Assembly (NCBI RefSeq): GCF_002127225.1
Contig: NZ_NFUR01000002.1
Location: 496,001-560,000 of the forward strand
Length of the DNA stretch: 64,000 nt
From: Sphingomonas sp. IBVSS2
GTDB taxonomy: Bacteria; Pseudomonadota; Alphaproteobacteria; Sphingomonadales; Sphingomonadaceae
Direction of reading: 5' to 3'
The stretch's first letter is position 1, and each line of letters starts with the position of its first letter. Positions 1-64,000 of this stretch are shown piece by piece. The position numbers and the translations under genes were made by a program. The notes under the pieces are model-generated. The model saw nothing but the letters and a program-made list of their open reading frames with translations, was not told where the DNA came from and did not search any database.

Positions 1-272
1 AGCTGGCGCGGGTATCGGAGCAGATGCTGTCGCGCGCGACGCTCTCCGCGGCGGGGCGAGTGCACGAGGAACTGCTTCGCCTGGCGGCAACGGCGGACGG
101 CATGACGATCGCGCCGGCGCCGATACTCTCCGAACTGGCCGCGCGCGTCTACACCACGCGCGAGACGGTGTCGCGCGCCGTCAGCGCGCTCGAACGGCGC
201 GGCATCGTGCGGCGCGACGCAGATGCCCTGGTGATCGTCGCCCCGGCGCGGCTGGCCGATATGGTGATCTAG
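1..272 (+). CDS. Crp/Fnr-family transcriptional regulator, C-terminal part (5' end outside window)
   Basis: The open frame enters from the left edge (codons in phase with base 3) and ends with TAG at 270-272. Only about 90 residues are visible. They contain a winged helix-turn-helix of Crp/Fnr type: SELAARVYTTRETVSRAVSAL is the recognition-helix region, where TTRETVSR is the family signature, followed by the wing ERRGIVRRD. The cyclic-nucleotide-binding half lies upstream and cannot be assessed. The gene converges on the TIR operon with a 4-base overlap of stop codons (269-272), so the two are transcribed toward each other. The ligand cannot be inferred. Confidence 0.8.
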   Translation, partial: LARVSEQMLSRATLSAAGRVHEELLRLAATADGMTIAPAPILSELAARVYTTRETVSRAVSALERRGIVRRDADALVIVAPARLADMVI

Positions 273-1849
273 GGGCCGTATCCGCGCAGGGCATGAAGGG
301 AGAGGGTGGTTCCCGGCAGCTCTCCGATCGGCTCCAGGCGGGTGCTCTCGTCCGCCCCCGTGCTCGCGGCAAGGGCCGCACCGAGGAACTCGGAGAAATA
401 GACCGCCGTCGAAGGGGTGACATCGAGTATCCGGTCGATGCGGCGGGCTGCGGAGCCCAGCACCAGCGTGCCGCCTCCGAAGGGGGCGGGCACGATCCGC
501 AGGGCGCCGAGATCGCCGGCGATGCGCACCGGGCCAGCTTCGGCGAGTGCGGTGCGGAGCCGGGCCGCGTCGGCGGCGGCTTCGCGGGCAGATCCATAGT
601 GGAGCACGACGCCGTCCGCGCGCCAGGCGGGCGGGGCGATCAGGCCGATCGGCTCGGGCAGTGCCGCCAGCCGTTCGGCGATCCGATCCGCCGCGGTCTC
701 GTCGTCCGGCCCGCAGAGGCTGATCGCGACCATGGCGACCAGTTGCGGGGCGCCTGTCGTGCCGTCCGGTGCCGCGGCACCGGCAGGGACCCGGCCCGCG
801 TCCAGCACATGTTGCGGCCGGCCGGTCGCCGCCCAGCTCCGCGCGAGGCGTGCGCTGTTCGGGGCCGCCGGTGCGCCTTGCGATATCTCGCTGACGATCA
901 GTTGCACGGCCCGCGTCTGCAACTGCCGGGCGCGCATCACCGCGCCGCCCATGGCGAGCGCGTCGGCAAGTTCGCCGGTCAGCGCGGGGTCGGCGTCGCG
1001 CTCCTCGCCGATCTCGCGCACCGTTGCCGCCTGCGCCAAGATGGCTTCGAAGCGCCCGGCATCGCCTTCAAAGGCTTCGACCGACCGGTGGAGAAACGTC
1101 GTGCGATCGCAGGGCAGGGTGACGTGCAGTTCCGCGCCGCGCGCGAGCAGCCGCTCGGCGATCAGCATGTCGGCCCCGGCGGCGAGCGAGCCATGGCCGA
1201 AGCCGATATTCTCGGCCGCCAGCACGCTGTCGATCGTGGCTGCCTGTGCGGCGGCGTCGTCGATCCGCATCTGTCCGGCATAGTGCAGCGTGCGCGGCGG
1301 GCGATAGGCATCGAGCCAGGCGGGATCGAGCGCCAGCTCGGCGAGGATCGTGGCGAACTGGCGCAGCGTGGAGGCATGATCCTCCCAGGCACGCGGCGCC
1401 CGCCCGATGGCGGCGCGGAGCGCGGCCTCCGCCGCCGCGCGCTTGCCGCCGAGCAGCAGCGCCTCGGCACGGGTCGCTTCGAGATAATAGGGCGTGTCGG
1501 GCTCGCCGGTGCCGGCATCGAGCAGCGCGAGCGCCTCGTCCGCCAGGCGCCGGGCCGCATCGCGGTCTCCCGCGATCAGCGACAGCGTCGCCGCGTTGAT
1601 CAGCGGGTAGGTTGCCGGGCGAAGCCGCGCGGCGGCGGCATAGGCGTCCGCGGCGCGGGCGGCGGCCTCGCGCCGGGCCGCGCCGGCCAGGCCCAGCGCG
1701 CGGTCCTTGCGCAGCCGGCCGTGCAGGGCGAGCACGGCCGGATCGTCGCCGACCCGATCGAGCCCCGCGGAGCGGAAGAGCCGCCATGCCAGCTCCTCCG
1801 CCCCGGACCGCGCCAGTGCCGTGATCGAAAGCAGCGTCGGCGTCATCAT
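269..1849 (-). CDS. TPR protein with SLOG-like and degenerate class III cyclase-like domains
   Basis: A 526-residue soluble protein without signal peptide. Residues about 40-190 are alanine-rich helical TPR-like repeats. Residues about 217-252 carry GSLAAGADMLIAERLLARG followed by ELHVTLP, a Rossmann-type glycine/AGAD loop resembling nucleotide-binding SLOG/LOG-like domains that accompany TPRs and cyclases in other alphaproteobacteria. Residues about 365-500 resemble a class III nucleotide cyclase (DGVVLHYGSAREA, then GSAARRIDRI, then VYFSE), but where cyclases have their first metal-binding Asp the sequence reads VAMVAISL, so catalysis looks lost. It is the last gene of the operon, 18 bases after the 201-aa gene. 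Domain names are pattern matches by eye; function is unknown. Confidence 0.6.
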   Translation of the reverse strand: MMTPTLLSITALARSGAEELAWRLFRSAGLDRVGDDPAVLALHGRLRKDRALGLAGAARREAAARAADAYAAAARLRPATYPLINAATLSLIAGDRDAARRLADEALALLDAGTGEPDTPYYLEATRAEALLLGGKRAAAEAALRAAIGRAPRAWEDHASTLRQFATILAELALDPAWLDAYRPPRTLHYAGQMRIDDAAAQAATIDSVLAAENIGFGHGSLAAGADMLIAERLLARGAELHVTLPCDRTTFLHRSVEAFEGDAGRFEAILAQAATVREIGEERDADPALTGELADALAMGGAVMRARQLQTRAVQLIVSEISQGAPAAPNSARLARSWAATGRPQHVLDAGRVPAGAAAPDGTTGAPQLVAMVAISLCGPDDETAADRIAERLAALPEPIGLIAPPAWRADGVVLHYGSAREAAADAARLRTALAEAGPVRIAGDLGALRIVPAPFGGGTLVLGSAARRIDRILDVTPSTAVYFSEFLGAALAASTGADESTRLEPIGELPGTTLSLHALRGYGP

Positions 1850-1867
1850 ATGGGTGCGCGCATCGGG

Positions 1868-2473
1868 CTATCGGCCTCCGTTTCCGCGATTCTCCACATC
1901 GGGATCGATGATCACCGGCAGGCGGCGGATGACGGTGCCGTCCCGCGCACGCTCGACGAAGTCGACATGGAGATTGAAGCCATGCTTCACGCCGATCCCG
2001 CTCGCGTCCCATAGCCGGAGCGGCGTCCGGGCGCAGAAGGAGACCGCCGAGATCCGGTCGTCGCCGTGGCGGCTATGGGTTCGCAGATTATAGTAGCGGG
2101 CATTGGCATGCTGCTGCTTGGTCGTGACGGCGTCCTCGCGCGCGAATTCCCAGAATTCCCCCTCGAGCCGGATGACGACATAGCATTTGTAGACGAGCCC
2201 GAAATCTAGCGGGCCGTCCACGGGCTCTACCGCCGGCGGGTTTCGCCCGATGAAGCCGCTTATCGCGGCCTGTATCGCTTCCGGGCTCGCGCCGACATTG
2301 GCGCCGGCGCCGTCTTCGCCATCGTCATAATATCGCGGAACGAATTGCAGCGCCTGGACCACCGGCGCGGTTGCGCCGTCCTTGCCGGTGATCGCTTCGA
2401 GTTGAATGGATATCTTCTTGACGTGCGCGATGTCGGGTTCGGGATCGCCTTCCGGTAGTTCGAAGAAATTCAT
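1868..2473 (-). CDS. Hypothetical protein, middle gene of TIR operon
   Basis: A 201-residue acidic protein starting MNFFELPEGDPEPD. No family is recognised. It has no signal peptide or membrane segment and looks like a single mixed alpha/beta domain: an N-terminal strand region (KKISIQLEAI), a glycine/aspartate-rich loop (YYDDGEDG), a central hydrophobic strand (GLVYKCYVVIRLEGEFWEF) and a C-terminal strand pair (FNLHVDFVE, RRLPVIIDPD). Its ATG overlaps the TGA of the TIR gene (ATGA at 2470-2473), so the two are probably translationally coupled. It is 18 bases upstream of the TPR/SLOG-like gene. The tight packing argues that all three products act together. Confidence 0.6.
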   Translation of the reverse strand: MNFFELPEGDPEPDIAHVKKISIQLEAITGKDGATAPVVQALQFVPRYYDDGEDGAGANVGASPEAIQAAISGFIGRNPPAVEPVDGPLDFGLVYKCYVVIRLEGEFWEFAREDAVTTKQQHANARYYNLRTHSRHGDDRISAVSFCARTPLRLWDASGIGVKHGFNLHVDFVERARDGTVIRRLPVIIDPDVENRGNGGR

Positions 2474-4038
2474 CGTCTTTCTCCCTCTCTGGTACGCGCC
2501 TCACTCAGTTCCTGCTTCATTTCGGCCAGCGTCTGCGCGAGGCTGCGATTGGCGGGGTCCCCGGCGACGATCGCCTCCAGATCGTGGATCGCCTGTGCCA
2601 GCCGCGCCTCGCCGCGTGCGACGGCGCCCGTCTCCAGTTCGATCAGGCCGAGCGCGCGCTGCGACCAGATGCGCTTGCGGCGCAGCTGGGCATTGGCGGG
2701 GTCCGCGTGGAGCAGATCCTCGATGATCGCCGCCTCGCGGTCGCGGTGCCGCCGGGCCGCGGCGGGATCGTGGAGGCGATGGAAATAGACGTCGGCGACC
2801 CAGGCGTGCCGGTTGGCGAGGCCGCGCAGCGCGTCGGCGTCGCCGGGCCGCATCGCCGCGACGCGCTCCATCGCCCGCAGCGCCCGCATGCACAGGTCGA
2901 GCAATCCGTCGGTGCGGCGCATGTCGTAGCGGGCACTGCACAGGCTGCCATTGGCGTAGGCGACTTCCTGCAGGCTGCGCGCATCGCCCGGCGCGACGGT
3001 CGCCAGCCGATCGGCGAGCGCGATATAGGCCTGGAACGCGGCTTCCGCGCCACCCGGATCTCGCCGCTTGATCGCCAGGTCGCCGATCCAGAACTCGCTC
3101 TGCGCATGAGTGAAGAGCATCTCGGGATCGTCCGGCATCCGCGCGAGCAGCGCGCCGGTGGTGCGACGCGCTTCGGCGAATGCGGCGGCGGCGGCCGCAT
3201 CGTCCTTGCGGTCGAGATCGTCTTCGCCGATCGCGTGCAGGATGCGGGCGCGCCGGGCCAGGGCATCGGGCGGCAGCTCGGCAAGATCCTGGGCGGAATA
3301 ATAGGCCAGCGTGCGCCGGTTGGCGGCGGTGAGCACGTCGAGGCGGTTCACCGCCTTCAAGCGCTCGCGGAGATCGGTTTGCATGAACTCGACCAGCCCT
3401 TCCGCGGCCTGACGCCGCTGTTCCGCTTCGTGCCGCGCGCGAATCGCAACGACGCTCGACGCCGTCAGCGCTAGCAGGGCGATCAGCGCCGCGACCGTGA
3501 CGGCCGTCACGCGCCGCAGCCGGCGCTGGGCATCGCGTTGGACGAGCTCGCCGAGCGGCAGGCCGGCCAGGCCGGCGAGCAGCTTGAGCAGGCCGAGCCG
3601 GCGCCCGTCGCCCCGGGCGCGGAAGTCCGCCGCCAGCGGTTCATTGTCGCCGGCCCGGGCGAGCGCGGGAAATGCCGCATCGGGTTCACCGTCGACAAGG
3701 GCGAGCAGGAGCGGCGCGTGGGGATGCGCCGCGCGGAATGCGGCGATCTCGCGCGCGACCCAGGGCGAGGCGGCCGCCGCGGGCGAGCAGACGACGATGA
3801 GCGCCTCGGACGCCGCGATCGCCCGGGTCACGGCATCGCTGAGGCTGGTCGCCGCGGCGAATTCCTCCCGATCGCGGAAGATCGGCCCGAGCCGCGCCGG
3901 AACCGGGCCGAGCGGCCCCGGCCTGCCGATCAGCCGGCGGGGGAAGCGATAGGATTCGAGCTTCCGGTGCAGCCAGCGCGCGATCTTCGCGTCGCGATGG
4001 CTGTAGCTGATGAACGCGCGATAGCGTTCCCCGGTCAT
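2470..4038 (-). CDS. TIR-domain protein with one membrane segment and C-terminal TPR region
   Basis: 522 residues in three parts. Residues 8-130 form a TIR domain: AFISYSHRD at 8-16 is the first strand and box 1, IFRDREEF at 53-60 the BB-loop region, and SPWVAREI at 91-98 places Glu97 where NAD-cleaving TIR enzymes have their catalytic Glu in an S-x-W-x-x-x-E motif. Residues about 178-199 are a hydrophobic segment (VAALIALLALTASSVVAI), predicted transmembrane. Residues about 250-515 are TPR-like helical repeats. It opens a three-gene operon that starts about 75 bases from tRNA-Thr. NAD hydrolase or cyclase activity is inferred from the motif only; a scaffold role is possible. Confidence 0.8.
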   Translation of the reverse strand: MTGERYRAFISYSHRDAKIARWLHRKLESYRFPRRLIGRPGPLGPVPARLGPIFRDREEFAAATSLSDAVTRAIAASEALIVVCSPAAAASPWVAREIAAFRAAHPHAPLLLALVDGEPDAAFPALARAGDNEPLAADFRARGDGRRLGLLKLLAGLAGLPLGELVQRDAQRRLRRVTAVTVAALIALLALTASSVVAIRARHEAEQRRQAAEGLVEFMQTDLRERLKAVNRLDVLTAANRRTLAYYSAQDLAELPPDALARRARILHAIGEDDLDRKDDAAAAAAFAEARRTTGALLARMPDDPEMLFTHAQSEFWIGDLAIKRRDPGGAEAAFQAYIALADRLATVAPGDARSLQEVAYANGSLCSARYDMRRTDGLLDLCMRALRAMERVAAMRPGDADALRGLANRHAWVADVYFHRLHDPAAARRHRDREAAIIEDLLHADPANAQLRRKRIWSQRALGLIELETGAVARGEARLAQAIHDLEAIVAGDPANRSLAQTLAEMKQELSEARTREGERR

Positions 4039-4111
4039 GCCGCGTTCCCCCTCGACCCCGATCCCAAGCTGCCAGAGCGGGAGGGCGTGTCAACGGGGGA
4101 CTGGACCGTGC

Positions 4112-4187
4112 TGGTGCCGAGTGCAGGGATCGAACCCGCGACCTTCGGTTTACAAAACCGCTGCTCTACCAGCTGAGCTAACCCGGC
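4112..4187 (-). tRNA. tRNA-Thr (anticodon TGT)
   Basis: The minus strand folds as a cloverleaf. The acceptor GCCGGGT pairs with ACTCGGC (one G-T pair), the D arm is GCTCAGCTGGTAGAGC, the anticodon loop TTTGTAA gives anticodon TGT, the T arm is GCGGG-TTCGATC-CCTGC, and CCA is encoded at the 3' end (4112-4114). The outermost anticodon-stem pair is a G-A mismatch. The 3' end faces the TIR operon. Confidence 0.95.
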
Positions 4188-4261
4188 ACCTGCCCGAAAC
4201 CCGCGACGATCCGCAGGTCGCCCGCCCCTTGGTCGGCTTCGCCCGGGCGGTCAAGGCCGAA

Positions 4262-4615
4262 CTATGCCGAGCCGATGGGCGCGGGGCGAGTGACGATCCA
4301 CAGCGCGCAGGCGGCCATCGCCGCCGCGACGCCGAGCGCCAGCCCGGCATGGGGGCGCACCGAGATCCAGAACAGCCCATAGCCCAGTGCGATGCCGGCA
4401 AAGGCCGCGATCTTGCCGCGACGCGGAATCGCGCCTTGCTCGCGCCATTGCCGGATCGGCGGGCCGATCCCGGGATGATCGAGCAGCCAGGCCTCGAGGC
4501 GGGTGGAGCCGCGGGCGAAGCAGCCCGCCGCCAGGATCAGGAAGATCGTGGTCGGCATCACGGGCAGCAATGCGCCGATCACGCCCAGCGCGACGAAGAA
4601 GAAGCCGAGCGCCAC
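4262..4615 (-). CDS. YbaN/DUF454-type small inner-membrane protein
   Basis: At least 117 residues with a DUF454-like pattern: a first membrane helix (ALGFFFVALGVIGALLP), the family signature PTTIFLILAAGCFARGS, a soluble loop with WLLDHPGIGPPIRQWREQG, and two further hydrophobic segments at about 65-108. The GTG at 4615 is a convenient start, but the frame stays open to 4690 and reads ARLFWVALGF across it. Family members usually begin a few residues before this helix, so translation may start upstream at a CTG (4681 or 4624). Function of the family is unknown. It is followed by tRNA-Thr. Confidence 0.75.
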   Translation of the reverse strand: MALGFFFVALGVIGALLPVMPTTIFLILAAGCFARGSTRLEAWLLDHPGIGPPIRQWREQGAIPRRGKIAAFAGIALGYGLFWISVRPHAGLALGVAAAMAACALWIVTRPAPIGSA

Positions 4616-4761
4616 CCAGAACAGGCGCGCCGCGCGGCTGGCGAGGCGCGGCTCAGGCGAGATGGCGGGAGCCCCGGGCAGCGGCGGGAATCATGCGGTT
4701 CTCCTTGGCGCGAGGCGGCAGGGTGGCGTGCGCCGGGGCCGGCGTCCAGCCCCCGCGCGTA

Positions 4762-5574
4762 TCAGTGGCGGCTGGCATGGCGTTCCGCCATGTAGCGGCC
4801 GGGCGAAGTGCCCAGTGCCTTGCGGAACATGGTCACGAAACTCGGCACGCTCTCATAGCCGAGATCGGCCGCGACCTGCTGGATCGAAGCGCCGCCCGCC
4901 AGCCACTTGATCGCGAGCATCACGCCCAGCTGCTGGCGCCAGCGGCCGAAGCTCATGCCGGTCTCGCGATGGATCAGCCGGGCGAGCGTGCGCTCGCCCA
5001 GGCCGGCGCGGCGGGCCCAGGCATCGAGCGTCCCGCGCTCGGCCGGCGCGGCCATCATCAGGTCGACCACCCGGCGGAGGCGGGCATCGGTGGGCATGGG
5101 GAGGTGAAGATCCTCGATCCGGGCCGCGGCGATCTCGTCGAGCAGGACCGAGACCAGCCGGGCATTGGCGCCGCTCTCCTCGTAGAGGACGGGCAGGACC
5201 GCGGCGCGGGCGAGCAGCTCGCGGAGCAGCGGGCTGACCGAGAGGGCGCAGCAGCTTGCGGGGAGGCCCGCCTCGGTGTCCGGGGCGATAAAGGCGTTAT
5301 AGCCTTCCAGCGCCCCCGTCGCCTTGACCGAATGGAGGGCGCCGCCGGGAATCCAGATGGCGCTGCGCGGCGGGACGATCCACAGGCCGCCGTCCACCTC
5401 GCAGCTCAGCGCGCCGCGCTGGGCCAGGATGATCTGGCCCTTGGCATGGCGATGCGGGGCGAGTTCGAAGCTGCCGAACGCCTCGGTGATGAAGCCATAG
5501 GTGACGACCGGGCGAGGCACCTCGTCCGGATCCATCCAGCCGTTATCGTCGCCAATTTCATTCAGGATGGGCAT
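4762..5574 (-). CDS. AraC-family transcriptional regulator
   Basis: 270 residues. An N-terminal cupin-like sensor half (about 25-110; the HRHAKGQIILAQRG pattern is typical of AraC-binding cupins) precedes a double helix-turn-helix at about 170-265, with GASIQQVAADLGYESVPSFVTMFRK-type spacing and the GTSPGRYM terminal signature. It is divergent from the siderophore-interacting protein gene, about 160 bases away, with a Fur-box-like palindrome in between. Cupin-type AraC proteins in this position often control the adjacent transporter or reductase gene; that link is inference. The effector is unknown. Confidence 0.85.
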   Translation of the reverse strand: MPILNEIGDDNGWMDPDEVPRPVVTYGFITEAFGSFELAPHRHAKGQIILAQRGALSCEVDGGLWIVPPRSAIWIPGGALHSVKATGALEGYNAFIAPDTEAGLPASCCALSVSPLLRELLARAAVLPVLYEESGANARLVSVLLDEIAAARIEDLHLPMPTDARLRRVVDLMMAAPAERGTLDAWARRAGLGERTLARLIHRETGMSFGRWRQQLGVMLAIKWLAGGASIQQVAADLGYESVPSFVTMFRKALGTSPGRYMAERHASRH

Positions 5575-5636
5575 GCCTGCCTCCGCGCTGATTGGCAGAA
5601 TTCGATAATATTCTGTCCATGCTTCGCAATGACGAC

Positions 5637-5655
5637 AATAATGCGAGCCATTATC
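5637..5655. promoter_or_regulatory. Fur-box-like operator
   Basis: The inverted repeat ATAATG-N5-CATTAT at 5638-5654, plus a C at 5655, matches 14 of 19 positions of the classical Fur consensus GATAATGATAATCATTATC. It lies between the divergent AraC regulator and the siderophore-interacting protein, 83 bases before the latter's ATG, which fits iron control of the ferric reductase. Binding is inferred. Confidence 0.55.
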
Positions 5656-5737
5656 AGTTGTTTCCGAACCCGTCGAGCCCGGAAAGGTGGCGCGAGCGGC
5701 GGGGCCGTGACCAGGAATTCAGCGTGAGGACCGTGTG

Positions 5738-6484
5738 ATGCTGCCGATCGAATCGCCCGAACGTCCCGTGGCCAAGGCGCCTGGCCGGCTTGGCCAGGCG
5801 TTGATCCGGCTGCTGATGAAGCGCGCGACCGTGACCGCCAGCGAGCGACTCGCCCGGGGCTTCCGGCTGATCACCCTGGAGGGGCCGGCGCTGGAAGGCG
5901 TCGCCTGGACGCCGGGGCAGAAGATCCAGATCGCCATGGGCTCGGCGTTCACGGCGCGGACCTACACGCCGATCGAATGGAACCCGGGGACCGGGCGTGC
6001 CTGTATCCTGGGCCATGTGCATGGCGACGGGCCGGGCAGCTTATGGGTGCGCGACGCGGCGCCGGGCGACATGTGCGACATTTTCGGGCCCCGCGGCTCG
6101 CTCGATGCCGGCCGGATGCACGGCCCGCTGGCGGTGTTCGGCGACGAGACCTCGATCGGCCTTGCCCATGCGCTTGCCTATCAGGACCCCGGGCGCATGG
6201 TTGCCGGCTATTTCGAGGTTGGCGACGTGGAGGGCAGTTGCCGGGTGGCCGAGCAACTGGGCCTCGACCGCGTCGCGCTGTTCGCAAGGGCGGCGGGCGA
6301 CGCGCATGTCGGCGAGATGGAAGTGCGGCTTGCGACGCTGGCGGCCGGCGGCACCGGCTTCGTGCTGACCGGCAAGGCGGGCACCGTCCAGCGGCTCCGC
6401 CAGCGGCTGAAGCGGCTGGCGGTGCCGGCGAGCCGGATCGCGGCCAAGGCCTATTGGGCGCCGGGCAAGACCGGGCTCGACTAG
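5738..6484 (+). CDS. Siderophore-interacting protein (FAD/NAD(P)H ferric-siderophore reductase)
   Basis: 248 residues from the ATG at 5738, chosen over the in-frame GTG at 5735 because GAGGA (5726-5730) sits 7 bases ahead of it. An N-terminal FAD-binding barrel carries RTYTP at 74-78, the R-x-Y-T flavin-contact motif of ferredoxin-reductase-like folds, followed by a C-terminal SIP/NAD(P)H domain ending in KAYWAPGK, close to the usual YWRxG end. Such cytoplasmic enzymes release iron from imported ferric siderophores by reduction. The putative Fur box upstream and the TonB receptors nearby fit that role. Confidence 0.85.
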   Translation: MLPIESPERPVAKAPGRLGQALIRLLMKRATVTASERLARGFRLITLEGPALEGVAWTPGQKIQIAMGSAFTARTYTPIEWNPGTGRACILGHVHGDGPGSLWVRDAAPGDMCDIFGPRGSLDAGRMHGPLAVFGDETSIGLAHALAYQDPGRMVAGYFEVGDVEGSCRVAEQLGLDRVALFARAAGDAHVGEMEVRLATLAAGGTGFVLTGKAGTVQRLRQRLKRLAVPASRIAAKAYWAPGKTGLD

Positions 6485-6509
6485 CGCCCGGCGCGCACCG
6501 GGGTTGTGC

Positions 6510-8090
6510 CTAGCGCTCGAGCTTCTCCAGCTGCCGTTTCGCATTGGCGTTGTTCGGATCCAGCGCGAGCGATCGCCGATAGTCGCGGATCGCGGCTTCC
6601 CGGTTGCCGGCGCGGGCATGCCCTTCGCCCAGGCTGTCCCAGGCATTGGCGTCCCCCGGATAGAGCGCGGCGTTGCGCTCGAAGACGCGGAGCGCGTCGG
6701 CGATCTGGTTCTGGCGGAGCAGGCGGTAGCCGAGCAGGTTGAGGATCGACGGATCGTCCTTCCCGTTCCGCGTGCGATCATAGTGCGCCAGCGCCGCATC
6801 CACGCCCCGCCGGGCGGCGACGACGAGAAGCAGATCGCCGGCGCGGGGCGCGCGGACCGGATACTGCCAGCCCTGGGCATCGCCGACGACCTTCATGATG
6901 CGCTCGTAGATGGCGGAGAAGCTGTCCGAATTGCCGAGCAGGGCGATGCCCCAGCCCTTGTCCGCATCCATGAACATCAGCGCCTGGAAGCCTTCGTTCG
7001 CGCCGTTGTGACGGAACTGGCCAGGATGGTCGCCATAGCCGACGCCGAAACCCAGCCCGATGCCGCCGGGCTTGCCGGGATCGTCTGGGCAGTGGGGCGT
7101 GAGCATCTCGCGCGTCATCGCCTGCGACAGGACATGGTTGGCCTTGCCTTCGCGGGAGAGCGACACTTCGATGCCCAGCCGGGCAAGGTCCTCGGCGGTG
7201 GTCCACAGGCCATCGGGAGCAAGTTCGGGATAGACATGCCATTTGCCCGGGGTGACGGCGCCGTCGGGCCCGGTGCCGCTGGCGGCGCGCGCGGCCAGTT
7301 CCGGGGGCAGGGCCTGGGCGAAGCTGCTGCTCGTCATCCCGGCCGGACGCAGGACCCGCGCGGCCATGAAATCCTCGAACGACTGGTCCGCCGCCTCGCG
7401 GATCATCAGTCCCTCGATCGTCACGCCGCCGCCCGAATAGAGGCATTGGGTGCCGGGCTCCACGGTCACGCGGACCGCCGGGCTGTTGGCGGGCGGCTTG
7501 CCGTCGAGGATCTGCTCGATGCCCGGCACCGCCATGCCCTGCGCATAGCCGGCAAAGCCATGGACGTTCAGGCCGGCATTGTGGCTCATCAGCCGGCGCA
7601 GCGTGACTTTCCGGGTGGCGGCGAGCGGGCTCTCCGGCAGTTTCCAGCCTTTGAGCAGGGTGTTCACATCGGCATCGAGCGAGAGCTTGCCCCGCTCCAC
7701 CAGCCACAGCGCACCCATCGCGGTGACCGGCTTGCTGATCGAAGCGGCCTGGAACAGCGTGGCGGGGGTGACCGCAGTAGCGCCGCCGGCCTCGGTCACC
7801 CCGAACCCGGCCGAGAAGGCGATGCGATTGTCCTTCACCACCGCGACGCTCATGCCCGGCACGCGAAAGGCCTGCATCAGCTCTGCCAGCGTCACGACGA
7901 GCGGCGGCTCGCCGGGCGCCATGTCGATGGTCAGCATCACGGTTTCGGGCGTGAGCAGCGGGGCCTGTTGGGCCTGGGCCTGGGCGGAGGTGGCCGTCGC
8001 GAGAAGGACCAGGGCGGCACCGGGGATGGTGACGGATAGAGGGAGGGCCAATGGCGTGAGGGAGCGCAGGACTCGGTCTATCAATTGCAT
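6510..8090 (-). CDS. Secreted serine hydrolase of beta-lactamase/PBP fold with C-terminal TPRs
   Basis: 526 residues: a signal peptide (cleavage near AQAQA, about residue 40), then a class C beta-lactamase-like domain at about 60-400. The nucleophile motif S117-I-S-K120 is S-x-x-K; Y218-S-G occupies the Y-x-N position with Gly in place of Asn; HNGANEG stands where KTG is expected (H-x-G is common in esterase-like members). Residues about 425-525 are two or more TPRs (NLLGYRLLRQNQIADALRVF; WDSLGEGHARAGNREAAIRDY). Its ATG overlaps the TonB-receptor stop (TGATG). It is the last gene of the BlaI/BlaR1-like operon. It may be a peptidase or esterase rather than a true beta-lactamase. Confidence 0.85.
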   Translation of the reverse strand: MQLIDRVLRSLTPLALPLSVTIPGAALVLLATATSAQAQAQQAPLLTPETVMLTIDMAPGEPPLVVTLAELMQAFRVPGMSVAVVKDNRIAFSAGFGVTEAGGATAVTPATLFQAASISKPVTAMGALWLVERGKLSLDADVNTLLKGWKLPESPLAATRKVTLRRLMSHNAGLNVHGFAGYAQGMAVPGIEQILDGKPPANSPAVRVTVEPGTQCLYSGGGVTIEGLMIREAADQSFEDFMAARVLRPAGMTSSSFAQALPPELAARAASGTGPDGAVTPGKWHVYPELAPDGLWTTAEDLARLGIEVSLSREGKANHVLSQAMTREMLTPHCPDDPGKPGGIGLGFGVGYGDHPGQFRHNGANEGFQALMFMDADKGWGIALLGNSDSFSAIYERIMKVVGDAQGWQYPVRAPRAGDLLLVVAARRGVDAALAHYDRTRNGKDDPSILNLLGYRLLRQNQIADALRVFERNAALYPGDANAWDSLGEGHARAGNREAAIRDYRRSLALDPNNANAKRQLEKLER

Positions 8091-10138
8091 CAGAAGCTCC
8101 CGCGGATGGTGAAGGTGAAGATCGGCCCGATCAGCTGGTCGTTGCGTTGCCGGAACACCAGCGGAGTCGCATTGCGTCGCCCGGCATAGACCTGGCGATC
8201 ATAATAGTGCCTGCCGTTGAGGACATTGCCCACCTGCGCGCGCACGGTGAGGCCGAACACGTCCTTGTGCTCGACAAAGACGTTGGTGAACCAGGGGCCT
8301 TCGTTCTCGCGGTTCACTTCGGTGAGATAATAATAGGCCGTATTGTGATTGAGGCCGGCCGTGATGCCCCAGGCGAAATCGCTGTTCGGCAGGTCGTGGC
8401 GGAAATCGAGCTCGGCCCAGCGATCCTGCGTCCCGCTGATCGGGCGCATCTCGCCGGTGAGCGGCTCGCGGACGCGGGCGATCTCGAAGCCCAAGGTGGC
8501 GTCGAGCCGGGCGCCGGGCAGGCCCAGCGGCGCGAACTGGATCGTGCTGGTGCTCTCCATTCCGAAGCGTGTCGCCCGCGGCAGGTTGCCGACGCCTTCG
8601 CCGTCCGCGCCGATCGGCACGATGTCGACGATGTCCTCGACTGCGTAATAATAGGCGCGCAGCCGGGTCTTGCCCGCGGCACCCAGCGTGCGGCCGACCT
8701 CCATTTCCGCTTCCCAGCTCTGCGGCGGGACGAGTTCCGCGTTGCCGGCATTCTGCCGCTCGGACTTGAGGTTGGGCTGGGCCAGGAAGTCGTAGAAGCT
8801 GATCTGGCCGACCCGGCGGCGCAGCTTGAGGCTGAGATCCCATTGCTTGTCGGGCCGCCAGCCGAGCGTGATGCTGCCCTTGGGCCGGAAGAAGTGCCGT
8901 GCGGGCAAGTCGCCATCGACGCGTTCGAGCGTGCTGAACTCGCCGCCGCCGGCGACCTGGAGGCTGATCCCCGCGCCGAGCGGGCGGCTGAACGTCACCA
9001 TGCCCTCGTGGCGGACTTCGCGCACGATCCCGCTGCCGCCGGGGAACGGAACCGGCACGAAGCTTCCCTGCGGATCGAGCCTGGCGAGCGAGCCGCGCTG
9101 ATCGAGGCCGTTGACCGCGCGCTCGAGCGATAGCTGCCAGTCGCTCCCACCCATCTTCCAGCCATATTCGGCACGGGCGATGGTTTCGGTGATGTACGAG
9201 TTGCGCCCGAAACGGGTGCCCTGATCGGGCGCGCCGCTCGCGAAACTGTCCACCTGGGTGGAGATGAGCGGCTCATGGTCGAAATGGCGCAGGCCGATGA
9301 TCTTGAACCGGCCGGGCCCGAGCGGGAATTCATAATCCGCGTTGACGTCGTACATCCAGCCGTCGAGCCGGTTCCGGCGCAGGCGGGTGCCGTCATTGCC
9401 GTCGGCGCGATAGCGCCGCTCGAAATCATAGACCGGGCCCCAATAGGGCGAATAGTTGAGGATGAGATGGCCCTTGGAACCGCCCGGCCCGTCGAAGCCG
9501 AGCCTGAGCTTGGCGACGAGCGTGTCCGATTCCGAATGAAATACTTCCTCGCGGCGCTCGATCAGCGATCCGTCGGCGGCATGGAACAGCTCCGGCCCGC
9601 CGAGCCCGCCGCGCCCGGTCTGATCCTCGAGCGAGAGCGTATAGTCGATCCCGCTCGTCTTGCCGGTGTAGCTGACATTGCCGCGGAACAGGTTGGGGCG
9701 CGCATAATGGGCGCGGAAGTCCGGCCGCCATTCGAACTGGCCACCGGCCTTGCGGGCCTGTTTGAGGATGATGTTGGCGACCTGGCCGGCAAGCCCGGCG
9801 ATGCCGAGGGTGGAGGCGTCGACGATCTCGATCCGCTCGACATTGGCGGCGACGACGCGCTGGAGCTCGGCGATCGCGCCGCCGGTCTTGTTGGCGATAC
9901 GCTCGCCATTGATCAGCACATTCTCCGATGCCTGGCCGAGGCCGCGCTCCTGGTCCGCGCTGCGGATGGTGAAGCCGGGAACCCGGACGAGCATGTCATA
10001 GGCGGTGCGGGGGGCGAAATGGGCGAAGTCCTCGGGAGCGAAGACCTGTTTGGCGGCGGGAGGCGGGGGGGTGGTCTGGGCGGCCGCGCTCACGGGAAGG
10101 AGCGCGGCGCCGGCGAGAAGGAGCGCAGCTAGACGCAT
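8090..10138 (-). CDS. TonB-dependent outer-membrane receptor
   Basis: 682 residues: a signal peptide (MRLAALLLAGAALLPVSAAA, residues 1-20), a plug domain at about 33-130 with LINGERI at 75-81 and VERIEIVDAS, then a long beta-barrel of alternating aromatic strands ending in FTFTIRGSF, with the C-terminal aromatic residue typical of outer-membrane proteins. No clear TonB box was seen after the signal peptide. It lies 21 bases after the repeat protein and overlaps the serine hydrolase by one base. Its substrate may be linked to the hydrolase, for example a peptide or ester released at the surface; that is inference. Confidence 0.9.
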   Translation of the reverse strand: MRLAALLLAGAALLPVSAAAQTTPPPPAAKQVFAPEDFAHFAPRTAYDMLVRVPGFTIRSADQERGLGQASENVLINGERIANKTGGAIAELQRVVAANVERIEIVDASTLGIAGLAGQVANIILKQARKAGGQFEWRPDFRAHYARPNLFRGNVSYTGKTSGIDYTLSLEDQTGRGGLGGPELFHAADGSLIERREEVFHSESDTLVAKLRLGFDGPGGSKGHLILNYSPYWGPVYDFERRYRADGNDGTRLRRNRLDGWMYDVNADYEFPLGPGRFKIIGLRHFDHEPLISTQVDSFASGAPDQGTRFGRNSYITETIARAEYGWKMGGSDWQLSLERAVNGLDQRGSLARLDPQGSFVPVPFPGGSGIVREVRHEGMVTFSRPLGAGISLQVAGGGEFSTLERVDGDLPARHFFRPKGSITLGWRPDKQWDLSLKLRRRVGQISFYDFLAQPNLKSERQNAGNAELVPPQSWEAEMEVGRTLGAAGKTRLRAYYYAVEDIVDIVPIGADGEGVGNLPRATRFGMESTSTIQFAPLGLPGARLDATLGFEIARVREPLTGEMRPISGTQDRWAELDFRHDLPNSDFAWGITAGLNHNTAYYYLTEVNRENEGPWFTNVFVEHKDVFGLTVRAQVGNVLNGRHYYDRQVYAGRRNATPLVFRQRNDQLIGPIFTFTIRGSF

Positions 10139-10159
10139 CTGGGGGACGCTATGCGGCGA

Positions 10160-11104
10160 TCAGTTGCGCAGCGTGCGCAGCTGGACGAGCTGATCGGGCG
10201 TGGGCTGGGCGATCCCGATCTTGCGGGCGCGGCGCACATCCTCGGCAGTGACGCCCACCGCCTTCATCTCGACCAGCCGGTTCGCCGGCAGATCGGCATA
10301 GCCGATCGCGGCCAGCTCGCGAACATAGGCGGGCGTGACGCCGATCGCCTTGAGCTGCACGGCCTGGTCGGCGGTGAGGTTGCGCAGCCCCGCGCCCGCC
10401 ATGTCCGAAAGGAACTCGGGCGAGATGCCGAGCGCCTTGAGCTCGATCAGATTCTTGCCGCTCAGCTTGCCCAGCCCGGCGCGCAGCATCTTGCCGGCAT
10501 AGTCCGCATCGATGCCGAGCGCGGCGAACGCGGTGAGGTCTTCGAGATTGTCGGGGCGGAAGCCCTGGCGCGCAAGGTCGGCGACATAGGCCGGGGTGAC
10601 GCGAAGCGCGGAAAGGGCGACGAGCTGATTGATCGTCGGCTTGGGATAATCGGCCTGGGCCAGCGCCTCGACCAGCGCCTTGTTGGCGCCGACGAGGGTC
10701 AGGTCGAACGATTCCTTGAAGCTCGGTTCGCCGATGCCGCGGCCGGCGAGATAGCGCGCGAATTCGATAGCGGGCGTGAAGGTGCAGTTGCCGGTGGCGA
10801 TCCGCCTGTCGGCGTCGCCCGCGCAGTCGAGGCGGCCGGGTTCCCGGGCGATGGCGAAGCGGACCGGGCCATTGGCTTCGAGGGCGCGATTGTCGAGCCC
10901 GATCTGCTCATGGCTGATCTGCGTGCTCATGTTGCTGCGCGGTCCCATGGACAGGCGCAGCTCGAAACGGGAGCCGCTGGCCTCGAGCTGGAGCTTGAAG
11001 CTGATCGGCGTGGACGCGGTGACCGGGTCGCGGGCACGATCGCCGGCGATGGCGGTGGTGGCGAGCAGGGTAACGGAGGCGATGACGGCAAGGACGCGGT
11101 TCAT
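10160..11104 (-). CDS. Secreted protein with tandem helical repeats shared with the BlaR1-like sensor
   Basis: 314 residues. The ATG at 11104 was chosen over an upstream in-frame start because AGGAGA precedes it and it begins a signal peptide (MNRVLAVIASVTLLATTAIA). Residues about 20-130 form an N-terminal domain of unknown type. From about 160 to the end run five or so degenerate repeats of about 29 residues with the pattern [A/K]-[L/I]-G-[V/I]-[S/T]-P-[A/E]-[Y/F]-[V/L] (SALRVTPAYVADL, KALGISPEFLSDM, KAIGVTPAYVREL, KAVGVTAEDVRRA). The same unit is found at the C-terminus of the M56 sensor immediately upstream. Function is unknown; periplasmic localisation is likely. Confidence 0.75.
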   Translation of the reverse strand: MNRVLAVIASVTLLATTAIAGDRARDPVTASTPISFKLQLEASGSRFELRLSMGPRSNMSTQISHEQIGLDNRALEANGPVRFAIAREPGRLDCAGDADRRIATGNCTFTPAIEFARYLAGRGIGEPSFKESFDLTLVGANKALVEALAQADYPKPTINQLVALSALRVTPAYVADLARQGFRPDNLEDLTAFAALGIDADYAGKMLRAGLGKLSGKNLIELKALGISPEFLSDMAGAGLRNLTADQAVQLKAIGVTPAYVRELAAIGYADLPANRLVEMKAVGVTAEDVRRARKIGIAQPTPDQLVQLRTLRN

Positions 11105-11194
11105 GGCATTTCTCCTAGTGCAACGGGCAAGCCGGGGGCGTCCGCCCCAGACGGGGCGTTGGCGCTTCGGCAATGGGCAGGTGGAAGGGCGGAC

Positions 11195-12940
11195 TTAGTT
11201 GTCGGGATTGGGATCCGGATCGGGATGCGGATTCGGATTGGGGCGCGGATTCGGGTTGGGATTGGGACCGCGCTTGCGGCCGTTGCGGGTGATCGCGAGA
11301 GTCTCGATCTCGACCGGCATGCCGGCGGCGCGCAGGCGGCGGACATCGTCGGCGCTCACGCCCATGCCGGCGAGCGCGACATAATCGTCCAGCTGGCCGC
11401 GGAAGCCGGCCGACACCAGGCTGCGGACATAGTCGGGATTTACCCCCACCGCCCGGGCCGAGACCATGTCGTCGAACGACCGGATGCGCAGGCCGGTGGA
11501 CATCATCGCCTGGACATATTCCGGCGTCACGCCGACGGCGCGCATGCTGGTCGCGTCGTCGAGGCTGATCGGGCCGAGCTGCGGCGCGGCGCGGCGGATC
11601 GCCTCGATATATTCGGGCGTGACGCCCACCGCGCGAGCGCCGATGATCGCATTGAGCTCACGGTCGCGGCCATTGTCGTTCCGGGCGTCGCGATCCTGGC
11701 GCGGATCGGCCGGCGTGGGGACGGCTGCCGGGGCAGGCGTGGCCGCGGCAATGGCGGGGGCGTGGTCGGTGGTCGCCGGAGCCGGGGTCGGGGCCGCATG
11801 GGCGGCTGGCGACATGGCCGGCGCCGCGACCGGGCTTGCGCCCACGTCCGGGCTTGCCCCGGCATCGCCCCCTCGTACTGCCTTGGCGGCGTCATGGCTT
11901 TCGGCGGCGCCGACGGTCAGCGCGGCAAGCGGGGCGGCCATCACCAGCATGCCCGCGCCGAAGCCGGCGATCCATGAGCCCTGGGCGCGGCCGCGCGGCA
12001 GCGTCGCGTCGAGGACGCGGCCGACACGGCGCTTGAGGCTGCCCTTGCCGGGGGCGACGCCATGCGCGCCGAGCAGCAGGCCCTTGCTCTCGTGCCGGGC
12101 GACGCGGACGAGCAGCTGGGCATAGTCGGGCGCATCGATGTTCGCGGCGAGCACGGCATCGTCGGCGGCTTCCTCGCGCAGCTGGTGCGCTTCGCGCGCC
12201 AGCCGCCAGGCGAGCGGGTTGAACCAGTGGATCGCAGTGGCGACGCGGGCGAGCATCAGCTTGGCCCAGTCGAGCGCGGAGACGTGCGCCAGCTCGTGCG
12301 CGATGATCGCCTCGGCCTCGTCGGTGGCGGCAAGCGCATCGGCGCTGAGCAGGATGGTGGGGCGGGCAAGGCCCCAGGAAATCGGCGAGGGCAGCGCATC
12401 GCTCACCAGCAGCGCGGTGCCGCTCTTCATCCCCATGCGACGCTGGGCATGGGCGAGCGCGCTCAGCCAGACCGGGTCGACCAGGACTTCGGCATCGGCG
12501 CGCAGACGGACGAGGCGGAGCAGCGCGACGATGGTGAGCAGCAGCAGCGCCAGCACGGGCAGCGCATAGGCATAGCGCTCCCAGCCCTGCGGCAGGGTGA
12601 TCCAGGGCTGCGCGGTCGCGGTGGCAGCGGTGCCGGCGGCGCTGGTGATGGAAGACGGCGGGGCGGCAGGCGGCCCGTCGGTGGCCGACGGATTCGCGGC
12701 CGGCAGGAGCGTGACCTGGGCGGCCGGCGCCTCGAACCCGCTCTGGACGAACTCGGGCATCGGCAGGCGCATGGCCGGCAGCACCAGCGTGGCGAGCGGC
12801 AGGATCACCAGCCCGGCCAGGCCGAGATGCGCGATCAGCGAGCGTTCCGCCGCCGAGCGGCCGCGGGTGAGGCGGAGCAGGATCAGGGTGATGCCGGCGA
12901 TCACCAGCGACTTGAGCACGAGGCCGAGCAGCGCGGTCAT
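11195..12940 (-). CDS. BlaR1/MecR1-like M56 metallopeptidase with C-terminal helical repeats
   Basis: 581 residues. Several membrane helices (residues about 2-24, 35-57, 124-145 and one near 315-335) flank a cytoplasmic M56 zinc-protease domain with H215-E-L-A-H219 and a downstream Glu in REEAADD (about 256-260). The region about 340-435 is an Ala/Pro-rich linker. From about 440 come four repeats of about 29 residues (RAVGVTPEYI, RAVGVTPEYV, RAVGVNPDYV, AGMGVSADDV) where BlaR1 carries a penicillin-sensor domain. The C-terminus is an Asn-Pro/Asp-Pro tail. BlaR1-type proteases cleave BlaI; the adjacent blaI-like gene, 2 bases upstream, supports that. The sensed signal is probably not a beta-lactam. 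Confidence 0.85.
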   Translation of the reverse strand: MTALLGLVLKSLVIAGITLILLRLTRGRSAAERSLIAHLGLAGLVILPLATLVLPAMRLPMPEFVQSGFEAPAAQVTLLPAANPSATDGPPAAPPSSITSAAGTAATATAQPWITLPQGWERYAYALPVLALLLLTIVALLRLVRLRADAEVLVDPVWLSALAHAQRRMGMKSGTALLVSDALPSPISWGLARPTILLSADALAATDEAEAIIAHELAHVSALDWAKLMLARVATAIHWFNPLAWRLAREAHQLREEAADDAVLAANIDAPDYAQLLVRVARHESKGLLLGAHGVAPGKGSLKRRVGRVLDATLPRGRAQGSWIAGFGAGMLVMAAPLAALTVGAAESHDAAKAVRGGDAGASPDVGASPVAAPAMSPAAHAAPTPAPATTDHAPAIAAATPAPAAVPTPADPRQDRDARNDNGRDRELNAIIGARAVGVTPEYIEAIRRAAPQLGPISLDDATSMRAVGVTPEYVQAMMSTGLRIRSFDDMVSARAVGVNPDYVRSLVSAGFRGQLDDYVALAGMGVSADDVRRLRAAGMPVEIETLAITRNGRKRGPNPNPNPRPNPNPHPDPDPNPDN

Positions 12941-12942
12941 GA

Positions 12943-13320
12943 TCAGGCTCCCTTCTTGGCGCGCGCTGCGGCGATCATCGCCTCCAGCTCGTCGAGATCG
13001 TTTTCGTCCAGCTTCTCGCTCATGCCGAGCAGGGCGCTGGCGGCATGGGTGGTCGAACCGTTGAAGAAGGTGCGCACGACATGGCCGAGTGCATTGACGC
13101 TCGCCTTGCTCTCGGCCTCGACGGGCGAGAACAGATAGCCGCGCTCGCTCTGGTCGCGCCGCACCGCGCCCTTCTGCTCGAGCCGGGTCAGCATCGCGCG
13201 GACCGCCGAGGCGGAGAGCCTGTCGGGCAGGGCGTCGCAGACGTCGGACACCGCCATCGCGCCCCGCTCGTAGAGCAGGTCGACGATCTGGCGTTCGCGG
13301 GGCGGCAGGTTGTTCAGCAT
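12943..13320 (-). CDS. BlaI/MecI/CopY-family winged-helix repressor
   Basis: 125 residues. The winged helix at about 5-75 has the family pattern (PPRERQIVDLLYERGAMAV then SASAVRAMLTRLEQKGAVRR and RGYLFSP), followed by the C-terminal dimerisation helices (FFNGSTTHAASALLG, LDENDLDELEAMI). BlaI-type repressors bind TACA/TGTA dyads and are inactivated by proteolysis by the partner M56 protease. Two such dyads lie 16-45 bases upstream of its ATG, so autorepression of the whole operon is expected. Confidence 0.92.
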   Translation of the reverse strand: MLNNLPPRERQIVDLLYERGAMAVSDVCDALPDRLSASAVRAMLTRLEQKGAVRRDQSERGYLFSPVEAESKASVNALGHVVRTFFNGSTTHAASALLGMSEKLDENDLDELEAMIAAARAKKGA

Positions 13321-13335
13321 GGGAATCCCTTTACG

Positions 13336-13365
13336 CTACATTTGTAGCCTACGCTACATTTGTAG
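13336..13365. promoter_or_regulatory. Tandem BlaI-type operators
   Basis: Two identical 12-bp dyads CTACATTTGTAG occupy 13336-13347 and 13354-13365, 18 bases apart centre to centre. Each contains TACA-N2-TGTA, the core recognised by BlaI/MecI/CopY repressors. They sit directly upstream of the blaI-like gene and could also influence the divergent gene at 13506. Confidence 0.85.
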
Positions 13366-13505
13366 TGCGTGCAAGCCCCTTCCGCGATGTGCGCATGGTG
13401 GCGGGATATGCGATGGAATGGCGCGCCCGAGCGACCATTGCTGCCTGGAAACCTTCGCTTTTGCGCAAGGTTTCGTAGAATTGCGCCCGCGCAGCGGGGA
13501 CAGCG

Positions 13506-13835
13506 ATGAACAAGCAGCACGACTATTACCAGGCCCGCGCGGCGCTCCAGCGCGAAATGGCGGCGGAGCTGACGGGTTCCGCTCGCGAACAGCACCTGAC
13601 CCTGGCGGCGATGTACGAGGCGCTGGCCACCGAGCCGAAGCGCGGGGCAGTGGCCGAACTGCCGGCGAAGGTGGCGGAGCCGGAAGTGGAGGAGGACGAG
13701 CGCGCCTATCTGCAGCGCCGGGCGCGGGAGGAGCGCGCGCGGGCCGCGGACAGCGACGATCCCGGCGTACGGCGCATCCGCTTCGAGATGGCGGACGAAT
13801 ATCTGCGGCGGGCGGACGCGCTGAAGCGGGGCTGA
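13506..13835 (+). CDS. Small hypothetical helical protein
   Basis: 109 residues, highly charged and helical throughout (EDERAYLQRRAREERARAA is typical), with no signal peptide or membrane segment. No family is recognised. It is divergent from the BlaI-type regulator; the operators lie about 140 bases from its ATG, so shared control is possible but not shown. Codon use and GC are like the neighbours. The following gene is 60 bases downstream. Confidence 0.6.
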   Translation: MNKQHDYYQARAALQREMAAELTGSAREQHLTLAAMYEALATEPKRGAVAELPAKVAEPEVEEDERAYLQRRAREERARAADSDDPGVRRIRFEMADEYLRRADALKRG

Positions 13836-13895
13836 CATTGGCATCGGGGCGCCCGGCTCCCATCTTGGCGCAACATGCCGACACAAGGATTGCCG

Positions 13896-14546
13896 ATGCC
13901 CCGCTCCCTCAAGATCGATTTCGTCTCCGACGTTTCCTGCCCCTGGTGCATCATCGGCCTGAAGGGCCTGGAAGAAGCCCTGGCGCGGACCGGCGACCTG
14001 GTCGACGCGCAGATCCATTTCCAGCCGTTCGAGCTCAACCCCGGCATGGCGCCCGAGGGCGAGAATATCGGCGAGCATATCGCGCGGAAATATGGCTCCA
14101 CGCCCGAACAATCGGCAGCGAACCGCCAGATGATCCGCGACCGCGCGGCGGCGCTGGGCTTCACGATGAACGGTTCGGCCGACAGCCGCATCTACAACAC
14201 CTTCGATGCGCACCGGCTGCTCCACTGGGCGGCGATCGAGGGCCGCCAGGCGGCGCTGAAACATGCGCTGTTCGAAGCCTATTTCACCGATCAGCGCGAC
14301 CCGTCGAACCATGACGTGCTCGTCGCCGCGGCGGAGAAGGCCGGGCTGGACGGCACGGCGGCGCGCGAGGTGCTCGCTTCGGGCCGCTATGCCGGGGAGG
14401 TCCGCCAGGCCGAGCAGCTCTGGCAGGGGCGGGGCATCCATTCGGTGCCCGCGATCGTGATCGACGACAAATGGCTGATCTCGGGGGGCCAGCCGCCCGA
14501 GGCCTTCGAGCAGGCGCTCCGCCAGATCGCGGCGGAACCCGCCTAG
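13896..14546 (+). CDS. DsbA-family (FrnE-like) thiol oxidoreductase
   Basis: 216 residues from the ATG at 13896; an in-frame ATG at 13875 would add seven residues. It has a thioredoxin fold with an inserted helical domain: DFVSDVSCPWC gives the redox pair C-P-W-C in the first 20 residues, and the cis-proline loop is GIHSVPAIVI near the C-terminus. There is no signal peptide, so unlike periplasmic DsbA it is cytoplasmic, as are FrnE/2-hydroxychromene-isomerase relatives. The substrate is unknown. Confidence 0.88.
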   Translation: MPRSLKIDFVSDVSCPWCIIGLKGLEEALARTGDLVDAQIHFQPFELNPGMAPEGENIGEHIARKYGSTPEQSAANRQMIRDRAAALGFTMNGSADSRIYNTFDAHRLLHWAAIEGRQAALKHALFEAYFTDQRDPSNHDVLVAAAEKAGLDGTAAREVLASGRYAGEVRQAEQLWQGRGIHSVPAIVIDDKWLISGGQPPEAFEQALRQIAAEPA

Positions 14547-14554
14547 GCGGGCGC

Positions 14555-14920
14555 TTACGAGCCCGGCGCGCCCGGCGGGTTCTGGCCGCGCGCGCGGAAC
14601 TGGGCGGCGGTCATCCGCAGCCGCACGACATCGCCGTCCAGCCAGGCCTCGCGGGCATAGATGCGCCGTTCCATGAACGGCCGATCCTGCACCGTGAAGA
14701 AGCTCGCGTTGGGCTCGTAGAAGCCGACCGGCGAGGGAATGTGCGCCGTCTCCGCGACGAGCACGCCGTCCGAGGCATAGACCTTCATGCCGGTGCGCAG
14801 TCTGAGCACGGCCGGCGCGGGCGGCGCCTTGGCGGCCGGTTGCGCCGGCCTGGTCGCCTGTTGCGGCGCCTGGTGCGGCGCCGCCGCGAGGCAGGAGAGG
14901 ATGAGGAGGACGGCCTGCAT
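14555..14920 (-). CDS. Hypothetical secreted protein
   Basis: 121 residues: a hydrophobic N-terminus (MQAVLLILSCLAAAP, probable signal peptide), an Ala/Pro/Gln-rich linker to about residue 38, then a single small domain with VLRLRTGMKVYASDG, which resembles the beta-strand start of a PRC-barrel-like or SH3-like module. No family is assigned. It faces the DsbA-family gene with only 8 bases between the stop codons. Confidence 0.55.
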   Translation of the reverse strand: MQAVLLILSCLAAAPHQAPQQATRPAQPAAKAPPAPAVLRLRTGMKVYASDGVLVAETAHIPSPVGFYEPNASFFTVQDRPFMERRIYAREAWLDGDVVRLRMTAAQFRARGQNPPGAPGS

Positions 14921-15039
14921 GCAAATGCTCCCTGGAGAACGGCCCCGCCATGGGTGCCCTTCGGGAGAGGCTGCGGGCTCGGGCGGGCGCGCACATCGCC
15001 CGTGCGACGAAAATGCGCCTGGCCGCGATCAACGGCCGC

Positions 15040-15903
15040 TCAGGGGACCCCGAAGGTCCAGCCTTCGGTGCGCGCCAGTTCCGGCGTGAGGCCGGCCGGC
15101 GCCCAGAGCCCCGGCCGGCCGGCGACGTGCCGCAGCCAGGCCGCGCTGAGCATCGCATCGGTGGCGTGATCGTCGTAGCGGGTGAGCGGCGCATGGGCGC
15201 GGGAGCCGAGTGCGGCCAGCATCCCGTCCAGCGTCGCGGCGTCGCGGATCTTGGAGGTGCCCTTGCGCATGCCCGCGGTCCGGGCCGCGAGCGCGGTGTA
15301 GATCTCGACCAGCACCGGGCCCGTCTCCGGCAGCGGATCGAAGGGCCAGAGCGGCACCTGCCCGCGAAGGCGATGCAGCACGCGCATGCCCGTCAGGCTC
15401 GACTTGCCGACCTGGCTCGCGCCGACCAGGTTGAAGCAGCTATAGGGCGACAGGCGCATCGCCGCCTGGCCATGCTCGCACACCCGGAAACGGCCGCGGC
15501 CGGGCGGGAACAGGTCGCCGCAATCGCCCATCCGGCGGAAATGGCGGCGCGCATCCGGATGATCGACGAAGCTGGTGGCGGCGAGGTGCGGGTCTTCGGC
15601 GGAGAGCTCGTCGACCAGCTTCCACAAGGCGGGTCCGTCGGGCGGGGAGCGTCCCCAGCCGGGAAAATATGCGCCTTTGTCGACCAGCGGAAAGGCGGGG
15701 GACAAGTCCAGCCCGATCAGCGCCCGCGTGCCGCCGCCTGCCAGTTCGGCCAGCCAGTCGGCAATGTCCTGGCGCGACCAGGCGCGCTCGACCAGTTCGG
15801 GTGGGTCGGTGCCGGCCCCGGCGCGCGCCACGGCGAGCCCCCTGGGCCGCTCGACTGCCTGGCCCGACCAGTCGATCGCGATGAAATCGGTGAAGACGGG
15901 CAC
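15040..15903 (-). CDS. Hypothetical protein, possible RNase H-like (DUF429-type) fold
   Basis: 287 residues, cytoplasmic. The N-terminus FTDFIAIDWSGQ and the later ALIGLDLSPAFPL resemble the first strands with conserved Asp found in DUF429 and other RNase H-like proteins, and YDDHATDAMLSAAWL near the end supplies another Asp in a helix, as such folds use. This is a fold suggestion by eye only. It lies 29 bases after the YjbR-type gene on the same strand and may belong to the rarA-yjbR transcription unit. Confidence 0.5.
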   Translation of the reverse strand: MPVFTDFIAIDWSGQAVERPRGLAVARAGAGTDPPELVERAWSRQDIADWLAELAGGGTRALIGLDLSPAFPLVDKGAYFPGWGRSPPDGPALWKLVDELSAEDPHLAATSFVDHPDARRHFRRMGDCGDLFPPGRGRFRVCEHGQAAMRLSPYSCFNLVGASQVGKSSLTGMRVLHRLRGQVPLWPFDPLPETGPVLVEIYTALAARTAGMRKGTSKIRDAATLDGMLAALGSRAHAPLTRYDDHATDAMLSAAWLRHVAGRPGLWAPAGLTPELARTEGWTFGVP

Positions 15904-15932
15904 TTAGTTCCTCGGGGAGGAATGAAGAGCGC

Positions 15933-16280
15933 TCACGGCCGCTCCGCCATTCCCGCCGCGATGCGCTGGGGCTTTTTCGCACGGTCCCACCAGGCGCGCT
16001 GGATATAGAGTTCGATCCGCTCGCGGCTTTCGCCGCCATAGCGCACGAGCAGCATCGGATAATTGGCGTAATGGGCGGTCTGCCAGAAGGTGTCCGGATC
16101 GGTCTCGAACAATATCTCCTTCTCCGGGCTGGTGACCATCAGCGCGAAGCTGCCCTTCTCGCGGCCGGGCGACATGAACCCCTTGCCGTTGATCTTCGGG
16201 CAGGGCGTGCCCCACCATTTCTCCATCACCACATCGGGCAGGGTACGGGCATAGGCAGTGGCGTCTTCCCAGTCCTTCAT
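15933..16280 (-). CDS. MmcQ/YjbR-family protein
   Basis: 115 residues from the ATG at 16280, which overlaps the rarA stop (ATGA at 16277-16280). The pattern KWWGTPCPKINGKGF, then FALMVTSPEKEIL and a helical end with WWDRAKKPQR, matches the small CyaY-like MmcQ/YjbR fold. These proteins are called DNA-binding, but the role is unclear. Translational coupling to RarA is expected from the overlap. Confidence 0.8.
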   Translation of the reverse strand: MKDWEDATAYARTLPDVVMEKWWGTPCPKINGKGFMSPGREKGSFALMVTSPEKEILFETDPDTFWQTAHYANYPMLLVRYGGESRERIELYIQRAWWDRAKKPQRIAAGMAERP

Positions 16281-17614
16281 TCGCCCGGTTTCCTTCCGTC
16301 GTCCCGCCGCTGCTCCCGCATCTCGTTCCACCATGCGAGCCGCTCGGCGATGCGCTTCTCATGGCCGCGATCGGTGGGGGTGTAGAAGGTCTGCGGCGCC
16401 ATCTCCTCGGGCCAGTAATCGTCGCCCGAGAAGCCGCCCTCGGCATCGTGATCATAGGTATAGCCCTTGCCATAGCCGATGTCCTTCATCAGCCGGGTGG
16501 GGGCATTGAGGATATTCTGCGGCGGCATCAGCGAGCCGGTCTCCTTCGCCGCGCGCCATGCCGCCTTCTGCGCCACATAGGCCGCGTTCGATTTGGGCGC
16601 GGTAGCGACATAGAGACAGGCCTGGGCGATCGCCAGCTCGCCCTCGGGCGAGCCGAGGAACTCGTAGGTGTCCTTGGCCGCGAGGCACTGGACCAGCGCG
16701 TTGGGATCGGCGAGGCCGATATCCTCCACCGCCATGCGCACCAGCCGGCGCAGCACGAAGAGCGGTTCCTCGCCGGCGGTGAGCATGCGCGCGAGATAAT
16801 AGAGCGCCGCCTGGGGATCGCTGCCGCGCACCGATTTGTGCAGCGCGGAGATCAGGTTGTAATGCCCCTCGCGATCCTTGTCGTAGACCGCGACGCGGCG
16901 CTGGAGGAAGCTCGACAGGCCGGCGGGATCGAGCGGCTGCTCGAAATGGACGGCGAACAGGGTTTCGGCCTGGTTGAGCAGGAAGCGCCCGTCGCCGTCC
17001 GCGCTCGCCACCAGCGCGTCGCGCGCATCGGGGGTCAGGGGCAGGGGGCGCTCCTCGGCGGCCTCGGCCCGATCGAGCAGGCGAGTCAGCGCGGTGGGAT
17101 CGAGCCGGTGGAGGATCAGCACCTGGGCGCGGCTGAGCACCGCGGCGTTGAGCTCGAAGCTCGGATTCTCGGTGGTCGCGCCGACCAGGGTGACGGTGCC
17201 GTCCTCGACATAGGGCAGGAAGCCGTCCTGCTGCGAGCGGTTGAACCGGTGGATCTCGTCCACGAAAAGGAGCGTGCGCCGGCCGATCCGGGCATATTCC
17301 TTCGCCTCGGCGAACACCTTCTTCAGGTCGGCGACGCCCGAGAAGACCGCGCTGATCGCGACGAAGCGCAGGCCGACCGCATCGGCGAGCAGGCGCGCGA
17401 TCGTGGTCTTGCCTGTGCCGGGCGGGCCCCAGAGGATGATCGACGAGAGCTTGCCTGCCGCGACCATCCGCCCGATCGCGCCCTCGGGGCCGGTCAGATG
17501 CTCCTGCCCCACGACATCCTCGAGCCGCTGCGGGCGCAGCTTGTCGGCCAGCGGGCCGGCGCCGCTTTCGGGGGCGTGCGGCGCCTGTTCCTCGGTCGCG
17601 AAAAGATCAGCCAT
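16277..17614 (-). CDS. rarA: RarA (MgsA) replication-associated AAA+ ATPase
   Basis: 445 residues from the ATG at 17614 (MADLFATEEQ); 26 further in-frame upstream codons are unlikely to be used. RarA-type features are LADKLRPQRLEDVVGQEHL, Walker A GPPGTGKTT, Walker B FVDEIHRF and sensor 1 GATTENPSFELN, followed by the helical lid and C-terminal clamp-loader-like tetramerisation domain. RarA acts at stalled replication forks and loads or remodels single-stranded DNA complexes. The length is normal for the family. Confidence 0.95.
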   Translation of the reverse strand: MADLFATEEQAPHAPESGAGPLADKLRPQRLEDVVGQEHLTGPEGAIGRMVAAGKLSSIILWGPPGTGKTTIARLLADAVGLRFVAISAVFSGVADLKKVFAEAKEYARIGRRTLLFVDEIHRFNRSQQDGFLPYVEDGTVTLVGATTENPSFELNAAVLSRAQVLILHRLDPTALTRLLDRAEAAEERPLPLTPDARDALVASADGDGRFLLNQAETLFAVHFEQPLDPAGLSSFLQRRVAVYDKDREGHYNLISALHKSVRGSDPQAALYYLARMLTAGEEPLFVLRRLVRMAVEDIGLADPNALVQCLAAKDTYEFLGSPEGELAIAQACLYVATAPKSNAAYVAQKAAWRAAKETGSLMPPQNILNAPTRLMKDIGYGKGYTYDHDAEGGFSGDDYWPEEMAPQTFYTPTDRGHEKRIAERLAWWNEMREQRRDDGRKPGE

Positions 17615-17823
17615 CGACGGCACAGATAGGGCCGGCGGGCCCGTTTTCCCACTGCCGATGTCGGCGGCGGAAAGCCACGAAAGCAATGGCATCGTCGCGC
17701 ATGGCTCGGTGCCCCTTTGCTCGTTCGCGCAGGGCGCCGGCGGAGAAGTCTAGGTCCGGGGGCATATGGGAACAATACGGGAACATCGGAAAATGTCAAC
17801 ATCGGCGCTTGCAAAGACTAGTT

Positions 17824-17837
17824 TAAGATATATCTTA
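17824..17837. promoter_or_regulatory. Palindromic operator upstream of padR
   Basis: The perfect 14-bp palindrome TAAGATATATCTTA ends 29 bases before the padR-like ATG. A TTGCAA at 17809-17814 could be a -35 element, placing the palindrome over the -10 region. PadR regulators commonly bind AT-rich dyads in their own promoter, so autorepression is a reasonable inference. Confidence 0.5.
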
Positions 17838-17866
17838 GAACCATCAAGAGTCGTACAGGAGATATT

Positions 17867-18463
17867 ATGCGACATCATCATTGCGGCCATCGCGGCATGC
17901 ATTTCGGCCGCCGTGGCGGCTTTGGCAGCGGCGCGCCGGACTTCATCATCGGATGGGGCATGGGCCGCGGCGGCTTTGGCGAGCGCGGCGAACGGGGCGG
18001 CCGCCGCCGCATGTTCGACGGCACCGAGCTGCGCCTCATCCTCCTCAAGCTGATCGAGGAGCAGCCGCGCCACGGCTATGATCTGATCCGCGAGATCGAG
18101 GAGCGTTCGGGCGGCGCCTATGCCCCCAGCCCGGGCGTGGTCTATCCGACCCTCACCATGCTCGACGACATGGGCCTGATCGAGGAGAGCAAGAGCGAAG
18201 GCGCCAAGAAGCAGTTCGCGATCACCGAGGCCGGCACGGCGCATCTCGCCGAGCGGACCGAGGAAGTGGCGGCGCTGTTCGAGCGGCTTCAGCAGCTGGC
18301 GGGGCTGCGCGAGCGGTCCCATGGCGGGCCGATCCGCCGTGCGATGGGCAATCTGCGCGCCGTGTTGCAGGAACGTCTTGCGGGGGAAAGCGTCGATGCC
18401 GACATGCTGCACGGCGTCGCGGAGATCCTCGACGAGGCGGCGCGCAAGATCGAGCGGCTCTGA
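17867..18463 (+). CDS. PadR-family transcriptional regulator with His/Gly/Arg-rich N-terminus
   Basis: 198 residues. Residues 1-48 are a low-complexity His/Gly/Arg tail beginning MRHHHCGHRGMHFGRR. The PadR winged helix follows at about 49-125 (ELRLILLKLIEEQPRHGYDLI, PSPGVVYPTLTMLDDMGLI), and C-terminal dimerisation helices come after it. The His/Cys-rich tail could bind metal or haem, which would suit an iron-linked regulator, but that is speculation. DUF2218 follows 71 bases downstream on the same strand, probably co-transcribed. Confidence 0.9.
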   Translation: MRHHHCGHRGMHFGRRGGFGSGAPDFIIGWGMGRGGFGERGERGGRRRMFDGTELRLILLKLIEEQPRHGYDLIREIEERSGGAYAPSPGVVYPTLTMLDDMGLIEESKSEGAKKQFAITEAGTAHLAERTEEVAALFERLQQLAGLRERSHGGPIRRAMGNLRAVLQERLAGESVDADMLHGVAEILDEAARKIERL

Positions 18464-18534
18464 GCCCGGTGCCGCGCATTGAAATGTTGAGGCGGCGGCT
18501 CGGGATCGTGCCGCCGCCGATGGAGACGAAGTGC

Positions 18535-18858
18535 ATGACGATGACGATGTTCTCGGCCGAGACGCTGGCCCCCACCGAGCATGCCAGCCGCTATCTGCAG
18601 CAGCTGTGCAAGCACTGGCAGCACAATCTCCAGGTGGAGTTCACGCCGGAGAACGGCACGGTGATCTTCCCCCGGGATGCGCGCGGCGCGAACCATCCGG
18701 GCGACGCGGTGGTGACCTTCAACGTCGCCGAGACCGGGCTCGACATCCGCGTGGACGCCAGCTCGCCCGAGCAGCTCGAGGGGTTGAAGGGCGCGGTGGA
18801 GCGCCATCTCGACCGGTTCGCCTTTCGTGAGGACGGGCTGAAATATGATTGGCGCTAA
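18535..18858 (+). CDS. DUF2218-domain protein
   Basis: 107 residues from the ATG at 18535. DUF2218-type pattern: SRYLQQLCKHWQHNL near the N-terminus, a central beta-strand region, and a C-terminal LDRFAFREDGLKYDW ending, as is usual for the family. Function is unknown. DUF2218 genes are often found near siderophore or PadR genes, and here the partner is the PadR regulator directly upstream. Confidence 0.8.
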   Translation: MTMTMFSAETLAPTEHASRYLQQLCKHWQHNLQVEFTPENGTVIFPRDARGANHPGDAVVTFNVAETGLDIRVDASSPEQLEGLKGAVERHLDRFAFREDGLKYDWR

Positions 18859-18863
18859 TCTCG

Positions 18864-18885
18864 CTCTCCCCTGAAGGGAAGGGGG
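18864..18885. repeat. Short intergenic CT/AG-rich dyad
   Basis: An imperfect CTCCCCT...AGGGAAGGGG dyad lies between the convergent DUF2218 and glycosyltransferase genes. Similar dyads occur at 27539-27555 and 29496-29510. It may act as a bidirectional transcript end, but there is no clear T-run. Confidence 0.3.
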
Positions 18886-18887
18886 CG

Positions 18888-20039
18888 TCAGGCCCGGCTC
18901 GCGATCGCCTCGAGATAGGCGTCGAGCACCTTCTGGTTGATCGCGTCCCATTGATAGGTCTCGGCGATCGCGTGCCCGGCCGTGCCCGCCGCTTTCCGCG
19001 CGGCATGGTTCTCGCAATAATGCTGGATCGCGTCGGCATAGCGGCCCACCGCGCCCTTGCCGGGATCGACCAGCAGGCCGCTCACATTCTCCTCCACCAT
19101 GCCGACCGGGCCGACCGCATTGGCGGCGACCACGGCTACGCCGGCGGCCATCGCCTCCAGCGTGACGTTGCCGAAGCTCTCGGTCAGGGAGGGATTGAAG
19201 AACACGTCCATCGAGGCGACCGCGCGCCCCAGATCGTCGCCTGCCTGGAAGCCGGCGAACACCGCGTCGGGCACGCGATCGGCGAACCATTGCTGCGCGG
19301 GGCCCTTGCCGATCACGAGCACGCGATGCTTCACGCCGCGTCGCTGCAGTTCGCCGACCACTTCGGCAAAGATGTCGAGCCCCTTTTCCAGCACCAGCCG
19401 GCCGAGGAAGCTCACGGCGACTTCATCGTCCGCGATGCCGAGGGCGCGCCGCCATTCGAGGCTGCGCCGGCCCGGATTGAAGCGATCGTGATTCACGCCG
19501 CGCGACCAGATCCGCATCGGCCGGTCGACCCCCCAGCTGCGCAGCAGCTCTTCCATGCCGCGCCCGGTGGGCATCACGGTGTCGAACCGGTTGTAGAAGC
19601 GCGTGAGGGTCCAGATCAGCAACGGCGTGACGAAGCCGATATGATAATAAGCGGGATAGGTCTCGAACCGGGTATGGACCGAGGCGACCGAGGCGATGTT
19701 GTTCCTGCGCGCCCAGGTGACTGCGCGGTGGCCGAGTATCTCGGGCGCGGAGACATGGACGAGATTGGGCGCGAAGGCCTCCAGGTCCGGCAGCACCGCC
19801 TTGATGCCCTTGGCGAACTTGTATTCGTCGCGCCCGCCCGGCACGGGCAGCGCCGGCACGCTCACCAGATCGCCCGTCGGCGGGAAGGCGGGCGTGTCGG
19901 TGGTCGGCGAATAGACGCGGACCTTCACGCCCTGATCGAGCAGATAGCCGACGAGCAGGTTGAGCGCCTGGTTCGCACCGTCGCGGACATAGTTGTAGTT
20001 GCCGCTGAACAGCGCGACGCGGAGGTCGGTAGGCTTCAT
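18888..20039 (-). CDS. GT4-type glycosyltransferase (family 1)
   Basis: 383 residues from the ATG at 20039. GT-B fold: the N-terminal half has LRVALFSGNYNYVRDGANQ, the C-terminal half has VSFLGRLVLEKGLDIF for nucleotide-sugar binding and the E-x7-E-like SLTESFGNVTLEAMAAGVAVV. The second half resembles the alpha-mannosyltransferase/MgtA-like group. It probably acts on a lipid or polysaccharide precursor at the membrane; the sugar is not predictable. It converges with DUF2218 and is divergent from radA. Confidence 0.88.
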   Translation of the reverse strand: MKPTDLRVALFSGNYNYVRDGANQALNLLVGYLLDQGVKVRVYSPTTDTPAFPPTGDLVSVPALPVPGGRDEYKFAKGIKAVLPDLEAFAPNLVHVSAPEILGHRAVTWARRNNIASVASVHTRFETYPAYYHIGFVTPLLIWTLTRFYNRFDTVMPTGRGMEELLRSWGVDRPMRIWSRGVNHDRFNPGRRSLEWRRALGIADDEVAVSFLGRLVLEKGLDIFAEVVGELQRRGVKHRVLVIGKGPAQQWFADRVPDAVFAGFQAGDDLGRAVASMDVFFNPSLTESFGNVTLEAMAAGVAVVAANAVGPVGMVEENVSGLLVDPGKGAVGRYADAIQHYCENHAARKAAGTAGHAIAETYQWDAINQKVLDAYLEAIASRA

Positions 20040-20219
20040 GGCGCGCGCGATACCGCCCGCGGGCGCGAGGGGCAACCTTGGCGCATAGTTCTCCTTTGTG
20101 GAGGAGGGGTGGAGAAACCGTCGGTATCGCGTGCAGGGGCCCGATCCCGGCCCCTGTCCCCAGGCGAACGGGCGTTTCCAGGCTTGTTCCTATCTTGTTC
20201 TCTCGCTAGTCTCGGGCGC

Positions 20220-21590
20220 ATGGCGAAACTCAAGAAGCGTTATGTCTGCCAGGCCTGCGGCTCGGTCTCCTCGCAATGGGCGGGGCAGTGCGGCGATTGC
20301 GGCGAGTGGAACCAGATGGTGGAGGATGCCGGGGCGGTGGTGACGCCGTTCCAGGCGCGCCACAACCTCCAGTCCGGCGGGCGGGCGATCCAGCTGACCG
20401 GGCTCAACACCGATATCGCGCTGCCCGAGCGCACCTCGACCGGCATCGCCGAGTTCGACCGCGCGCTGGGCGGCGGCTTCGTCGAGGGCTCGGCCACGCT
20501 GATCGGCGGCGATCCCGGCATCGGCAAGTCGACCCTGCTGCTCCAGGCGGCGGCGAAGATCGCCTCGCGCGGGCTGCCGGTCGCCTATGTCTCGGGCGAG
20601 GAGGCGGCGGACCAGGTGCGGCTGCGTGCGCGGCGGCTGGGCCTGGGCAAGGCGCCGGTGATGCTGGCCGCGGCGACGTCGGTGCGCGATATCCTGACCA
20701 CGCTGGGCGAGGGCGCGCCGCCCGCGCTGCTGATCATCGATTCGATCCAGACGATGCATTCGGACCTGATCGAAGGCGCCCCGGGCACGGTGAGCCAGGT
20801 GCGTGCCGCGTCGGGCGAGCTGATCCGCTTCGCCAAGGAGCGCGGCACCGCGCTGGTGCTGGTCGGCCACGTCACCAAGGATGGCAGCATCGCCGGCCCG
20901 CGCGTGCTCGAGCACATGGTCGACACGGTGCTGGCGTTCGAGGGCGAGCGCAGCCACCAGTACCGTATCCTGCGCGCGGTGAAGAACCGCTTCGGCGGCA
21001 CCGACGAGATCGGCGTGTTCGCGATGCAGACCGAGGGGCTGGAGGAGGTCTCCAACCCTTCGTCCCTGTTCCTCACGTCGCGCGACGAGAATGTGACGGG
21101 CACGGTGGTGTTCCCTGCGCTGGAGGGCACCCGGCCGGTGCTGATCGAAGTGCAGGCGCTCACCGTGCGGCTGGCGAGCGGGGCAACGCCGCGGCGCGCG
21201 GTGGTCGGCTGGGACAGCGGCCGGCTGGCGATGATCCTCGCGGTGCTGGAGGCGCGGTGCGGGCTCAGCTTCTCGACCTGCGAAGTCTATCTCAACATCG
21301 CCGGCGGCTACCGGGTGCAGGATCCGGCGGCGGACCTGGCGGTGGCGGCGGCGCTCGTCTCGGCGCTGGCCGAACGGCCGATCCCGGCGGACGCAGTGGT
21401 GTTCGGCGAGATCGCGCTGTCGGGCGAAGTGCGCCCCGTGGCACATGGCGCGCTGCGCTGCCGCGAGGCGGCGAAGCTGGGCTTCGGCCGCGCGCTCGCC
21501 CCCGCCGTGCAGGCGAAGGACAAGGGGGGGCTGCAACTGGCGGGGTTCAAGTCGCTCGGCCAGTTCGTCGATCATCTGCTGGGGCGCTGA
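20220..21590 (+). CDS. radA: DNA repair protein RadA
   Basis: 456 residues. Order of domains: an N-terminal C4 zinc finger (C10-x2-C13 and the CGDCGEW pair), a RecA-like ATPase with Walker A GGDPGIGKST, the RadA-specific KNRFG motif (VKNRFGGTDEIGVF), and a C-terminal Lon-like domain (GGYRVQDPAADLAVAAALVSA). RadA helps branch migration in recombinational repair. Length and motifs are complete. Confidence 0.96.
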   Translation: MAKLKKRYVCQACGSVSSQWAGQCGDCGEWNQMVEDAGAVVTPFQARHNLQSGGRAIQLTGLNTDIALPERTSTGIAEFDRALGGGFVEGSATLIGGDPGIGKSTLLLQAAAKIASRGLPVAYVSGEEAADQVRLRARRLGLGKAPVMLAAATSVRDILTTLGEGAPPALLIIDSIQTMHSDLIEGAPGTVSQVRAASGELIRFAKERGTALVLVGHVTKDGSIAGPRVLEHMVDTVLAFEGERSHQYRILRAVKNRFGGTDEIGVFAMQTEGLEEVSNPSSLFLTSRDENVTGTVVFPALEGTRPVLIEVQALTVRLASGATPRRAVVGWDSGRLAMILAVLEARCGLSFSTCEVYLNIAGGYRVQDPAADLAVAAALVSALAERPIPADAVVFGEIALSGEVRPVAHGALRCREAAKLGFGRALAPAVQAKDKGGLQLAGFKSLGQFVDHLLGR

Positions 21591-21637
21591 GGTGCTACGT
21601 CGTTGATTGCCAAGGGGTTGCAATCGCTTGCGAGGCT

Positions 21638-22228
21638 ATGGAACATCGTGTCGCGAACAGATTGGCGGGGCGATCGATGTTGCGAGAATTGGCCGGCGAA
21701 TGGGCGCGCCCCGGGATGCTGGTGCCGACATCCTGCGCCGTGGCGCTGATGGGGGCGATCCTGTGGGCAGGCGCCGAGCCCGCCCGTACCCCGCCGCCAT
21801 CGCTCGCCTTCGAAGGATTGCCGGTGAGCGGCAGCGCGGCGGATGCGCGGCGTGCCGGCTTCATCGAATGTGTCAAGATCGACGCGTTCCGCGCACGCTG
21901 CCGCCGCGGCGGGCTGATGGTGGCCGGCGAAGGCCCCTATGAGGCGGCCCTCGACCTGATCGGCAGCGACGGGCGCGGCGGCTTCGATCACCTGACCCTG
22001 TGGGCGAACGGGAGCCAGGAGGAGATCTACAAGCTGGTCGAGGCCCTGCAGCGGCGGGGCTGGATGCATTGCGAGACCGGCAACGAACGGTGGGGCGACC
22101 AGGACATCTACACGCGCAAGGGCGTGCCGGTGCGCGTGTCGATGGACCTCAGCTATTACGGCAAGCGCCGGGCGCGGATCCTTCCGCTGTGGAACAACCG
22201 GGAACGGAGCTGCACGCCCTATCATTGA
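21638..22228 (+). CDS. Hypothetical exported or membrane-anchored protein
   Basis: 196 residues from the ATG at 21638; an ATG at 21677 would start 13 residues later. A hydrophobic segment (LVPTSCAVALMGAILWAGA) near residues 28-48 suggests a membrane anchor or signal peptide. The remainder is a globular domain with four Cys (FIECVKIDAFRARC, MHCETGNERW, RSCTPYH), suggesting disulfides outside the cytoplasm. No family is recognised. It sits between radA and the lipocalin. Confidence 0.6.
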   Translation: MEHRVANRLAGRSMLRELAGEWARPGMLVPTSCAVALMGAILWAGAEPARTPPPSLAFEGLPVSGSAADARRAGFIECVKIDAFRARCRRGGLMVAGEGPYEAALDLIGSDGRGGFDHLTLWANGSQEEIYKLVEALQRRGWMHCETGNERWGDQDIYTRKGVPVRVSMDLSYYGKRRARILPLWNNRERSCTPYH

Positions 22229-22269
22229 GAGGGCTATCCTTTCCGCGACTTACGCCCCACATTGACGGA

Positions 22270-22833
22270 ATGAAGCGAAGCACCGCCATTTCCATAGCCT
22301 CGGGAGTCGCGGTCGCCGCGATCGGCGGCCTCTTCCTCTATTCGCGGGCCACCCGCCCGCCGGTGATCAACAGGAAGGTGCCCGAGCCGGCCAGGCCGGT
22401 CGATCTCGCGCGCTATCTCGGCAAATGGTACGAACTGGCACGGCACGAGAACCGCTTCGAGAAGGGCCTGGACGCGGTGACCGCCGAATATGCGCTGCTC
22501 GAGGACGGCAAGATCAGCGTGACCAACAGCGGCACGCAAGGCTGGCCGGACGGCGATCGCAGCGTCTCCGAGGGCAAGGCCGTCGTCGCCGACGAGGCGA
22601 CCAACGCCAAGCTCAAGGTCTCGTTCTTCGGCCCGCTCTACACCGGCGACTATTGGATCCTCGACCATGACGAGGAATATACCTGGTCGATCGTCGGCGA
22701 GCCGAGCGGGCGCTATCTATGGGTGCTGTGCCGCGAGGCGGTGCCCTCCTCGGCGCTGGCGCAGGCGATCATGAAGCGGGTCGAGGAACTCGGCTATGAC
22801 CGCTGGGCGCTGCGGATCACGCGGCAGGGCTGA
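22270..22833 (+). CDS. Bacterial lipocalin (Blc-like)
   Basis: 187 residues. An uncleaved-looking N-terminal membrane segment (about 5-25) is followed by a lipocalin barrel: first conserved region LARYLGKWYELARHENRFEK, second region YWILDHDEEYTWSIVGEP, third region YLWVLCREA. No lipobox Cys follows the hydrophobic segment, so it is probably anchored by a helix rather than acylated, unlike E. coli Blc. Blc proteins bind fatty acids or lysophospholipids in envelope maintenance. Confidence 0.9.
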   Translation: MKRSTAISIASGVAVAAIGGLFLYSRATRPPVINRKVPEPARPVDLARYLGKWYELARHENRFEKGLDAVTAEYALLEDGKISVTNSGTQGWPDGDRSVSEGKAVVADEATNAKLKVSFFGPLYTGDYWILDHDEEYTWSIVGEPSGRYLWVLCREAVPSSALAQAIMKRVEELGYDRWALRITRQG

Positions 22834-22895
22834 TTTCCTCTCCCGTTTTCCATCCATCCTCCGCTATAGGCCGTCCCCGGGAGGGACGTGTTCCA

Positions 22896-23456
22896 ATGAC
22901 TTTGACCGGGCTCGACATCATCGTGCTGCTCGCGATCGGCGGCGCCGCCGTGCTGGGCTTCCTGCGCGGCTTCGTCACCGAAGTGCTGGCGCTGGTCGCC
23001 TGGCTGCTGATCGTGCTGGCGCTCAAGCTGTTCCACACGCCGCTCGCCGCGGCGCTGGCCGGAGTGGTCGGCACCGAGCAGGGCGGGGCAGTGCTCGCTT
23101 TCGTGATCCTGACCGGCGTCACCTATTTCGGCGGGCGGCTGCTCGCCCGCGCGATCGGATCGCGTACCCGCGAGAGCTTCCTCGGCCCGATCGACCGCGC
23201 CCTGGGCCTTGGTTTCGGCGCGCTCAAGGGCCTGATCCTGGTCAGCATCGGCTTCCTGCTGGTCGTGCTGCTGTTCGACACGGTGAGCGGCGGCCCGGCC
23301 AACCGGCCGCAATGGATCACCAAATCGACCACCTATCCGCTGCTCAACGCCACCAGCGCCAGCATCGCCGATTTCGTCGATCGCCGCCGCAAGGGCGAGC
23401 CGGTGTTCGGGGACGAGGCCGGCAACGGCACCGGAGCCGCCGGCAACGCGCAATGA
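22896..23456 (+). CDS. CvpA-family inner-membrane protein
   Basis: 186 residues with four hydrophobic segments (about 5-25, 28-47, 62-85, 100-122). CvpA signatures are LDIIVLLAIGGAAVLGFLRGFV at the start and GPIDRALGLGFGALKGLILV in the third to fourth helices. CvpA is needed for colicin V production in E. coli and for envelope stress tolerance; the general role is unclear. Its stop overlaps the next gene's ATG (ATGA). Confidence 0.88.
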   Translation: MTLTGLDIIVLLAIGGAAVLGFLRGFVTEVLALVAWLLIVLALKLFHTPLAAALAGVVGTEQGGAVLAFVILTGVTYFGGRLLARAIGSRTRESFLGPIDRALGLGFGALKGLILVSIGFLLVVLLFDTVSGGPANRPQWITKSTTYPLLNATSASIADFVDRRRKGEPVFGDEAGNGTGAAGNAQ

Positions 23457-23929
23457 GCCGCCGGGCGGCCGCGGCGCTGGCGCTGCTGTCGCTCGGGGGC
23501 TGCGACTCGCCGCTCGATTTCTGCCGGGCGTGCATCAAGGCCTCGCCGACCGACGAAGTGGCCGATGCGGATCGCGCGCGGATCCGCTTCATCGGCCCCG
23601 GCGCGCTTCCGGCGGAAGCCCGGCACCTTTATTATTACGAGCAATGCGGCGTGGATTGCCGGCACTGGATGCGTTTCGAACTGCCCGAGGCGGAAGCCCG
23701 GCGATTTGCCGCCACGGTGCTGGGTGGCGGAACGTTGCGACCCGGACGCGATCCATTCGAAGGGAGCGCAAGCGGCCCCCCGTCGCGGCCCATGCCGTGG
23801 TGGCCGGCACATCTGCCCGCCGATGCCGAGGGCGCGAGGATCGAGACGCAGGCGCCGCGGGGTGGAGCGCTGGCGCTGCGGGTGGAGAAGGGGCTGGCCA
23901 CGGTCTGGTTCTTCGAATTCGACATGTGA
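23453..23929 (+). CDS. Hypothetical lipoprotein
   Basis: 158 residues. The N-terminus MSRRAAAALALLSLGGC is a lipoprotein signal with Cys17 as the likely acylated residue. The mature part carries several Cys (FCRACIKAS, YYEQCGVDCRHWM) and ends in a beta-rich stretch. No family is recognised. Its ATG overlaps the cvpA stop by 4 bases, indicating coupling. Confidence 0.6.
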   Translation: MSRRAAAALALLSLGGCDSPLDFCRACIKASPTDEVADADRARIRFIGPGALPAEARHLYYYEQCGVDCRHWMRFELPEAEARRFAATVLGGGTLRPGRDPFEGSASGPPSRPMPWWPAHLPADAEGARIETQAPRGGALALRVEKGLATVWFFEFDM

Positions 23930-23993
23930 ACCGGGCGAATTCCGTTCACCAGGGGGTCGCACTTCGCGCGCCTCTCCCCTAAGTCGGGACGAG

Positions 23994-24419
23994 ATGAACG
24001 CGCCGCTCTACAACACCGAGATATTGCGCCTGGCGGCCTCCGTGCCGTTCGAGGCGCGCCTGGAAGACGCGATGGCGTCTTGCGAGAAACGCTCCCCGGT
24101 CTGCGGGAGCCGCGTCACCGTCGACGTGAACCTGGACGAGGACGGCCGGATCGCCGCGATCGGCATGGTGGTGCGCGCCTGCGCGCTCGGCCAGGCATCG
24201 GCGGCGCTGATGGAGGCGCATGCCGTCGGCAGTTCGCCGGAGGAGCTCGAAGCCGCGCGCGACGATCTTGCCGCCTGGCTGTCCGGCACACGTGCCACAC
24301 CGCCCGACTGGCCCGGGCTCGACCTGTTCGCGCCGGCGCTCGAGCATCGCGGGCGCCATCCCGCGATCCGGCTCGCTTTCGAGGCGGCGGCCGAGGCCGC
24401 GCGGCGGGCGCGCGGCTGA
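23994..24419 (+). CDS. IscU/NifU-N-like iron-sulfur scaffold-type protein
   Basis: 141 residues. The NifU_N-like fold is suggested by LYNTEILRLAA at the start and by three Cys: C30 and C37 in ASCEKRSPVCGSRV and C63 in RACALGQASAALM, followed by a helical tail. This arrangement is diverged from classical IscU, which has C-A-D-G spacing, so cluster binding is uncertain. The stop overlaps the ATG of the antiporter gene (TGATG). Confidence 0.7.
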   Translation: MNAPLYNTEILRLAASVPFEARLEDAMASCEKRSPVCGSRVTVDVNLDEDGRIAAIGMVVRACALGQASAALMEAHAVGSSPEELEAARDDLAAWLSGTRATPPDWPGLDLFAPALEHRGRHPAIRLAFEAAAEAARRARG

Positions 24420-26203
24420 TGGAGCACGCCAACGAGGCTTCGCTGCTCGGCGAATATGTGCCGTTGCTCGGTTTCGCGCTGGTCTTCGTGCTGGTGTTCC
24501 GCCGCTTCGGGCTCGGCGCCACGCTCGGCTATCTGGTCGCGGGTGCGATCGTCGGGCCGCAGGTGCTCGGGCTGGTCGGCGATGCCGAGAGCAAGATGGG
24601 CATCGCCGAACTGGGCATCGCGCTACTGCTCTTCCTCGTCGGCCTGGAGCTCAGCCCCTCGCGATTGTGGCGGATGCGGCGCGACATCTTCGGGCTCGGC
24701 CTGCTCCAGGTGGCGATCTGCGGCCTGGTGATCGCGGGCATGGTGTGGCTGGCGACCGGCAGTTCGATCGGCGCGGCGCTCGCGCTCGGCCTGCCGCTGG
24801 CGCTGTCGTCGACCGCGCAGGTGCTGCCGATGCTGCAATCGGCGGGGCGCCTGCGCACTCCGCTCGGCGAGCGCGCCTTCGCGATCCTGTTGTTCCAGGA
24901 CCTCTCGATCGTTCCCCTGATCACCATCGTCGCCGCGCTCTCGCGCAATCCACAGCATCAGAGCAGCACGCCCGGCTGGCTGCTCGGCGTCTATACGGTG
25001 CTGGCGATCATCGGCCTGATCCTGGCCGGCCGTTATCTGCTGCGACCGCTGTTCCGGCTGATCGGCAATCTCGGCGAGCGCGAGATGTTCATCTTTGCCG
25101 GGCTGTTCACGGTGATCGCGGCCGCGGCGATCATGGAGGCGCTGGGGCTTTCCGCGGCGCTGGGCGCTTTCATCGCCGGCGTGATGCTGGCCGATTCGCC
25201 CTATCGCCACGAGCTGGAGGCGGATGTCGAGCCGTTCCGCTCGATCCTGCTCGGGCTGTTCTTCCTCGCCGTGGGCATGACGCTGAACCTCCACGCGATC
25301 GCCGAGCGGCCGTTCTTCGTCGTCGGCATGGCGCTGGCGCTGATCGCCGCCAAGGCCGCGATCATCATGGGGCTGGGCATGGTGTTCGGCATGCCGCGGC
25401 GCCAGGCCTTCGCGCTGGGCGTGCTGCTCAGCCAGGGTGGCGAGTTCGGCTTCGTGCTGTTCGCCCAGGCCCAGTCGGCGATGCTGATCGAGGGGCAGGC
25501 CGCGAGCATCTTCGGCGCGATCGTAACCCTGTCGATGGCGACCACGCCGTTCCTGATGATGGCGACCAAGCGGTTGCGGACCGAGCCCGCGCCGAGCGCG
25601 GAAGGCGTCGAGGGACCGCAGCACGAGGGCGCCAATGCCGTGGTGGTGGGCTATGGCCGCTTCGGCCAGACGGTGGCGCAGATGCTGCTCTCGCAGGACA
25701 TCCCCGTCACCATCATCGACACCGATGTGGAGATGATCCAGACCGCGAATGATTTCGGCATGAAAGTCTATTATGGCGACGGCCTGCGCATCGACATGTT
25801 GCGCCAGGCGGGCGCGGCCGAAGCGGAACTGGTGCTGTTCTGCAACGATGGCGACAAGATCGACACCGAGTTCCTCGAAGCGGTCCATCATGCCTTTCCC
25901 AAGGCGACGGTGTTCGTGCGCGCCTATGACCGGCGCAGCGTGATCAAGATGAAGGGCGCGCCGGTGGGCGGCGTGGTGCGCGAGTTGCTCGAAAGCGCGG
26001 TGATGATGGCACGCCAGGCGATGCAGGCCGTGGGCGTCGACCAGATGGAGATCGACAGGACCGAAGCGGAGTATCGCCGCCGCGACAGCGCCCGGCTGGA
26101 CGTGCAGCGCGAGACCGGCGACCTGCGGGCCGGAAGCGACGGCATGGTCACCCATGCGAGCAGGGCGGCCGCGATCGAGATCGATCTCGAGTCCTCGGGA
26201 TGA
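24419..26203 (+). CDS. CPA2-family monovalent cation:proton antiporter (KefB/YbaL type)
   Basis: 594 residues. About twelve membrane helices occupy residues 1-390, with CPA2 features LGYLVAGAIVGP, LLLFLVGLELSPSRLWRMR, FQDLSIVPL and LSQGGEFGFVLF. A RCK/TrkA-N domain follows at about 410-530 (NAVVVGYGRFGQTVAQMLL is the NAD-binding loop). KefB/C proteins export K+ in exchange for H+ and are gated by glutathione adducts; whether this one is gated so is unknown. The dgkA start overlaps its stop by 4 bases. Confidence 0.9.
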   Translation: MEHANEASLLGEYVPLLGFALVFVLVFRRFGLGATLGYLVAGAIVGPQVLGLVGDAESKMGIAELGIALLLFLVGLELSPSRLWRMRRDIFGLGLLQVAICGLVIAGMVWLATGSSIGAALALGLPLALSSTAQVLPMLQSAGRLRTPLGERAFAILLFQDLSIVPLITIVAALSRNPQHQSSTPGWLLGVYTVLAIIGLILAGRYLLRPLFRLIGNLGEREMFIFAGLFTVIAAAAIMEALGLSAALGAFIAGVMLADSPYRHELEADVEPFRSILLGLFFLAVGMTLNLHAIAERPFFVVGMALALIAAKAAIIMGLGMVFGMPRRQAFALGVLLSQGGEFGFVLFAQAQSAMLIEGQAASIFGAIVTLSMATTPFLMMATKRLRTEPAPSAEGVEGPQHEGANAVVVGYGRFGQTVAQMLLSQDIPVTIIDTDVEMIQTANDFGMKVYYGDGLRIDMLRQAGAAEAELVLFCNDGDKIDTEFLEAVHHAFPKATVFVRAYDRRSVIKMKGAPVGGVVRELLESAVMMARQAMQAVGVDQMEIDRTEAEYRRRDSARLDVQRETGDLRAGSDGMVTHASRAAAIEIDLESSG

Positions 26204-26577
26204 AGGGGCGGCCCTTCCGCGCGCGGATGGGGTTCGCGCTGGCCGGCATCCGCGCCGGCTGGGCGCGCGAGGCGAGCTTTCGCAGCCAGGCCCGCCTCGC
26301 GGCGTTGGCCCTGGTCGCGCTGCTCCTGCTCAGGCCGGCGCCCATCTGGTGGGGGCTGGTCGCGGTCTGCTGCGCGATCGTGCTGGCATTGGAGCTGGTG
26401 AATTCGGCGATGGAAGCGGTGATCGACCTGCTGCATCCCGGCATCCATCCGTCGATCAAGGCCGCGAAGGACATGCTGGCGGGCGCGGTGCTGGTGATGA
26501 GCATCGCGGCACTCGCCGTGGCGGCGGCGATGGTGGCGGCGAGCGGGCCGCATTTCCTGGAGGAGATCGGGCTGTGA
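26200..26577 (+). CDS. dgkA: Diacylglycerol kinase
   Basis: 125 residues with three membrane helices. The catalytic signature [16 protein letters not shown] matches the conserved E-x2-N-x3-E-x2-D pattern of DgkA, with [14 protein letters not shown] after it. The enzyme phosphorylates diacylglycerol to phosphatidate, recycling lipid by-products of envelope glycan assembly. It overlaps the antiporter by 4 bases and the DUF423 gene by 4 bases (GTGA). Confidence 0.93.
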
Positions 26578-26912
26578 GGATCGTGACGGTGCTGGCGGCG
26601 CTTTCGGGCGCGGTGGCGGTAGCGGCGGGGGCGTTCGGCGCGCACGGCGCGAGCGGCGAGGCGGCGGAATGGCTCAAGACCGGCGGCCATTACCAGCTGG
26701 TCCATGCAGTGGCGGCGCTGGTCGCGGTGCGGATGGGCGAGCGGATCTCGCCATGGCTGTTCGTGATCGGCGGCGCGGGGTTCGCAGGGACGCTCTACCT
26801 GATGGCGCTGGGCGGCCCGCGCTGGCTGGGCGCAGTGACGCCGCTGGGCGGCGCGGCGCTGATCGCGGGATGGCTCTGCCTGGCGGTGGGCGCGTGGAGG
26901 CGGCCCGCCTGA
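26574..26912 (+). CDS. DUF423-family small membrane protein
   Basis: 112 residues from a GTG start that overlaps the dgkA stop. Family signature: GAFGAHG near the N-terminus, [17 protein letters not shown] in the second helix, then two further helices ([31 protein letters not shown]). Four predicted membrane helices in all. Function of DUF423 is unknown. Confidence 0.9.
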
Positions 26913-27532
26913 ACCCGAGCGACTTCATCCGGGCACGGCTGCCCGTGCTGCCGGTGCCGGGCATTGCCGAGATCGCGCTGCACAAGGCGGTGCCCGCCAG
27001 CGGGCTCGGCCGGCTGGCGGCGGCGGACCGGGACTTCGGCTCGCCCTATTGGGCCTATTACTGGCTGGGCGGACTGGCGCTGGCGCGGTTCGTGCTCGAC
27101 CGGCCGGAGGTCGTGGCCGGGCGGCGGGTGCTCGATCTGGGCTGCGGCTCGGGACTGGTGGCGATCGCCGCGGCGAAGGCCGGGGCGGCAAGGGTGCTGG
27201 CGGTGGATATCGACCCCTATGCGCTGGCGGCCGCGGCGCTGAATGCGGCGGCGAACGGCGTCATGGTCGAGGCGGTGCACGCCGACCTGACCGATGGGCC
27301 CGCGCCCGAGGTGGACCTGATCCTGGCCGGCGACGTGTTCTACGATCCGGAGCCGGCGGCGCGGGTTGGGCCTTTCCTCGCGCGCTGCCACGCGGCCGGG
27401 GTGGAGGTGCTGGTGGGCGATCCCCGCCGCGCGCCGCTGCCGCTGGAGCGGTTGCGGGTGCTGGCGGAGTATTCGTTTGCGGAGACGGATAGCGGCGTGA
27501 TGCGAGCAACGGAGGTGTTCGCGTTCGGTTGA
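26894..27532 (+). CDS. Class I SAM methyltransferase, ETF-beta lysine methyltransferase-like
   Basis: 212 residues from the GTG at 26894, overlapping DUF423 by 19 bases. The SAM-binding motif is [20 protein letters not shown], with the acidic loop AVDIDPYA, and the motif [13 protein letters not shown] is similar to D-x-x-Y substrate-contact loops of the lysine methyltransferase family 21/ETFB group. Upstream [19 protein letters not shown] is also typical. Protein lysine methylation of the electron-transfer flavoprotein beta subunit is a reasonable guess. Confidence 0.82.
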
Positions 27533-27538
27533 AACTCT

Positions 27539-27555
27539 CCTCCCTGGAAGGGAGG
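27539..27555. terminator. Probable bidirectional terminator hairpin
   Basis: CCTCCCT-GGA-AGGGAGG forms a perfect 7-bp stem, extendable by G-T pairing, between the convergent methyltransferase and aminopeptidase genes. Neither side has a strong T-run. Confidence 0.4.
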
Positions 27556-27565
27556 GGAATGATAG

Positions 27566-29440
27566 CTATTCCTCCCCGACGATCTTCGCCACGCCGGCGG
27601 CCGCGTTCGGATGATAGCCCGCCTTGGCGCCCTCGTAGAAGCGAAGCGCGATCGGCTTGCCCCAGTCGCCCTGGGCCATCAGGTCCTTGTAGATCGGGTA
27701 GATCAGCAGGCCGCGGCCGACACGCTTCACGAATTCCTCGATCCCCGGGAGCGCCGGCTCGTAGCGGTTGGCGATCGCCAGTTCGGCCCAGGCCGACCGG
27801 ACATAGGCGTTGTTCGAGGCGGACAGGCCGAGCGCCCCGTCGAGCTCGGCGAGGCGGGCCGGCGTCTGCTGGCGCGGGATGCCGTTCAGGAAGCGCAGCC
27901 ATTGCTGGGTCGCCCAGCCGGCCGGCTGCACCGCGCTCGCCGGGCCGCCGGCGTTGAACGCCGCGAGCTTCGCGTCCACGGCGGCAAGCGTTGCCGACGT
28001 CACGTGCACGGCATTGTCGGGGAGTCCCGGCCGATAGGCCCAGCGATCGAGCTCCAGCTTCGCCTCGAGCGCCTTGTCGCCCTTGATCAGATTGGCGCGC
28101 AGGTCCGCCAGGAAGCCGGCGGTGGTCTGTGGCTGGAAGGCATGGCGATCGAAATAGGCGCGCAGATAGGCGTCCCATTTCGCCCGGCCCACCGCCGCTT
28201 CGATCGTGCGCAGGAAGGTCGAGCCCTTGAAATAGTCGAGCTGGCCGAAGGTCGCCCCCGGATCGCCATGGAGGCGGGTGGTGGCGGCGTCGCTGCCGCC
28301 GGCATCCTTGATGTCGCGCTGCAGCCCGTCCCAGTCGAGATCGGCGTACATGGCGGCGCGCTCCTTGCCATAGACCGCCTCCATGATCCGGTTCTCGAAA
28401 TAGGTGGTGAAGCCCTCGTTGAGCCAGCTGTCCGACCAGGTCGCGTTGGTGACGAGGTTGCCCGACCAGCTATGCGCCAGTTCGTGCGCGACGACGTCGG
28501 TATTCGAGCGGTCGCCGGTGATGATCGTCGGCGTCAGGAAGGTGAGGGTGGGGTTCTCCATGCCGCCATAGGGGAAGCTGGGCGGCAGCACGAGCATGTC
28601 GTAGCGGCCCCAGCGATAGGGGCCGTAGAGCGCCTGCGCCGCGTCGATCATCTTCTCGACATCGCCGACCTCGTACGCCGCGGCATCGAGCATCGAAGGC
28701 TCGGTCCACACGCCCGAGCGCTTGCCGGTCGCCTTGAAGGCGAGGTCGCCCACGGCCATCGCCACGAGATAGGGCGGCACCGGCTTGTCCATCCGGAAGC
28801 GGAACCTGCGCTTGCCGTCCGGCGCGGCCTGGCCCTTCTCGCCGTCGAGCCGGTCGCCGCTCATCACCGCGACGAAGCCGGCGGGCACGGTGAGCGTCGC
28901 CGACCAGGTCTGGCGGATGCCGGGGCTGTCCTGGGTGGGGATCCAGCTGCGGTTGTTGATCGGCTGGCCCTGGCTGAACAGATAGGGCTTGCGCTTCCCG
29001 GCGGTGAGCTCCGGGGCGAGCCACTGGAGCGCCGATGCGCCCGGCCGTGTCTTGTAGCGGATCAGGATCTGCTTGTTGCCCTCGAGCTGCACGGTGAGCG
29101 CCGAGCCCAGCTCCTTGTCGCGCGGGCCGATGGTGAAGGGGAGCGGCTTGCCCTTGGGGCAAGTGACCGAGATCACGTCGAGATCATCGACGTCCAGCAC
29201 GATCTCCTTCGCGCCGGTAGCGGCGAGCACGTCGAGCGTCGCGACGCCGGACAGCGTCTTGCCGGCGAAGTCGACGTCGAGGTTCAGATCGACGTGCGTC
29301 ACTCGCGCCACTTCGGGCACGGCATGGGTCCACGCGTCCTTCGCCTCGGGCGTGGTCAGGATCGGGGCGGGCTTGCCGGTCTGGGCGGCGGCGGGCGCGG
29401 CGATCACGATCGCGGCGGCGAGAGCGGGGAGGATGCGCAT
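27566..29440 (-). CDS. Secreted M1-family aminopeptidase
   Basis: 624 residues: a signal peptide (MRILPALAAAIVIAAPAAAQ), an N-terminal beta domain, then the M1 catalytic domain with G-G-M-E-N at 292-296 (substrate amino-terminus recognition) and H319-E-L-A-H323 with Glu342 in NEGF as zinc ligands. The C-terminal helical domain is of leukotriene-A4-hydrolase type. It is likely periplasmic and trims N-terminal residues from peptides. The length fits the LTA4H-like subgroup, not the long PepN type. Confidence 0.93.
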   Translation of the reverse strand: MRILPALAAAIVIAAPAAAQTGKPAPILTTPEAKDAWTHAVPEVARVTHVDLNLDVDFAGKTLSGVATLDVLAATGAKEIVLDVDDLDVISVTCPKGKPLPFTIGPRDKELGSALTVQLEGNKQILIRYKTRPGASALQWLAPELTAGKRKPYLFSQGQPINNRSWIPTQDSPGIRQTWSATLTVPAGFVAVMSGDRLDGEKGQAAPDGKRRFRFRMDKPVPPYLVAMAVGDLAFKATGKRSGVWTEPSMLDAAAYEVGDVEKMIDAAQALYGPYRWGRYDMLVLPPSFPYGGMENPTLTFLTPTIITGDRSNTDVVAHELAHSWSGNLVTNATWSDSWLNEGFTTYFENRIMEAVYGKERAAMYADLDWDGLQRDIKDAGGSDAATTRLHGDPGATFGQLDYFKGSTFLRTIEAAVGRAKWDAYLRAYFDRHAFQPQTTAGFLADLRANLIKGDKALEAKLELDRWAYRPGLPDNAVHVTSATLAAVDAKLAAFNAGGPASAVQPAGWATQQWLRFLNGIPRQQTPARLAELDGALGLSASNNAYVRSAWAELAIANRYEPALPGIEEFVKRVGRGLLIYPIYKDLMAQGDWGKPIALRFYEGAKAGYHPNAAAGVAKIVGEE

Positions 29441-29495
29441 GCCGATGTGCTAGGCGGATCGAAGGCGAACGGCAACCGATGCGCTGCTTCTCTCT

Positions 29496-29510
29496 CTTCC
29501 CGGCGGGAAG
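29496..29510 (-). terminator. Short hairpin directly after the hybrid kinase stop
   Basis: CTTCCC-GGC-GGGAAG is a perfect 6-bp stem that ends one base before the kinase stop codon (29511-29513). It may terminate the kinase transcript ahead of the aminopeptidase gene. The minus-strand downstream side is AGAGAGA, so it lacks a T-run. Confidence 0.35.
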
Positions 29511-31526
29511 TCACTGGTCGAGCATGTCGCGCACCTTCGCCGCCAGGTCGGTATAGGTGAAGGGCTTGGGCAGCAGCTGCACGCCGGGGTCGAGCCGGCC
29601 ATGATGGACGATCGCGTTGCGGGCATAGCCGGTCGTGAAGAGGATCTTGAGATCGGGCCGCTTCGCATGCGCCTCGGTGGCGAGCACCGCGCCGGTCATG
29701 CCGCCGGGCAGCACGACATCGGTGAACAGCAGGTCGATCGCTTCCCGCTCGGCATCGAGCGCGGCGAGCGCGGCGGGGCCGTCCCCCGCCTCGATCACAC
29801 GGTAGCCCAGTTCGCGCAGCACCTCGACCGTATAGGCGCGGACATTCTCGTCGTCCTCGCATACCAGGATCGTCTCGTCGACATTGCCCTGCGGCGCGGG
29901 AAGCACCGGAGCATGGGCCGCCGCGCCTCGGGCCGTGCCGTGGAAGCGGGGCAGGTAGATCTTCACGGTCGTGCCGCTCCCCCGCTCCGAATAGATGCGG
30001 ACATGCCCGCCCGACTGCTTGATGAAGCCATAGACCATCGACAGGCCCAGGCCCGTGCCGCGTCCCACTTCTTTGGTGGTGAAGAAGGGCTCGAAGGCAT
30101 GGGCGAGCGTTTCCGCATCCATGCCGGTGCCGGTGTCGGACACGCAGATCAGCACATATTGGCCGGGTGCCACTTCGGCGTCGATCGCGGCATAATGGCT
30201 GTCGAGATGGGTATTGGCAGTCTCGATGGTCAGCTTGCCGCCCTGCGGCATCGCGTCGCGCGCGTTGACGGCCAGGTTGAGCAGCGCATTCTCCAGCTGG
30301 TTCGCGTCCACTTCCGCCGGCCAGACGCGCGCGGCCTGCACGATCTCCACTTCGATCATCTCGCCCAGGCTGCGATGGAGCAGGTCGGACATGCCGGCGA
30401 TCAGCCGGTTCGGATCGACCCGTTTCGGCGCGAGCGGCTGGCGGCGCGAGAATGCCAGCAGGCGCTGGGTGAGCACCGCCGCGCGCTGCGCCCCGTTCAT
30501 CGCTGCGCCGGCCGCGCGGGCCAGCCGGGGCTGATCGGGCGGCAGGTTGCGCTGGAGAATGTCGAGATTGCCGGTGACGATCTGGAGCAGGTTGTTGAAG
30601 TCGTGCGCGACGCCGCCGGTCAGCTGGCCCACCGTCTCCATCTTCTGGGACTGGCGCAGCGCCGCCTCGGCCGCGGCGAGAGCCTCCGCCGCCTGGCGCT
30701 CGGCGGTGATGTCGCGCGCCACGCAATAGAGCAGGTCGCCTTCGGGCACCGCCGTCCAGCTGAACCAGTGATAGTCGCCGTCCTTGCCGCGGAAGCGGTT
30801 CTCGAAGCGCAGGGTGGGCGCGCCCTGCTGCAGCCCGGTCAGCTCCGCGCGGGTGCGCTTGCGGTCGTCGGGATGCTCCATCCATTCCGAGGTACGGCCT
30901 ACCAGTTCTTCGGCATTCCAGCCGAGGATCTCGGTCCAGGCGGGGCTGACGTTGCGCCACACGCCATGGCTGTCCGCGATCAGGAACGGATCGCGCGCCA
31001 GCGTCCATAGTCGGTTGCGATCGGCGATCGCCTCGCGCTCGGCGAGCACGCGGGCCGTCGTCTCGCTGACGATGCACAGCACGCCGCCCACCGTGCCGTC
31101 GTCGTCGAACACGGGCGAATAGCTGATGTCGAAATAGGTGGTCTCGCCGCGCCCCTGGTCGCGCTCGATATAGAAGGGGCGGTCCTTGGCCCAGAAGGTC
31201 TCGCCGGTGTCGCGCACGCCCTGGAGCAGCGGGCCGAGATCGTCCCAGAGCTCGCCCCACCATATCAGCGCCGACTGGCCGAGCGCGCACGGGTGCTTGT
31301 CGCCGATCGTCGGCGCATAGGCCTCGTTGTAGAGTGCGCAGAATTCGGGGCCCCAGAACATCACGATCTCGGCGCGGGCGGGCAGCATCATGCGAAGCGA
31401 GGCGAGGAGCGCGTTCGACCAGCCGGCAGCGGGGCCCAGTGGCGATTCGTCGCCGATCGCGGCCGTCAGTCGGCCCAATTCTCCAAAGGCTGCTAGCGAG
31501 GTGGCTGGAGAGATCGCGGTGGCCAT
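29511..31526 (-). CDS. PAS-containing hybrid histidine kinase with receiver domain
   Basis: 671 residues from the ATG at 31526, preceded by GGGGGA; a TTG at 31583 is the alternative. Domains: an N-terminal GAF/PAS-like region (about 10-160), a PAS domain (about 175-300), HisKA with GGVAHDFNNLLQ holding the phosphorylatable His (about 335), HATPase with NLAVNARDAMPQGG, DTGTGM and GRGTGLGLS, and a C-terminal receiver with TDVVLPGGM (phospho-Asp). No membrane segment is seen, so it is a soluble sensor. The family often senses light or redox, but no LOV Cys motif was found. No cognate regulator is adjacent apart from the LytTR gene upstream. Confidence 0.9.
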   Translation of the reverse strand: MATAISPATSLAAFGELGRLTAAIGDESPLGPAAGWSNALLASLRMMLPARAEIVMFWGPEFCALYNEAYAPTIGDKHPCALGQSALIWWGELWDDLGPLLQGVRDTGETFWAKDRPFYIERDQGRGETTYFDISYSPVFDDDGTVGGVLCIVSETTARVLAEREAIADRNRLWTLARDPFLIADSHGVWRNVSPAWTEILGWNAEELVGRTSEWMEHPDDRKRTRAELTGLQQGAPTLRFENRFRGKDGDYHWFSWTAVPEGDLLYCVARDITAERQAAEALAAAEAALRQSQKMETVGQLTGGVAHDFNNLLQIVTGNLDILQRNLPPDQPRLARAAGAAMNGAQRAAVLTQRLLAFSRRQPLAPKRVDPNRLIAGMSDLLHRSLGEMIEVEIVQAARVWPAEVDANQLENALLNLAVNARDAMPQGGKLTIETANTHLDSHYAAIDAEVAPGQYVLICVSDTGTGMDAETLAHAFEPFFTTKEVGRGTGLGLSMVYGFIKQSGGHVRIYSERGSGTTVKIYLPRFHGTARGAAAHAPVLPAPQGNVDETILVCEDDENVRAYTVEVLRELGYRVIEAGDGPAALAALDAEREAIDLLFTDVVLPGGMTGAVLATEAHAKRPDLKILFTTGYARNAIVHHGRLDPGVQLLPKPFTYTDLAAKVRDMLDQ

Positions 31527-31629
31527 CCGTCCCCCGGAGAGTGTCTGTTTCGTTGCGCGGACGAAATCGCCGTCCGCCGTCAAGTCAACGCGGCAGGCGC
31601 CATTCGGCTCCCGAAAAGCTGGGGATGAT

Positions 31630-32478
31630 TCACTGCGCGAAAGCGGCGAGGGCAGTGCGATAGCTGCGGCCGAGCGGGACGATGGCGCCGCAGCTGAGCT
31701 GTACGGCGAGCCGGCCGCTCGCCTCGCGATAGATTTGCGAGACGTGGTGCTGGTTCACCACGATCTGGCGATGCACGCGGATGAAGCCGAACGCCGCGAA
31801 GCGCCCGGCCAGTTCGGAAAGCGGCGCGCGGACCAGGTGCACGCGGCCATGGGCCAGGATCTCGCTGTAGTTCCCCGCCGAACGGATCTGCGCCACGTCG
31901 CAGGCACGCACGCGCAGGAAGGGCGCCTCGGGCAGGCTGAGCCATTGTTCGGCACTCGGCTGGGCGGGCGACGCTAGCGGCGGCTCGGCGAAGGGTGCAT
32001 CCGCCTCATAGGGGTCTTGCCGGTTGGCGAGATGGCGTCGCCAGGCCATCAGCGACAGCCATGCAGTCGAACCCAGCGCGATCGCGCGGGGCAGGAAATT
32101 GTCGACCGGCACCGGCGGCGGTCCGTGGGGGCCGCAAAGCTGATAGGGAGAAATGGCGATCGCGAAGCGCGATGCCGCGAACTCGGTGAGCATCACCGGC
32201 ACGAACGCGAATGCGCCGAGCAGCAGGGGCGATCGCTTCGGCGCCTGCAATATCTCTTCCATCGGCTTGCGGCTTGCCCAGGCGATGGTGAGCATGGCGC
32301 CCCAGACGAGCAGCCGCGCCAGCCGCGCCTCGTCCGGATGCTCCGCGGCGAAGCTTCCCGTATTCGCTTCCAGCCCGCCAATCCCATAGCCGAGCAGGAA
32401 GGCGAACAGCGCGAACGCCGTCGCCGCGCTCAACGGGATCCTGATGTTCCAGATCGACTCGCGCGCCGCCACTTCCAT
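31630..32478 (-). CDS. Membrane-anchored LytTR-family transcriptional regulator
   Basis: 282 residues. Four hydrophobic segments (about 12-34, 50-66, 80-100, 125-147) precede a LytTR DNA-binding domain at about 180-280 (FLRVRACDVAQIRSAGNYSEI, FIRVHRQIVVNQHHV, and the GRSYRTAL end). Membrane-LytTR proteins of this kind act without a separate kinase. It is divergent from the TonB-dependent receptor at 32612, which is its likely target; that link is inferred from position. Confidence 0.88.
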   Translation of the reverse strand: MEVAARESIWNIRIPLSAATAFALFAFLLGYGIGGLEANTGSFAAEHPDEARLARLLVWGAMLTIAWASRKPMEEILQAPKRSPLLLGAFAFVPVMLTEFAASRFAIAISPYQLCGPHGPPPVPVDNFLPRAIALGSTAWLSLMAWRRHLANRQDPYEADAPFAEPPLASPAQPSAEQWLSLPEAPFLRVRACDVAQIRSAGNYSEILAHGRVHLVRAPLSELAGRFAAFGFIRVHRQIVVNQHHVSQIYREASGRLAVQLSCGAIVPLGRSYRTALAAFAQ

Positions 32479-32611
32479 GCACGCACGATAGCTCGCGAAC
32501 GCGCGCGCGCGAACTGCCGTTCGTCACGCCCGCGATCCATTCGTCCCAGCCCGCTCCCCGCGCTGCCGCCGCGCCGGCCAATCCGGCCGGGTTGGGAAGA
32601 GGGTTCGTGTC

Positions 32612-34546
32612 ATGCGTCATTCGATATTCTGCCTGCCGCTTCTGGCGGCGCCCGCCGCTCATGCGCAGACCGTGCGGGCACCGCAGCCGCCGGCGAGCGG
32701 CGATGTGGTCAGCGCCGCCGACGATGCGTTCGGCCGACGGATCGGGATCGAGGAAGTGGGGCTCTATTCGGAGAGCGAGGTGCGCGGGTTCGACCTGCAG
32801 GCCGCCGGCAACTATCGGATCGAGGATCATTATTATGTCCGCGTGGCCGGCATGCTCCAGCCGCTGAACGGCGGCACCGCGATCCGTGTCGGCGCCAACG
32901 GCCTGCGGACCGATTTCGCCGCTCCTTCGGGGGTGGTGCAATATACGATGCCCGGGGCCGCGCCCGGCGTGCGCGCCTCGATCGAGACGGGCTGGTGGGG
33001 CGGCTCGGGGCCGGTGGCGATGCTGCGCGGCGCGGCGGGTACGGCCGATGGGCGCTGGTCGATCGCGGGCGCCCTCCAGCTCACGCCCGCCCAGCAATAT
33101 ACCGACGGCACGACCGGCGACTTCACTGCGATCGGCCTTGTCCCGCGCTGGTCGCCGGCGCCGGGCGTGCGGATCACCGGCGTGTGGAGCCACAACTGGT
33201 TCCCCCGCGAAGGCGATACCTATTATTCCAATCCGGCCGGCGCGCCGCGCGAAGTGAAGCGCTGGACCAACCGCACCCAGAGCTGGATGGGCGCGCGCAA
33301 CGAATCCGACCTGATCGGCGCCTTTGCCGATGTGGATGCGGGCAAGGGTTGGCGGTTCGGCGCTTCGCTGTTCTACAATGGGCTACCCTATGACCACAGC
33401 GCCTACAGCGTGCTGCGCTTCACAGGCAATGGCCGCGAGGCGGTGGCGAGCGGGCTGCTGTTCGGCGCCGAGACGCGCCACTCGATCTCTGCCGAAGTCA
33501 CTGCGGCCAAGCAGTTCGCCACGGGAAATCTCACCCACCGCATCATCGCCATGGCCCGCCGGCGCGATTCGATGGTGGAAAGCGATCCCGGCGTGCCCTT
33601 TGCGCTCGGCACCTATGCCGATGTGAACGATCGGCCGCGTATCGCCCGGCCCGCGGTCGCGCTCGGCACGGTCCGCAAGCGCGACGATGTCGGGCAATGG
33701 ACCGGCGGCCTTGGCTATCGACTGTCGATCGGCACGCTGGCGGAGCTGCGCCTGGACGCGCAGCGGGTCGAATATGCCAAGCGCGTCCGGGCACTCGACG
33801 GCGCGGTGACCGAGCAGACGACGCGGCCCTGGCTCTATGGCGGGGCGCTGTCGGTGGGGATCACTTCGCGGCTCACCGGCTTTGCCAGCTATGCGCGCGG
33901 GCTGGAGGAAGCCGGCGTCGCGCCCGCCAATGCCAGCAATCGCGGCGCGGTCCTGCCCGCCGCCATCTCGCGCCAGGCCGAGCTGGGGCTGAAATATGGC
34001 TTTGCCGGCGGGCCGACGCTGATCGCCGGCCTGTTCGACCTGTCCAAGCCGACGCCGGGGATCGATGCCACGGGCGCGTTCGATTTCGTCGGCACGGTGC
34101 GCCATCGCGGCGTGGAGCTGTCGCTGGCCGGGCCGCTCACGTCGCGGCTGAATGCGGTGCTGGGTGCGACCTGGCTCGATGCCAGGATCGACGGCGAGCT
34201 GGTGGATCGCGGCGTGATCGGCGTCCGCCCGATCGGCCGCCCGCGCGTGACCGCGCTTGCCAACCTCACCTGGCGCGTGCCCGGCGTGGAGGGGCTGACG
34301 GTGGATGGCGGCGTGAACATTCGCGGCGCGCGCTATGCCGATCGCGAGAACGGCGTCGCGCTGCCCGGCTATGCGCTGTTCAACCTGGGGCTCCGCCAGG
34401 CCTTCGCGATCGGCGGCCATCCGATGACGCTGCGCGCGCGCGTGACCAACCTGACCGATCGCTTCGCCTGGAATCCGGCCAGTTCGGGGCTGATCACGCC
34501 GATCGCCCCGCGCACGCTGACCCTGACGCTGACGAGCGAGCTTTAG
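32612..34546 (+). CDS. TonB-dependent outer-membrane receptor
   Basis: 644 residues: a signal peptide (MRHSIFCLPLLAAPAAHAQ), a short plug-like region (SEVRGFDLQAAGNYRIEDHYYVRVAG), then a long barrel ending in ITPIAPRTLTLTLTSEL. The plug is weaker than usual, with no TonB box recognised. The pattern GVAPANASNRGAVLPAAISRQAELGLKYGF and the terminal FAWNPASSGLITPIAPRT are like those of siderophore-type receptors. Its stop overlaps that of convergent aroB by 4 bases. The divergent LytTR regulator may control it. Confidence 0.85.
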   Translation: MRHSIFCLPLLAAPAAHAQTVRAPQPPASGDVVSAADDAFGRRIGIEEVGLYSESEVRGFDLQAAGNYRIEDHYYVRVAGMLQPLNGGTAIRVGANGLRTDFAAPSGVVQYTMPGAAPGVRASIETGWWGGSGPVAMLRGAAGTADGRWSIAGALQLTPAQQYTDGTTGDFTAIGLVPRWSPAPGVRITGVWSHNWFPREGDTYYSNPAGAPREVKRWTNRTQSWMGARNESDLIGAFADVDAGKGWRFGASLFYNGLPYDHSAYSVLRFTGNGREAVASGLLFGAETRHSISAEVTAAKQFATGNLTHRIIAMARRRDSMVESDPGVPFALGTYADVNDRPRIARPAVALGTVRKRDDVGQWTGGLGYRLSIGTLAELRLDAQRVEYAKRVRALDGAVTEQTTRPWLYGGALSVGITSRLTGFASYARGLEEAGVAPANASNRGAVLPAAISRQAELGLKYGFAGGPTLIAGLFDLSKPTPGIDATGAFDFVGTVRHRGVELSLAGPLTSRLNAVLGATWLDARIDGELVDRGVIGVRPIGRPRVTALANLTWRVPGVEGLTVDGGVNIRGARYADRENGVALPGYALFNLGLRQAFAIGGHPMTLRARVTNLTDRFAWNPASSGLITPIAPRTLTLTLTSEL

Positions 34547-35631
34547 CGCTCCTGCGCGTCCAGGAACGCCGCCACTTCGGCAAGGTCGACATCCTTGTCG
34601 AGGTACGTCCGCCCGATCCCGCGCGCGAGCAGGAAGGGCAGGGTGCCGGCGCTCATCTTCTTGTCGTGGAGCATGTGCTCCACGAGCCGCGCACCGGAGG
34701 CGGTGATCCCCGCCGCCTTCAGCCCATCCGGCAGGCCGACCGCGGCCAGGTGCGCGGCAACCCTTTCGGCATCCTGGCCGGGGCAGATGCCCTTGGTGGC
34801 GGAGAAGCCGAAGGCGAGCGCCATGCCCGCCGCCACGCCCTCGCCGTGCAGCAGCCGGTCGGAAAAGCCGGCCTCGGCCTCCAGCGCATGGCCGAAGGTG
34901 TGGCCGAGGTTGAGCAGCGCGCGCATGCCGCTGGTCTCGCGCTCGTCGGCCGCGACGATCCGCGCCTTGGCCGCCACCGAATGGGCGATGGCATGTTCGC
35001 GCGCGGCCGGATCGCCCGCGAGCAGCGCGGCGGCGTTGGCCTCGCACCATTCGAAAAAGGCGAAATCGTCGATCAGCCCGTATTTCACCACTTCGGCATA
35101 GCCGGCGCGCAAGTCGCGGGCCGGCAGCGTGTCGAGCACCTGCGGGTCGATCAGCACCATGGCCGGCTGGTGGAAGGTGCCGACCAGGTTCTTGCCGGCG
35201 CGCGTGTTGATCGCGGTCTTGCCGCCCACCGAGCTGTCGACCTGGGCGAGCAGGGTGGTGGGGATCTGGACGAAGCCGCAGCCGCGCTTGAGCACCGAAG
35301 TGGCGAAACCGACCAGGTCGCCGATCACCCCGCCGCCGAGCGCGATCACATGGTCGCCGCGCTCCACCCCCAGCTCGAGCAGCCGGTCGAGCAGCGCCTC
35401 CAGCTGTCCCCAGCTCTTGGTGCCCTCGCCGGGCGGCAGGACGATCGCTTCGCTTGATCCCAGGCTCGCTTGCAGCGTGGCGAGATGCGGCAGGAGGTTC
35501 CGGTCGGTCACGACGACGCGGCGTCGACCCCTGTCGAACGGAGCGAGCGCTTCGCCCGCGCGACCGAGGAGCCCCGCTTCGATGCGGACGTCATAGCTGC
35601 GGTCGCCGAGCGCGACGGGGACGATAGTCAC
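34543..35631 (-). CDS. aroB: 3-dehydroquinate synthase
   Basis: 362 residues from a GTG start overlapping the aroK stop (GTGA). NAD-binding ALGGGVIGDLVGFATS, the metal/substrate motif QVDSSVGGKTAIN, and LNLGHTFGHALE with zinc-ligand His residues are all present. It converts DAHP to 3-dehydroquinate in the shikimate pathway. The aroK-aroB pair is the usual arrangement. Confidence 0.96.
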   Translation of the reverse strand: MTIVPVALGDRSYDVRIEAGLLGRAGEALAPFDRGRRRVVVTDRNLLPHLATLQASLGSSEAIVLPPGEGTKSWGQLEALLDRLLELGVERGDHVIALGGGVIGDLVGFATSVLKRGCGFVQIPTTLLAQVDSSVGGKTAINTRAGKNLVGTFHQPAMVLIDPQVLDTLPARDLRAGYAEVVKYGLIDDFAFFEWCEANAAALLAGDPAAREHAIAHSVAAKARIVAADERETSGMRALLNLGHTFGHALEAEAGFSDRLLHGEGVAAGMALAFGFSATKGICPGQDAERVAAHLAAVGLPDGLKAAGITASGARLVEHMLHDKKMSAGTLPFLLARGIGRTYLDKDVDLAEVAAFLDAQER

Positions 35632-36167
35632 AGGTGCAGGGCCTTCAGGATCGCGTCGACGGTGGTGTCGTGCGGCGCTGCTATGCTGGGCACCCGGATC
35701 GGCGCAAGCGCGTAATAGGGATTGCGGATCGCGGCGAGTTCGGTGAGCACCGCCTCGGGGTCGCGTCCGCGCAGCAGGGGGCGGGTGTCGCGGCGGCGGA
35801 CCCGGTCGGCCAGCACCGCCGGTTCGGCATCGAGCCACACCGCGATCGCATGCTCCAGGATCAGCGCGCGCGTGCTTTCGTTCATGAACGCGCCGCCGCC
35901 CGTGGCGATGATCTTGGGGGCGCCATCGACCAGCCGGGCGATCACCCGCCGCTCCCCGTCGCGGAAATGCGCTTCGCCGAAACGCTCGAAGATGTCGGCC
36001 ACGGTCATGCCCGCGGCCGCCTCGATCTCATGGTCGGCGTCGACGAAGGGCAGGCGCATGCGTTGCGCCAGACGCCGGCCGACCGTGGTCTTGCCCGCAC
36101 CCATGAGGCCGATCAGGACGATGGCCTTGCCCGTCCACGCGGTATTCGCTGCCTGCGTTTGTAACAT
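35628..36167 (-). CDS. aroK: Shikimate kinase
   Basis: 179 residues from the ATG at 36167. Walker A is LMGAGKTTVGRRLA, the shikimate-binding region includes FVDADHEIEAAAG and FRDGERRVI, and the ATGGGAF motif and the lid RRRDTRPLL are present. It phosphorylates shikimate at the 3-hydroxyl. It heads the aroKB operon; its start is 75 bases from the divergent small membrane-protein gene. Confidence 0.95.
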   Translation of the reverse strand: MLQTQAANTAWTGKAIVLIGLMGAGKTTVGRRLAQRMRLPFVDADHEIEAAAGMTVADIFERFGEAHFRDGERRVIARLVDGAPKIIATGGGAFMNESTRALILEHAIAVWLDAEPAVLADRVRRRDTRPLLRGRDPEAVLTELAAIRNPYYALAPIRVPSIAAPHDTTVDAILKALHL

Positions 36168-36242
36168 GTTCGGAAGGGCTATACAGCGAGGGCGGGTCTC
36201 GGGCAAAAGGCCCGCGAAGTCACAATTTCCGGACCCGTTTTC

Positions 36243-36380
36243 ATGTCCCGCTTGATCGTTGCGCTGATCGTCATTCTCGTCGTCCTGGTCGGCGGCCTCT
36301 TCTTTCTCGCGGGCCGCGAGACGAAGAAGGAGCCGGTGCGCATGGAGAAGGTGGTCCCGCTTGACAATCTCGCGAATTAA
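36243..36380 (+). CDS. Small single-span membrane protein (45 aa)
   Basis: The start ATG at 36243 encodes MSRLIVALIVILVVLVGGLF followed by FLAGRETKKEPVRMEKV and a short tail, ending TAA at 36378-36380. It has one hydrophobic helix (about 4-24) and a positively charged C-terminal side. It overlaps the TTG start of the downstream protein by 20 bases in another frame. Coupled small membrane proteins of this type are seen before similar genes in sphingomonads, but no homology search was possible. The function is unknown. Confidence 0.65.
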   Translation: MSRLIVALIVILVVLVGGLFFLAGRETKKEPVRMEKVVPLDNLAN

Positions 36381-38178
36381 GCGCCGCCACATCGCCTTCG
36401 GGGCGTTGCTGCTGGCCGGCGCGGCGGTGCCCGCGCTGGGGCAGCAGGACAAGCCCGAATCGCTGCTGCCGCCTGGCTTCGACGAGCCGGCGCCCACGCC
36501 GGCGCCGCGTCCCGCACCCGCGCCGGCCGCGACGGCGCCCGCCGCGACGGCTCCCGGCGCGTCCGGCGCCGCGCCGATCCCGAGCGTGCCTGCGCCCGGT
36601 GGCGACACCACGCTCTCCAACACCAGCGCGGTCGAGGACCTGGCGGCCACCGGTCCGGTCGATCTCTCGCGCTACGAGCTGCCCGACTTCGCGAAACATT
36701 CGCTGAACCGCGTCGGCGTGCTCGCGGCGGGCAACACGCCGTTCCCCGCCAAGGGCTTCGGCAATGCCGATGGCCGCACGCTTGCGGTGCTGATGCAGCG
36801 CCTGCGCGCGCCGGTGGCCTCGCGCTGGGCGTCGATCGCGCTCCGCCGCGCGCTGATGTCCCCGCTCGACACGCCGCGGCACATCAACGGCGCCGATTTC
36901 GCCGCCGAACGCGCCTGGCTGCTGCTGCGCATGGGCGAGGCCAATGCCGCGCGCGCCGTGGTGAACGACGTCGATGGCGACAATTACACGACGCGGATGC
37001 TCCAGGTGGCGATGCAGGTTTCGCTCGCCACCGCCGATCCGGGCGGCATCTGCCCGATCGCCGAGCGCGGCAACCAATATATCCAGCAGCGCGGCTGGGC
37101 GCTCGCCCGGGCGATGTGCGCCGGGCTCGCCGGCAAGCCCAACGAGGCGGGCCAGTTGCTCGACCAGGCGCGCGGCGGCACGCCGGCCAGCGATATCGAC
37201 AATCTTCTGGCCGAGAAGGTGCTCGGCACCGGCGCGCAGGGGCGCCGCGCGGTAACGCTCGAATGGGGCGGCATCACGCGGCTGACCGCCTGGCGCTGGG
37301 GCCTGGCCACCGCGACCGGCCAGGAAGTCCCCGCTTCGCTCTACGGCACCGCCGGCCCGCAGGTCCGCTACTGGCAGGCGCTCGCCCCACAGCTTTCGCC
37401 GCGCCAGCGCGCCGCCGCCGCCGAGCTGGCCGCCACCGCCGGCGTGTTCTCCAGCGCCGGCCTCGTCGATCTCTACAGCGAGATCGCGGAGGGCGACGAT
37501 GCGAACACCACCGAGGGCGGCGTCGCCCGCGACTTGCGCACCGCCTATACCGACGGCGACGTGGGGGACCGGATCAAGGCGATCCGCACGCTCTGGGCCG
37601 AGGCGAGCACGCCGCGCACCCAATATGCCCGGCTGATCCTCACCGCGCGCGCCGCCTCCTGGATTCCGGCCGATGCCAAGGTGGAGGAGCCCGAGAAGCT
37701 GATCGCCTCGATGCTTTCCGCCGGCTATGAATCGAAGGCGATGGAGTGGCGCCAGGTGGTGCCGCGCGGCAGCATCGCCTGGGGCCTGCTCGCGCTTGGC
37801 GATCCGGGGGCGCAGGGGCCGGTCGCCTATGGCGATTTCGATGCGTTCAAGGATGCCGCCGGCCAGCGCCGCGCGCAGCTGGCCTTTGCCGGGCTCGCCG
37901 GCCTTGGCCGTTTCGAGAGCAGCGACGCGCGCCGCGGCGCCCAGGCGCTCGAAGTGCAGATCGGCGCGCAGAACGACTGGACCCGTGCGATCGACGCCGC
38001 TGGCCGGCGCGGCGATTCGGCGATGGTCGCGCTGCTCGCCGCGGTCGGCATGCAGTCGCGCGTCTGGGACAATGTGACTCCCGAGGCGCTGTTCCACATC
38101 GTCGCGGCGATGCGCGCCGCGGGAATGACCAGCTATGCGCGGATGATCGCCGTGGAGGCGGTCACGCGGTCGGCTTGA
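36361..38178 (+). CDS. Large hypothetical exported protein
   Basis: 605 residues from TTG at 36361 (MTISRIKRRHIAFGALLLAGA), a twin-basic signal peptide with likely cleavage after PALG. A Pro/Ala-rich linker (about 45-85) is followed by a long helical, TPR-like or alpha-solenoid region rich in Ala/Leu to the end. No family is recognised. The TTG start is supported by the signal peptide directly after it. It overlaps the small membrane-protein gene upstream and the xerD start downstream (TTGA). Confidence 0.65.
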   Translation: MTISRIKRRHIAFGALLLAGAAVPALGQQDKPESLLPPGFDEPAPTPAPRPAPAPAATAPAATAPGASGAAPIPSVPAPGGDTTLSNTSAVEDLAATGPVDLSRYELPDFAKHSLNRVGVLAAGNTPFPAKGFGNADGRTLAVLMQRLRAPVASRWASIALRRALMSPLDTPRHINGADFAAERAWLLLRMGEANAARAVVNDVDGDNYTTRMLQVAMQVSLATADPGGICPIAERGNQYIQQRGWALARAMCAGLAGKPNEAGQLLDQARGGTPASDIDNLLAEKVLGTGAQGRRAVTLEWGGITRLTAWRWGLATATGQEVPASLYGTAGPQVRYWQALAPQLSPRQRAAAAELAATAGVFSSAGLVDLYSEIAEGDDANTTEGGVARDLRTAYTDGDVGDRIKAIRTLWAEASTPRTQYARLILTARAASWIPADAKVEEPEKLIASMLSAGYESKAMEWRQVVPRGSIAWGLLALGDPGAQGPVAYGDFDAFKDAAGQRRAQLAFAGLAGLGRFESSDARRGAQALEVQIGAQNDWTRAIDAAGRRGDSAMVALLAAVGMQSRVWDNVTPEALFHIVAAMRAAGMTSYARMIAVEAVTRSA

Positions 38179-39080
38179 GCGCGTCCGAAGACCGGGCGCT
38201 GATCGAGCGCTTCCTCGAGATGATGCAGGCGGAGCTGGGCGCCGCTGCCAACACAATTGCCGCTTATGGCACCGATCTGCGCCTCGCCTCGGAGTTCCTC
38301 GGTGGCGGGCTCGGCGGCGCAGAACGGCCCGAGCTGGAGCGGCTCGGCGCCGAGTGGCAGCCGCTCGCGCGCGCCACCGTTGCCCGCAAATCGGCGGCGC
38401 TGCGCCGTTTCTATGCCTTTCTTGCCGATGAGGGGCTTCGCAAGGACGATCCCTCGGCCGCGCTGCCGCGCCCCGGCACCGCCCGGGCCTTGCCCAAGCT
38501 GCTCAGCATCGAGGACATCGACCGGATGTTCGCCGCGATCGCCGATCGCATCGCCCGCGTGCCGCCCGATCCCAACGACCTGCGGCTCCAGGCGCTGATC
38601 GAGCTGCTCTATGGCTCCGGCCTGCGCGCCACCGAGCTGGTGTCCCTGCCGCGCAACGCCGTGGCGCCCGACCGGCCCTATCTGATCCTCAAGGGCAAGG
38701 GCGGGCGCGAGCGACTGGTGCCGATCTCGGACCGCGCCCGCGCCGCCGTTGCCGCCTGGCGCGCGCATGTCGCGGCCGACCGGCCCTTTCTTTTTCCTTC
38801 GGGCAAGGGCCATCTCTCGCGCGTCCGGCTCTACCAGCTCGTTCGTGCGCTGGCCGGGGAGGCGGGCATTCCGCCCGACCGCGTCAGCCCCCACGTCCTG
38901 CGCCATGCCTTCGCCACCCATCTGCTGGAGGGCGGGGCGGACCTGCGCGCGCTGCAGGCGATGCTGGGCCATGCCGATATCGCGACGACCGAGATCTACA
39001 CCCATGTCGACAGCCGCCGGCTGGTCGACCTGGTCAACCAGCGCCATCCCCTGGGCGAAGCGCTGGGCAAGCGCGACTAG
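38175..39080 (+). CDS. xerD: Tyrosine recombinase XerD
   Basis: 301 residues from a TTG start that overlaps the preceding stop (TTGA). An N-terminal core-binding domain precedes the catalytic domain with the full set R151, K175, H240-x-x-R243, H266 and Y275 (GSGLRATE; SPHVLRHAFATHLL; LGHADIATTEIYTHV). It matches XerD rather than a phage integrase: length, no accessory domain, and a housekeeping neighbourhood (accA). It resolves chromosome dimers with XerC at dif. Confidence 0.93.
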   Translation: MSASEDRALIERFLEMMQAELGAAANTIAAYGTDLRLASEFLGGGLGGAERPELERLGAEWQPLARATVARKSAALRRFYAFLADEGLRKDDPSAALPRPGTARALPKLLSIEDIDRMFAAIADRIARVPPDPNDLRLQALIELLYGSGLRATELVSLPRNAVAPDRPYLILKGKGGRERLVPISDRARAAVAAWRAHVAADRPFLFPSGKGHLSRVRLYQLVRALAGEAGIPPDRVSPHVLRHAFATHLLEGGADLRALQAMLGHADIATTEIYTHVDSRRLVDLVNQRHPLGEALGKRD

Positions 39081-39192
39081 CCGCCAACTGCCGCTGTGCC
39101 GGGCCATGGAGGAGGTGTGGCGCCTCACAACGGGATCGCCGAACGCAGCCGCTCGTTGACGTAGCTCCGTGCCAAGGTTAGCCCGCGCAGCG

Positions 39193-40140
39193 ATGACCAC
39201 TTTCCTCGACTTCGAGAAGCCGATCGCCGAGCTTCAGACCCGCATCGACGAACTGCGCCAGACCGCGGAGGGCGGCGCCGTCGACATCGATGCGGAGATC
39301 GCTCCGCTCCAGGCCAAGGCCGAGAAGCTCCTCAAGGACACCTATGCCAGGCTCACGCCGTGGCAGAAGACGCAGGTCGCCCGCCACCCCGAGCGCCCGC
39401 ACTTCAAGCATTATGTCGCCGGCCTGATCGAGGAGTTCATGCCGCTGGGAGGCGACCGCGCCTTTGCCGACGACAATGCGATCCAGGGCGGCCTGGGCCG
39501 CTTTCGCGGGCGCCGCGTGATGGTGATCGGCCATGAGAAGGGCGACGACACCGCCAGCCGCCTCAAGCATAATTTCGGCATGGGCAAGCCGGAGGGCTAT
39601 CGCAAGGCCATCCGCCTGATGGCGCTTGCCGACAAGTTCCATCTGCCGGTGATCACCCTGGTCGACACTTCGGGCGCCTTCCCGGGCGTGCAGGCGGAGG
39701 AGCGCGGCCAGGCCGAGGCGATCGCACGCTCGACCGAGGCGTGCCTCAATCTGGGCGTGCCGCTGGTCGCGTCGATCCTCGGCGAGGGCGGCTCGGGCGG
39801 GGCGATCGCGCTCGCCGCGGGCAACACCGTGCTGATGATGGAGCATGCGGTCTATTCGGTGATCTCGCCCGAAGGCTGCGCCTCGATCCTGTGGCGCACC
39901 GCCGACAAGGCGGCGGAGGCGGCGGAGGCGATGAAGGTCACCGCGCAGCATCTGAAGGAACTGAAGGTGATCGATCGGATCGTCGGCGAGCCGCTGGGCG
40001 GTGCGCACCGCGAGCCCGGTGTGGCCATCCATGCCCTGGGGGATGCGATCGAGGAATCGCTGAAGAAGCTCGACGGCATGTCGCCCGAGAGCCTGCGCCA
40101 GGCCCGCCGTGCCAAGTTCCTGGCGATGGGCCGGATCTGA
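39193..40140 (+). CDS. accA: Acetyl-CoA carboxylase carboxyltransferase subunit alpha
   Basis: 315 residues from the ATG at 39193. AccA hallmarks are [22 protein letters not shown], the coiled-coil start, [47 protein letters not shown] and [13 protein letters not shown]. It forms the carboxyltransferase with AccD, making malonyl-CoA. Unlike the beta subunit, no zinc finger is expected. Confidence 0.96.
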
Positions 40141-40142
40141 CG

Positions 40143-40295
40143 CTAGCGGACCGGGGCGATGTGCTCGGCGGCGGCCATGCTCGCGCCGATCATGCCCAGG
40201 CCCTGGACGACCGCGAGCACCGCGCAGAGCGCCAGGAACGCGACCACCGCCAGCTCGATCCGCGTCACCGCCTTTTTGGAGGAAAGCTGCTTCAT
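40143..40295 (-). CDS. Tiny Flp-pilin-like membrane peptide (50 aa)
   Basis: The ATG at 40295 follows a strong AAGGAAGGA and the frame runs to TAG at 40143-40145. The peptide begins MKQLSSKKAVTRIELAVVAF and contains VLAVVQGLGMIGASM. Compare the true Flp pilin at 40546-40713 (KGATAIEYGLIAALI, IAAMQGLGNSLKS): the KA-T-R/A-IE-hydrophobic-QGLG pattern is shared. The prepilin-peptidase signature Gly is replaced by Lys-Ala and the Tyr after Glu by Leu, so it looks like a degenerate or derived pilin. It is convergent with accA (gap of 2 bases). Confidence 0.55.
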   Translation of the reverse strand: MKQLSSKKAVTRIELAVVAFLALCAVLAVVQGLGMIGASMAAAEHIAPVR

Positions 40296-40492
40296 TCCTT
40301 CCTTATAGGAGAGTCGGCTGTACGCCGGGTGAAGCGGCCCGTTCGCCGGGGTTCAGGAAAACTACCAGGGTATGCTCGAAGGTCGCCGCCTCGAACCCGT
40401 CAGGGTTCGCAAGCGCGAACGCGCGCCCGAGCTTATACGAGGCTCTTCCGGCAGGAATGGTGCGCTCGCGCGACGCCGCGCGCACAAGAAAA

Positions 40493-40520
40493 GGGCGGCG
40501 GAACCAAGGTCCCGCCGCCC
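40493..40520 (-). terminator. Rho-independent terminator after the flp gene
   Basis: A 9-bp GC stem (GGGCGGCGG/CCGCCGCCC) with a 10-base loop is followed on the minus strand by CCCTTTTCTTG, 26 bases downstream of the Flp pilin stop. On the plus strand it is followed by GTTTTC, so it may work both ways. Confidence 0.75.
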
Positions 40521-40545
40521 GTTTTCGTTCGCTTCGGCAGAAGGC

Positions 40546-40713
40546 TTACGAGACCTTCATGCTCGCCGAAACGTTGGTGAAGGTCGACTTCAGCGAGTTG
40601 CCGAGGCCCTGCATGGCGGCAATCGCGGCGACGGCGATCAGAGCGGCGATCAGGCCGTACTCGATGGCGGTCGCACCCTTCGAATTCTTCAGGAAGTTGC
40701 GAATCTTCTGCAT
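40546..40713 (-). CDS. Flp-family type IVb pilin
   Basis: 55 residues from the ATG at 40713 (GGAGA seven bases upstream). Leader MQKIRNFLKNSKG, then cleavage-site region G/ATAIEYGLIAALI with Glu and Tyr at +5/+6, as required by the TadV-type prepilin peptidase, and a hydrophobic helix followed by a short Ser/Thr-rich tail. It is the major pilin of a tad/cpa pilus for surface attachment. The assembly genes are not in this window. Confidence 0.92.
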   Translation of the reverse strand: MQKIRNFLKNSKGATAIEYGLIAALIAVAAIAAMQGLGNSLKSTFTNVSASMKVS

Positions 40714-40823
40714 AACCGGTCTCCAGTGTTCAAGGATTGCTTCATTCACCCGGCCTCACCGGAGACTCCGGTTCGGCAGCTTGAAACTACGGAGGGGAAG
40801 TAAAGAAACGGCTAAGACCGAGT

Positions 40824-40839
40824 GTTACGATGCCGTAAC
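40824..40839. repeat. Inverted repeat between two Flp genes
   Basis: GTTACG-ATGC-CGTAAC is a perfect 6-bp dyad 6 bases after the stop of the second Flp gene (minus strand) and 110 bases upstream of the first. It may be an attenuating hairpin or a regulator site; no T-run follows. Confidence 0.3.
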
Positions 40840-40844
40840 CAAGA

Positions 40845-41033
40845 TCAGGATTGCGTGGCCGCCTGCACCTTGTTGCTGACGTTGCTCCACATGTCCGTGG
40901 TGGTGTTGGCAACGCTCATCAGGCTGGCCATCATTGCGATTACGATGAGCGCGAGGATGAAGCCATATTCCACTGCGGTCGCTGCGCGGCGGTCGTGCAT
41001 CACATCGCGGATCGCTCGTACAAGGGCTCGCAT
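40845..41033 (-). CDS. Second Flp-family type IVb pilin
   Basis: 62 residues. A longer positively charged leader (MRALVRAIRDVMHDRRA) precedes ATAVEYGFILALIVIAMMAS, which again has the Glu-Tyr pair after the cleavage region. The mature part differs from the first pilin and ends in a Asn/Thr/Ser-rich stretch. It is tandem with the Flp gene downstream (gap about 130 bases). It may be a minor pilin or a phase/condition-specific variant. Confidence 0.88.
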   Translation of the reverse strand: MRALVRAIRDVMHDRRAATAVEYGFILALIVIAMMASLMSVANTTTDMWSNVSNKVQAATQS

Positions 41034-41094
41034 TGTGGGCGCTTCTTCTCCAATGATGGCAACAATCTAGCCGAAGAGGCTTAACGAAAAGCTG

Positions 41095-41502
41095 ATGGTT
41101 GCTTCTGATATGTTGCTCGTCGTGGCAGCCGCCCTGATCGATGATCGCGGCCGCGTGCTCCTCCAGCAGCGCCCGCCGGGCAAGCCGATGGCCGGACTCT
41201 GGGAGTTTCCGGGCGGCAAGATCGAGCCCGGCGAGCGCCCCGAAGCGGCGCTGGCGCGCGAGCTCCACGAGGAACTGGGGATTTCGCTCGACCCATCCGG
41301 CCTGACGCCGCTTGCCTTTGCCAGCGAGCCATTGGGAGGGCGGCACCTGCTGTTGCTGCTCTACACGCTGCGGGCATGGGAGGGCGAACCCGCAGCCCAC
41401 CACGCGACCGCGCTGCGCTGGGTGACGCCGGCGGAGATGCGGGGAATGGCGATGCCGCCGGCCGACGTGCCGCTGGTGGAAGCGCTGGTGGGGAGGGGCT
41501 GA
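41095..41502 (+). CDS. mutT: (Deoxy)nucleoside triphosphate pyrophosphohydrolase, MutT-type Nudix
   Basis: 135 residues. The Nudix box GGKIEPGERPEAALARELHEELGI fits G-x5-E-x7-R-E-U-x-E-E-x-G-U, and GLWEFPGGK is typical of the MutT/8-oxo-dGTPase group. It sanitises oxidised nucleotides, limiting transversions. The exact start (41095 or the ATG at 41110) is uncertain. It is divergent from the Flp pilin genes. Confidence 0.9.
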   Translation: MVASDMLLVVAAALIDDRGRVLLQQRPPGKPMAGLWEFPGGKIEPGERPEAALARELHEELGISLDPSGLTPLAFASEPLGGRHLLLLLYTLRAWEGEPAAHHATALRWVTPAEMRGMAMPPADVPLVEALVGRG

Positions 41503-41601
41503 GGATTGGCGGCAGGGGCTGGATAGGCCCTGTTGAATTGTAGGATTCTATATGTTCTCCAAATGTTCCTTTGGCGGATCGTGTCGGGACAGGAGAAACA
41601 T

Positions 41602-43275
41602 ATGGCGTATGTCACAGTAGAGGAATTGGCTGCATCGAATGGTGCTGCGCAAATCGGTTTTGAGCAGGATGGCTTGTCTGCCGTCCCGACCCAGGTGCAG
41701 CAGGAGTTGCGCTTCACTATCCGGCCCGAGCAGTTTGGCGCGCAGGGTGACGGGGTCACCGACGATGCATCCGCGATCAATGCGGCCATTGCGGCGGCGA
41801 ATGCGGCCGGCGGCGGCGTGGTGGCACTCGATGCACGGAATTACGCGGTAGGGTCCCCGATCCTTCTTCAATCGAAGGTGGCTCTGATCGGGAAGGGCAT
41901 GCGCAAGACGACGATAACCCAGATTGGAACCGTTGCTGCTTGGGACGATATGGTCGGGGCCGGCGGAATCGTCACGACGCTGAGCGGCGGCGAATATGAA
42001 AATGTGCGCGTTGCCGGAATGACGGTGCGGGGCATCTATTCCACGCCGATCGCGGATGGCGCGAGTCACTATGCGAAGAACGGCATTTCCTTGATAAACA
42101 TCTGGAACTCTTCGGTCGAGGATTGTCTGGTTTCCGATACCGCCACGGGAATCGTAATGGCCGGCACGGTGGCGGGTGTTGCAGATTACAACAATCTCAT
42201 CGCGCGCTGCGTTACCTATAACGCGCGGTCGTGGAACGCGGCGGGGAATTCGGGCGCTCCGCGCGGTATTACGATGGCAACCGATCGTTCGACGGTGCGC
42301 GACACGATCTCTGACAATTGCTTCACCAGCTATTACGTCGCTACCGACTATGGCACTTATGAGAATTGCCGTGCTTCACGCTGGAGCGATGACGGTTTCT
42401 ACGTAAACGCCAATTATTGCGAATTCACGGATTGCTTCGCGATCGGTGCCGCTAGCCGCGCTGAATCCTCGGGCAGTGGTTTCGCGGTGAATCCGAGCAC
42501 GGGCCACCGATTCAAGGGCTGCGTGGCGATCCATTGCTCGAATGCTGGCATGCGCTTTCGTCACGCTGGCATGGCAGCGCCCAGCGGAAACCAAGTGCTC
42601 GGCTGCCTCTTCAAGGACTGCGGCTATGGCTTTCTTGACGATCTGACGAGCGTGCAACCCTATCCCCAGGCCGTTTCTCGCAACAACAGCTTCATCGGGA
42701 ACATGGCGGATGGCTGCCAGTTGAATGGGTTCATGTTCGTGCGGCAGCAGGCCGGCGTGATCAGCGGCAATATCGCGATAGCCAACAATCAAGCTGGGGT
42801 GACGATTTCCAATCGGGGCGGGATAGCGCTCGCGGAATATTGCCTGGATAATGTGGTTCAGGGTAATATCTGCGACGATATTCAGGGGACGAAGACTCAG
42901 GCTTTCGGTCTCTACAGCTATCCTTCGTCCGTTACCGGTGCTTTGCTGGAGAATACAGGCAACCGGATCGAGCATCGATCGATCTACGGTGTCGATATCT
43001 ATTTCCCGTCGATGCAGGTCGGGACTGCAAGCGCAGCGATCGCAAGTGCGGCCCGAAATGCCGTCGGGACCGTGGTTTTCCCCTTGCGCTTCGAGAACGC
43101 GCCGGTCGTTATCGCCGGTCTGCAGAACGGAAATGCGCTTGCCGATGGCGAGCGGCCCGTATCGGTGAGCGTGTACAACGTCACCGCTACCGGATTCTCC
43201 TTCTCGATCGACGCTTTGGCGGCTGTGGCAGCGAACCGAACGCTGAACATCGGCTGGCAGGCGTCGGTGCGATGA
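41602..43275 (+). CDS. Orphan tailspike-like beta-helix protein with H-type lectin-like C-terminus
   Basis: 557 residues from the ATG at 41602, preceded by AGGAGA; an upstream in-frame ATG lacks a ribosome site. Residues about 1-35 resemble a phage tailspike head-binding stretch, then FTIRPEQFGAQGDGVTDDASAINAAI opens a pectate-lyase-3-type parallel beta-helix (to about 480), whose rungs hold many Asn and Cys (EDCLVSDT, DCFAIGAAS, GCLFKDCGYG). Residues about 485-555 (VVFPLRFENAPVVIAGLQNG, SVSVYNVTATGFSFSI) resemble the H-type lectin domain. No signal peptide. Codon use is visibly more AT-rich than the flanks. Gene neighbours are housekeeping, so it may be acquired. Confidence 0.75.
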   Translation: MAYVTVEELAASNGAAQIGFEQDGLSAVPTQVQQELRFTIRPEQFGAQGDGVTDDASAINAAIAAANAAGGGVVALDARNYAVGSPILLQSKVALIGKGMRKTTITQIGTVAAWDDMVGAGGIVTTLSGGEYENVRVAGMTVRGIYSTPIADGASHYAKNGISLINIWNSSVEDCLVSDTATGIVMAGTVAGVADYNNLIARCVTYNARSWNAAGNSGAPRGITMATDRSTVRDTISDNCFTSYYVATDYGTYENCRASRWSDDGFYVNANYCEFTDCFAIGAASRAESSGSGFAVNPSTGHRFKGCVAIHCSNAGMRFRHAGMAAPSGNQVLGCLFKDCGYGFLDDLTSVQPYPQAVSRNNSFIGNMADGCQLNGFMFVRQQAGVISGNIAIANNQAGVTISNRGGIALAEYCLDNVVQGNICDDIQGTKTQAFGLYSYPSSVTGALLENTGNRIEHRSIYGVDIYFPSMQVGTASAAIASAARNAVGTVVFPLRFENAPVVIAGLQNGNALADGERPVSVSVYNVTATGFSFSIDALAAVAANRTLNIGWQASVR

Positions 43276-43294
43276 TGCGCGTCTGAAGGACTGT

Positions 43295-43318
43295 GTCCGG
43301 CGCCCGACGGCGCCGGAC
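43295..43318 (+). terminator. Strong hairpin after the beta-helix gene
   Basis: GTCCGGCGCC-CGAC-GGCGCCGGAC is a perfect 10-bp stem with a tetraloop, 19 bases after the beta-helix stop and between it and the convergent methyltransferase gene. A weak TTACC follows, so it is a probable terminator. Confidence 0.6.
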
Positions 43319-43348
43319 TTACCTCCCCTGCCGAGATGGTTCTCCCTC

Positions 43349-44200
43349 TCAGCCCTGCTGCTTCACCCGCAAGGCCTCGGCCAGGCTCGTCGTCGCGCTG
43401 CCGCGTCGTGCCGGCTTGGGTTGTGATTCGTCCGGTGCCCAGCCGGTCAGATAGACGATCTCGAAGCGCTCCGCCGTTCTGCCGTCCGGATCGGCGCGCT
43501 CCGCAAAGGCCTGGGCGGCCCCGGCCAGCGTATTGCGGGTGAGGGGCGGGGTGCCGGGCAACAGGTTGGTCGCCGCCATGCCGCGCAAGTCGCGGAGCAG
43601 CGAGAACATGCTGCCATAGCGCACCGTCAGCGTCTCGACATCGGCGACCGGCAGCGCGAAGCCGGCGCGGGTGAGCAGGTCGCCGGCGGCGCGCACGTCG
43701 ATCTGCGGGTGGAAGCGCGCGGCCGGCCGCTCCGCTTCGGCCTTGAGAAAGGCGCCGCGCAGAGTCGCCAGCGTGCCCGCACCCAGGAACGCGCCGAGGA
43801 ACAGCCCATCGGGCCGGAGCGCCCGGCGCGCCAGGGCGAGCGCACCCGGCACGTCGTTGATCTGATCGAGCACGCCCACGCTCACGACCAGATCGAAGCT
43901 CGCCTCGGGAAAGGGGTGGCGGTCCTCATCGGCCTGGATGCCGCCCGCCATCGTGGCGAAACGCGCACCGGCATCGATCCGGGTGACGCGGGCGCCCGGC
44001 AGTTCGAAGCCGCCGCCGAAGCTGCCCAGGTCGAGCACGTCGCCGAACGCGCGCGTCACCGCCGCCAGCCGGTCCTGGATCCCCTCGAGCATGTGCTCGC
44101 GCACGAACCCCTCATAGTGGCGGGCGGCGCGGTCCCGGCGCTTGCGGCGCAGGGCGCGGTCGAAAATCTCGGAGGAATCGCTGGGTCCATTATGGGGCAT
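43349..44200 (-). CDS. SAM-dependent methyltransferase, BioC/NDUFAF5-like
   Basis: 283 residues from the ATG at 44200. The motif DVLDLGSFGGGFE is an altered SAM-binding loop (G-x-G-x-G region with Ser/Phe), followed by VTRIDAGARFA, SFDLVVSVGVLDQINDVPGAL and a C-terminal region with ERFEIVYLTGWAPDESQPKPARRGSA-type end. The DLVVS...L-x-W/Q-x-N-D pattern matches the BioC/NDUFAF5 group. The NDUFAF5 homolog hydroxylates an NADH-dehydrogenase subunit; which reaction this one does is unknown. It is divergent from comF. Confidence 0.8.
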   Translation of the reverse strand: MPHNGPSDSSEIFDRALRRKRRDRAARHYEGFVREHMLEGIQDRLAAVTRAFGDVLDLGSFGGGFELPGARVTRIDAGARFATMAGGIQADEDRHPFPEASFDLVVSVGVLDQINDVPGALALARRALRPDGLFLGAFLGAGTLATLRGAFLKAEAERPAARFHPQIDVRAAGDLLTRAGFALPVADVETLTVRYGSMFSLLRDLRGMAATNLLPGTPPLTRNTLAGAAQAFAERADPDGRTAERFEIVYLTGWAPDESQPKPARRGSATTSLAEALRVKQQG

Positions 44201-44242
44201 GGCGCGCTTGTGCGCCGCCGCGCCGCCGGGGACAAGGCAGGC

Positions 44243-44989
44243 ATGGCCCGGTTCCGCGACTATTGCGCTCCCATGCGCCACATCGCGGATCTCGCGTTGC
44301 CGCCGCGTTGCCCGGGCTGCGGCACGATCACGCCGGCGGACCATCGCTTCTGCGCCGCCTGCTGGGCCAGCCTCCGCTTCCTCGGCCCGCCCTGGTGCGC
44401 CGCCTGCCACGCCCCCTTCGATCACGACCGGGGCGAAGGCGCGTGCTGCGCCGCCTGCATCGCCGATCCGCCGCCGCATGACGGCGTGCGCGCCGCAGTC
44501 GCCTATGGCGAGGTGGCGCGGGCGATCGCGCTCAAGCTCAAATATTCGGGACGGCTCGCCTGCGCCGCCACCATGGCGCGCGCCATGGCCCGGCTGATGC
44601 CGGCTGAGGCCGAACTGCTGGTCCCGGTGCCGCTCCATCGCTGGCGGCTCTGGTCGCGCGGCTACAACCAGGCCGGGCTGATCGCAGCCTCCCTCTCCCG
44701 GGCGCATGGCGTGCCGTTCGCGCCCGATCTGCTGCGCCGGGTAAAGGCCACGCCGGTGCTGCGCGGTCTCGGTGCGCCGGCCCGTGCAAGAGCGGTCGCC
44801 GGTGCCTTCGCGCTCGCGCCGGATGCCCGCGCGCGCCTTGCCGGCAGGACGGTGATGCTGGTCGACGATGTCCATACCAGCGGCGCCACCGCCGGTGCCT
44901 GTGTTCGGGCGCTCAAGCGCGGCGGCGCGGCGCGGGTGATCCTTCTGTGCTGGGCGCGCGTTCTGGCAGAAGGAGAGGGCGCGGATTGA
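44243..44989 (+). CDS. comF: ComF-family amidophosphoribosyltransferase-like protein
   Basis: 248 residues from the ATG at 44243. An N-terminal zinc-ribbon with four Cys (PRCPGCGTITPADHRFCAACW) precedes the PRTase domain, whose PRPP-binding loop is VMLVDDVHTSGATAGAC. ComF proteins assist DNA uptake or repair in competence; the activity is unclear. It is divergent from the methyltransferase and 34 bases ahead of the glutaredoxin gene. Confidence 0.9.
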   Translation: MARFRDYCAPMRHIADLALPPRCPGCGTITPADHRFCAACWASLRFLGPPWCAACHAPFDHDRGEGACCAACIADPPPHDGVRAAVAYGEVARAIALKLKYSGRLACAATMARAMARLMPAEAELLVPVPLHRWRLWSRGYNQAGLIAASLSRAHGVPFAPDLLRRVKATPVLRGLGAPARARAVAGAFALAPDARARLAGRTVMLVDDVHTSGATAGACVRALKRGGAARVILLCWARVLAEGEGAD

Positions 44990-45023
44990 CAAGCGCCCGG
45001 CACGACCACAGGTGTATCCGGCA

Positions 45024-45281
45024 ATGCCCAAGATCGAAATCTACACCAAGGCGTTCTGCCCCTATTGCTACCGCGCCAAGGCGCTGCTCGACGGCAAGCA
45101 CGCGGAATATGAGGAGATCGACATCTCGATGGGCGGCCCGCGCCGCGCCGAGATGGTCGATCGCGCCCATGGCCGCACCACCGTCCCCCAGATCTTCATT
45201 GCCGGCAAGCATATCGGCGGATCCGACGACCTGGCGGCGCTCGACGCGCGGGGCGGGCTCGATCCGCTGCTCGCTGCCTGA
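45024..45281 (+). CDS. grxC: Glutaredoxin 3
   Basis: 85 residues from the ATG at 45024. The redox motif C-P-Y-C is at residues 12-15 (AFCPYCYRAKALL), the cis-proline loop is TTVPQIFIAGKHIGG and SDDLAALDARG is the GSH-binding end. It reduces protein and GSH-mixed disulfides. It sits in the comF-grxC-DUF1178 cluster, a common order in sphingomonads. Confidence 0.94.
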   Translation: MPKIEIYTKAFCPYCYRAKALLDGKHAEYEEIDISMGGPRRAEMVDRAHGRTTVPQIFIAGKHIGGSDDLAALDARGGLDPLLAA

Positions 45282-45296
45282 CGGGATCGGGCGCCC

Positions 45297-45755
45297 GTGA
45301 TCGTCTTCGACCTCAAATGCGGCGCCGGCCATGTCTTCGAGGCGTGGTTCGGGTCGAGCGCGGCCTATGAAGGCCAGCGCGCCGCCGGGCTGGTCGCCTG
45401 CCCGATGTGCGGCAGCGCGGAGGTCGCCAAGGCAGTGATGGCGCCCAATGTCGGCACCAAGGGCAACCAGGTGCCGACGCCCGCCCCGGCCGAGCGGGGG
45501 CAGCCGGCACTCCCGCCCGAAATGCTCAAGGCCGCCATGGCTGCACTGGCTGGCGCGCAGGCGAAGCTGCTCGAGGGTTCGCAATGGGTGGGCACCGCCT
45601 TTGCCGACAAGGCGCGCGCAATGCATCTGGGCGAGGCGCCGGCCGCGCCGATCCACGGCCAGGCCTCCCGCGCCGAAGCCGAGGCGCTGATCGAGGAAGG
45701 CGTCCCCGTCGCCCCGCTGCCGCTACCGGTGGTCCCGCCCGAGGCCTGCAATTGA
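45297..45755 (+). CDS. DUF1178-family protein
   Basis: 152 residues from a GTG start. The N-terminus MIVFDLKCGAGHVFEAWFGSS and ACPMCGSAEVAKAVMAPNV contain the paired Cys (CG and CPMCG) of a zinc-ribbon-like finger that defines DUF1178, followed by an Ala/Pro linker and a C-terminal helical segment. Function unknown. It follows the grxC stop by 15 bases. Confidence 0.88.
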   Translation: MIVFDLKCGAGHVFEAWFGSSAAYEGQRAAGLVACPMCGSAEVAKAVMAPNVGTKGNQVPTPAPAERGQPALPPEMLKAAMAALAGAQAKLLEGSQWVGTAFADKARAMHLGEAPAAPIHGQASRAEAEALIEEGVPVAPLPLPVVPPEACN

Positions 45756-45801
45756 CCGGCCGCGCCGGGCCCGATACGACGCGCCTCCGAAACCCAATTG
45801 T

Positions 45802-45878
45802 GCCCCGGTAGCTCAGCAGGACAGAGCAACGGTTTCCTAAACCGCAGGTCGGGAGTTCGAGTCTCTCCCGGGGCACCA
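45802..45878 (+). tRNA. tRNA-Arg (anticodon CCT)
   Basis: Acceptor GCCCCGG pairs with CCGGGGC, the D arm is GCTCAGC-AGGACAGAGC, the anticodon loop TTCCTAA gives CCT, the T arm is GGGAG-TTCGAGT-CTCTC, and CCA is encoded (45876-45878). The outermost anticodon-stem pair is A-C. It follows the DUF1178 gene. Confidence 0.95.
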
Positions 45879-45921
45879 TTTTGTTGGAAGGCCTTCGCAC
45901 AAGCTCAGGCGCGCGTTCGCC

Positions 45922-46992
45922 CTACAGCGCCACGCCGAGCCCGCGCCCGATCGCCCGCACCCGGCCGATCAACGGCGAGATCAGCCGGTCCGGATCGTTG
46001 GCCGGCAGGTTCACGCCATCGGGCAGCACGCCCATCGCCTCGCGCAGCGTCACCGCGCCCTGGCGCAGCGCGGGGCGGGCGACCAGCCACCAGAGGCGGG
46101 CATGCTCGCCGTCCACTTCGATCCGCTCCTGCCGGGTGAGCGGCGTGCGGGCGACATGGTCGGCATGGAGCGCGGCGAGGATGCGCGAGAGGCGGCTCAG
46201 CGTGCCGAGGTCGGGCACCGGCTCGCGCGCCATGAAATAGCGCACCACCAGCTCGGCATTGGCCTGCACCGCCTCGGGCTCGAACACGCCGGCATAGCGC
46301 CCGGCGAGCACGCGCGCGGCACTGGCGGCCATCATCTCGGCATAGCGCTTCGAGGCGCCGCCGGGGTGGCAGCGATAGAGGAGCTGGGCCTCGTCGAGCC
46401 GGGCGATCTGCCCGAAGCGGCCGAGCCGGTGATAGAGGTCGAAATCCTCGGCGTAGCGCACCTGCGGGCGCTCGAACGGCTCGAGCAGCCGCGCGGCCTC
46501 GGCGCGGAACATGACGCTGGACCAGACCAGCGGGTTCTGGGTGAGGAGCAGCCAGTCGATGGTCGCCGGGGTGAGCGGTCGATCGCCCGGCCAGGGCGTG
46601 AGGCGGCCGTCCTCGAGCAGTTCGGCCGCGGTGGCGACGAGCACGGTGCCGGGATTGGCGTCGAGATGGGCGACCTGCGCGGCGAAGCGGCCGGGCTTGC
46701 ACAGATCGTCCTGGTCGAGCCCGGCGATGTAGCGCCCGCGCGCCGTGGCGAAGGCCTGGTTGCGGGCGAGGACGGGGCCGCCATTGGCTTCGGCATGGAG
46801 GATGGCGATGCGCGGATCGGTGAAGGTGGCGAGCAGGGCGCGGGTGTCGTCGGTCGAGCAGTCGTCGACGATCACCAGCTCCCAGTCGGCAAAGTCCTGG
46901 GCCAGGACGGAGTCGATCGTCGCGCCGATCCAGGCCGCACCGTTATAGGCCGGCATGATGACCGAGATCGCGGGGGCGGGCAGGCCGTTCAT
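45922..46992 (-). CDS. GT2-family glycosyltransferase
   Basis: 356 residues from the ATG at 46992, which overlaps the stop of the fused enzyme gene upstream (ATGA at 46989-46992). GT-A motifs: ISVIMPAYNGAAWIGATIDSVL, DWELVIVDDCSTDDT, and IAGLDQDD carrying the metal-binding D-x-D, with a later YAEDFDLYHR acceptor-site pattern. It lacks membrane helices, so it is a cytosolic or peripheral transferase. The coupling suggests it adds or uses a sugar made by the upstream enzyme. Confidence 0.92.
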   Translation of the reverse strand: MNGLPAPAISVIMPAYNGAAWIGATIDSVLAQDFADWELVIVDDCSTDDTRALLATFTDPRIAILHAEANGGPVLARNQAFATARGRYIAGLDQDDLCKPGRFAAQVAHLDANPGTVLVATAAELLEDGRLTPWPGDRPLTPATIDWLLLTQNPLVWSSVMFRAEAARLLEPFERPQVRYAEDFDLYHRLGRFGQIARLDEAQLLYRCHPGGASKRYAEMMAASAARVLAGRYAGVFEPEAVQANAELVVRYFMAREPVPDLGTLSRLSRILAALHADHVARTPLTRQERIEVDGEHARLWWLVARPALRQGAVTLREAMGVLPDGVNLPANDPDRLISPLIGRVRAIGRGLGVAL

Positions 46993-49472
46993 GCGGCGAG
47001 ACTCACGGCCTGGCCGAGCAGCTGGTCGACGATCAGCTGGCCGACATCGTTCTGCCACTGCCACAGGCCGTTGGCCTTGCCCTTGAAGCTCTTCTCGCCG
47101 CCCAGCCTGCCTTCGGGGACGAAGCCGGCGGCGAGGCCGATGCCATAGGCGCCGGGCAGCGGCTGTCCGTCCGCGTCGCTGACGCGGCAGAGCTGGTCGG
47201 CCAGGCGCGGACGGCCCGGTGCGTGGGCGGCAAGGGCGATGCGCTGGCCCGCCGCGTCGAACAAGGGCAGGGCGTGCGGGCGATAGCCAAGCGCGGCGAC
47301 GATCACATCGGCTTCGGCGAGGATGCGGGCGGCCGCGGGATCCGGGCCGGCAAGCTGGTGGAGCCGGACGCGGGGATCGGGGGTACGGCCGCCGATGCGG
47401 AGCATGCGCAGCACCAGCTCGCGCGCTTCGAGCCGGAAGCCGGCCAGGCGATAGACGAAACCCGAAAGCGGGCAGATGTCGTCGGGGCCGAAATCGGTGA
47501 AGCCGTCGGCATGGGCCGCCTCGGCATTGGGATACCAGGGGCGCAGTGCCTCGCGGTGGAGCAGGCTCAGGCTCTCGGCGCCGAACGGGATGTCGGACTT
47601 GAGGAGGAGGACGGCGGAGGCGATTGCCGAGGTGGAGGCGCCGATGATCGCGATGCGCGGGGCACGGCTATGGGCGATGCGGGCGCGCAGCCGCTCCATG
47701 CCGCCAGTGCGCAGCATGTCGTCGCACAGCATCAGCCGTTCGCCGGCCTGCTCGCCCAGCTGCGCGCCGGCGACCGTGGCGGCGGCAATGTCGCTGGCCG
47801 ACTGATATCCGCCGGTGGCAAGGACGATGTTCTTGGAGAGCAGGTCGCGTTCGGCCCCGGTGGCGAGATCGCGGATGCGGGTCTGCCACAGGCCGGCGGC
47901 GGTACGGCGGCTGTCGAGCACTTCGTGGCCGGTGTGCACGCGGCCGCCGCTCTCGGCCAGGATCGCGCCGATGCGCTGGCCCATCGCCTCCAGGAAGGGG
48001 CCGGTGCGATGGAGGGGGACGCCGAGCTTGCCGGCATAGCGGGCGATCTCGCGTGCGGCGGGGTGATCGATCAGCGCGGCGATGCCCGGTTCGGGATTGT
48101 CCTTCACCGCGCTGAGGAAGGTCTCGGCGGTGCTGTCCGAGGTGATGGCATAGTTGGGCAGCTGGCCGGCGCCGAGGCTTGGCCCGCGCTCGATCACGGC
48201 AAGGCCGGCGCCGAGTTCGCGCAGCTTGCCCCGCTTGCTCGCCGAGATGAGGAAGGCGATGCCGGCCGGGCCGCCGCCGACCAGGACCGTGGAAAGAACC
48301 TTGGGCTGCGGCGCGGGGACGACGATGTGCGGCTTGCGGAGCGCGGCATGGAGGGCGTCGCAGACGGTGGCGACACCGGCTTCGGTCATGGCGTCGGTGA
48401 CCGGAAGCGAGAGCATCCGGGCGGCGAGATCGTCGGCAACGGGCGTGGGATACAGCAGGCTCTCGCGCTGGAAATAGGGCTGCTGGGCGAGGTGCGGCGC
48501 GAAATAATGGCCGCTGCCGATGCCCTTGCCGGCGAGTTCCGCGATCACGGCGGCACGATCGATGCCTCGCGGCAGGAGCATCGGCATGAACTGCGCGACC
48601 TGGCGGGCGGCGCTGGTCGCCTGCAGCGTGACGGCGTCGCCGAGACAGGCGCGGTAGGCGCGGTCGAGCGCGGCGCGATGCTCGGCAACCGCATCGATTT
48701 CGTCGAGCTTGGCGAGCGCGAGCAGGCCAAGCACTTCAGGCAGCTTGGCGTTGGTGCCCGGCTCGGTCGCCGAGCGCGGGAGGCCGAAGCCGAAATTGTG
48801 CATGCGGCGCAGCGCGTCGATCCGCTCGGCGTCGGCGCTATAGACGAGCCCGCCCTCGGCGGTTGCGAAGGTCTTGGTCGCGTGCATCGAGAAGACGCTG
48901 GCGAAGGTGGCGCCGGTGCCGAAGCCGCGGCCGGCGGCGTCGAGGCTGCCGAGCGAGGCGGCGCCATCGACCACGACGCCGACATCATGCTGTTCCGAAA
49001 GCCGGGCGTAGCGGGCCAGGTCGATGCAGGTGCCGAAGGTGTCGTAGGGGACGAGCACCGCGATCTCGCCGGCATGGCGGGCGAGCGCGGCTTCCTCGGC
49101 CTCGGCGCATGCCGCCCAGTCGGCGGGGTTGCTGTCGATGAGGATCGGCGTCAGCCCGGCCCAGATCGCGGCATGTGCGGTGGCGGCGAACGTGAAGCTC
49201 GGGATCAGGGCATATTTGCCCCTGCGGCCCTCCGCCGCCTGGCGGATGGCCAGGATCAGGCCGATCGTGGCATTGTTGACCGCCAGCGCCGCGCCCTGGC
49301 CGCCGAACAGTTCGGCGACTGCCCGGCTCTCGAATTCACGGACGACCGGGCCGCCATTGCTGTAGACGCCGCGCGCCTCGATGGATCGCAGCGCCTCGGT
49401 CAGCTTGCTCAGCCGCGGTGGCCGCGGCGCGATCAGCGGAAATTCGTGCATGTCCCCGGCAAGGTCCCTCAT
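46989..49472 (-). CDS. Fused DegT/DnrJ-type aminotransferase and FAD-dependent monooxygenase-like protein
   Basis: 827 residues, two enzymes in one chain. N-terminal half (about 1-370): DegT/DnrJ/EryC1 PLP aminotransferase with D159 in VGVVVDGAASLG and the PLP-binding K190 in SMHATKTFATAEGG. C-terminal half (about 385-827): a flavoprotein with FAD loop VLVGGGPAGIAFLIS (387-400) and a second Rossmann loop GASTSA (601-606), resembling lysine/ornithine N-monooxygenases or related flavin dependent enzymes; YAITSDSTAETF is also typical. Making an amino group and oxidising it would yield a hydroxylamine- or nitro-bearing sugar or amino acid. The downstream GT2 is translationally coupled. An ATG at 49451 is an alternative start. 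Confidence 0.85.
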   Translation of the reverse strand: MRDLAGDMHEFPLIAPRPPRLSKLTEALRSIEARGVYSNGGPVVREFESRAVAELFGGQGAALAVNNATIGLILAIRQAAEGRRGKYALIPSFTFAATAHAAIWAGLTPILIDSNPADWAACAEAEEAALARHAGEIAVLVPYDTFGTCIDLARYARLSEQHDVGVVVDGAASLGSLDAAGRGFGTGATFASVFSMHATKTFATAEGGLVYSADAERIDALRRMHNFGFGLPRSATEPGTNAKLPEVLGLLALAKLDEIDAVAEHRAALDRAYRACLGDAVTLQATSAARQVAQFMPMLLPRGIDRAAVIAELAGKGIGSGHYFAPHLAQQPYFQRESLLYPTPVADDLAARMLSLPVTDAMTEAGVATVCDALHAALRKPHIVVPAPQPKVLSTVLVGGGPAGIAFLISASKRGKLRELGAGLAVIERGPSLGAGQLPNYAITSDSTAETFLSAVKDNPEPGIAALIDHPAAREIARYAGKLGVPLHRTGPFLEAMGQRIGAILAESGGRVHTGHEVLDSRRTAAGLWQTRIRDLATGAERDLLSKNIVLATGGYQSASDIAAATVAGAQLGEQAGERLMLCDDMLRTGGMERLRARIAHSRAPRIAIIGASTSAIASAVLLLKSDIPFGAESLSLLHREALRPWYPNAEAAHADGFTDFGPDDICPLSGFVYRLAGFRLEARELVLRMLRIGGRTPDPRVRLHQLAGPDPAAARILAEADVIVAALGYRPHALPLFDAAGQRIALAAHAPGRPRLADQLCRVSDADGQPLPGAYGIGLAAGFVPEGRLGGEKSFKGKANGLWQWQNDVGQLIVDQLLGQAVSLAA

Positions 49473-49502
49473 CCCGATGCCGAAGCTATGCGCGATGGTC
49501 TC

Positions 49503-49961
49503 CTAATATTGCGTAAGGGTGCGCTTCAGCGCCACCAACTCGCGATCGAGCGCCTGGAGAAAGGTCGAGCGGTCGGCGGAGGAGAAGGGCCGGGGGCCGC
49601 CGATCTGGTCGCCGCCGGCGCGCAGATCGGCCATGATCGCCCGGGTCGCGATCGCCGCGCCGATGGAGCTGGTGGTGAATGGCTTGCCGTTCGGGGCCAG
49701 CACCTTCGATCCTGCCTTGAGCGCGCGGTCGGCCAGCAGGATATCGGCGGTGATCACCACCGTGTCCGCGCCGGCCCGTTCGGCGATCCAGTCGTCGGCG
49801 GCATCGAAGCCGTCGCTCACCACCTGGCGGCTGACGAGCGGGTGCTTGGGCACGCGCAGCCATGCATTGCTCACGATCACCACCGGCACCTCGTGCCGCC
49901 AGGCGACCCTGTAGACCTCGTCCTTCACCGGGCAGGCATCGGCGTCGACGAGGACCTTCAC
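49503..49961 (-). CDS. YaiI/YqxD-family (DUF188) protein
   Basis: 152 residues from a GTG start overlapping the helicase stop (GTGA at 49958-49961). DUF188 signature: VKVLVDADACPVKDEVYRVA, then VIVSNAWL, and DTVVITADILLADRAL with the PIN-like Asp residues. The PIN-like fold suggests a nuclease, but activity is not established for this family. It follows the DEAD-box gene on the same strand. Confidence 0.9.
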   Translation of the reverse strand: MKVLVDADACPVKDEVYRVAWRHEVPVVIVSNAWLRVPKHPLVSRQVVSDGFDAADDWIAERAGADTVVITADILLADRALKAGSKVLAPNGKPFTTSSIGAAIATRAIMADLRAGGDQIGGPRPFSSADRSTFLQALDRELVALKRTLTQY

Positions 49962-51658
49962 CTGGGCGCGTGACCCCGGGGCGGGCCCTTGCGGTGCGGC
50001 TTGGCCTGATAGTTGGGGCGGTTCGGGCCGTTTCGCTGTGGACGGGCGCCCTGCACCGGGCCTTCCGACGGCTCGATGCGGACATCGTCGTCGCCCTCGG
50101 CGGAACGGGCCACGGCGCTGAGGAACTTGGCCGCCAGAGCGCGCGGTATCTGGAAGGCGGTTTCGTTCGGCCCGATCCGGATCGCGCCTACCTCGGCCTT
50201 GGTGATGTGGCCGCGGCGGCAGATCAGCGGCAATATCCAGCGCGGATCGGCGTTCTGGCGGCGGCCGATATCCATGCGGAACCAGGCGACGTCGTCGAAG
50301 CCGGGGCGGTGCTGGCCGGCCTGGCGCTCCTCGCGCCGGTCCGAATGGCTGCGGTCGCTGAGTTCCTCGGGCGCGGGCAGCGCGGCGCGATGGGCGCGCA
50401 CCAGCGCGGCGGCGAGTTCCTCGGGGCTGCGCTCGGCGAGCAGGCGCTCGGCGATGGCGGCATCCTCTTCCTCGATCTCCACGGGCGCGAGCAGGGCGGC
50501 GATCAGCCGCTCGCGATCCTGCGCGCGGATCGCCTCGGCACTCGGCACCTCGACCCATTCGACCGGGATGCGCGCGCCCTTGAGCATCATCTCGACGCGG
50601 CGCCGGCGCGGATAGGGGACGATGAGCACCGCGGTGCCCTTCTTGCCGGCGCGGCCGGTGCGGCCCGAGCGGTGCTGGAGCGTTTCGGCATCGCGCGGCA
50701 GCTCGACATGCACCACCAGGGTGAGCGTGGGCAGGTCGATGCCGCGCGCCGCCACGTCGGTGGCGACACAGACGCGCGCGCGCTGGTCGCGCAGCGCCTG
50801 GAGCGCGTGGTTGCGCTCGTTCTGGCTATGCTCGCCCGACAGCGCGACCGCCGCGAAACCGCGCTCGACGAGGCTGGCATGGAGGTGGCGGACATTGTCG
50901 CGCGTCGCACAGAACAGGATCGCCGTCTCCGCCTCGTGGAAGCGCAGCAGGTTGATCACTGCATGCTCGATGTCCGAAGGGCTGACGGTCATCGCCTGAT
51001 AGCTGATGTCGCCGTGCCCGCGATCCTCGCCGACGGTCGAGATACGTAGCGCGTCCTTCTGGTAGCGCTTGGCGAGCGCCACGATCGGCTTGGGCATGGT
51101 CGCCGAGAAGAGCAGCGTGCGGCGCGTCTCGGGCGTGCCGTCGAGGATCGCCTCCAGATCGTCGCGAAAGCCCATGTCGAGCATCTCGTCGGCTTCGTCG
51201 AGGACGACGGCGCGCAGCGCCGAGAGATCGAGCGCGCCGCGTTCGAGATGGTCGCGCAGGCGGCCCGGCGTGCCGACGACGACATGGGCGCCATAGCTCA
51301 GCTGGCGGCGCTCCTTGGAGGCGTCCATCCCGCCGACGCAGGTGGCGATGCGCGCACCGGTGGGGCCATAGAGCCAGATGAGCTCGCGGCTTACCTGGAG
51401 TGCCAGCTCCCGGGTGGGGGCGATGATCAGGGCGTGCGGTTCGCGGGTCGGCTCGATGCGGCCGTCCTCGCCGAGCAGCTCGGGATGCATGGCGAGGCCG
51501 AAGGCGACGGTCTTGCCCGATCCCGTCTGGGCGGAAACGATGAGGTCGCGGCCCGCGGCCTCGGGAGCGATGACGGCGGCCTGGACGGCCGTGGGCGCGG
51601 CATAACCACGCGCTGCGAGCGCTTCGGCGAGAAGCGCAGGGAGATCGGCAAATGACAT
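49958..51658 (-). CDS. DEAD-box RNA helicase with DbpA-type C-terminal region
   Basis: 566 residues from the ATG at 51658. Helicase motifs: AQTGSGKTVAFGL (Walker A), APTRELALQV, VLDEADEMLDMGF (DEAD box), LFSATMP, and HRSGRTGRAG in the second RecA lobe. After about residue 450 the tail has a DbpA-like RNA-binding pattern (GHITKAEVGAIRIGPNETAFQI) and ends in a basic Pro/Arg region that suits rRNA binding. It is probably a ribosome-assembly helicase. Confidence 0.92.
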   Translation of the reverse strand: MSFADLPALLAEALAARGYAAPTAVQAAVIAPEAAGRDLIVSAQTGSGKTVAFGLAMHPELLGEDGRIEPTREPHALIIAPTRELALQVSRELIWLYGPTGARIATCVGGMDASKERRQLSYGAHVVVGTPGRLRDHLERGALDLSALRAVVLDEADEMLDMGFRDDLEAILDGTPETRRTLLFSATMPKPIVALAKRYQKDALRISTVGEDRGHGDISYQAMTVSPSDIEHAVINLLRFHEAETAILFCATRDNVRHLHASLVERGFAAVALSGEHSQNERNHALQALRDQRARVCVATDVAARGIDLPTLTLVVHVELPRDAETLQHRSGRTGRAGKKGTAVLIVPYPRRRRVEMMLKGARIPVEWVEVPSAEAIRAQDRERLIAALLAPVEIEEEDAAIAERLLAERSPEELAAALVRAHRAALPAPEELSDRSHSDRREERQAGQHRPGFDDVAWFRMDIGRRQNADPRWILPLICRRGHITKAEVGAIRIGPNETAFQIPRALAAKFLSAVARSAEGDDDVRIEPSEGPVQGARPQRNGPNRPNYQAKPHRKGPPRGHAPR

Positions 51659-51884
51659 GAGGCCCCGCACATGGGCTCGCCGGGCCCGCATCGCAAGGGA
51701 AAAGAGGGTTGATCGCCGGCGGCGTCGCTTTGTGTCGTCCAGGCGAGCGGTTGAGCAACTAAATGGCGGTTCTCCGCGGATTTCGGTTGTCGGCCGCGGA
51801 TATGGCGACTCGCGAATACCGACTCCGTCGGCGCTCACCCATGCGCGCGCCGACGGAAAAGGAGCGGGGACGCAAGGAGGGCGG

Positions 51885-52730
51885 TCAGCCGATCAGCGCC
51901 TTCACGCCGTCCGCCAGGCCGGTCGTCGGCCGGCCGATCAGCCGCGAGAGCTGGTGGCCATCGTCGAACAGCGCGCCGTTCGCGATATCGATGTCCCAGG
52001 CGGCGAGCATTTCGGCAAAGGGAGCAGGGACGCCCGCGCCGGCCAGCGCGGCGGCATGATCGGCCTGGGGCAAGTTGCGATAGGGAATGTCGCGGCCGGC
52101 CTGGCGCGAGACTTCGGCGGCGAGTTCGGCGAGCGTGAAGCCAGTGTCGCCGGCCAGCTCATAGGTCTTGCCGTCATGGCCGGTGCCGAGCAGCACGGCG
52201 ACCGCGGCATCGGCATAGTCCGCGCGGCTCGCGGCGGCGATGCGGCCTTCGCCGGCGGCACCGATCAGCGTGCCGTGCGCCAGCGCGCCCTGCACCGAGG
52301 CGGCATAGTTTTCGAGATACCAGCCGTTGCGCAGGAAGGTGTGCGGGATCCCCGAGGCGGCGATCGCCCGCTCGGTCTCGGCATGCTCGGTGCCCAGGCT
52401 CAGCGGCGTGGTGTCGGCCCGCAACAGGCTGGTATAGACGATGCGGCCGACGCCGGCTTGCCGGGCGGCCGCGACGATCGCCGTATGCTGCGGCCCGCGC
52501 TTGCCCACTTCGCTCGACGAGATGAGCAGCAACGTGTCGACGCCGGCGAGCCCGGGGGCGAGCGTCTCCGGCCGGTCATAATCGAAGCGGCGCGCCTCGA
52601 CGCCGAGATCGCCGGCCCTTTCCGGATTGCGGGCAAGCGCGACGATCTCGCCGGCGGGCAGCTTCTCCTTGAGTTTCTCGACGACGATGCGGCCGAGCTG
52701 GCCGGTGGCTCCGGTGATGGCGATGGTCAT
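51885..52730 (-). CDS. NmrA/QOR2-like NAD(P)-binding oxidoreductase
   Basis: 281 residues from the ATG at 52730. The Rossmann motif is ITGATGQLGRIVVEKL (G-x-x-G-x-x-G), followed by RNPERAGDLG and a helical C-terminal half; no SDR Y-x-x-x-K pair is evident, so it is an atypical SDR. Such proteins reduce quinones or act as redox sensors. It is divergent from an HxlR regulator, and the two share an AT-rich operator region, a very common pairing. Confidence 0.85.
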   Translation of the reverse strand: MTIAITGATGQLGRIVVEKLKEKLPAGEIVALARNPERAGDLGVEARRFDYDRPETLAPGLAGVDTLLLISSSEVGKRGPQHTAIVAAARQAGVGRIVYTSLLRADTTPLSLGTEHAETERAIAASGIPHTFLRNGWYLENYAASVQGALAHGTLIGAAGEGRIAAASRADYADAAVAVLLGTGHDGKTYELAGDTGFTLAELAAEVSRQAGRDIPYRNLPQADHAAALAGAGVPAPFAEMLAAWDIDIANGALFDDGHQLSRLIGRPTTGLADGVKALIG

Positions 52731-52776
52731 TGGATCCGTTCCTTCCTTGGGGACGGGCATCCAGATATTGACCTTG

Positions 52777-52810
52777 CTTACTAATCGTAAGTACATACAT
52801 AAATGTAAGT
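52777..52810. promoter_or_regulatory. AT-rich operator region between NmrA-like and HxlR genes
   Basis: TTAC-N5-GTAA at 52778-52790 and a second imperfect dyad, TACATACA-TAAA-TGTAAGTA at 52792-52811, are packed just upstream of the HxlR ATG. HxlR regulators bind short AT-rich dyads in the shared promoter of divergent pairs, so this is the likely site of autoregulation and control of the oxidoreductase. Confidence 0.55.
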
Positions 52811-53203
52811 ATGGAAAAACTCGTTGAGCCCTTTTCGGTTCGCGTGCGGCGCGGCGACCTGATGTCGCCCGATTGCCCCTCGCGCGAGGTGCTGCGGCAC
52901 ATCACCAGCCAATGGGGCGTGCTGATCCTGATCGCGCTGGAAGGCGGCACGCATCGCTTCAGCGAACTGCGCCGCAAGGTGGGCGGGGTGAGCGAGCGGA
53001 TGCTGGCGCAGACGCTGCAATGGCTGGAGGGCGACGGGCTGGTCGATCGCGTCGCCTATCCGGTGGTGCCGCCGCACGTCGAGTACAGCCTGACCCCGAT
53101 GGGACGCGAGGCGGCGGCGCAGGTGCGCGGCCTGGCCGATTGGATCGAGGCGAGCATGCCCCGGATCGCGCAGGAGCGCGCGGCGCGGCTGGCAGCGGAA
53201 TAA
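52811..53203 (+). CDS. HxlR-family winged-helix regulator
   Basis: 130 residues. The family signature is a Cys near the N-terminus (SPDCPSREVLRHITSQWGVLILIAL), then FSELRRKVGGVSERMLAQTLQWLEGDGLV, the DNA-binding winged helix, and the wing YPVVPPHVEYSLTPMG. Several HxlR members sense electrophiles or redox stress through that N-terminal Cys (here Cys22). It is divergent from the NmrA-like oxidoreductase. Confidence 0.93.
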   Translation: MEKLVEPFSVRVRRGDLMSPDCPSREVLRHITSQWGVLILIALEGGTHRFSELRRKVGGVSERMLAQTLQWLEGDGLVDRVAYPVVPPHVEYSLTPMGREAAAQVRGLADWIEASMPRIAQERAARLAAE

Positions 53204-53268
53204 CCCCCCGCGACCGATCGAGGGTGGCAGGAACGAGGGCGCCGGGTGCGGGCGCCCTCGCGGCTGGA

Positions 53269-54639
53269 TCAGAAGCTCGCCCAGTCATTGGCGGGCGCTG
53301 CCGGCGCCGGCCTGATGGAGGCGCCGCCGGTATGAGGTTTTGGCGGCGTCCGGGCCCGCGCGGGCAGGCCGGCCCGCGGCGAAGCGCCGACGTCGAACTT
53401 CGCCGCCTGTTCGCCGAGCGCGGCGACTTCGCCGGTAAGGTTGCGTGCCGCCGCCGAAGTTTGCTCGACCATCGCGGCGTTCTGCTGGGTACCGCGATCC
53501 ATGTCGCCGATGGCGGTGCTGATCTGGGTGATCGCGGCCGCCTGGGCCTGATTGTCGCCCGCCATCTGGCCGAGCAGCGCATGGACCTCGCCCACATCGC
53601 CCGAAATGTCGGCGAGCGCGCCGTCGACCTTGCGGACCATTCCGACGGCGGTGCCGATATCGGCCTGGGTGGCGGTAAGCTGCTCGCGAGCGCGGCCGGC
53701 CTCTTCCTCCGCCCGCATGGCGAGCGCCGAGACCAGGTCGGCGACGACCGCGAAGCCGCGCCCCGCCTCGCCGGCACGGCCCGCTTCGACCGCGGCGTTC
53801 ATCGCGAGCACGCGGGTCTGGAAAGCGATCTTGTCCAGGCCTTCGATCACGCTGTCGATGCCCTTTGCGCTGTCGCTGACCCGGGTCATCGCCTGCACCG
53901 CCTCGTCGGCGATCCCGCGGCCGCCGGCAACGGTGGCGATGGCGTCGTCGGCGCGCGTGACGGTACGGCCGGCGGCCTCGGCGGTGGCCTTGAGGCGCAG
54001 GTCCATCTGGGTGACTGCGGCCGAAGTCTCCTCCAGGCTGGCGGCATTGGCCTCGGTCCGGCGGGCGAGGTCCTCCGCGGCCTGGGCGATCTCGCTCGAG
54101 CCGGTCTGGATGGTACCGGCGCTCTCCGTGACCGCGCCGATCAGCCCGCGCAACGCGGCGAGCGCGGCGTTGAAGTTGGTCTTGATCTCGGCATAGCCCG
54201 TGGGGAAGCCTTGGCCGATCTCTGCGGTGAGGTCGCCATGGGTGAGGCGCGCGAGGCTGGCGCCGAGATGGGTGACCGCGATCGACTGTTCCTCGGCCTG
54301 GCGGGCCTGTTCGGCCGCGTTGTCGCGGAAGATCACCATCGCCCTGGTCATGCGGCCGACACAGTCCCGATAATCGCCGAACTGGATCGGGCTGGCGAGG
54401 TCGCCGGCGGCGAGCGCCTCCATGCGGACCACGGTGGTGACATAGGGATCGGCGATCGCGGCGCGATAGCGGACGCACTGGATCGCGGCGCCGCCGATCA
54501 GCAGCACGACGATCGGAGCCGCCACCAGGAAAGGCGCGACGAAGGCGACGAGCGCGACCAGCGCCATGACGCCGATCAGCGAGCCAAAGGCGACGTACAG
54601 CTTGAGACGGATAGGCGCGATGGCCTGGAACCAGTGCAT
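53269..54639 (-). CDS. Methyl-accepting chemotaxis protein
   Basis: 456 residues from the ATG at 54639, with GGAGGAT just upstream. Two hydrophobic segments at about 13-33 and 34-53 form a membrane hairpin without a periplasmic ligand domain; a HAMP-like region follows, then the cytoplasmic signalling coiled coil with the conserved tip ([35 protein letters not shown]). The C-terminus NDWASF is a CheR/CheB docking-like pentapeptide variant. Without a sensor domain it may report membrane or cytosolic signals. Confidence 0.92.
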
Positions 54640-54895
54640 CGGAATCCTCCTACACGGCCTCCGGGAGATACGGCCCGGGAGGCCAGTTGCTCGACCGGCC
54701 GCGCGGGAAGCGGGATCGGACAAGCCCTTTGTAGGAGACACATCGCGGAAACATTATTTTGTCTGTGAAATTTGACACCGGGAAACGTCATAATATTTCC
54801 GACATGATCGATGGGATCATGCGTCACGTGCCGGGTGTGCGAGGAAATCATGTCCGGGCGGCTTTTCCGGCAGCGCTCGAACCGGTTCCCGGGCG

Positions 54896-56059
54896 CTAGA
54901 GCGCGAGCCCCGCGGCGCGGCCGCTCGCCCAGGCCCATTGGAAGTTATAGCCGCCGAGCCAGCCGGTGACGTCCACCGCTTCGCCGATCGCGTAGAGGCC
55001 GGGCACCTTGCGCGCTTCCATCGTCTGCGAGCTGAGTTCCGCGGTGCTGATCCCGCCGATGGTGACTTCGGCTTTCGCAAAGCCCTCGGTGCCGCTGGGG
55101 GCGAAGCGCCAGTCGGCGAGGCGGCGGGCCGCGTCCTCGAGCTTGCGATCGGCGGTGTTGGCGAGTTCGCCGGGCAAGGCGAGCTTCTCGGCCAGCGCCT
55201 CGGCCAGGCGGGTGGGCAGCGCCTCGCCGAGCAGCTTGCGCAGGGTGGCGCGGGGGCGGGCGCGCTTGGCGGCGGGCAGCCAGCCGGGCGCGGCATCGGG
55301 CAGGAAATCGATGCCGATGCTCTCGCCGTGGCGCCAATAGCTCGAGACCTGGAGGATCGCGGGCCCGGACAGGCCGCGATGGGTGAACAGCGCGGCCTCG
55401 CGGAAGCGCGCCTTGCCGGCGCCGGCGACAACTTCGGTCGAGACGCCCGAAAGCTCGCGGAACAGCGCTTCCTCGCCGCTCAGCGTGAGGGGGACGAGGG
55501 CGGGGCGGGGCTCGACGACCTTGAGGCCGAAGCGGCGGGCGAAGTCATAGGCGAAGCCGGTCGCCCCCAGCTTGGGGATCGAGGGACCGCCGGTGGCGAG
55601 CACCAGCGCGGGCGCCGTGGCGATGCGCTTGCCGCAGGCGACTTGCCAGCGGGCATCGGCATGCTCGACCCGTGGCGCGTCGCCTAACCGGATCTCCACC
55701 TGGCCGCGCGCGCATTCGTCGAGCAGCATGTCGACGATCTGGCGTGCGGAACCGTCGCAGAAGAGCTGGCCCAGTGTCTTCTCGTGCCAGGCGATGCGGT
55801 GGCGCTCGACCAGGTCGAGGAAATCCTGCGCGGTGTAGCGGCCGAGCGCGGACTTCATGAAATGCGGGTTCTGCGAGAGATAGCGATCGGGCGCGGTGCC
55901 GAGATTGGTGAAGTTGCAGCGGCCGCCGCCCGAGATCAGGATCTTCTTGCCCGGCGCATCGGCGTGATCGACGAGGAGCACGCGCTTGCCCCGCTGGCCG
56001 GCGGTGAGCGCACACATGAGCCCCGCGGCGCCGGCTCCCAGGATGATCGCGTCGTACAT
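54896..56059 (-). CDS. HI0933/YhiN-family flavoprotein (NAD(P)/FAD-dependent oxidoreductase)
   Basis: 387 residues. FAD-binding N-terminus IILGAGAAGLMCALTAGQRGKRV, the family signature KKILISGGGRCNFTN, an ATGGPSIPKLGATG motif, and the C-terminal GLYAIGEAVDVTGWLGGYNFQWAW pattern typical of HI0933 proteins. The family is abundant but its substrate is not known. Confidence 0.92.
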   Translation of the reverse strand: MYDAIILGAGAAGLMCALTAGQRGKRVLLVDHADAPGKKILISGGGRCNFTNLGTAPDRYLSQNPHFMKSALGRYTAQDFLDLVERHRIAWHEKTLGQLFCDGSARQIVDMLLDECARGQVEIRLGDAPRVEHADARWQVACGKRIATAPALVLATGGPSIPKLGATGFAYDFARRFGLKVVEPRPALVPLTLSGEEALFRELSGVSTEVVAGAGKARFREAALFTHRGLSGPAILQVSSYWRHGESIGIDFLPDAAPGWLPAAKRARPRATLRKLLGEALPTRLAEALAEKLALPGELANTADRKLEDAARRLADWRFAPSGTEGFAKAEVTIGGISTAELSSQTMEARKVPGLYAIGEAVDVTGWLGGYNFQWAWASGRAAGLAL

Positions 56060-56112
56060 TGCGGCGGGCCTAGCAGTTGTTCGGCCTGCGGCAAGCGGCG
56101 GCGTTCCCCAGG

Positions 56113-56292
56113 CTAGTGGAGCTTGGCGATGTTGAGCCCGTCGAGCTTGGCGCGCTCCTTCACCGATTCCTCGCTGCGAGTGAGCGCCTTGGCGATGGCC
56201 TTCAGCGCCATGCCCTTCTTGGCCAGCGTGTGGAGCTTCTGGACCTCGTCTGGGCGCCAGGGCTGGCGGTGGCGTTCGAAACGTTCGGCCAT
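56113..56292 (-). CDS. Small Myb/SANT-like helix-turn-helix protein (59 aa)
   Basis: 59 residues from the ATG at 56292 (AGGAGAT upstream). The sequence RQPWRPDEVQKLHTLAKKGMALKAIAKALTRSEESVKERAKLDG reads as one Myb/SANT-like trihelix: W-x2-D/E-E-x-x-K-L then A-I-A-x-x-L-x-R-S-x-x-S-V. No signal peptide. It is 87 bases downstream of the SWIB gene's stop, separated by a terminator. A DNA-binding role is plausible, though it could be a regulator of another kind. Confidence 0.7.
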   Translation of the reverse strand: MAERFERHRQPWRPDEVQKLHTLAKKGMALKAIAKALTRSEESVKERAKLDGLNIAKLH

Positions 56293-56310
56293 TGGTATCT
56301 CCTGAAGCAA

Positions 56311-56341
56311 AAGGGCGGGCTCCCCCAGGGAACCCGCCCTT
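56311..56341 (-). terminator. Rho-independent terminator after the SWIB gene
   Basis: A perfect 9-bp stem AAGGGCGGG/CCCGCCCTT with a 13-base loop is followed on the minus strand by TTTTGCTTC. It lies 38 bases downstream of the SWIB-protein stop and 18 bases ahead of the Myb-like gene. Confidence 0.75.
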
Positions 56342-56379
56342 CGCATGTTCAGCGGCAGGGCCTCATGGCCCCGGCCGGC

Positions 56380-56637
56380 TTACTTGACGTGCTTCGCGAT
56401 GTGCTTGTTCATCTCGAACATCGTCACCTTGTCGGTGCCGAAGATCGGACGCAGCGTGTCATCGGCGAGGATCTCGCGCTTGTTCGCCGGGTTCTGCAGG
56501 TTGTTCTTCTTGATATAGTCCCACAGCTTGCTGACGACTTCGCTGCGCGGAAGGTCCGCGGAGCCCGTGATCTTGGCCAGCTCGGGCGAAGGGGTCACCG
56601 GCTTGGCGATACCGCCGCGTGCTTTGGTCTCGGCCAT
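56380..56637 (-). CDS. SWIB/MDM2-domain protein
   Basis: 85 residues. The SWIB domain is complete: PSPELAKITGSADLPRSEVVSKLWDYIKKNNLQ, then PANKREILADDTLRPIFGTDKVTMFEMNKHIAKHV. SWIB domains are mainly eukaryotic chromatin-remodelling modules but occur as tiny stand-alone proteins in chlamydiae and in some alphaproteobacteria and sphingomonads. Their bacterial role is not established; DNA topology or nucleoid function is often suggested. It is followed by a terminator and the Myb-like gene. Confidence 0.93.
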   Translation of the reverse strand: MAETKARGGIAKPVTPSPELAKITGSADLPRSEVVSKLWDYIKKNNLQNPANKREILADDTLRPIFGTDKVTMFEMNKHIAKHVK

Positions 56638-56920
56638 AAAGTCTTCTCCTGTTCCTGCCCTGGACGGGCTATGCCTTCGTGGGCGCCAGCGGCGTGTGCG
56701 AACCCTTTCGCCGCTTTTCGTGCCTACGATGTACCGCGGTGAGAGCATTCGTCCTCACCTGCAACCCTTTGATCGTGACAAAACGCGTCTGTCTAGAGAG
56801 CAGATGCGCCGAGACGGGCTCCGGGAGCGATATTTCGGGGATAACTGGGGTTAAACGGCCGGTAGGAGAGGGGAAATTGCCGTGCTATCGTGGGATTTCA
56901 CGGCGAAAGGGGAGAGCGGG

Positions 56921-57157
56921 ATGCGCGGTCTGGTGCTCGGCGGGTTGCTGATTCTGGCGGGCTGCGGTGGCGGGGGAACCACCGGCACCAACTATTCCGA
57001 CCCGCCGCCCATGGCCGAGATCGTCGCCACGCCGAGCCCCAGGCCGAGCGAGACGCCGGCGGAGGAAGCCACGCCGGCCGCTGTTGCCAATGCCGCCGCT
57101 GCCGCGGCGGACGAAGTGACGAATAGCGATACTACGGCCGCCGCAAACACAATGTGA
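56921..57157 (+). CDS. Hypothetical short lipoprotein
   Basis: 78 residues from the ATG at 56921 (GGAGAG eight bases upstream). MRGLVLGGLLILAGC is a lipoprotein signal with Cys15 acylated. The mature part is disordered: Gly/Thr, then Pro/Glu/Ala/Thr-rich low complexity, without a folded domain. Function is unknown; it could be an outer-membrane anchor or spacer. It is 41 bases upstream of the leuA leader peptide. Confidence 0.6.
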   Translation: MRGLVLGGLLILAGCGGGGTTGTNYSDPPPMAEIVATPSPRPSETPAEEATPAAVANAAAAAADEVTNSDTTAAANTM

Positions 57158-57198
57158 GGTGGACAAGGCCGCGCGGGCTTGTCTAAGGGGAACCCATC

Positions 57199-57243
57199 AT
57201 GACGGCTCGCGCGCTTCTCGGACTGCGACTTATCCGCCCTTAG
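57199..57243 (+). CDS. Leucine-rich leader peptide of leuA
   Basis: A 14-codon ORF, MTARALLGLRLIRP then TAG, starts at 57199 with AAGGGGA seven bases upstream. Four of its 14 residues are Leu (CTT, CTC, CTG, CTT), a density that is hard to explain by chance in a 45-base frame. It sits directly upstream of leuA and overlaps the hairpin at 57237-57275, as expected for translation-attenuation control by charged tRNA-Leu. No other leu gene is nearby, so only leuA would be controlled. Confidence 0.7.
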   Translation: MTARALLGLRLIRP

Positions 57244-57275
57244 GGGCCGGACGCGCACGCGCACGCCCCTAAGGG
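57237..57275 (+). promoter_or_regulatory. Candidate leuA attenuator hairpin
   Basis: A perfect 11-bp stem CCCTTAGGGGC/GCCCCTAAGGG spans 57237-57275, with its 5' arm overlapping the end and stop of the leader ORF. An alternative pairing of CTAAGGG (57183-57189) with CCCTTAG (57237-57243) would compete and would bury the leader ribosome site. No long T-run follows, so the effect could be on transcription or on translation. Confidence 0.55.
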
Positions 57276-57321
57276 CATTTCACAGGTCTGAACCCTAGTC
57301 TCCAGCCGAGAGAGAGCTGTC

Positions 57322-58980
57322 ATGCTGCGCGATCCGAGTATCAAATACCGTCCGTTTCCCCAGGTGAACCTGCCCGGCCGCCAATGGCCGAGCCGCACCA
57401 TCACCAAGGCGCCCCGCTGGCTGTCGACCGACATGCGCGACGGCAACCAGGCGCTGATCGACCCGATGGACGCCGAGAAGAAGACCCGCTTCTTCGAACT
57501 GCTCTGCAAGGTGGGCGTGAAGGAGATCGAAGTCGGCTTTCCGAGCGCCGGCGCCACCGAGTTCGATTTCATCTCGAGCCTGGTTCGGCAGGAGAGGATC
57601 CCGGACGATGTGATCGTCCAGGTGCTCACCCAGTCGCGCCAGGACCTGATCGAGACCAGCTTCCAGAGCCTGAAGGGCGCCAAGCAGGCGATCGTCCATC
57701 TCTACAACGCCGTCTCGCCGGCATGGCGCCGCATCGTGTTCGGCATGAGCCGCGAAGAGATCAAGGGCATCGCGGTCGCCGGCGCCAAGGTGCTGCGCGA
57801 CGAGGCCGCCAAGCAGCCCGATACCGACTGGCATTTCGAGTATAGCCCGGAGACTTTCTCCACCGCCGAGCTCGATTTCTCGGTCGAGGTCTGCGAGGCG
57901 GTGATGGACGTGCTGCGTCCGACCACCGAGCGCCCGCTGATCCTCAACCTGCCGGCGACGGTCGAGGCGGCGACGCCCAACATCTATGCCGACCAGATCG
58001 AGTGGTTCTGCCGAAACATCCGAAGCCGCGAGACGGTGGTGATCAGCCTGCACACGCACAATGATCGCGGCACCGGCGTCGCCGCGTCCGAATTGGGGCT
58101 GCTGGCGGGCGCGGACCGTGTCGAGGGCTGTCTGTTCGGGAACGGCGAGCGTACCGGCAATGTCGACATCGTCACGCTGGCGCTCAATATGTATACGCAA
58201 GGCGTTGATCCGGGGCTGGATTTCTCGAACATCGACGAGGTGATCCAGACAGTCGAATATTGCAACCAGATCCCCGTCCATCCGCGGCACCCCTATGCCG
58301 GCGACCTGGTGTTCACGGCATTCTCTGGCAGCCATCAGGACGCGATCAAAAAGGGTTTCGCCGCGCAGGAAGCGCGCAATGACGAGATCTGGGACGTGCC
58401 CTATCTGCCGATCGATCCCAAGGATCTGGGGCGCGACTATGAGGCGGTGATCCGCGTCAACTCGCAATCGGGCAAGGGCGGCGTCGCCTGGGTGCTCGAG
58501 CAGGACAAGGGGCTGAAGCTTCCCAAGCGGATGCAGGCCGATTTCTCGCGCCACGTCCAGGCACTGGCCGACGAGACCAGCCGCGAGCTCAATGCCGCCG
58601 ACATCTGGGGCCGCTTCGAGCAGACCTATCTGCCGGGCGCCGGGGATCGCTTCGCGCTGGTCGACTACGAGGAGACCGGCGCCGCCGGGCAGCGCGTGTT
58701 CGTCGGTCGCATCGCGGTGGACGGGGAGGCGCGCTCGATCTCCGGCCGCGGCAACGGCCTGATCTCGGGCGTGATCGACGCGCTGGCGGGCACGACCGGG
58801 CCGGCGCTCGACGTCGTCGACTATAGCGAGCACGCGATCGGCCATGGCGCCGATGCGCAGGCCGCCGCCTATGTCGAATGCCGTACCGCCGAGGGGCGCA
58901 CGGTGTTCGGCGTCGGCATCGATGCCGACATCGCGACGGCATCGGTGCGCGCGGTGCTCAGCGCGGCGAACCGGGCCTGA
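57322..58980 (+). CDS. leuA: 2-isopropylmalate synthase (long form)
   Basis: 552 residues. Features: [19 protein letters not shown] (N-terminal substrate site), [20 protein letters not shown] (metal-binding His pair), [17 protein letters not shown], and a C-terminal ACT-like region (from about 430), which in this family holds leucine feedback sensing. It condenses acetyl-CoA and 2-ketoisovalerate in leucine synthesis. The length is that of the alpha-IPMS type-2 group. A leader peptide and attenuator precede it. Confidence 0.96.
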
Positions 58981-59075
58981 GCGCACCGGGGTTCGTTCCG
59001 AATCGGCAACGGTTTGCGATTGTCCCGAATCGCGTGGCGGAACTAGGATCAGGGCAGCGATCGAAGGGGGGATGA

Positions 59076-59417
59076 ATGATCCTGACGTTGATTGTTGCCC
59101 TGATGGGCGACGGCGAGCCGGTTGTTCAGCGTCGTGCCCAGCCGGTGCTGCTCGAGCGCCGCGCCTATCGGTGCCTGATGCAGCATCTGGACGAAGTGCG
59201 CCTGGCCTCCGGAAAGGTGGTGATCGACCTCACCACCTGCCCACCCTCGCTGGTGCAGGGTTCCTATCCCGTGCCGCCGGGCGAGCGCATCCTGCCCTTG
59301 ACCGTTCCCGAGCTGAAATGCCTAAGGCAGGCGCGTCGGCCGAATACGGGGATCGCCGACTTCTCGCGGCCGGGCAAGGTTGCGCTCTACCTCTCGCCCT
59401 GCGGGGGGCGTCGCTGA
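59076..59417 (+). CDS. Hypothetical protein
   Basis: 113 residues; the N-terminus MILTLIVALMGDGEP is a short hydrophobic stretch that may be a signal peptide. It has paired Cys (YRCLMQHLD, LTTCPPS, LKCLRQAR, SPCGGRR), suggesting an exported, disulfide-containing protein. No family is recognised. Its stop overlaps the next gene's ATG by one base (TGATG). Confidence 0.6.
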   Translation: MILTLIVALMGDGEPVVQRRAQPVLLERRAYRCLMQHLDEVRLASGKVVIDLTTCPPSLVQGSYPVPPGERILPLTVPELKCLRQARRPNTGIADFSRPGKVALYLSPCGGRR

Positions 59418-59974
59418 TGACGACTCCCCCGATCGGCGCGATGCATGCTCCGCCCGCACGGCGCGGCTGGGCGCCGGTGATCGACTGGATCCGGATCGGT
59501 GCCGACGTCGCCGTGGTGGTGACGGTTGCCGTGATGGTCTGGATCTATTTCGCGGGGCGGAGCGATGCCGAGCACATGCGGCGCCAGGAAATGACCGCGT
59601 CGCTTCTGGCGATGAAATATGACGAAGCCCTGCGGGGGCCGCAGCAGCGCGTGAACAAATATTTCACCGATGGGCGCGCCATTTACGACAAGGCATATGT
59701 CGCACGCCTCGCCGGCAAGCCCTATCCGGCCCAGGACATTCCACCAGAGGTTCGCGCGGATCTGCAGAAGCTGACGGATTATTATACCGATATCGCGAGT
59801 TGTGCGACCAACAATCTTTGCGACGCGCAGATGGTAGATCTGTGGTTCAAGGGCGACATCCACGACTTTGCCTGCCATGTCTATCTGGTCGGCCTGCCTG
59901 AGCTGCGGCAGAACCTTGGCGACAACTATGGCGCAGCGCTGTTGGCCTATGCCGGGAAATGCGGCCCGAACTAA
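59417..59974 (+). CDS. Hypothetical membrane-anchored protein
   Basis: 185 residues with one membrane helix (about 30-50, VAVVVTVAVMVWIYF) after a positively charged N-terminus, then an extracytoplasmic helical domain with four Cys (IASCATNNLCD, DFACHVYL, AGKCGPN). No family is recognised. It overlaps the preceding gene and is convergent by 4 bases with the M48-like protein, which suggests a local functional group of three genes. Confidence 0.6.
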   Translation: MTTPPIGAMHAPPARRGWAPVIDWIRIGADVAVVVTVAVMVWIYFAGRSDAEHMRRQEMTASLLAMKYDEALRGPQQRVNKYFTDGRAIYDKAYVARLAGKPYPAQDIPPEVRADLQKLTDYYTDIASCATNNLCDAQMVDLWFKGDIHDFACHVYLVGLPELRQNLGDNYGAALLAYAGKCGPN

Positions 59975-61557
59975 TTCGCGGTCCAGCCAAAGTCCTTCAC
60001 TTGCGACGCGATCGAGGAATTGCGGAGCTCGACACAGGCAGCGGCGCGATCCGAACCGACCATGGCGGGATTGATGGCCTCGAAGGTCTTCATCATCCTT
60101 TCGGGGTCGCCGCATCCTTCGGCGATGATCCGGGCCAGCGAGAAGCTCAGCGCGGCCATCAATACCCCCATGGCGGGGATATCCTTGTTGGCGACACCCA
60201 TCTTGGCCACCTCCAGGACGGTGCCGTCCAGCGGCAGGTATCGTTGCGCGGCATTGAACCGGACCACCAGTTCGCGGGCATTGGCCACCGCGCTCGTCCC
60301 GGCAGGCCGGTTCATGTACCAGGACATCGCGCGCAGATATGCAAGAGCGGCATAGTTGTTGGGCGCAAGGCTGGTCAGGTCGACCTTGCCGAACAGCGGT
60401 TCCATCTTCGCGAGATACTGGCGCCCGGCCGCCATATCGAAGGTGCCGGTCATCGACCCGCGCATCACGCCCACGAACAGCATGACGGTCTTCCATTTCA
60501 TCCCGTCGGGCGTGCGCGGGGAGAATGCATCGAGCGCCGCGGCAAGGTAATAGGGGGTGCCGGCATTGGCCGCCTCGACGGATCGCCGGGATATCACCAG
60601 CAGGTCATCCAGATCCCGCTCCATCGCATCGAAGCGCCCGGGCGAATAGGGCGTGCAATTCCCGACGGGAACCATCAACAGGCTGGTGGAATCGCTGAGA
60701 TCGGAATTGGCCTGGGCGGCCTTGAACTTGTCCGGCTTGATCAGTGCCACGGACAGCAGGAGGACCTTGGGCAGCAGGCGGCGCGTGAGTTGCTGCGAGC
60801 GCGACGCGCGGCAGGCACTCGACCCGTGCAGATCGGCCGGTACGACCTCATCGATCAGCGAAGTCGTGGCAAAGCTCGACAGCAATCCGATCGGCAAAGT
60901 GCCGTTGCTGATCACCGACTGGAGCCCGAGCAGATCGGCCTCGAGCTCGGTGTTCTGGTTCTGGTTTCCCAGGACGAGATGCGCCGCTTCGTGCGCCATG
61001 AGAAACTGCGCGCTCAGCCAGGGCAGGCCGGTCAGGAACTGTTCGATCGTCAATCCATCGGCGTCGCTCGGTTCCCAGGGCATCGGGCGGGCCTGTGCGA
61101 GATGGGCGGTCACCGCTGCATCGAGGCAACTGGACCATCCTCCGCCACGGCGGATACAGGCCTGGGCGGCGGGTCTTACCGTGTCTTCGCCACGCATGTT
61201 GCCGGACAGGTGATACGCCTGGAGGAGCAGCATTCGGCATTGCCGGGGAAGGAAGCCGGCCGGGACGATGATCCTGGGCGTTCCCTGCCCGCCGATCGGG
61301 GCGCGCGCCTGGGGGCCCAGCAGATACTCGTCGACCGTCTCCTCGATGCGGACCTTCGACAGCGTGTCGAAAAAGCGGACGGGGAAGCTTTCGGTCAGCG
61401 CCTGTTTCAGTCGCCATTTCTCCTGCTCGCCCAGATGCTGGGGCAACTGGTTGCAGAGTTCGAGCTGCGGGTTGCCCGCCGCATGCGCGGGGCTTGCCGA
61501 CAGGAGCGACAGGGCGGCCGCGATCGGCGGCAAAGCCGGCTTGCACCAGGATAGCAT
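59971..61557 (-). CDS. Secreted M48-like zinc metalloprotease
   Basis: 528 residues from the ATG at 61557 (AGGGGGAA upstream); a longer in-frame start is unlikely. A signal peptide (to about residue 27, ASPAHAA) is followed by a protease domain with H189-E-A-A-H193 and a third ligand in E204-L-E-A-D208, which matches the H-E-x-x-H plus E-x-x-x-D set of M48-type peptidases. The C-terminal half (about 300-528) is helical without a recognised domain. It may process envelope proteins. The convergent small genes next to it have no known link. Confidence 0.75.
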   Translation of the reverse strand: MLSWCKPALPPIAAALSLLSASPAHAAGNPQLELCNQLPQHLGEQEKWRLKQALTESFPVRFFDTLSKVRIEETVDEYLLGPQARAPIGGQGTPRIIVPAGFLPRQCRMLLLQAYHLSGNMRGEDTVRPAAQACIRRGGGWSSCLDAAVTAHLAQARPMPWEPSDADGLTIEQFLTGLPWLSAQFLMAHEAAHLVLGNQNQNTELEADLLGLQSVISNGTLPIGLLSSFATTSLIDEVVPADLHGSSACRASRSQQLTRRLLPKVLLLSVALIKPDKFKAAQANSDLSDSTSLLMVPVGNCTPYSPGRFDAMERDLDDLLVISRRSVEAANAGTPYYLAAALDAFSPRTPDGMKWKTVMLFVGVMRGSMTGTFDMAAGRQYLAKMEPLFGKVDLTSLAPNNYAALAYLRAMSWYMNRPAGTSAVANARELVVRFNAAQRYLPLDGTVLEVAKMGVANKDIPAMGVLMAALSFSLARIIAEGCGDPERMMKTFEAINPAMVGSDRAAACVELRNSSIASQVKDFGWTAN

Positions 61558-61681
61558 TGCGATTCCCCCTTGCGGGCCGCCGGAGACGGCCCGCGCAATG
61601 GAGATTATCAAAGCGCACGGGATCGCGAAACGGAGAGGCTCCGGGAATTAGGTCCGGAACGAGGCTATCGGTTGGCGGGGG

Positions 61682-62032
61682 TTAGCGTGTCCGGACGATC
61701 TCGCAGCCGATGCGCGCATCGGGATAGATGTCGAGCTTCATCGAGCGGACGGTGACGCGGACCACCCGCGGATCCTTGAGCGCCAGCGCCGCGATCTGCT
61801 CGCAAAGCGTCTCCTGCAGCTCGAAATGCCGCGATTCCACTAGCTTGCGGATGCCGGTTCGCAGGAAGTCGTAATCCACCACCGCGTCGATCCGGTCCTC
61901 CGGCGGCGCGGGATAGCGGCAGGTCATCGCGACATGCAGCGTCACGCGCTGGGGCGCGGCGCGTTCCTCGGGGTGGATGCCCAGGCCCATCGCCACTTCG
62001 AGCCCGTCGAGCAGGATGGCATATTCAGCCAT
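61682..62032 (-). CDS. folB: Dihydroneopterin aldolase-like protein (FolB)
   Basis: 116 residues. The fold signature MAEYAILLDGLEVAMGLGIHPEERAAPQRV, a DYDFLRTGIRKLVESRHFELQETLCEQI region with the substrate Glu, and the terminal VRVTVRSMKLDIYPDARIG match FolB-type tetramers (T-fold). It cleaves dihydroneopterin, or acts as an epimerase on dihydromonapterin. It overlaps the reductase gene upstream by 8 bases. Confidence 0.9.
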   Translation of the reverse strand: MAEYAILLDGLEVAMGLGIHPEERAAPQRVTLHVAMTCRYPAPPEDRIDAVVDYDFLRTGIRKLVESRHFELQETLCEQIAALALKDPRVVRVTVRSMKLDIYPDARIGCEIVRTR

Positions 62033-62789
62033 GCGGGCGCTCCCGCCCCTCGAACATCACGTCGCCGTCGCGCTGGAGGAAGCGCTGGCCGCAATCGACG
62101 AAGACATTCTGGCCGGTGATGCTGCGGGCGGTGAGCAGATGCTCGACCGTGGCCGCGATGTCGGCAAGCGCGACGGGGCGCTGGAGCAGGTTCTGGCGGG
62201 CGTGCCCGGCGAATTCCTCGGCGGTCTGGTCGAGGCTGGGGAGCGTGAGGCCCGGCGAGACCGCGTTCACCCGGATGCGCGGCGCGAGGCCGCGGGCGAG
62301 CAGCTCGGTCGCGGTGGCGAGCGCGGCCTTGCTGAGCGTGTAGGTGAGGAAATCGGGATTGAGGTTGGCGAGCTTCTGGTCGAGCAGGTTGACCACGGCG
62401 CCCTCGTCGAGATCGTCCTGCGCCGCCAGCGCCGAAGCGAGCGCGACGGGGGCGCCGCAATTGACGCGCATGTGCCGGTCGAGCAGCGCGAAATCGGCGA
62501 GGGGCAGGGCGTCCCAGGCGAATTGGGAGGCGTTGTTGACGAGCCCTTCCACCGCGCCGCCCAGACCTTGCCGGGCTGCCGCGATCAGCGCGGGAGCGGT
62601 CTTCGCCTCGGCCAGTTCGCCGCTCACCACGCAGGCGGTGCCGCCCTCGGCTTCGATCTGCGCGCGCAGCGCCTCGGCCTCGTCGGGGGCATGGTGATGG
62701 TGGATCGCCACGGCATGGCCGCGCAGCGCCAGCCGGCGGGCGATCGCCGCGCCGATCCGTCTTGCGCCGCCGGTGACGAGAACCCGCAT
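62025..62789 (-). CDS. folM: SDR oxidoreductase, FolM/pteridine-reductase-like
   Basis: 254 residues from the ATG at 62789, overlapping the folE stop by one base (TGATG). SDR motifs: TGGARRIGAAIARRLA (NADPH loop), LVNNAS, and the catalytic Y-x-x-x-K in FLTYTLSKAAL. The N-terminal VTGGARRIGAAI and context (folE upstream, folB downstream) match FolM/PTR1-type dihydromonapterin/dihydrofolate reductases. In E. coli FolM makes tetrahydromonapterin and can back up DHFR. Confidence 0.85.
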   Translation of the reverse strand: MRVLVTGGARRIGAAIARRLALRGHAVAIHHHHAPDEAEALRAQIEAEGGTACVVSGELAEAKTAPALIAAARQGLGGAVEGLVNNASQFAWDALPLADFALLDRHMRVNCGAPVALASALAAQDDLDEGAVVNLLDQKLANLNPDFLTYTLSKAALATATELLARGLAPRIRVNAVSPGLTLPSLDQTAEEFAGHARQNLLQRPVALADIAATVEHLLTARSITGQNVFVDCGQRFLQRDGDVMFEGRERPHG

Positions 62790-63409
62790 CAATAGCCCAT
62801 CAGCTTGAGCACTTCCTGGCGGCTGCGCTCGTCGTCGCGGAACACGCCCATCATCCGGCTGGTGACCATGCCGACGCCGGGCGTGCGCACGCCGCGCGCG
62901 GTCATGCAGCCATGCGTCGCCTCGATCACGACGGCGACGCCCTGGGGCCGCAGCTTGTCCCAGATGCAGTCCGCCACCTGCGCGGTGAGCCGTTCCTGCA
63001 CCTGGAGCCGGCTGGCGAAGCCGTGGAGCACGCGGGCGAGCTTGGAAATGCCGACGACGCGGTCCTTGGGCAGATAGGCGATCGACGCCTTGCCGGTGAT
63101 CGGCGCCAGGTGATGCTCGCAATGCGACTGGAACGGGATGCCGTTCAGCAGCACGATGTCGTCATAGCCCCCCACTTCCTCGAACACGCGGTTGAGGTGA
63201 TGGGCAGGGTCCTCGTCATAGCCCTGGCAATATTCCTTCCAGGCGCGGGCGACGCGCTGCGGCGTATCGAGCAGTCCCTCGCGCCCGGGATCGTCGCCGG
63301 CCCAGCGGATCAGCGTGCGGATCGCGTCCGAAACCTCGGCGGGGACCGGAATCTTGGCCGACGGCGCAACGATGTCGCCATCTTCGGGCCCCTCGTGATC
63401 ATGCACCAT
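62789..63409 (-). CDS. folE: GTP cyclohydrolase I
   Basis: 206 residues. The active-site region is PFQSHCEHHLAPITGKASIAY, including the zinc-binding Cys and His, then KLARVLHGFASRLQVQERLTAQVAD and HGCMTARGVRTPG with the second His-Cys pair. It converts GTP to dihydroneopterin triphosphate, first step of pterin/folate synthesis. It leads the folE-folM-folB cluster. Confidence 0.97.
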   Translation of the reverse strand: MVHDHEGPEDGDIVAPSAKIPVPAEVSDAIRTLIRWAGDDPGREGLLDTPQRVARAWKEYCQGYDEDPAHHLNRVFEEVGGYDDIVLLNGIPFQSHCEHHLAPITGKASIAYLPKDRVVGISKLARVLHGFASRLQVQERLTAQVADCIWDKLRPQGVAVVIEATHGCMTARGVRTPGVGMVTSRMMGVFRDDERSRQEVLKLMGY

Positions 63410-63639
63410 TTTCTTCTCTTCCTCGCGACTTTCGGTCTTTACGCTACGGCATCTGCGGTTCTTGCAGAAACCGGGTGTGGCTCAACTGTATCTCATCGAG
63501 AAAAACGGCAGGAAACTGCGGAGTTCCCGCCCTTATCCCCGTTGACGGGCTGAAAAATGCAGCGTTAGTTTCGCTGGCGATAAAAGCAACGCCGTGACCG
63601 GTAGGAGCCGGCCGGCGCCCAAGGAGGGGGATGCACCCG

Positions 63640-64000
63640 ATGAAGAAGCTCGACCTGCTCGCGGCGACTGCGCTCACGCTGTTCCTCGCGACGCCCGCCT
63701 TTGCCCAGCAGCAGACGACGGCGGCACCCGCGCCGGACGACAGCCAGGAATATACCTCCGCCAACGAGATCGTCGTCACGGCAACCCGCCGTAACGAGAC
63801 CGTGCAGGACGTGCCGATCGCGATCACCGCCATCGGCGCCGCGGAACTGCAGAATGCCGGCGTGGACAATATTCGCGACCTTGAGCAGCTCGCGCCGTCG
63901 ATCCAGAGCTCGACCGGCCAGTCCTCGGCCACCGGCACCACCATCTATCTGCGCGGCATCACCACGGGCGGCGACAATCCGGGCTTCGAGCCCGCGGTCG
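63640..64000 (+). CDS. TonB-dependent receptor, N-terminal part (3' end outside window)
   Basis: At least 120 residues. The ATG at 63640 is taken over an upstream in-frame ATG at 63631, which lies almost inside the Shine-Dalgarno AAGGAGG. Signal peptide MKKLDLLAATALTLFLATP with cleavage at AFA, then the TonB-box-like EIVVTATRRNETVQDVPIAIT and plug strand NIRDLEQLAPSIQ. Sphingomonads carry many receptors of this form. Its substrate cannot be inferred from the visible part. Confidence 0.93.
   Translation, partial: MKKLDLLAATALTLFLATPAFAQQQTTAAPAPDDSQEYTSANEIVVTATRRNETVQDVPIAITAIGAAELQNAGVDNIRDLEQLAPSIQSSTGQSSATGTTIYLRGITTGGDNPGFEPAV

Follow-up and report, generated by a model that had tools for sequence, protein, structure and literature searches.

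Organization of the locus

The stretch of DNA analysed here, hereafter called the window (64,000 nucleotides from Sphingomonas sp. IBVSS2), opens with a compact set of genes (Table 1) that encode a protein composed of a TIR domain, a transmembrane (TM) segment and a TPR region, a middle protein of 201 residues, and a third protein in which a TPR-S region, a SLOG domain and a degenerate cyclase domain follow one another. The TIR and middle genes overlap by 4 bases and the middle and third genes are separated by an 18-base gap, an arrangement on which the ORF coordinates agree with an earlier note, as does the tRNA-Thr(tgt) gene, located beside the operon at positions 4112-4187 of the minus strand. 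This latter adjacency looks incidental, since, of the 12 loci scanned, S. leidyi (L060) alone shows it again, and the tRNA was consequently dropped as a functional or integration-site partner. All matches of the NCBIfam scan remained below the cut-off.

Table 1. Position of the genes and protein features within the window
Feature	Positions	Strand	Evidence or remark
Crp/Fnr-type regulator, 3' part	1..272	plus	convergent with the operon; cNMP_binding and HTH_Crp_2 matches
Third gene, 526-aa sensor protein (TPR-S, SLOG and degenerate cyclase domain)	269..1849	minus	
Class III nucleotidyl cyclase homology domain, residues 364-526, degenerate	272..760	minus	
SLOG (YpsA-type) domain, residues 184-352	794..1300	minus	match to 2nx2
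TPR-S region, residues 1-183	1301..1849	minus	PF20308, 40.6 bits vs cut-off 27.6 (residues 10-90); helices in model
Middle gene, 201-aa protein, Pfam pNTSase1, predicted SO1698/DP-EP-like beta sandwich	1868..2473	minus	
DPxxxN tail motif, D190-P191-D192-V193-E194-N195	1889..1906	minus	
TIR-TM-TPR protein, 522 aa	2470..4038	minus	TIR_2 E 8.6e-13; ThsB_TIR 29.1 bits vs cut-off 21.2
TM, juxtamembrane and TPR module	2473..3522	minus	common to receptors preceding DP-EP genes
TIR domain, residues 9-126	3661..4014	minus	PF13676 E 8.6e-13; PF08937 ThsB_TIR E 1.4e-6
Predicted catalytic Glu97	3748-3750	minus	E97 in 79/79 readable homologues

The operon had been described as comprising three genes, and to these a fourth has to be added. 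A Crp/Fnr gene coding for 216 residues from a TTG start overlaps the 3' end of the third gene by 4 bases; it begins 379 bases to the left of the window (C2:495622 on its own contig), with more than half of its length lying outside, and its product contains a cNMP_binding domain (PF00027, E 2e-11) followed by an HTH_Crp_2 domain (PF13545, E 3e-10). Of 80 loci, 71 have a convergent Crp gene within 500 bases of the third gene and 9 do not. The association persists where the TIR and middle genes are missing, in 10 of the 11 loci in which more than 5 kb of upstream sequence is present and contains neither of them. General synteny was rejected as a cause of this adjacency because the commonest other neighbour family reaches only 7 of 108 loci. 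The Crp regulator is thus a fourth, previously overlooked member of the module.

The co-occurrence of the three operon genes was borne out by a neighbourhood survey of loci harbouring pNTSase1, the Pfam family of the middle protein. With the window counted, the TIR gene lies upstream in all 29 loci and the third gene downstream in 28; the trio is more than a chance association, since it recurs in every pNTSase1 locus examined but one devoid of the third gene. A relative of the TIR-TM-TPR protein is also present in 63 of the 80 loci found independently via the third gene. The whole set is read here, with a probability of about one half, as a chromosomal four-gene sensor-to-transcription NAD-signalling module, which would convert a stimulus at the membrane into changed transcription. 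Among the points that stand against this reading are the absence of a convergent Crp gene within 500 bases in 8 of the 27 loci found through pNTSase1, and a patchy distribution, strong matches occurring in 14 of 151 genomes of the same genus (own genome counted). S. leidyi DSM 4733 encodes a third protein 92% identical to that of the window.

The TIR and SLOG proteins

The TIR assignment proposed in the earlier note was confirmed by both Pfam profiles listed in Table 1, and Glu97, already suspected to be catalytic, corresponds to the conserved catalytic Glu of TIR NADases and is retained in every readable sequence out of 80 distinct long homologues. The domain may cleave NAD. A PDB sequence search with the TIR domain alone (phmmer) gave no match at E 0.1. 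The TM stretch, read by eye, covers about residues 177-199, and the TM-TPR module finds only itself in its own genome (E 0.001). A single TM segment would place the TPR part outside the cytoplasm, and no signal peptide was seen by eye in the middle protein, two points which are counted together against the four-gene module.

The AF2 model of the third protein has a pLDDT of 91.6. Upon structural alignment of this predicted model, residues 184-352 form a Rossmannoid domain matching YpsA (2nx2) of the SLOG superfamily, with a Z of 16.7 and an rmsd of 2.6 over 149 of 178 residues, and G192, G220, L222, G225, D227, P246, F252 and S256 are invariant in 81 of 81 rows. The SLOG-like pocket previously proposed therefore holds, because a YpsA-type fold is predicted at this place, the difference from YpsA being that the domain is set between a TPR-S region and a cyclase-like domain. 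It may serve for the sensing of a messenger; according to an excerpt of PMC9503650, cADPR sensors fall within the YpsA-like SLOG clade. The C-terminal domain is predicted to adopt the class III cyclase fold (Z up to 19.1), and the alignment agrees with its supposed degeneracy, a Ser occupying the first metal-Asp position in the window protein; only 6 of 81 rows have Asp at both metal positions. By eye, the protein varies most in this domain.

The occurrence of a TIR enzyme together with a SLOG protein in one operon recalls the Thoeris system (ThsA SIR2-SLOG and ThsB TIR), and an anti-phage defence of this type would imply that infection is sensed by the TIR protein, which then produces a cADPR-like messenger, and that binding of this messenger to the SLOG domain of the third protein kills or arrests the cell. 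The ThsB_TIR profile match, the patchy distribution and the fast divergence of the middle protein, with a mean column identity of 18% vs 42% for the third protein, are all consistent with such a defence. However, it appears unlikely when the rest of the locus is considered. The TIR domain of the window is fused to a TM-TPR module and accompanied by extra beta-sandwich and Crp genes, whereas the third protein displays no SIR2 match or other killer domain upon Pfam scanning and structural alignment. PADLOC matched neither the middle nor the third protein and listed no Thoeris model among its matches, the TIR protein being only weakly matched by SAVED-TIR (E 2.2e-4). Carriage by viruses or plasmids was also rejected, the middle protein having no match in the plasmids and phages searched and the third gene no confirmed relative in the viral contigs searched. 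In addition, the site is the same, beside a kdpD-like gene (named by eye), in L060 (S. leidyi), L064, L065 and L072, and, among the partners, conservation is best for the transcription regulator.

Still less probable is a cyclase-Crp pair, in which the cyclase domain of the third protein would make a cyclic nucleotide read by Crp, the TIR and middle genes being later regulatory additions. The third gene and Crp indeed occur without these two genes, and the third protein of one locus (L105) matches Guanylate_cyc at E 1.2e-8, but the scarcity of rows with both metal Asp, the Ser of the window protein and the variability of the domain argue against an active cyclase. Pycsar, a pyrimidine cyclase with a cyclic-nucleotide receptor, likewise associates a cyclase-fold protein with a protein carrying a cyclic-nucleotide-binding domain; its receptor is a TIR or TM effector, whereas the window combines a degenerate cyclase domain with a DNA-binding Crp.

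The middle protein and the DP-EP family

The 201-residue protein, which had been considered unrecognised, belongs to Pfam family PF20301, pNTSase1 (E 3.3e-49, 167.3 bits vs a cut-off of 25), described there as a 'predicted novel nucleotide synthetase'. As PF20301 and the TPR-S family PF20308 are both already named, the description of the middle gene as unknown and of the module as previously undescribed is not supported. These TPR-S/pNTSase1 conflict-system families were reportedly introduced by Burroughs and Aravind 2020 (J Bacteriol), who are said to have predicted that the TPR scaffold senses NAD+-derived signals. Both domains are found in the window, which adds a SLOG domain with a degenerate cyclase tail, a convergent Crp and a DP-EP-like reading of the middle protein. 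No paper on this operon appeared among the matches listed in literature searches on DP-EP, the Pfam families and associated terms, a statement that does not extend to the original papers of these families and of SO1698.

From its predicted model, the middle protein looks like the self-cleaving Asp-Pro protein SO1698 of Shewanella oneidensis (DP-EP, PF08985; DUF1888 in the literature) rather than a nucleotide synthetase. The three top rows of the structural alignment cover 109-111 of 112-114 residues with an rmsd of 2.4-2.5 and a Z of 10.0, a value only modestly higher than the 7-8 which models devoid of any clear relative can reach; apart from SO1698 and PixA, no row exceeds 4.8. PixA (4lzk Z 8.2, 4pib Z 6.9), which ends in a WDPTI tail, was rejected as the closest relative, its Asp-Pro being mismatched in the structure-based register, and is regarded as a more distant look-alike. 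Against this resemblance, the best Foldseek match has an E of 0.037 and none reaches 0.001. In sequence comparisons, PF20301 is the sole Pfam match at E up to 1, to the exclusion of PF08985, hhalign gives a weak probability of 3.5% between the middle family and DP-EP, and a PDB sequence search with the family returned nothing useful, a single ribosomal protein appearing at E 0.7.

The resemblance extends to a DPx[IV]xN tail. In the middle proteins, D and P occur in 46 of 46 sequences, I or V at +3 in 40 and N at +5 in 38, compared to 27/27 for D, 27/27 for P, 26/27 for [IV] and 25/27 for Asn in DP-EP proteins. In the structural alignment, D116-P117 falls opposite residues 191-192, a shift of one from the motif register, and among 16 middle ORFs beyond the reach of the Pfam family, the DP tail is missing from five, another ORF being broken. 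The Ser at -2 of Asp-Pro, present in 26 of 27 DP-EP proteins, is mostly absent in the middle family, of which 14 of 46 members have S or T there and the window protein has Ile. Self-cleavage of the middle protein at Asp-Pro is doubtful because of this absence, taken with the deposition of the SO1698 S114A mutant with a longer chain. The D37A mutant was also deposited with a longer chain; no clear equivalent of Asp37 occurs in the window protein, and this position varies even among six aligned DP-EP proteins.

That the middle protein is a nucleotide synthetase making the messenger for TPR-S, with TIR as the effector, is very improbable: the description and score of PF20301 and the Pfam designation of TPR-S as a sensor favour it, but the family shows no invariant polar active-site set, since, Met1 aside, D190 and P191 alone are invariant in 46 sequences (an alignment of 18% mean identity can hide residues), and the predicted fold is closest to the DP-EP and PixA beta sandwiches.

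Similarly to the middle gene, the DP-EP genes lie behind a TM-TPR receptor gene. In a survey in which three families were sampled, all 25 loci examined have the DP-EP gene following a membrane-TPR receptor related to the C-terminal part of the TIR protein. This receptor is not itself a TIR protein, the match spanning the TM-TPR part only; in place of the TIR domain, the N-terminal part of the three proteins scanned consists of a winged helix and nSTAND1.

A proposed path from a membrane receptor to transcription

The four-gene module may operate as follows. A stimulus would be sensed by the DP-EP-like beta-sandwich protein together with the TPR part of the TIR protein, the invariant Asp-Pro tail of the former acting as a switch element via self-cleavage or tail exposure. 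The TIR domain, the catalytic Glu of which is conserved, would then turn NAD+ into an ADP-ribose-type messenger. This messenger, or a related nucleotide, would be bound by the TPR-S protein through its predicted YpsA-type SLOG domain, while the cyclase-like domain of this protein could be a remnant or a regulatory domain. Finally, as suggested by the coupling of the genes, the sensor would act via the convergent Crp/Fnr regulator.

A broader and more tentative idea is that TM-TPR membrane receptors of alphaproteobacteria and other classes of the phylum are paired with a self-cleaving Asp-Pro beta-sandwich protein and carry an exchangeable head, either a TIR NADase or a winged helix with a STAND NTPase. 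The receptor would be switched by cleavage or exposure of the tail; where its head is a TIR domain, a NAD-derived messenger would act on transcription through the TPR-S/SLOG protein and Crp. If true, this would join proteolytic and nucleotide signalling in one bacterial pathway and give the orphan DP-EP peptidases a biological context, no paper on their role having appeared among the matches listed from an open-licence library.

If the four-gene reading is right, the Pfam name 'nucleotide synthetase', which would mislead experiments, has to be corrected, TIR/SLOG NAD signalling would be tied to a transcription factor instead of cell killing, and whether bacterial TIR-SLOG pairs can act without killing the cell would become directly testable.

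Gene set and convergent Crp/Fnr regulator

The three minus-strand reading frames, their overlap, the gap and the adjoining tRNA-Thr gene were all located as described in the earlier note. According to Pfam, the TIR protein contains TIR_2 and ThsB_TIR domains and the third protein a TPR-S domain (PF20308); the middle protein, previously regarded as unrecognised, in fact matches pNTSase1 (PF20301). The NCBIfam scan of the window proteins gave sub-cut-off matches only, and the sole PADLOC match was a weak SAVED-TIR assignment of the TIR protein.

Coordinates of the genes of the module and of related genes in the fetched homologous loci (L numbers)
Locus	Position (strand)	Feature
Window	2470-4038 (-)	TIR-TM-TPR protein, 522 aa
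Window	1868-2473 (-)	Middle protein, 201 aa
Window	269-1849 (-)	Third protein (sensor), 526 aa
Window	start upstream of first base (contig continuation), end at 272	Crp/Fnr protein, 216 aa, Pfam-supported
L105	72-1787	Third-gene homologue
L075	4255-4926, 5125-5853	Two middle-type genes in tandem
L136	10533-13046	Second TIR-TM-TPR family gene
L125	9953-11863	Distinct TIR-like protein, 637 aa
L150	6309-6755, 6700-7233	Tandem DP-EP genes

The operon had been described as consisting of three genes, a view that turned out to be too narrow, as a Crp/Fnr relative lies convergent with the third gene, less than 500 bases from its 3' end, at 71 of the 80 third-gene loci. The exceptions are L082, L084, L085, L087, L098, L103, L110, L118 and L133, L110 possessing a Crp relative but on the same strand as the third gene. 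A convergent Crp gene (< 500 bases) also occurs in 19 of the 27 loci found through pNTSase1 that have a third gene. At 11 of the 80 third-gene loci, neither the TIR nor the middle gene occurs within more than 5 kb of upstream sequence. Because Crp is retained at 10 of these 11 loci, and because the largest family among 782 other flanking ORFs reaches 7 of 108 loci in a clustering that is rough, its ORFs having been called with a simple rule based on length and GC3, the sensor-Crp pair looks like the core of the module and the TIR-middle pair like an addition to it. At least 90% of 78 sequences share Cys13, near the N terminus of the Crp protein. Genes resembling kdpDE, named by eye, precede the Crp gene in the window (1-272) and in L059, and a kdpD-like gene, likewise named by eye, adjoins it in L060 (S. 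leidyi), L064, L065 and L072.

Distribution and conservation of the trio

With the window's genome counted, PF20301 is present in 4 of 398 genomes of a phylum sample and in 26 of 397 of a family sample; a search with the window's middle protein itself gives matches in 3 of 61 genomes, the source genome being one of them. Of 151 genomes of the same genus, 20 are hit by the third-gene profile; E falls below 1e-100 in 14 of these, a number that includes the window's own genome. At least 155 third-gene stretches were confirmed in named genomes and 80 loci were retained, whose genus-named carriers belong to genera of the Sphingomonadales and Caulobacterales, plus one Kordiimonas, several others being metagenome-assembled genomes named to class or phylum level only. 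Among the matches listed, the nearest third-gene relative is that of Sphingomonas leidyi (92% identity).

When 28 fetched pNTSase1 loci and the window were searched with profiles that had been iterated on these very ORFs, the suspected co-occurrence of the trio was confirmed, the TIR gene being found at 29/29 loci (the L031 copy is cut by the contig end) and the third gene at 28/29 (L048 is devoid of it). Approached in reverse from the third gene, a TIR-TM-TPR relative occurs at 63 of the 80 loci, some genomes being common to both sets, so that the counts are not independent samples. In 6 of the 17 loci without such a relative (L078, L097, L105, L114, L117, L119) the upstream sequence does not exceed 605 bases, L117 still retaining the middle gene. 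Sixteen loci possess an upstream TIR gene but no middle gene that the search detected; at 15 of them the space between the TIR and third genes is taken up by an ORF of 149-319 aa, and L090 is broken. The order is permuted in L088 and L091, where the TIR-TM-TPR gene lies beyond Crp and not upstream of the third gene. From 97 profile hits, 80 distinct long TIR sequences were aligned: Glu97, proposed earlier as the catalytic residue, is conserved in 79, the remaining one being truncated before it.

Some loci depart from this organization. The two middle-type genes of L075 are flanked by the TIR gene on one side and the third gene on the other, the second TIR-TM-TPR family gene of L136 (a Kordiimonas genome) lies near the module, and the TIR-like protein of L125 (TIR recognized by eye, at the N terminus) is encoded near a third gene and Crp pair without its own TIR gene.

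Predicted folds of the third and middle proteins

The AF2 model of the third protein (58 sequences; pLDDT 91.6, pTM 0.91) agrees with both folds surmised in the earlier note. Residues 184-352 match YpsA (Z 16.7), as expected for a SLOG-like pocket, and residues 364-526 resemble the class III cyclases Rv1264 (Z 19.1) and Rv1900c (Z 18.2) in the model alignment, a match also obtained by Foldseek and by sequence. Since eight SLOG residues are invariant in 81/81 rows, whereas only 6/81 carry Asp at both metal positions of the cyclase, the sensor part is strongly constrained, and the cyclase part appears to be in decay. In the L105 homologue the class III cyclase domain looks intact (Guanylate_cyc E 1.2e-8); it perhaps represents the undecayed, ancestral form.

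The model of the middle protein (46 sequences; pLDDT 84, pTM 0.82) is mainly beta. Its top Foldseek match is SO1698 from Shewanella oneidensis, with a probability of 0.99 yet an E of 0.037, and VIA-align ranks ten SO1698 entries (Z 8.9-10.0) before two PixA entries (8.2 and 6.9), the next row falling to 4.8. SO1698, whose family is DP-EP in current Pfam (PF08985), reportedly cleaves itself at Asp116-Pro117, in work attributed to Osipiuk 2012. The tail motif D-P-x-[IV]-x-N is common to the middle proteins (D and P 46/46, I/V 40/46, N 38/46) and DP-EP (D and P 27/27, I/V 26/27, N 25/27). Against this kinship, the sequence profiles barely align, the structure-based register at Asp-Pro is one residue off the motif register, and Ser at -2 is mostly absent in the middle-protein family. 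On the modelled structure, a DP-EP-like fold nevertheless appears likely, self-cleavage of the middle protein being more doubtful.

At third-gene loci, all 45 detected middle genes behind a TIR gene encode a DP within the last 45 residues, against a chance background of 101 of 782 neighbouring ORFs. The tail motif also occurs in 10 of the 16 undetected ORFs (script count corrected by eye, L092 out and L102 in); it is missing from L089, L092 (whose DP lies outside the motif), L111, L121 and L136, L090 being broken. These proteins lacking the motif perhaps form a second class of middle protein. A GIHP-type C-terminal stretch occurs in L089, L092 and L111, and an IAHPP stretch in L121.

A common receptor module and its possible function

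DP-EP genes were sampled outside the window's class, in 5 genomes of three families (L149-L153; PF08985 in 5/299) and in 20 genomes, all of one genus, picked from 65 positives among 126 genomes of one family (L186-L205). At 25/25 loci, the gene upstream on the same strand (~810-1140 codons) encodes a C-terminal part resembling the TM-TPR module of the window's TIR family, from HMM positions 167-185 (259 in one case) to ~500 (E 2e-42 to 5e-54). In the three proteins scanned, the N-terminal part consists of a winged helix and an nSTAND1 NTPase and not of TIR. This independent pairing with a TM-TPR receptor speaks for an equivalent function of DP-EP and the middle protein, each next to a receptor of one and the same type. 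A second copy of the TM-TPR module was searched for in the window's genome and none was found. In four of the five DP-EP loci sampled first, the following gene encodes PAS-GGDEF (three Pfam-checked). The second of the tandem genes in L150 has a signal-peptide-like N terminus, by eye, and several genomes of the 126-genome survey contain further tandem, longer DP-EP ORFs. Topology raises a conflict: the single TM segment would place the TPR part outside, and the middle protein, by eye, has no signal peptide. The DP-EP copy L141 appears exported.

The component families were already named before, and the abstract of Burroughs and Aravind 2020 is said to propose that the TPR scaffold recognises NAD+-derived signals. 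PMC8195603 names that work as one of its references for the bacterial ancestry of ASK signalosome components. PMC7159879 describes how TIR domains generate messengers in other conflict systems; the terms TPR-S and CATRA are absent from it. As far as our searches reach, among the matches listed in open-licence literature, three elements are new: the Crp partner, the interpretation of the middle protein as DP-EP-like, and the shared receptor module.

That the module is a defence system seems rather unlikely. With the observed gene set and its conservation and the predicted folds as support, it looks like a sensor-to-transcription pathway using an NAD-derived messenger, in which the TIR domain would process NAD, the SLOG domain would bind the resulting messenger, the sensor would act on Crp, and the Asp-Pro tail of the middle protein may play a role in signalling.
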